Under the pieces are notes generated by a model. The model was not told the DNA's origin. It ran no database searches and saw only the letters and a list, made by a program, of their open reading frames with translations. 20,947 nucleotides of DNA from a virus: IMG/VR virus record IMGVR_UViG_3300021092_000249, positions 1-20,947 of that record, one strand, 5' to 3'. A program made the translations under genes and the position numbers. Shown here one piece after another: positions 1 through 20,947 of this stretch. How positions within the stretch are numbered: position 1 is the first letter of the stretch; every line of letters starts with the position of its first letter.

Positions 1-4
1 ATTC

Positions 5-301
5 TTAGAAATTTCCTGCATCCAAATCAATTCTATCATCTAGGTCTGTATCTAATCTATCTATGAATGTTGAAGCATATCCAACTAATCCAGGTTGTAT
101 AGTTTCAGTTCCAGCAGCATAATTTAAAACTTCATCAGGATTGACCATTTTATATTTTTGTGCAGTTGCATCATAAACTAACACATACTTATCATTTGTT
201 GATGTTGAGTCAAAGTCTAATAAATCTTGAAGTCTAATTGAAGACACGTTTGTAAGTACCTCTATTGAAGATTGAGTGTTTAATTCTACTTCGATAGTCA
301 T
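5..301 (-). CDS. small virion-associated protein, 98 aa, unknown function
   Basis: The 98-residue protein is acidic. A central segment (about residues 38-60) reads VLVYDATAQKYKMVNPDEVL. This resembles the 'xVLVYDxxTxKWxxxxxxEV' segment common in small phage structural or fibre-connector proteins, where it forms a short beta-hairpin. There is no signal peptide or membrane segment. The ATG overlaps the TAA stop of the upstream 108-aa gene by one base (TAATG), so the two are probably translationally coupled and share the late promoter at 647-654. Its place at the end of the fibre cluster suggests an accessory virion or fibre-attachment protein. That role is inference from position and the weak motif; no enzymatic motif is visible. 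Confidence 0.7.
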   Translation of the reverse strand: MTIEVELNTQSSIEVLTNVSSIRLQDLLDFDSTSTNDKYVLVYDATAQKYKMVNPDEVLNYAAGTETIQPGLVGYASTFIDRLDTDLDDRIDLDAGNF

Positions 302-627
302 TAGGATGCAGTTCCTTTTACTATGACAGTTCCTTCAACAACTTTAGTTGTAGTTCCTGATGTTGTAATAATCAAATCATATACATATCTACCTACAGGA
401 ATGGAAGCAGTAGTTATTTTTGTCATTGATAAACTAACAAGTCCTTGAGTTGGAGATGGAGATGTTACAGTAAATGTATGATAAGTTGATGCATCATAAT
501 GTTTTCTCATTTTGGCTGCAAAAGTATATCCAGTTAAATTAATGGGAGCACCATCTTGCTTAACTTTAATTGATGTTGAAAAGGTTACCCCTTTATCTAT
601 TGTTAGATTAACTGCTGGAACAGCCAT
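301..627 (-). CDS. small beta-sandwich virion protein (BppU-N/Ig-like fold suspected), 108 aa
   Basis: The 108-aa protein starts with NLTIDKGVTFSTSIKVKQDG, followed by PINLTGYTFAAKMRK. The pattern 'dltidkGdtf..si.l.d.dG.pidLtGyt..a.ir' is typical of phage Ig-like or BppU N-terminal-like domains that sit on baseplates or fibres. The rest alternates beta-strand-like stretches (LVSLSMT, GRYVYDLIITT, TTKVVEGTVIV), so one small beta-sandwich is expected. An AAAGGA Shine-Dalgarno-like sequence lies about 9 bases before the ATG, and a late-promoter core AATAAATA lies 19 bases upstream of the start. The gene follows the collagen-like fibre gene by 18 bases and overlaps the 98-aa gene by one base. Its partner in the virion is not evident. 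Confidence 0.75.
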   Translation of the reverse strand: MAVPAVNLTIDKGVTFSTSIKVKQDGAPINLTGYTFAAKMRKHYDASTYHTFTVTSPSPTQGLVSLSMTKITTASIPVGRYVYDLIITTSGTTTKVVEGTVIVKGTAS

Positions 628-645
628 TAATTTATTCCTTTATTA

Positions 646-3600
646 TTATTTATTTTTCAAGTCATCAACTTCTTCTTTTAGTTCTTTTATTGCCTCTACA
701 AGTAAAGCAACAAAGTTTTGGTATGCAACTGATTTAGGATCATCACCAAATACTAGTTCAGGAATAATCTTTTCAACTTCTTGAGCAATAAAACCGATAG
801 AATGTTTTCCAGTTTCCTTATAGTCAAATTCAACACCTCTGAGTTGTAAAACTTTATCTAAAGCATTTTGTATTGTTTGAATATTAGTTTTAATACTCTC
901 ATCAGAACTTGCTGTGATTGTACCACCACAAACTAAATTGGTTCCATTAAATGTTAAGTTAGCAGAACCAGCAGCATTATTAGAAGTATCTTTAAAAACA
1001 ACTTGGTTTGCTGATCCAGCAACAGGACCTGTAGCACCTTGAGCACCTTGAGCACCATTAGCACCTTGAGCACCTTGAGCACCTTGAGCACCTTGAGCAC
1101 CATTAGCACCTTGAGCACCTTGAGGTCCTCTTGCACCCTGTGCTCCTTGTGCTCCTTGTGCTCCTTGTGCTCCTTGTGCTCCTTGTGCTCCTTGTGCTCC
1201 TTGTGCTCCTTTTGCTCCTTGAGGTCCACCACCTTGAGCACCTTGAGGTCCAACAAACCCTTGAGGTCCTCTTGCACCTTGAGCACCTTGGGCACCTGGA
1301 ACTGTACTATCATTTCCTGTAGCACCTTGTGCTCCTGTAGGACCTTGAGGTCCAGGAGCACCTTGAGGTCCTATTGTTCCAGTTCCTTGAGGTCCAACAA
1401 ATCCTTGAGGACCTCTTGGACCTTGTGCTCCTTGAGATCCTTGAGGTCCACCACCTTGAGCACCTTGAGCACCTTGAGCACCTTGAGGTCCAATAGCACC
1501 TTGAGCACCTTGTGGTCCTGCAACTGTACTTGCTTCACCTTGTGGTCCAGTAGCACCTTGTGGTCCTTTTGCTCCTTGAGAACCTTGTGCTCCTTGAGCA
1601 CCTTGAGCACCTTGAGCACCTTGAGCACCTTGAGGTCCTGAACCTTGAGCACCTTGAGGACCTCGTGCACCTTGAGGTCCTGTTGCACCTTGAGGTCCTG
1701 TTGCACCTTGATCTCCTTGAGCACCAACAGCACCTTGAGGTCCTTGAGAACCACCAGCACCTTGAGCACCTTGAGCACCTTGAGCACCTTGAGCACCTTG
1801 AGCACCTTGAGGTCCTGTTGCACCCTGAGCACCTTGAGGTCCTGCTGCACCTTGTGGTCCTTGTGGTCCAATAGGACCTACAATTTTTCCAACATCATCC
1901 CAATCAGTTCCATTATATACCCAAAGATTACCAGTATCTTGAGCAATAACGCCATCTCCAATAGATGCTGGATACCAAGGAAATCCAGTATCATTAGCAG
2001 TTAATGTAGTATTTGGCGCAGAAGTAGTTACTGATGTTACAGAACCAACAATATCAATTGAACTTCCTGTTGGACCCTGAGGACCTATTCTTCCTTGTGG
2101 TCCTTGGAATCCTTGAGGTCCTGTTGCACCCTGAGAACCTTGAGGTCCACCACCTTGAGCACCTTGAGCACCCTGTGCTCCTGTAGCACCTTGAGCACCT
2201 TGTGCTCCTTGAGGTCCTTGAGGTCCTGAACCTTGAGCACCTTGAGCACCTTGAGGTCCAATAGCACCTTGAGCACCTTGAGGACCTTGAGGACCAGTAC
2301 CACCTGTGTTACCAGCAGCACCTTGAGCACCTTGAGCACCTTGAGCACCTTGAGCACCAACAGCACCTTGAGGTCCTTGAGAACCACCAGCACCTTGAGC
2401 ACCTTGAGCACCTTGAGCACCTTGAGCACCCTGAGCACCTTGAGCTCCTTGGGCACCTTGAGCTCCCTGTACACCTTGAGGTCCAACAAATCCTTGAGGA
2501 CCCTGAGGACCTCTTTGACCTTGTGCACCTTGAGAACCCTGAGCACCCTGTGCTCCTGTATTACCTTGAGCACCCTGTGCTCCTTGAGCACCCTGTGCTC
2601 CTTGAGCACCCTGTTCTCCTTGAGCACCTTGAGGTCCTGAACCTTGAGCACCTTGAGGTCCAACAAATCCTTGAGGTCCTGGTGCTCCTTGAGCACCTTG
2701 AGCACCTTGAGGACCTTGAGGACCTCGTGCACCTTGATGTCCTTGAGCACCCTGTGATCCTTGTGCTCCTTGAGGACCTGATCCTTGTGCTCCTTGAGGT
2801 CCAACAAATCCTTGAGGACCTGTTGCACCTTGAGATCCTTGAGAACCTTGTGCACCTTGTGCACCTTGAGGTCCTCTTACACCTTGAGGTCCTTGAGCAC
2901 CCTGTGCACCTTGTGGTCCTAAAGGTCCTTGAAAACCTTGTGCACCTGTAACTCCAGGATTTCCTTGAGGTCCTATTCTTCCTTGTGCTCCTTGTGGTCC
3001 AACAAATCCTTGAGGTCCTAGTGCTCCTTGTGCACCCTGAGGACCAACACCTTGAGCACCTTGTGGTCCAATAGCACCTTGTTCTCCTTGAGCACCTTGA
3101 GGTCCAGTAGCTCCTTGTGCTCCTTGAGCACCTTGAGGTCCAATATCTCCTTTTGCACCTTGAGGTCCAATAGCACCTTGAGATCCTTGAGGACCTAAAA
3201 TACCTTGTGGTCCTGCAACTGTACTTGCTGCACCTTGAGGTCCTACTGCCCCCTGTGAACCTTGTGGACCAACAGGTCCTATAATCTTACCTACATTATT
3301 CCAAACAGATCCATCATAAACCCACAAGTTGCCTGTTGCTTGATCAATAACACCATCTCCTGCTACTGCAGATGGAAAGGCAGTATTAAGAATCGTTTGT
3401 GGATTATTAGGTGGATTTACATTAACATCTGGAACAGATCCAATAATAGTAACTGATGTTCCTGCTGCACCTTGTGCACCTTGAGGTCCAACAAATCCTT
3501 GAGGACCACTTACACCTTGGGCACCCTGTGCACCTTGAGGTCCTCTTACACCTTGAGCACCTTCAACACCTTGAGCACCTTCAGCACCTTGAGCACCTTC

Positions 3601-4404
3601 AGCACCTTGAGCACCTTCAGCACCTTGAGCACCTTGAGGTCCTTGAGCACCTTGTGCTCCTTGAGGTCCTTGAGGTCCTTGAGCACCTTGTGCACCTTGA
3701 GGTCCAATAGCACCTTGTGCACCTTGAGGTCCAATAGCACCTTGTGCACCTGTAAGACCAGCAGGATCTTTCCAAGTAAATCCCAATCCAGGTCCTAAAG
3801 ATGCTAATACTTGTTCATATGATCCTGATAAACCATCTTTATTAATAATGTCGCCAGTTAATCTAACCCCAGCAACATTAATGTCTATTGGATAATTTGG
3901 TTGAGTATTTGCAATACCAATATTTCCAGATCCTGGTAAATATACCAGTTGATTTGGAGCAACATCTAACTTATTTAACGTTCCTCCAGATCTTTGGCTT
4001 GTAAAACCAATATATCTTATTTCATTATCTGTTGGTTCTTCTACAGGAATATCTAAAACTGTGATAGTTGCAATACCAATTCCTGGTGCAACATAGCCAG
4101 TTGCTACTATTCTACTCCCTACAAAATTTAATTTAGTTATAGAACCTGCAGTACCAACTAAAGTTCCTTCGTCAAAAACAGTTATACCTAATTCTAAAAC
4201 TCCAGGAGGAATTGGTGTCCAATATCTCTTTGCATCACCACCAATTCCAATGAGCATGTACTGCTCTCCAATTGGAATTGAAGGTTCATTTAATGGATCT
4301 CCTAAATTAGGCTCAGCCTGATTTAACCCCAGGAATTGATACCTATCTGAAGTTAATCTTGATAATGGAGTATTAGTAACTCTTCTACTTAGGTATCTTG
4401 CCAT
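646..4404 (-). CDS. collagen-like tail fibre with C-terminal peptidase S74 chaperone domain, 1252 aa
   Basis: This is a probable trimeric receptor-binding or side fibre. Residues 1-215 are a non-repetitive beta-rich head. Residues about 216-315, 375-777 and 846-1125 are Gly-X-Y triplets dominated by GAQ and GPQ (QGAQGPQG), which should form a collagen-like triple helix. Two homologous inserts of about 60-70 residues break the helix (residues about 315-374 and 777-845). Both carry GDGVIxQxTGNLWVY and end VGKIxGPxGPQG. A linker follows, then an S74 intramolecular chaperone (about 1166-1252) with SDESIK, giving the Ser1167/Lys1172 dyad spaced as in endosialidase autoproteases, then [14 protein letters not shown] and a C-terminal coiled coil. 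Family knowledge says this domain drives trimerisation and is then cleaved off. The gene has its own late-promoter core and the 18-nt shared leader. Host receptor unknown. Confidence 0.9.
647..654 (-). promoter_or_regulatory. putative T4-type late promoter (AATAAATA)
   Basis: On the minus strand AATAAATA matches the T4 late consensus TATAAATA at 7 of 8 bases. It overlaps the last codons of the collagen-fibre gene and lies 19 bases before the ATG of the 108-aa gene, leaving room for a short leader with the AAAGGA ribosome site. The assignment rests on the motif and on the same core recurring before other genes in the window. Confidence 0.5.
1141..1221 (-). repeat. near-perfect 9-bp microsatellite within the collagen gene
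   Basis: The plus strand carries seven perfect TGCTCCTTG units (1141-1203), then TGCTCCTTT, then TGCTCCTTG. On the coding strand this gives CAAGGAGCA units encoding a (Gly-Ala-Gln)n run with one Lys where the unit differs. Neighbouring collagen repeats use other codons for the same residues, so this patch looks like a recent slippage expansion. Confidence 0.9.
1715..1797 (-). repeat. 83-bp direct repeat, copy 1
   Basis: This is identical base for base to 2348-2430, 633 bp away. It encodes the distinctive collagen stretch containing [16 protein letters not shown]. The identity includes codon choice, so it indicates a recent internal duplication or gene conversion. Confidence 0.85.
2348..2430 (-). 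repeat. 83-bp direct repeat, copy 2
   Basis: Second copy of the 1715-1797 repeat in the same gene and orientation. The match ends at 2431 (C here, T at 1798). At its left end the preceding base also differs (A here, T in copy 1). Confidence 0.85.
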
Positions 4405-4408
4405 AATT

Positions 4409-4426
4409 GGGTTCCACTATCCCCCT
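4409..4426 (-). promoter_or_regulatory. shared 18-nt leader element of the collagen-fibre gene
   Basis: AGGGGGATAGTGGAACCC on the minus strand is identical to 8567-8550. It starts 9 bases after the ATAAATA core and ends 4 bases before the ATG, so it should lie near the 5' end of the mRNA. It has no strong hairpin (GGG/CCC only), and its G-run is further from the start than a normal Shine-Dalgarno. Function unknown. Confidence 0.7.
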
Positions 4427-4435
4427 TAATAAGTA

Positions 4436-4443
4436 TATTTATT
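4436..4443 (-). promoter_or_regulatory. putative T4-type late promoter (AATAAATA)
   Basis: The minus-strand AATAAATA overlaps the TAA stop of the 127-aa gene and lies 31 bases upstream of the collagen-fibre ATG. It has the same order, core then 18-nt leader then ATG, as the region before the 1237-aa gene, which supports a real promoter. Confidence 0.6.
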
Positions 4444-4825
4444 ATTGATTAAGTGTCTCTAAAACAGAAACAGTATATTTCATATGATTTGGATCGGTTG
4501 ATGAAATACCTGATATTTTTATTCTGTCTGTTTTAGTAGCTGTTTTTTCCAAAACTAATTTTCCATCTAATAAAACCAATGCATCATTTGGTGGAACTTG
4601 AACATTATAAATCAATTCTGTAGTAGTTGTAGTAATACCACCATTAGATGCTCTAACATCTCTTTCATGATAAAAACTTACAGTCCCAATTCCTGTGCCA
4701 GTATTGGCAACTTGTGCATAAAGAACTACAGTTGTATATCCAGTTCTGGTAGTATAAATTCCAGAATTTGATGCTGGTATAATTCCAGTGAAGGTTTTGT
4801 ATTGGTTTAATGGTAATTGAGCCAT
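4442..4825 (-). CDS. small beta-rich virion protein, 127 aa
   Basis: The 127-residue protein begins MAQLPLNQYKTFTGIIPASN, continues with GIYTTRTGYTTVVLYAQVAN and ELIYNVQVPPNDALVLLDGK, and ends KYTVSVLETL. This layout (short N-terminus, 'GIYTxxxGYTxVVLxAQVxN', 'vPxxDAxxLLxGKLVLE', C-terminal 'SVLETL') looks like a small single beta-sandwich protein often found next to fibre genes in T4-like marine phages. The function is not known to me. It starts 9 bases after the stop of the 1237-aa gene with no convincing Shine-Dalgarno (TAACAATCAATC before ATG), so it is probably translated by coupling and co-transcribed with that gene. Likely a small fibre or neck decoration; that role is inference. Confidence 0.75.
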   Translation of the reverse strand: MAQLPLNQYKTFTGIIPASNSGIYTTRTGYTTVVLYAQVANTGTGIGTVSFYHERDVRASNGGITTTTTELIYNVQVPPNDALVLLDGKLVLEKTATKTDRIKISGISSTDPNHMKYTVSVLETLNQ

Positions 4826-4834
4826 GATTGATTG

Positions 4835-7800
4835 TTATTGAAGAGCAAGAATTAAAGGTGTAACCTCTGCTTGTAAGCTTTTACTAAATGCTTGTCCACT
4901 AATGGTTCCAGTATTTTGATTAATAGTAATTCCTTCGCTAATTCTAAAGTTTCCTCCCTGATCAGTGCTTGTAAATGGAACTTTACCTCCATTTGTAGCA
5001 ACTATCTGATTATCAAGAACTGGAACTGCACCCTTTGATGGAATAGCATTAGTTATTGTAACTCCTGTTCCTATATATTCAAAAGTAATAGAACTTGCAA
5101 TAATCTTACTGGATTGGAAGAAATAAACAGTTGTTCCAACACTTACTGGATAAGTAATGAACTCATCAAAAGTAACTGTTGTAGTCCCACCAGCAGAAAC
5201 TTGTGTTGCAGCAGTTGGATTAAAGAATAACTTTTCCATTACAGCAGTTGCTGTTGCAGTTGTTCCAACTCCAGGCCCAATAACTGGAGGAGGAGCTATA
5301 GTTACAGTAGGTGGAGTTTCTGTATATCCAGTACCAGAAACAAGCAAACTTACACTTCCTATAGTTCCATCAGAATTAATATCTGTTTCAAAAACTGCTG
5401 CTTCTCCTGGGATGAACAAATCTGGATCAGAAGGAAGTTGAATTGTAACTTCTACAGGAATGTTTGGATCATAACCAAATCCAGGATTACTAATTTCAAT
5501 TCTGTTAATGAAGTAATATTGAGTTCCTATGACTGCAATCTGACCATCATAAGGTCTTTGTCCTTCTGGAAGAATTAGTGCAGGAACTTCTCCTGTTCCC
5601 AATCCAACAATACTTGTTATAATTCCTGCTCTATTAGTAATGACTGGTTGAACAAGTGCTGAATAGGTTTTAGATGCATTCTTTGTCTGTGCTACCGAAC
5701 CAATACCAGTTTGATAACTTTCGAGAAGATTTAAATTTTGTGCAACATATGTTGCAATTCCAGCAATATAATTAATTATTGCCACCTCTCCATCTTTTAC
5801 ATATCCAGCAGTAAATCCTGTTGGTGGTGGAGATGTTTCATTAAGATAAGTCAGAGAACCATCTGCAGAATCTCTATATGCTAATCCAGCATTTATTGAG
5901 TTTTCATTACCAAGAGTAAGAATATCAGAACAAATAGATTCTACAATAATTTGACCATCTCTGATGCACTTTGAACGTCCTACTACAGAACCACCATAAT
6001 CAAAAGATGGACCATATGCACCATAAGGACCATCAGTGCTAGTCAAGAATCCTACAGCTTCAGTAGCAATAAACTTCTTATTAACTCTAAGTAAATCAAC
6101 AGTATCTTTGAATTCTTGAGAAGCACCAACACCAACATTAATTGTTAATGTAGATACATTTTCTTCTGTTGGTTCAGTTGTGACAGTTCCAGTATATTGA
6201 AGTGGGGTTGCACCATTAGAAACAAGTCCAAAATTACCAAAAGAAGAGTTAGAGTTGTTGAGGTCACAAACGCTACCAGTATCACAGAAAACTCCAATAT
6301 CACAGCAAATAGTAAAGAGTGAAACTAACTGAGCATATCCAAAGTTTGTAATAGAAACACCAATACCACCTTGATTGTATTGAGTGTAGGCATCCAGAAC
6401 CATGGATTTAAATCCACCAGCTCTGCTGCCATCAACTCTCATTCCAATACTATCAGGAACAAAGTTTGTACAGTTCTGAACGTAAGGTGATTGCCAATCT
6501 TCTTCTGTGCCATTAGCATATCCATTCCCTTTAGTAGGGAATGAGACCATTGCATTAGGATTAGTTGGACCTACAAAAGATTGTTGTGAAACATAGCAAC
6601 CTTTTCTTACATGATACAAATCAGTTTTATCTTTTGTGGTTACAAGTGTTCTTCTTAAATCTTCTCCAACAACTGCAACTCTTTCTGGAACTTGAATAGG
6701 ACCATCTTCTACATACAGTCCAGCATATACTCTGACAGTATCTCCAGGTTCTGCTATTGAACATGCTTTTTTAATGGTTAAGAATGCATCTCCAGGACCT
6801 GTTCCACCATTAGAATCACTACCAAGTTTATTAACAAACCACTCATTTCCAATTCTTGCTCCTGGTGGTTGCCAAGTTAATTTACCAGCAGGATAATTAA
6901 TGTTTGGTGCTGCTTCTGGACCACTATCGATAATAGTAGTAACAATTCCTGTGCAAGTATAAATTGCAGAAACTACATTCGCACATCCATTTGGATTGAC
7001 ATTTGAATCTCCATCAGCAATAATTTCAATATCAATAAGTTGAGTGACACTTGAACCTACTGCTTGATATGAACCTGGAACTGGGGCATTATTGATTACA
7101 TATCTTGCTAAAGTAGCAATACTGGAAATTCCAACAATAGTTGCTAATTTTACATAACCCTCAGAAAATCCTGATGGAAGTGGTGAACTATCATCCAGGT
7201 GTTGTAATACAACTCCATTATAGTAAGATAAACCTGCTCCTACTGTTTGTGAGTTTCCACCTCTAGAAATATCAAATGCAATAGCATCAATAATCAGTCC
7301 AATATCACGCTTACACTTAGTTGGTCCAGTAGTTATGCCTGCAGAACCATAATCAAAATTAGGACCATCAGCACCAAATGGACCAGAAGTAGAAGTAATA
7401 AATCCTACAATTTCATTTGCTATAAATTGCTTATTTCTGGTCAGAAGATTAGCAGCATCAATAAATCTTTCAGAAACTCCAAGTGCCTGAGATCCAAGAA
7501 CTGAATAGGCATATCCTACATTATTATTAGCATCTAAGACCTCACCTCTTATTCTTACATCACCAGCAACATCTAAGGTTCTTGTTGGTGATGTTGTATT
7601 AATTCCAACAATAGGTTGAATAGTCTTTAAAAGTTGATTTTCATTAGAAGTTACTGAAGTAACTCCAAGATTTTTAAATGTTGCAAGAGTTCCACCAATA
7701 CCAACATTAAGTAATGCTGTTGTGGTTATTCCTGTTACAAAAAGATCTTTAATTGTTGAAATGCCAACAATCTCATTCTCAATAATAGCAAGGTCAACTG

Positions 7801-8548
7801 TAGATATTCCTACTCTTTCATTAGTAATAGAAGCAATTCCTATAGTGGAGATGCCAACAATCTCATTCTCAATAATAGCAAGGTCAACTGTAGATATTCC
7901 TACTCTTTCATTAGTAATAGAAGCAATTCCTATAGTGGAGATGCCAACAATCTCATTCTCAATAATAGCAAGGTCAACTGTAGATATTCCTACTCTTTCA
8001 TTAGAAATAGAAGCAATCCCTATGGTTGCAATACCAGTATAGGATTGAGTAATTGTGGCAAAACCAGTAACTCTTAAATCACCTATAATATCAACATCAT
8101 ATGCTGGAGATAAAGTATTGATACCTAATCTACCAGTGCTTGTTATTGCTACATTTCTTTTATTTGACCTTGCTACAAATTGAAAATCTTCTTGAGGACT
8201 AAGTGTGTTTATGCCAACAGAACCAATACCAGTTACAACAACTGGAGAACCATATTTTGAATTGACTTGGAACGCTTGTTCTGGACGTGTTGTTCCTACG
8301 CCAACACTATCAGAAAATATACCTGTCCCTCTTACATCTAACCTTTCTAATGGACTTATTGTACCAACTCCAACCCTATTATCTGCAAGAACATTTGTCT
8401 CTGCTCTTATTGTTCCAGCAACATCTAATGGGTATTGTGCTGTGGTCTTACCAATAGATACTTCTCCATCTGCAACACTTGCATAAAGAGTATCTGTCCC
8501 TACACTTAAGCCAGTTTTGACTTTAAAAAAGATATCTTGTGAAGGCAT
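4835..8548 (-). CDS. giant tail-fibre/virion protein with GIGT repeats, 30-aa tandem repeats and beta-helix, 1237 aa
   Basis: This is a multi-domain virion protein. Residues about 25-150 hold repeats of the form VGIGTxxPxxxLDVxG, a shaft motif known from phage fibres. Residues about 174-263 are three 30-aa tandem repeats (AIIENEIVGIST, then GIASITNERVGISTVDL). Two homologous modules of about 180 residues (about 363-549 and 815-986) share N-K-x-FIAxExVGFxTST, GPxFDYG, CxRD and SGF/TGF-x-x-GYVK. Between them, about 560-786 is a pectin-lyase-like beta-helix beginning NEWFVNKLGSDSNGGTGPGDA, with GDTVRVYAGLYVEDG and NNSNSSFGNFG. Near 1020-1090 are PGxGY-type repeats. No catalytic triad is evident. 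A late-promoter core and the 18-nt leader precede the ATG. It probably encodes a long fibre or baseplate-attached adhesin, but its place in the virion is uncertain. Confidence 0.85.
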   Translation of the reverse strand: MPSQDIFFKVKTGLSVGTDTLYASVADGEVSIGKTTAQYPLDVAGTIRAETNVLADNRVGVGTISPLERLDVRGTGIFSDSVGVGTTRPEQAFQVNSKYGSPVVVTGIGSVGINTLSPQEDFQFVARSNKRNVAITSTGRLGINTLSPAYDVDIIGDLRVTGFATITQSYTGIATIGIASISNERVGISTVDLAIIENEIVGISTIGIASITNERVGISTVDLAIIENEIVGISTIGIASITNERVGISTVDLAIIENEIVGISTIKDLFVTGITTTALLNVGIGGTLATFKNLGVTSVTSNENQLLKTIQPIVGINTTSPTRTLDVAGDVRIRGEVLDANNNVGYAYSVLGSQALGVSERFIDAANLLTRNKQFIANEIVGFITSTSGPFGADGPNFDYGSAGITTGPTKCKRDIGLIIDAIAFDISRGGNSQTVGAGLSYYNGVVLQHLDDSSPLPSGFSEGYVKLATIVGISSIATLARYVINNAPVPGSYQAVGSSVTQLIDIEIIADGDSNVNPNGCANVVSAIYTCTGIVTTIIDSGPEAAPNINYPAGKLTWQPPGARIGNEWFVNKLGSDSNGGTGPGDAFLTIKKACSIAEPGDTVRVYAGLYVEDGPIQVPERVAVVGEDLRRTLVTTKDKTDLYHVRKGCYVSQQSFVGPTNPNAMVSFPTKGNGYANGTEEDWQSPYVQNCTNFVPDSIGMRVDGSRAGGFKSMVLDAYTQYNQGGIGVSITNFGYAQLVSLFTICCDIGVFCDTGSVCDLNNSNSSFGNFGLVSNGATPLQYTGTVTTEPTEENVSTLTINVGVGASQEFKDTVDLLRVNKKFIATEAVGFLTSTDGPYGAYGPSFDYGGSVVGRSKCIRDGQIIVESICSDILTLGNENSINAGLAYRDSADGSLTYLNETSPPPTGFTAGYVKDGEVAIINYIAGIATYVAQNLNLLESYQTGIGSVAQTKNASKTYSALVQPVITNRAGIITSIVGLGTGEVPALILPEGQRPYDGQIAVIGTQYYFINRIEISNPGFGYDPNIPVEVTIQLPSDPDLFIPGEAAVFETDINSDGTIGSVSLLVSGTGYTETPPTVTIAPPPVIGPGVGTTATATAVMEKLFFNPTAATQVSAGGTTTVTFDEFITYPVSVGTTVYFFQSSKIIASSITFEYIGTGVTITNAIPSKGAVPVLDNQIVATNGGKVPFTSTDQGGNFRISEGITINQNTGTISGQAFSKSLQAEVTPLILALQ
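7761..8030 (-). repeat. three tandem 90-bp repeats in the 1237-aa gene
   Basis: Units are 7761-7850, 7851-7940 and 7941-8030. The first two are identical across all 90 bases. The third differs only at a few bases near its right end (ttagaaatag, then ccctatggttgca). Each unit encodes 30 residues of predicted shaft with AIIENEIVGIST and NERVGISTVDL, keeping the frame. Confidence 0.95.
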
Positions 8549-8549
8549 C

Positions 8550-8567
8550 GGGTTCCACTATCCCCCT
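8550..8567 (-). promoter_or_regulatory. shared 18-nt leader element of the 1237-aa gene
   Basis: Identical to the element at 4426-4409 (AGGGGGATAGTGGAACCC). It lies 11 bases after the late-promoter core and ends one base before the ATG. The flanking bases are not conserved between the two leaders, so the element itself appears to be selected or recently copied. Confidence 0.7.
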
Positions 8568-8578
8568 GTTTATAAGAT

Positions 8579-8586
8579 TATTTATG
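8579..8586 (-). promoter_or_regulatory. putative T4-type late promoter (CATAAATA)
   Basis: The minus-strand CATAAATA matches TATAAATA at 7 of 8 bases. It sits in the 42-base gap between the 1761-aa stop and the 1237-aa start, 30 bases before the ATG. It is the only candidate signal in the gap besides the 18-nt element. Confidence 0.6.
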
Positions 8587-8590
8587 AAGA

Positions 8591-11500
8591 TCAGGTTATC
8601 TCAACCAAATATATTTGAGAAATTGAATCTAGAGTCTTATTAGCATTTGAAGTAGTCCAGAAATATTTTGTGAAAGTTGCAGCAGTTGCTATAGCTTCAA
8701 CCTTATAAGTAACAGGAGAAGTTGTTCCAACAGCAGAATCAAAATAAATAAGACTTGCAACCATACCAGCTTCATTTGAACCTGAATTAGCACCAACTAA
8801 AAATGATTCTTCTGGATATTGTAAAATTGGTGATTCATTTTTCAGAATTCTCATTGACCCAGAAGTATCATTGTTTGTACTATGTTGTCCAGTTGCCCAT
8901 GGAACTTGTGCTATTATAAAAATTTTACTATCTGACTTTGTTGGAGTGATAGTTGCTTCTAAGTTTGTAGTAGACCAAGAATCAGTGTGTAGAGTCATTG
9001 TATTCCAAGATGCTTCTACAATTTGAGCTATTTTTCCAACAAATGGCAAATCATTAATATTTTTCCAATTTAATTGAGATCCAGTTGATGTTAAAACTGA
9101 ATCAGCAGCACCAACTTGACCATCTTTATCTACTATAATGGTTGGAGTAAGATTGCCATTTACATAGACATCAGATTCGAAAGTAGAAACTCCAACAAAT
9201 GTAGAAACACCAGTTACATATAAGTTTGTAGTTGATGTTAATCCAGCTACATTAATACTATTTCTGAATGTTGCAAAACCTACAAATGTAGATATACCAG
9301 ATACATATAAATCACCAGGAGAATCATTTGGACCTAAAATTGTCAGTTGATTTACTGTGGTTATTCCTGCATATATAGGACCAAACTGTGATACTGCAGT
9401 TGAGGCATCAATAGAATTATTGACTGTTAGTGAGTTAATAGTTAATTTATCAAAGAATGTTACTTCTTCTTCTGGAACAGGTACAACATCTATTTCTTCA
9501 CCAGTTGTTGCATCATACTTCTTACGTCCAATAAAGAATTCACCATTACTATTCATTCCAGTATAAACTACCAATCCCCCTTGAGTTGGTAATGCTTGTG
9601 AAATTAAAACTTCATCATTAGAAAGAATTCTATCTTGATTAGTTGGCATACCAGTAGAGTAGTTTCCTGGTCCAAATCCAGTATATTCAAAAGTATGTCC
9701 AGATGCTCTTAAGATTGAGTTTCTTCTCAATTCTACTGGTTGGACAAGAATTCTTCTAAATGCAGAGTTGGTTGAATGACTATCTGGTTTTGTGCCAAGA
9801 ACACCTCTTGTGCATGAAATAGTAGACCCTGATACTGAATCAACTATGATAATTTCATCATCAATCTGCAAGAAATCACCTTTGTTTAATCTAAATCCAC
9901 TATTTGTGTCAGTATTGGCAAGTCTGGCTATAAATGTAGTTTCAGTAGAAGATAATCCACCTGTACTAACTATTCTTCCCTTAAATCCATCAACTAAAGC
10001 AAATTGACGTGTTCCAATATTTTCATTTGTAGCATTAGTATCTCTGACTTGTGAAGTCAATCCAGCACTATGAACTGTTGGAGGAGTGCCAACATCACCA
10101 TCTCCCAAATCAACAAGAGGAACATTTCCAGAAACTTTAAATACAGTAATAGAAGTTTTTTCTACCACTGTGTAGGGTTGTGAAACTCCTTCAAATAAAA
10201 CTTTATTTCCAACTAAAAATGGATGTGCTGTTGTGGTTGTAACTTGAGATGTATTAGATTCTGAATCATATACACCAACTGCACTTACACCATATGCTGG
10301 AATATTAGGTATGACCACAGCAATACTTGATGCCTCTGCTTTTCCTGAAGCATTTGTATAAGAAATAGTATTGGCAGTTGCACTTGTAATTTTGAATATG
10401 CCATTATTTTCTGGATATACTGACCCAAAAACTTGAACACATCCAAAATTTTCTGGGAAAACTGCTGATACAGTCAGAACAACTGCATTAGTGCTTCCTG
10501 GTATTCCTTTTACTGTTACATTATCTGTTGAGTTATAACCAGAACCTGGATGTGCTATAATTGCTGATGTTACTTCACCATCAAAAACAGTAATGTTTGC
10601 TGTTGCTCCACTACCTGAACCTGTAGATGTGCAAAGAGGGATATCATAATATGTACCATCTACAAATCCACTTCCAGCAGATGTTACAGTCAGTTGTCTG
10701 ATACTATTAATATTATGGTTGAGAGTAGTTGTTACAGTGCAAGTGCTTCCTGCTTTAGAAATTGAAGAAACTTCTAAACCATCACCAAAATCTTTAAGGT
10801 ATTGAATTATAGTTTCTTTTGTTGTGCTGTATTTTGGGTCATTAACTTCAACTTTGCCAATAATCTTTCTTGATGCATATGATATTGTAGACTCAACATC
10901 AGACACTGCATTATCAACATCTAGTTGAGGATACAGATTATCAAGGTTTTGTGATAATCTATATTTTTCAACATTAAATGGAGATACTGTAGGAGTATTC
11001 TTAAATGAATTTAAGTATAAATGATAGATTCCATCACTATCATCTTGAGAATATTTCTGGATTGTTTTGACTTTATAAACTTGGAATTCACTGTTTAGCG
11101 ATTCACAAGTAAAGTATGGAAGATCACCTCTGTTTGAAGTATCAATTGTGTAAGGGGGAATTCTATAAGAAGAAGATGCACAGTCTCTAACATTTAACCA
11201 ACTTGCAACAGCAGATGATGCTGTGGGAGTTATTCCTCCAGGATTTCTATCAATAGTAAATCTAAATTGCAAATCACTTACAACTTCAGAAACTTCAAAT
11301 GATCCATTAAATCCTGTCCCTGTTCCTAACCCAACAGGTGCTGGTTCATTTGTACTCTTAAGATTGTAGATATTAACTTTATTTCCAACTTTTAATTTGT
11401 GTGGCGTCTTACAAATAATATTAGCTGTAGTAGTCACACCTGATGTTGTAATCCAGGCATCTACAATAACATTAGTGTTTCTTACAATTTCAATAGAATT

Positions 11501-13876
11501 ATCTCCACCAGAAGTCAAACTGATTGTATTGGGTTGAGAATAAATGCTACTTAATGAAGAAGATGATTTTTGAATAATAAATCCAGAAGTTGGATCTGAT
11601 GCATTAGGAGATTCTTTAGGAATTACTAATCTTGCTCTGTAGACTTTATCATCGTTTGTCCTCAAATCAATCTTTCTCTTGATAAAGAATCCAGGATCAT
11701 TTTGACCATACAAACTATCAACAAATGCACTATTTGAAACAATATTCAAGTACCAATTTTTTTCTGTGAAATCAAATTGGAAAGGACTACCTTCTGTTCC
11801 TGGAAGACAATCAGATACTCTAAAGACTAACTTTAAATTATCTTCTACATCAATTCCAATATCATTCTTGATATCAAGGTCAGTTTTACTGGAAAGACTT
11901 TCCCTTAATTTTATAGTTGTTGGCGTCAAAGAGTTTGGAGAAACATAATAAATTTTATTACTTTCAAATCCATCTGGAAGAACTGCATTATTTGCAATTA
12001 CTCTTACTGCTCGTCCAGTAGATATTCCTGATAATGTTCCTTCTACTGTAATAATATCGCTGGCAATACTATCAATATTATAAGATGTTTCATGATTTGG
12101 GTTGATAGTTGCTGAACCAGAATAAGTTGGATAGTAGATTGCATCACTACTTCTTGCACCAATAGTATATCCTCTTACTTTCTGATTTGGAGGAGTAAAT
12201 TGATCAGTATATCCTCTCAAATATATTCTTGTTGGGTCATTAGTGGTTGTTGTTAATCCAGCATTAATTGAATAGCAGTTGATATTGCTTTCAGTGTCAC
12301 TAATATCTTTTGGTGGAATGATATGACTTACAAATCCATGATCATCTTTTGGTAACTGATATTCTTTATACCCTTGAGAATGTAATGCAATAGCACCGAA
12401 ATTACTGTTAGAGTTTGTGATGCTTTGTTCACCACCAGATTCTGCTACAAACTGTTTTGCATATCCAATAGCAAAAATAGAAACACACTGGATAATTGAA
12501 TCATTAGATGCCTTAATGTGGAAAGTTTCCCAATCTGGGTTGTAGACTGCATTAGAATTTTGATGTAATGATGTGGTTGTTCCCAGATCATTTTGATCCA
12601 AATATGTTCCAGTATCTGCATTATATTTGACAAATGCCCTATCATCACGTTGCAGAGAAATTCCAGTAAATTGGGCAGTAACCATGCTTTTGAATCCAGT
12701 TGCTTTTGATCCATCTGCATAGAGACCATTCATTCCATAAACAGATTTCAAACTGCAGTTGAATACATATGGCGAAGAACCAGAGACTGTATCTGATTGT
12801 ATTTTTACAGTTGCTCCCTCAAAACTTGGATCTGCAGCTCCTGGTGCAGATTGAATTAAATATGTAAATTGCGTTGGACTAATAACTTGTGATACTACAA
12901 AATTACCATTAAATTGCTGTTGAACTTGAACACTGTTGCTTGATGCAACACCAGAAATTTGAACTGGTGTCAGAGGAGATAATCCATGAGATTGTTCAGT
13001 GGTGACAGTGATTGTTGTGGTTGCAGTAGAACCATCACCAGATATTACATCAGAAATAGTTAAAGTTCCTTGTCCAAGATCTCCAACAATTTTATTTTCT
13101 TCTGGATTCTTTTGTAAGTCAGTTAATGTATTTGGAATTGCACGACCAGAGAAGTTTCCATACCCATAACTAACTTTAAGATAATAATTATCAAGGTCAG
13201 TTAATGTTGACCCATCTATAATATTTTTACCATCTGCATATTCAAATGCAGTTAGTTTATGGTGAGAATATGTAGGATTGACAGTTGTTGTGGTATAAGT
13301 GTTGTATACGCCACCAACAGGATTACCATCAAAAATAGTAAATCCAAAAATATAAGAAGAACCAGTTAATCTGAAAATGGCAGATTTTGCAATATTATCA
13401 TTTGCAGGATCTGGAACAAACTTTGGTCTTATTTTTGTTTTTCTTAAATCTGCAGCTACAATAGACGTTCCTTTTGGAATTATAACGCCGCCTTCAACAC
13501 TATTATAAAGATAAAGAACATTATTTGGACTTTCCAAATCAAAGTTTGATGCAACACTCAATTCAGTAATTGATACTGTGCTGTTATTAACATCTTTGAA
13601 AACTGAACCAGTAAAATAATGTCCAGGTCTGTTATCAATATAGTGCGTTCCTGGAGAAATTAAGATTGTCGTCTGGTCAAATAAGTCGTTATTTTCCCCA
13701 GCAACATAAGAAAATCTTGCTGCCTCAAGCAGAGCTCTTTGAATTGTCTTAAATGGTCTAGTTCTTGAATTACCCTTGTTTTCAATAGAATCTGTTGAAT
13801 CTATTTCATTTGGATCAACATAAAGAGTATTACCATTAATATTTTTAAGAAAATTTTCTAATCTCGCTAAAGGCAT
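8591..13876 (-). CDS. giant tail-fibre/virion protein with beta-helix and C-terminal jelly-roll-like domain, 1761 aa
   Basis: The largest protein of the window. Its N-terminus (NTLYVDPNEIDSTDS, then TRPFKTIQRALLEAARFS and ILISPGTHYI, residues about 17-80) is the usual start of a pectin-lyase-like right-handed beta-helix. The helix continues to about residue 500 with GFKSMV near 395 and NSNSNFGAIALHSQG near 494. These motifs are shared with the 1237-aa protein. The middle holds beta-rich modules, including PGSGY repeats near 1110. Residues about 1510-1592 have a 'YVSGISTFVG...YVTGVSTFVGVSTF' shaft. The last 145 residues (from IAQIVEASWNT, with LEATITPTKSDSKIFIIAQV) look like the beta-sandwich tip common in marine phage fibres ('DTGLTATITPSSTSSKILV'). 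AAGGAT lies upstream of the ATG as ribosome site. Probable adhesin or long-fibre component; no enzyme motif seen. Confidence 0.85.
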   Translation of the reverse strand: MPLARLENFLKNINGNTLYVDPNEIDSTDSIENKGNSRTRPFKTIQRALLEAARFSYVAGENNDLFDQTTILISPGTHYIDNRPGHYFTGSVFKDVNNSTVSITELSVASNFDLESPNNVLYLYNSVEGGVIIPKGTSIVAADLRKTKIRPKFVPDPANDNIAKSAIFRLTGSSYIFGFTIFDGNPVGGVYNTYTTTTVNPTYSHHKLTAFEYADGKNIIDGSTLTDLDNYYLKVSYGYGNFSGRAIPNTLTDLQKNPEENKIVGDLGQGTLTISDVISGDGSTATTTITVTTEQSHGLSPLTPVQISGVASSNSVQVQQQFNGNFVVSQVISPTQFTYLIQSAPGAADPSFEGATVKIQSDTVSGSSPYVFNCSLKSVYGMNGLYADGSKATGFKSMVTAQFTGISLQRDDRAFVKYNADTGTYLDQNDLGTTTSLHQNSNAVYNPDWETFHIKASNDSIIQCVSIFAIGYAKQFVAESGGEQSITNSNSNFGAIALHSQGYKEYQLPKDDHGFVSHIIPPKDISDTESNINCYSINAGLTTTTNDPTRIYLRGYTDQFTPPNQKVRGYTIGARSSDAIYYPTYSGSATINPNHETSYNIDSIASDIITVEGTLSGISTGRAVRVIANNAVLPDGFESNKIYYVSPNSLTPTTIKLRESLSSKTDLDIKNDIGIDVEDNLKLVFRVSDCLPGTEGSPFQFDFTEKNWYLNIVSNSAFVDSLYGQNDPGFFIKRKIDLRTNDDKVYRARLVIPKESPNASDPTSGFIIQKSSSSLSSIYSQPNTISLTSGGDNSIEIVRNTNVIVDAWITTSGVTTTANIICKTPHKLKVGNKVNIYNLKSTNEPAPVGLGTGTGFNGSFEVSEVVSDLQFRFTIDRNPGGITPTASSAVASWLNVRDCASSSYRIPPYTIDTSNRGDLPYFTCESLNSEFQVYKVKTIQKYSQDDSDGIYHLYLNSFKNTPTVSPFNVEKYRLSQNLDNLYPQLDVDNAVSDVESTISYASRKIIGKVEVNDPKYSTTKETIIQYLKDFGDGLEVSSISKAGSTCTVTTTLNHNINSIRQLTVTSAGSGFVDGTYYDIPLCTSTGSGSGATANITVFDGEVTSAIIAHPGSGYNSTDNVTVKGIPGSTNAVVLTVSAVFPENFGCVQVFGSVYPENNGIFKITSATANTISYTNASGKAEASSIAVVIPNIPAYGVSAVGVYDSESNTSQVTTTTAHPFLVGNKVLFEGVSQPYTVVEKTSITVFKVSGNVPLVDLGDGDVGTPPTVHSAGLTSQVRDTNATNENIGTRQFALVDGFKGRIVSTGGLSSTETTFIARLANTDTNSGFRLNKGDFLQIDDEIIIVDSVSGSTISCTRGVLGTKPDSHSTNSAFRRILVQPVELRRNSILRASGHTFEYTGFGPGNYSTGMPTNQDRILSNDEVLISQALPTQGGLVVYTGMNSNGEFFIGRKKYDATTGEEIDVVPVPEEEVTFFDKLTINSLTVNNSIDASTAVSQFGPIYAGITTVNQLTILGPNDSPGDLYVSGISTFVGFATFRNSINVAGLTSTTNLYVTGVSTFVGVSTFESDVYVNGNLTPTIIVDKDGQVGAADSVLTSTGSQLNWKNINDLPFVGKIAQIVEASWNTMTLHTDSWSTTNLEATITPTKSDSKIFIIAQVPWATGQHSTNNDTSGSMRILKNESPILQYPEESFLVGANSGSNEAGMVASLIYFDSAVGTTSPVTYKVEAIATAATFTKYFWTTSNANKTLDSISQIYLVEIT

Positions 13877-13909
13877 CTCAGATTATCCTTTTTAGTTTTT
13901 CTTCTGTCT

Positions 13910-13917
13910 TATTTATC
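13910..13917 (-). promoter_or_regulatory. putative late promoter (GATAAATA) for the 1761-aa gene
   Basis: The minus-strand GATAAATA lies 33 bases upstream of the 1761-aa ATG. It forms one arm of the palindrome TATTTAT-CA-ATAAATA (13910-13925), whose other arm gives the same core on the plus strand. Confidence 0.6.
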
Positions 13918-13925
13918 AATAAATA
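13918..13925 (+). promoter_or_regulatory. putative late promoter (AATAAATA) for the plus-strand gene
   Basis: The plus-strand AATAAATA ends 22 bases before the ATG at 13948. Together with the opposite-strand core it makes a back-to-back divergent promoter pair in the 71-base gap between the two genes. Confidence 0.55.
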
Positions 13926-13947
13926 GGATTACTAACATTTGTAAGTG

Positions 13948-14700
13948 ATGGCAATTAGCACGCAAACTGAAGCACTGATTGAATTATATAATCAAAAAAT
14001 TTCTTCAGACACTCAACAATTATCACAAGTCAATTATGTTCAGACTGGATATACGATTCAGACAGGAATAGGAGAAACTGAATATGTCAAAGTTTGGGGA
14101 CCATCAGAAGTTATAGAAAATTATAATGTCCCCATTCAAAAACTTGATAATAGAATTGTAGAAATAAACACTCAAATTACAAACTTAAAAAACACTATTT
14201 TAACAATAGGTCAACAAGCAAATATTGCTGGTTGTGGAACTACAGGAGCACCACATGTTTCTGTTGCTACATCAACAATCAATTGTAAAGTTTATGCATT
14301 TAGTGGGACAAATCCATTTGCAGAATCTACTCAATCTTTATCTACATCCAACATCGGTGTTGGAGTTCAAAATAGCGTCATAACTGTTGGATTAGGGTCA
14401 TACCATGGAGATGTAGAAACTTGTTATAATTCAATTGCTATTGGTTGTACTACTGCTCCTGGAGGTTCTTGTGTGGCAGCAGCAACTTCAATTACAAATT
14501 TAACAAATCAGATTCCTGCACTAATACAGCAAAGAGATGATTTAATCACAAAAGTTAATTTCTTGAAAAATGCTCGTGTTGATTATCAATTGCAGAATTA
14601 TGCTTATAATCAATCAAAAACACAAATTAATGCTTCTATAGGAATTAGCAGCACTATCATAGATTTCCTTGAAGACCCAAATAATGCAGAATGGTTATAA
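13948..14700 (+). CDS. coiled-coil virion-type protein of unknown function, 250 aa (plus strand)
   Basis: The only plus-strand protein gene I accept here. GTG (13945) and ATG (13948) are adjacent; I chose ATG. The ribosome site is weak. The N-terminal 70 residues (LIELYNQKISSDTQQLSQ, then KLDNRIVEINTQITNLKNTI) and residues about 180-225 (ITNLTNQIPALIQQRDDLITKVNFLK) look like coiled coils. They flank a central Gly/Ser/Thr-rich part with five Cys (GCGTT, INCKV, ETCYN, IGCTT, GSCVA). The protein has no signal peptide or membrane segment and resembles no enzyme I recognise. Composition and low-complexity style match the neighbouring structural genes, so a virion component or fibre connector is likely. 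It is driven from the divergent promoter pair and runs convergently toward the tRNA. No clear terminator is visible in the 70 bases after its TAA. Confidence 0.8.
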   Translation: MAISTQTEALIELYNQKISSDTQQLSQVNYVQTGYTIQTGIGETEYVKVWGPSEVIENYNVPIQKLDNRIVEINTQITNLKNTILTIGQQANIAGCGTTGAPHVSVATSTINCKVYAFSGTNPFAESTQSLSTSNIGVGVQNSVITVGLGSYHGDVETCYNSIAIGCTTAPGGSCVAAATSITNLTNQIPALIQQRDDLITKVNFLKNARVDYQLQNYAYNQSKTQINASIGISSTIIDFLEDPNNAEWL

Positions 14701-14770
14701 AAACCCTGAGAGCAATTTTTACCTGGAATTTTTTCGAGGAGATTTTTGGAATTAAAAGTCAATTTTGAAA

Positions 14771-14843
14771 TAGGAGTGGTGGGATTCGAACCCACCCTGG
14801 ATAGATTTTAAGTCTACTGCCTCTTCCGCTGGGCTACACTCCC
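14771..14843 (-). tRNA. tRNA-Leu (anticodon UAA), short variable loop
   Basis: 73 bases on the minus strand fold as a cloverleaf. The acceptor stem is GGGAGTG/CACTCCT with one G-U pair. The D-arm is GCC/GGC. The anticodon stem is GTAGA/TCTAT around loop CTTAAAA, with T33 and anticodon TAA at 14810-14808. The T-arm is GTGGG-TTCGAAT-CCCAC and the discriminator is A. The loop CTTAAAA is typical of tRNA-Leu(UAA). The variable loop is only five bases (CCAGG), whereas bacterial tRNA-Leu normally has a long class II arm, so charging identity is less certain than the anticodon. CCA is not encoded. A phage tRNA reading UUA would suit AT-rich late genes. A strong sigma70-type promoter lies about 75 bases upstream. 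Confidence 0.9.
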
Positions 14844-14917
14844 ATGGTGAGGACTTACACAGCCTCAGGATTTCTCCTTCACAGGCACGATGCCTCAACG
14901 CACTTCCTTCACACCAA

Positions 14918-14947
14918 GACAGTATAGTAAACCCAACCTATACTGTC
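14918..14947. repeat. perfect 10-bp inverted repeat overlapping the tRNA promoter
   Basis: GACAGTATAG and CTATACTGTC are exact reverse complements separated by 10 bases. One arm contains most of the -35 box and the other the -10 box. No T-run follows on either strand, so a rho-independent terminator is unlikely. It could be an operator or a transcript hairpin. Confidence 0.8.
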
Positions 14948-14949
14948 AA
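14921..14949 (-). promoter_or_regulatory. sigma70-type promoter for the tRNA gene
   Basis: On the minus strand TTGACA (14949-14944, perfect -35) is followed by exactly 17 bases and TATACT (14926-14921, 5 of 6 for -10). Transcription should begin near 14914 and run into the tRNA after a leader of about 70 bases. The -35 box overlaps the TGA stop of the 56-aa ORF. It differs from the ATAAATA late cores in the window, so the tRNA is probably made by the host sigma70-type polymerase, perhaps early. Confidence 0.7.
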
Positions 14950-15116
14950 CCCTCGTAAGCAAGTTCACCTTTTAGTTGAGCAATCTTGGCAGTTGCAAAG
15001 CACTCTACACAAGTCCAAAAGGTTTCCCCACTAACCATATTCTCACCACAGAAATGGGATGCACAATCTTCAAGAATGCCATTCAGTTCATTCAGTTGGT
15101 CACGATTGATTTGCAT
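14946..15116 (-). CDS. small hypothetical protein with paired cysteines, 56 aa
   Basis: The ORF begins MQINRDQLNELNGILEDC and ends KIAQLKGELAYEG. It has Cys18, Cys23, Cys36 and Cys39, the last two as CVEC. This could be a small metal-binding or redox motif, but the C-x4-C/CxxC spacing does not fit a zinc ribbon I recognise. The protein looks mainly alpha-helical and soluble. It lies 36 bases after the S74 gene in the same direction. No clear Shine-Dalgarno is seen before the ATG (ACCCACC). A hand count gives 72 G+C in 171 bases (about 42 %), higher than neighbouring structural genes look. The stop codon sits inside the tRNA promoter. I do not recognise a function. Its amino-acid make-up is protein-like and the intergenic space is otherwise unexplained. 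Confidence 0.6.
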   Translation of the reverse strand: MQINRDQLNELNGILEDCASHFCGENMVSGETFWTCVECFATAKIAQLKGELAYEG

Positions 15117-15152
15117 GGTGGGTACTGTCTTGCTTACCCATCCATCATAGCA

Positions 15153-15866
15153 TCAGGAGAAGCACTCTGCAAGTTTCGTGGACAGTTCCTCAACTGTCTG
15201 TTTGAGAGTGTTGATTTGCTCTTGTTGTTCTTTGATTGCTTCTACTAAAAGTGCAGTAAGATTTTCATATCTAATGCTTTTTAAAGTTTGTCCTTCTACA
15301 ATCTCATCTACTACAACTTCTGGAACAATCTTTTCAACTTCTTGAGCTATTAAACCAATTTGTCTTGATTCATTCTCTGACTTCAAAGGAACTACATCTT
15401 CTCTCCAATCAAAGCGAACACCACTTAATTCTAAAACTTTTTCAAGACCATCTTGAATAGGTTCTACATTCTTCTTTGCATTCTCATCAGAACATGGTGC
15501 AGTACAAACTGCTGTATTATTTTGAAGTAATTGTGTTGAATTAATAGGAGTTGTTTGAATTAATTGAGGAGAACTGAATGCCATTTGCACTGAAGCAGCA
15601 TTTGAAGTTGGTTCTGCTTTTACTTGTCCACCAACTTGAGTTTTAAATCCAAGCAGTGACATAATTCCTAATTGACTTTTAGCACCTATACCATTATAAA
15701 GTCCAAGTTGATTGTGAAGTCCTTGAAAGTTTGATACACCCCAGTTTTGTAATGAGAATGGTAGTGTTGGGTCTATAGATTGCCAAATATCTACAGCAGA
15801 TATTGGTGGTAATGCTGCTGTCCCTACTTGGATTGATTCTGCATCTATTCTGGTAAATTTTGCCAT
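15153..15866 (-). CDS. small virion protein with C-terminal peptidase S74 chaperone domain, 237 aa
   Basis: Residues 1-120 are a hydrophobic, Gln/Gly-rich segment (QGLHNQLGLYNGIGAKSQLG) followed by a CTAPC pair. Residues about 126-237 are a peptidase S74 domain: SDENAK gives the Ser126/Lys131 dyad, then [45 protein letters not shown] and a closing coiled coil. S74 domains trimerise fibre-type proteins and then cleave themselves off. With only about 125 residues before the domain, the mature product would be unusually small for a fibre. It starts one base after the stop of the 182-aa spike gene and so closes the baseplate operon. It may form a short tip or a fibre attached to the hub. The S74 assignment is firm; the virion location is inferred. 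Confidence 0.88.
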   Translation of the reverse strand: MAKFTRIDAESIQVGTAALPPISAVDIWQSIDPTLPFSLQNWGVSNFQGLHNQLGLYNGIGAKSQLGIMSLLGFKTQVGGQVKAEPTSNAASVQMAFSSPQLIQTTPINSTQLLQNNTAVCTAPCSDENAKKNVEPIQDGLEKVLELSGVRFDWREDVVPLKSENESRQIGLIAQEVEKIVPEVVVDEIVEGQTLKSIRYENLTALLVEAIKEQQEQINTLKQTVEELSTKLAECFS

Positions 15867-15867
15867 A

Positions 15868-16416
15868 TTAGTAATTAAACATGTTAAGTGCGCTGATTAT
15901 CACTGAGTTTAATAAAGTTTGAGGGACTAATGATGCTGTAGGTTCCACACAAGAAAATCCAGCATCAGTAAACATTCTTATGGGACCAGGAGAACGAAAT
16001 AACATTCTTGTTCTGGCACCAATCCCTACAACTGAACCATCAACTTTAATAGTATTATTCGCATACAACTCCATATTTTGACCTGATCTAATAATAAAAG
16101 GAGTATCACTACCAGTTGATTCAAATTTAATTGACCTTGCTGATATAGTTACTTCTCCATCAGCACTCAAACGAATGTTTTTTGCCTTGATGGCAAGTCC
16201 CTCTTTTGCATTACTTGCAATATTATCTGCTTGTTTTGCAGTAGATTGACTTTGGATTTCAAACCCACCATCCTTAAACAGTTTAATTGATGCATCAGAT
16301 GCAGAATGAAGTTCAATCTGTCTTGTTCTTACAGTTTCTTTATCTTCACCTATGAAGATTGTTCCATAATCACCATCATTAATTACATAACCCTTAGGGG
16401 GATGTTTATAAACCAT
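15868..16416 (-). CDS. beta-helix spike/needle-like baseplate protein (T4 gp5 C-terminal analogue), 182 aa
   Basis: The N-terminus (HPPKGYVINDGDYGTIFIGED) precedes a series of short beta-strand units: RQIELHSASDASIKL, LAIKAKNIRLSADGEVTISA, RSIKFES, NMELYANNTIKVDG and TRMLFRSPGPIRMFTD. Alternating hydrophobic residues and turns every 8 to 10 positions resemble the triple-stranded beta-helix of the T4 gp5 C-terminus and VgrG spikes. The gene overlaps the end of the gp5-like gene by 11 bases, which supports coupled production of two parts of one spike. No lysozyme motif is present. It could instead be a chaperone-like companion of the spike. The fold assignment is by eye and moderate. Confidence 0.72.
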   Translation of the reverse strand: MVYKHPPKGYVINDGDYGTIFIGEDKETVRTRQIELHSASDASIKLFKDGGFEIQSQSTAKQADNIASNAKEGLAIKAKNIRLSADGEVTISARSIKFESTGSDTPFIIRSGQNMELYANNTIKVDGSVVGIGARTRMLFRSPGPIRMFTDAGFSCVEPTASLVPQTLLNSVIISALNMFNY

Positions 16417-18427
16417 GATCTTCAGCGCACAATACTACTTTCTTAATCTTCAATGGATCAGTTCCTATTCCAACTGGTTTGACTGGATTAAATGTTAAAA
16501 CAGGTTGTATAATAGCACCTTCACCATCAGGGCTATTTATTTCCAGTTGTGGGAAAACCTTAATGGCACTTCCTGGATTGATAATATTAGCACCAGTAAT
16601 TCTTCCAAAGGAATCAACAACTGGATAAATTTCTATATCATTCAATGGACATGCTTCGTCAACAATTCTATCTCCAGATGTATATCCAATTCCAGGTTTA
16701 ATAATATTGACAGCAGTGATGCTACCAACAACTTCTTGCCCACTTGAATCTATCAATGGAGTTGTACATGGATCATCTGTGCTTCCAGTATATGTTGTAG
16801 AGTTGAGGTATCCATATCCAGGATTATCAATTTGAACTTTGGAAACTTGTCCATTTTCAACATAAACTGTTCCACTTGCTCCTGCACCATTTCCACAAGG
16901 GTCATCAAAGGAAATATAAGGTGCTCCTGAATACCCTAATCCAAAGTTAGTCATATTGACACCAGCAACTTGACCTATTGCATCAACAACTGCAAGTCCA
17001 GCAGCACCAACGCCTCCACCACCAAAGAATGTGACTGTTGGAAGACCACATTCAAGGCTTGTCACATCACATCCCTGACCAAGACCTGCTAACTCTGGAG
17101 GAAGTGCATCATCTCCTTTTCCTGCATTATTAAGACCTAACCATTCTCTTGCTGCTTTTTTTGCATTTTGCAATCCTTTTCTTGGATAATTAACAACATT
17201 ATTAATACCTTCAATTGTTTCTGGTGGAATAAATCCTTTATTCATTTCATAATCATAGTGTGCCTTACACTCTGCACTTTCACAACTTAAGAAATTGAGT
17301 GCTGCATTTGCATAATTAAGTGCCTGAGAAACATAGGAACTGATTGGACCAATAACACTTGTCAAATCTCCAAGAATACCACTAAGTGCTTCTGATATTT
17401 GTGATGTAATATTAGATAAAACACTTCCAAGAAAAGATTCAGCAGCACATAAAGGAACGCTAATAACTTTATCTACAATTTCTAATAAAAATTTAGTTAT
17501 AAATTCTGCAATTCCTTTAATAATCTTATTAAAAGCACACCAAATACTATCCACAAGTTTATCCATAGCAAGTTCTTCAAAAAGTTTAATATCTTTAGGA
17601 AGAAGTTTATCAAGTTTTCCTTTTAAGTATTTGTATAGTCTTTTATTAATTTTATCTCTAATAAAAGTACAATACTCATGAAACAAATCAGTAATAATTT
17701 GCCCTGTTTCTTGTACAAGTGCAGGTAAATCTGCTACTGCATTTGTAACTGTATTAACAATACCAACTGTCTGATTGATTGTATTTAATGTTTTTATAAA
17801 ATCTCTTAGTGCTCTTACAAGACGACCATAAGTTGTGTTTGAATTTTTACAAGTTGGAGGTATTGAAATTACTTGTCTATTAGTTGGAGCTCCAATATTT
17901 GTTGCTTCTGTTCCTTGTGACTTTTTATTGTCTGTTCCAATTCCTGCTGTAGGATTTGGAATTCCAGTTGCAGATTTGTTAGGAATTTTACCAGTTTTAG
18001 AATCTTTAAGAAGAGGATTTATTGGTTTTCTACTTGGTATGAACCCATCAAAATTGTCAGTTCCTTTATCAAATGTATTTGAGTAATCAATATCATATCC
18101 AGAAAATAGTGCTCCTATGATGACTGGTTGCTGTCCATTATCACCATCCATAAAGAAACCAATTACAGTTTCTCCCCCATCAATATTAGCATTCATTCCA
18201 GTGCCTTTACTTCCAGCACCCAAATGTAAAGGCACTAAAACATGTGCCCAAGGAAGGTCAGATTCATCAATAACATTTTTAGAACCAGGGTGGTGTCCAA
18301 TAATTCTTACCTTGGCTTTATATCCACCCTTCTCTGTTGAGACATATTGAGATACTCTTCCTATGAACCATCTAAAAGATTCTTTACCTAAAAAGTTAGG
18401 ACTGATTAGGGACTGTTCAAGCATCAT
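16406..18427 (-). CDS. 5: gp5-like baseplate hub protein with N-terminal OB-fold, lacking lysozyme, 673 aa
   Basis: Residues about 15-115 form a gp5/VgrG-type OB-fold domain: FRWFIGRVSQYVSTEKGGYKAKVRIIGHHPG, then LPWAHVLVPLHLG and GGETVIGFFMDGDNGQQPVIIGAL. T4 gp5 then has a lysozyme domain. Here there is instead a Pro/Lys linker, a long helical part (about 205-400) with hydrophobic stretches (IAEFITKFLLEIVDKVISV, then ITSQISEALSGILGDLTSVI), and a C-terminal beta-rich part with NPGYGY and KPGIGY repeats. There are 12 Cys, many for a virion protein. Two adjacent ATGs exist; the first overlaps the previous gene's stop by four bases (ATGA). It probably joins the gp27-like hub at the tail tip. The OB-fold is well supported; the helical part is unassigned. 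Confidence 0.8.
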   Translation of the reverse strand: MMLEQSLISPNFLGKESFRWFIGRVSQYVSTEKGGYKAKVRIIGHHPGSKNVIDESDLPWAHVLVPLHLGAGSKGTGMNANIDGGETVIGFFMDGDNGQQPVIIGALFSGYDIDYSNTFDKGTDNFDGFIPSRKPINPLLKDSKTGKIPNKSATGIPNPTAGIGTDNKKSQGTEATNIGAPTNRQVISIPPTCKNSNTTYGRLVRALRDFIKTLNTINQTVGIVNTVTNAVADLPALVQETGQIITDLFHEYCTFIRDKINKRLYKYLKGKLDKLLPKDIKLFEELAMDKLVDSIWCAFNKIIKGIAEFITKFLLEIVDKVISVPLCAAESFLGSVLSNITSQISEALSGILGDLTSVIGPISSYVSQALNYANAALNFLSCESAECKAHYDYEMNKGFIPPETIEGINNVVNYPRKGLQNAKKAAREWLGLNNAGKGDDALPPELAGLGQGCDVTSLECGLPTVTFFGGGGVGAAGLAVVDAIGQVAGVNMTNFGLGYSGAPYISFDDPCGNGAGASGTVYVENGQVSKVQIDNPGYGYLNSTTYTGSTDDPCTTPLIDSSGQEVVGSITAVNIIKPGIGYTSGDRIVDEACPLNDIEIYPVVDSFGRITGANIINPGSAIKVFPQLEINSPDGEGAIIQPVLTFNPVKPVGIGTDPLKIKKVVLCAEDHGL

Positions 18428-18636
18428 AGGTCGTATACCTTACACTCCAAAGCATTAGGATTCTCATCACAATATAATTCCAGTGCAGTAGGATCATGCT
18501 CATCCTCTGGATGATTAGATTGATACTTTTCTAATGATTCCAACTCTTCCTCTACATGTCTACGTCTTTGAGATGAAATCATGGGATCAACTAATTCATC
18601 TCTATCCTTTTGAATGTGGTCATTAATGCTCTTCAT
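18424..18636 (-). CDS. small acidic protein in the baseplate operon, 70 aa
   Basis: A highly charged, probably helical protein: SQRRRHVEEELESLEKYQSN, then HPEDEHDPTALELYCDENPN and a second Cys near the end (LECKVYDL). No domain is recognised. It overlaps the upstream hub gene and the downstream gp5-like gene by four bases each (ATGA on both sides), so translation of the three should be coupled. Such a position between hub and spike suggests an assembly helper or a small structural clip, but there is no direct evidence. Confidence 0.75.
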   Translation of the reverse strand: MKSINDHIQKDRDELVDPMISSQRRRHVEEELESLEKYQSNHPEDEHDPTALELYCDENPNALECKVYDL

Positions 18637-19973
18637 TCTGGTGGCTCCCCATAGGAATCTCTAATTAATTTAAGTCCTGTATAACCTTGACTTTGTTCAA
18701 ACAAATGTGACAGTTCTTTAATCAAATAATACCCAGATTTTTGTCTATCTTTGGTTCCTTTTTCACTATCAGATTTACTAATCAAACCAAAGTTCAATTC
18801 AATTACATCACCAACTGTTAGATTTAAGTTTAAAGGAACAGTGACATTTAAACTTTGAGAGAATGCCAGATTATATCTGGATAATGATGCTGCTTGATAC
18901 AGAGCTGTATTATCCTTATTTATTGCTGATTTTGTATCATCTTTATCAGCAGGATCTGCATTAAAATTATCAAGAATTCTTACCATAACTCTCGATGGTG
19001 TTTTTTCAAGACCCAAAGGAACTGGTGGTGCTACATTTGCAGTAGAGGCATGGTTCATCAACTTATAACTTTCTTTTAATGCATAATCATATGCATAAAA
19101 CTTCCTATCATTAATATCAAAGAAATAATTTCTACTTGAATACATACCAATTCTTAAATTTTCCATCACATTTACATTTTTTTCAAAGACAGGAATTGAT
19201 ACTATGTTGAAATTGTTTTCAGGAGTTGCTGCATCATCAGTTCTACCTTTATAAACATATTTTACTATTTCTTTTTTATCTGCTGTGCTTGGTTTAAATC
19301 CTGCCATCAAAGTATCCATACTTCTAAAATTAAATCCATTTTTGTTTTGATAAAAAAGAAATCCTGCTGTTCCTGCTTGTGGTGTAGATTGTGATTTGAC
19401 TGGTATAGATTTTGGACACAACCAAGTCAATACAGTAAAAGGTCTTTTTGTATTTCCATAAAAAACATATTCATTTGAAGTTGCTTCTATGTTTTCTTGC
19501 TTATAATTATTTGTTTTTAATACATCCTTCAAAATGCCAAATACACTGCCACTGATATTACCTTTGTATTTTTTATTAACTCTTGAAGTTTCATTTTGAA
19601 ATACTTCAGCAGGACACAACTCTACAACCAGTGCTTCTCTTGTAGATTCTGTTGTTGATGCATAAACTTTGTAGATATAATAAGTATTTTTTTCCTCATC
19701 AAGTTTAATTAATTGACCTGTTGCTGGTTGTTCTATTTCTAAACTAACTCTTTCTCCACCTTTAATGCCAGGTTGCATTCCAGACTTTTTATTAGTCAGA
19801 GTTGTCAGAATACCATCAGTATTGACAAGTAATATAGACACAAAAATTGCTGGTGAAAACAAATCCTCATAATACTGTATGGAAGAAACACATTGAGTCA
19901 CATCAATTACAGAAGAACCATCATAAGATTCAATCAAGAATTGTTTGATTTTATAATTAAGATATGATTCCAT
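18633..19973 (-). CDS. gp27-like baseplate hub protein, 446 aa
   Basis: The N-terminus (KIKQFLIESYDGSSVIDVTQ, then SSIQYYEDLFSPAIFVSILLVNTDGILTTL and GGERVSLEIEQP) matches the first tube-like domain of T4 gp27/VgrG hubs, 'I.I....V..I.YYEDIFSP.I...I.i.ds.gll..l...GGE.v.i.i'. The C-terminus (LTVGDVIELNFGLIS, then SGYYLIKELSHLFEQSQGYTGLKLIRDSYG) is the second barrel-like domain with the usual 'GyYLI..l.H.f....Y.t.l.l.RDs' ending. Length is slightly above T4 gp27 (about 390 residues). In T4 the gp27 trimer adapts the sixfold tail tube to the threefold gp5 spike, and the adjacent gp5-like gene fits this. TAATG overlap with the M23 gene and ATGA overlap with the 70-aa gene show operon coupling. Confidence 0.8.
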   Translation of the reverse strand: MESYLNYKIKQFLIESYDGSSVIDVTQCVSSIQYYEDLFSPAIFVSILLVNTDGILTTLTNKKSGMQPGIKGGERVSLEIEQPATGQLIKLDEEKNTYYIYKVYASTTESTREALVVELCPAEVFQNETSRVNKKYKGNISGSVFGILKDVLKTNNYKQENIEATSNEYVFYGNTKRPFTVLTWLCPKSIPVKSQSTPQAGTAGFLFYQNKNGFNFRSMDTLMAGFKPSTADKKEIVKYVYKGRTDDAATPENNFNIVSIPVFEKNVNVMENLRIGMYSSRNYFFDINDRKFYAYDYALKESYKLMNHASTANVAPPVPLGLEKTPSRVMVRILDNFNADPADKDDTKSAINKDNTALYQAASLSRYNLAFSQSLNVTVPLNLNLTVGDVIELNFGLISKSDSEKGTKDRQKSGYYLIKELSHLFEQSQGYTGLKLIRDSYGEPPE

Positions 19974-20947
19974 TAGGCTACAGTATTGAGAAGAACTCTC
20001 TTATAGAAACTATTTAACAAGTCTTGTTCAGATGGACCAGACATCATCATTCCTCCTGATCCACCTTGCATCATTTGTTGCATCTGTTGTGGGATTGGAA
20101 CTGCAACAGGAATGACTTGATCTTGTGGTCTTTCATAAGATGCATATTGAGAAATAGATCTTGAAGGTCTTAATTGAGTTCTTGGTGCTGATGTTTGAAC
20201 TGGTCTTCCATCAATATTAAATCCTCCAGCACCAATTGATATCCCAGGTGTGGAAGTTCTTGGTTGTTGAAACACTGGTGATAAGGCAACACCAAATCCA
20301 CCTTGACCTGGAACTTCAGATGAACTAGAACTTTGCTGCTGAGCTCTTTCTTTTGTTAATGGAGTTGATATTTTATTTTTAACTGCTCTCATATGAGGTA
20401 ATGGATCAGTGTATCTGCCATTATTAGAGATTCCAAAATGAAGGTGAGTGTTACCTCCTGCAGGATATAATTTTGCAATCTGTTGACCCCCATAAACAAC
20501 TTCTCCAACACGAACCATAGGGGTAGTATGATAATAAAGTGTTCTTAATCCCTCACCATGATCAACTTCAACATATCCATTATATCCATTTGATACTGCT
20601 GCTACAACTTTTCCAGTTTTGTATGCAGCAACTGGAGCATCTAATGCTCCCTGCCAATGAGTCATATCTAAACCTTCATGAGATCTTGTTCCCCCATCTC
20701 TAGGTGCTCCAAATCCTTGACTGGCACTAACTCTCCCTTGTGTTCCTACATCACCTCCAGGTAGCGGGAAGAATGTATCTCCAGATATTGGACCATCATA
20801 TCCTGCATCAGGAGCAACTTGAGTTGGAGCTGGCATTGGAGGTTCATCAAATTCACCTTCAGCAGTAATTTTAAATCCTTTAGAAATTTGTTCAAATTTG
20901 TTCACTACTCTTTCATACCTATCTAAAGATTTTCCAAAAGTTAAAGT
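19973..20947 (-). CDS. M23-family (LytM-like) peptidase domain protein, partial at window edge
   Basis: A GTG at 20905 would give 310 aa, but the frame stays open to the window end with protein-like residues (FGKSLDRYERVV before NKFEQ), so the true start probably lies outside. Numbered from the GTG, an M23 metallopeptidase spans about 53-172: HEGLD supplies His76 and Asp80, YYH gives His126, and THLHF gives His154 and His156. The expected zinc ligands (His76, Asp80, His156) and catalytic His pair are all present. This family cuts peptide cross-links in peptidoglycan. A Gln/Ser/Gly-rich tail follows (about 185-310), ending in a short helix (LLNSFYKRVLLN). In the baseplate operon it probably replaces T4 tail lysozyme for local cell-wall opening. 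Role inferred from family and context. Confidence 0.85.
   Translation of the reverse strand, partial: TLTFGKSLDRYERVVNKFEQISKGFKITAEGEFDEPPMPAPTQVAPDAGYDGPISGDTFFPLPGGDVGTQGRVSASQGFGAPRDGGTRSHEGLDMTHWQGALDAPVAAYKTGKVVAAVSNGYNGYVEVDHGEGLRTLYYHTTPMVRVGEVVYGGQQIAKLYPAGGNTHLHFGISNNGRYTDPLPHMRAVKNKISTPLTKERAQQQSSSSSEVPGQGGFGVALSPVFQQPRTSTPGISIGAGGFNIDGRPVQTSAPRTQLRPSRSISQYASYERPQDQVIPVAVPIPQQMQQMMQGGSGGMMMSGPSEQDLLNSFYKRVLLNTVA

Follow-up and report, generated by a model that had tools for sequence, protein, structure and literature searches.

A putative RNA hairpin with a near-invariant loop and a variable stem in the leaders of late fibre genes of T4-like aquatic phages

Two kinds of leader hairpin have been described in T4, the operator of gene 43 and the block of the gene e type (PMC3014915). 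The gene 43 translational operator of T4 and RB69 is bound by the DNA polymerase gp43; its loop is UAAC, and it serves one gene per phage, mostly on early mRNA, with a known protein as its reader (PMC3014915). The inhibitory leaders of the late T4 genes e, soc, and 49 have RNA structure where translation starts; a conserved loop is not part of their description, and late transcripts of gene e lack the 5′ arm and escape the block (PMC3014915). Cyanophages also carry the manA, wcaG, and PhotoRC-II RNA motifs (Rfam RF01745, RF01761, and RF01717), which are structured leader RNAs found comparatively in marine metagenomes and T4-like cyanophages (PMC2864571).

The element analysed here is a predicted hairpin that precedes phage fibre genes. 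It shares with the gene 43 operator a short hairpin format, a conserved loop, a place near the ribosome-binding site of a T4-type leader, and stems that differ between phages, whereas its loop is GGANAGUGAA, it stands before several late fibre genes, and its reader is putative. In loop and gene it does not match an operator of the gp43 type: the loop reads GGANAGUG(G)AA rather than UAAC, the genes that follow encode fibres rather than gene 43, and T4 itself has no match to the covariance model of the family. As in the gene e, soc, and 49 leaders, the structure lies at the translation start of late genes, but it falls wholly downstream of the late-promoter core and has a conserved loop. It likewise resembles manA, wcaG, and PhotoRC-II in its mode of discovery and its setting, although these are other RNAs tied to metabolic or photosynthesis genes. 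A GGAG near the ATG recalls a canonical Shine-Dalgarno (SD) site; unlike such a site, it belongs to the loop of a hairpin that covaries, at a distance of about 11 nt from the ATG, and is flanked by a conserved AGUGAA. Rfam searches returned only a tRNA at the gathering score and nothing relevant at E≤1, and the hairpin matched no Rfam family in them. A literature search, carried out mostly without subscription papers, found no earlier description of it.

The window, i.e., the whole stretch of 20,947 nucleotides that was analysed, is probably from a cyanophage-like phage of the T4 type, because its neighbouring tail protein matches mostly cyanophages (best match S-SRM01, 37.5% identity). It contains exactly two copies of the 18-mer AGGGGGATAGTGGAACCC, one before each of two fibre genes (Table 1). 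No third copy occurs in the window even with up to three mismatches, and shuffled sequences yield zero. ATAAATA cores lie 9 and 11 nt upstream of the copies before fibre B and fibre A, respectively, and the start codons 4 nt (fibre B, 4404) and 1 nt (fibre A, 8548) downstream; the flanks are otherwise dissimilar. The first-pass annotation, which had reported an identical 18-nt element with unlike flanks before two fibre genes, agrees with these data in both copies, their coordinates, and their spacings to core and ATG. The fold of copy 1 has an energy of −4.0 kcal/mol with the GGG/CCC stem as the minimum free energy structure, and the single-sequence optimum of copy 2 is a fold other than this hairpin. 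A similar gene order, with a large fibre-type gene, a small gene, and the next structural gene, recurs in cultured cyanophages. The fibre B gene has a long region of collagen-like GXY repeats broken by short non-collagen stretches (1020-3760), and the fibre A gene has about three near-identical 90-bp tandem repeats (7761-8023). A tRNA-Leu gene (anticodon TAA) is encoded on the minus strand at 14770-14844, inside the tail gene region.

Table 1. Coordinates of the leader elements, promoter cores, and genes in the window
Feature	Position	Strand	Remarks
Leader element copy 1 (fibre B)	4409..4426	-	predicted stem GGG 4425-4423 with CCC 4411-4409, loop GGATAGTGGAA 4422-4412
Leader element copy 2 (fibre A)	8550..8567	-	predicted stem GGG 8566-8564 with CCC 8552-8550, loop GGATAGTGGAA 8563-8553
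Late-promoter core ATAAATA, fibre B	4436..4442	-	overlaps stop codon of the upstream 127-aa gene
Late-promoter core ATAAATA, fibre A	8579..8585	-	
Fibre B gene	646..4404	-	1252 aa; collagen-like repeats and C-terminal Peptidase_S74 chaperone domain
Fibre A gene	4835..8548	-	1237 aa; PHROG 17885 tail fiber
127-aa gene between fibre A and fibre B	4442..4825	-	without leader element

A scan of 2.9 million viral contigs in IMG/VR recovered the exact 18-mer in 44 further stretches. With the window included, there are 51 occurrences in 38 distinct flanking contexts, every one with ATAAATA just upstream and an ATG 1, 2, or 4 nt downstream. The sequence NATAAATA is the published late promoter of cyanophages (PMC2984593), and this T4-type late promoter stands upstream of the 18-mer in 51/51 occurrences. 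Downstream genes are relatives of either fibre A (M(A/P/S)S(Q/K)...) or fibre B (MA(K/R)Y(L/I)S(R/K)R...). Additional copies before structural genes, which had been proposed as a check at first pass, were therefore found in numbers, all of them between promoter and ATG and before fibre genes. With as many as three mismatches allowed, fifteen larger records of up to 181 kb (the contigs of 143, 155, and 181 kb among them) each yield one or two copies. Distant fibre B relatives whose start immediately follows another gene have neither promoter nor element; in the fibre A relatives L276 and L277 the element is absent and an ordinary SD-like GGAG is present.

The exact 18-mer was discarded as the unit because the loop persists in relatives whose stem has changed; the element of the first-pass annotation is real, but its fixed 18-mer gives way to a hairpin with a variable stem. 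Looser scans, one of which held loop and promoter constant and left the stem free, retrieved the same loop first in GGGGGA(G/T/A)AGTGAACCC leaders and then in quite different stems, such as CGTT-GGAGAGTGAA-AACG, GAGG-GGATAGTGAA-CCTC, and CTTCTGT-GGAAAGTGAA-ACAGAGG. The family is thus a leader hairpin with the loop GGANAGUG(G)AA, which is near invariant, and a stem of about 3 to 8 bp with compensatory substitutions; the 11-nt form of the loop, GGANAGUGGAA, is that of the window. The covariation count was restricted to 10-nt loops because MAFFT, run on 10- and 11-nt loops together, pushed the gap to the alignment end. Among 105 distinct leaders with a 10-nt loop, stem positions 1 to 3 were paired in 97, 99, and 97% of cases, versus 56, 83, and 59% after shuffling. 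In a reduced set of 48 distinct sequences, the four-pair stem was paired in 92.7% of cells versus 56.3% in shuffled controls (0/500 reached the observed value), and the covariation score was 0.852, against 0.193 after shuffling and no more than 0.231 in slid controls; these shuffle values, as well as the Fisher values, ignore the relatedness of the sequences. Two-sided changes occurred at all four pairs. The predicted stem of this putative cis-acting leader RNA therefore carries compensatory changes throughout the 10-nt-loop family. Pairs 1 to 3 of the same 48 sequences had 10 G-U and 2 A-C combinations (p=0.019), a wobble bias that is as expected for an RNA of the mRNA strand.

The stems are only marginally stable, at about −3 to −8 kcal/mol, and single-sequence folding energies alone do not reveal the hairpin. 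The 11-nt-loop set, the branch of the window, displays little covariation when taken alone. The window copies belong to this branch, with a GGAU loop and a stem of three G-C pairs, and the hairpin predicted there rests on its relatives. Bacterial genomes were scanned as a control for this combination of loop, promoter, and ATGGC: 45/81 matches had a stem of 0 bp and 10 had at least 3 bp, 5 of these 10 preceding phage-type fibre genes; the control matches are mostly chance.

Complete phages and large contigs were searched with the covariance model at a threshold of E≤0.01. One match per phage was obtained in S-SM2, Bellamy, S-B05, P-TIM68, S-SCSM1, SynMITS9220M01, S-SRM01, and DSL-LC03, and further matches in the single-cell virus AG-345-O18 and in contigs; wherever the downstream gene was read, it was of the fibre type. 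Three copies lie in contig G016 and four in contig G039, in each case within a few kilobases, before unlike fibre genes and each with its own promoter core; G019 has four matches to the model. No match at this threshold was found in T4, HTVC008M, S-PM2, Syn9, P-SSM2, ACG-2014j, S-CAM9, S-SKS1, S-PRM1, Syn19, or S-SCSM2R. Searches of cultured phages with blastn and two leader queries of ~100 nt gave no convincing leader match, and protein searches of cultured phages with other fibre N-termini (MATDHNF and MANDKKF types) gave none. In DSL-LC03 (L726 near 2352-2375; OR003938 55351-55374), the fibre-type gene is annotated with a TTG start codon that falls within the 3′ arm of the hairpin.

Spacing separates the start codon from the promoter as the reference point of the element. 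In leaders without another SD, the distance from loop end to ATG has a median of 5 nt (interquartile range [IQR], 5 to 5), versus a median of 16 (IQR, 14 to 19) from promoter to loop; the 5′ arm mostly starts about 8 to 19 nt downstream of the promoter core, and this speaks against a block of the gene e type, in which the late transcription start would fall inside the hairpin. The element is thus positioned with respect to the start codon, an arrangement that suggests a link to translation. A separate SD occurred in 0/57 leaders with a GGAG loop versus 16/34 with other 10-nt loops (Fisher p=8e-9, relatedness ignored), so that the loop seems able to act as an SD. The G-run had been judged at first pass to be too far from the ATG for a usual ribosome site; the GGA(G), displayed by the loop, may nonetheless contribute to ribosome binding. 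The loops of the window itself read GGAU, and an SD role is weaker there. Leaders with a separate downstream SD (S-SCSM1, P-TIM68, and L241) retain the stem as well as AGUGAA, one half of the loop, and the hairpin thus probably has a role beyond that of an SD. Collectively, the data make an RNA element that is linked to translation and lies at the ribosome-binding site the probable reading. The earlier suggestion that fibre genes share an element for translation or RNA stability is supported by the covarying stem, the mRNA-strand wobbles, and the constant start-codon spacing, the last of which favours translation over stability.

Our preferred reading, to which we assign a probability of about 0.7, is that late fibre mRNAs have in their short 5′ leader a cis-acting RNA hairpin, of which the 18-mer represents one form, and that this hairpin would control or time translation initiation and offer its loop to a trans-acting factor. 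The hairpin lies downstream of the late-promoter core and upstream of the start codon, abutting or overlapping the ribosome-binding site of tail-fibre genes, and its SD-like GGAG might become usable by the 30S subunit once the weak stem opens. The whole loop may be recognized by a phage or host protein or by the ribosome itself, and such a factor could couple the fibre genes of one phage into one post-transcriptional group. That a trans-acting reader of the loop exists is a real possibility, if well short of even odds. Sites of the regulator CsrA have GGA in a loop, usually preceded by A; CsrA binding was set aside, as the fibre loop lacks this A.

The main rival, which we consider somewhat unlikely, dispenses with the trans-acting factor: a plain structured ribosome-binding site whose loop exposes the SD-like GGAG at a set distance from the ATG and keeps it open in an A/T-rich leader. 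The exclusion of a separate SD from leaders with GGAG loops, its frequent presence beside other loops, and the nearly constant distance between loop and ATG are what such a site predicts, and GGAG-A-GUGA resembles what we take to be the extended complement of the anti-SD, GGAGGUGA, plus one extra A. However, stem and AGUGAA persist in the three leaders with a downstream SD, and complete phage genomes have the hairpin only before fibre-type genes and not before other late genes. A 5′-terminal stabilizer shielding late fibre mRNAs from RNase E is a distinctly less probable explanation. The start of the stem would indeed lie near the expected 5′ end, but it is the distance to the promoter that varies more and the distance to the ATG that is nearly constant, and a stabilizer requires no conserved loop sequence.

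Explanations at the level of DNA are weaker still. A late-promoter extension, or a site of recombination that shuffles fibre genes, could account for the invariable position behind a late-promoter core, for the exchangeability of fibre genes, and for copies that are often identical within a genome; compensatory stem changes with different sequences are nevertheless ill suited to homologous recombination, the wobble pairs favour the mRNA strand, and the promoter-like ATAAATA upstream of the window gene starting at 13876 has no element, making this reading very improbable. Duplication by chance or recent copying of the 18-mer within one phage would fit the identity of the two window copies. It is refuted by the 38 distinct contexts, nearly all in other phages and with diverged flanks and coding sequences, and zero copies are expected by chance.

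Which host is open to a phage is decided by its fibres, and the sources searched describe no RNA element that sets fibre amounts in T4-like aquatic phages. Judged from sequence comparison, the hairpin points to an undescribed control switch for these host-gripping proteins in many T4-like cyanobacterial and related aquatic phages. Being short, widespread, covarying, and confined in these data to the leaders of fibre-type genes, it offers a direct handle for probing, for mutation, and as bait for a partner, and it marks fibre genes in metagenomes regardless of their coding sequence.

An element-independent sample was assembled by searching for the fibre N-terminus KNFVVKNG, which gave 50 distinct leaders, one of them cut off. 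A TAAATA promoter core was present in 49/49 full leaders. The first-type loop was carried by 42 of the 49, among them 37 with exactly GGAGAGTGAA, two ending in AT, and one of the 11-nt form; the other seven had an alternative hairpin, AGGTWGGCGYTCTCCWCCT, directly before the ATG of the same fibre gene family (consensus AGGUWGGCGYUCUCCWCCU). The first-type model found no strong match in nine second-type contigs and the cultured phage B23 (lowest E, 0.028, at a site that does not precede a fibre gene), and no intact second-type hairpin was found in twelve first-type records, which suggests that the two types are mutually exclusive, many of the compared records being fragments. We tentatively entertain a dedicated phage or host RNA-binding protein that would read the GGANAGUGAA loop and determine how much of every fibre of a phage is made, or when; the alternative hairpin would then represent a second specificity of this control, and such a post-transcriptional fibre regulon would move with the fibre genes. 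The alternative hairpin was seen in L491, L505, L507, L533, L546, L549, L553, L555, L558, and B23 (L302), and its CUCUCC is the reverse complement of GGAGAG in the first type. A possible third leader type, GGTANATACC, lies shortly before the fibre genes of P-SSM2 (L263 near 7462), S-SRM01 (L262 near 7467), and S-CAM9 (L266 near 7468).
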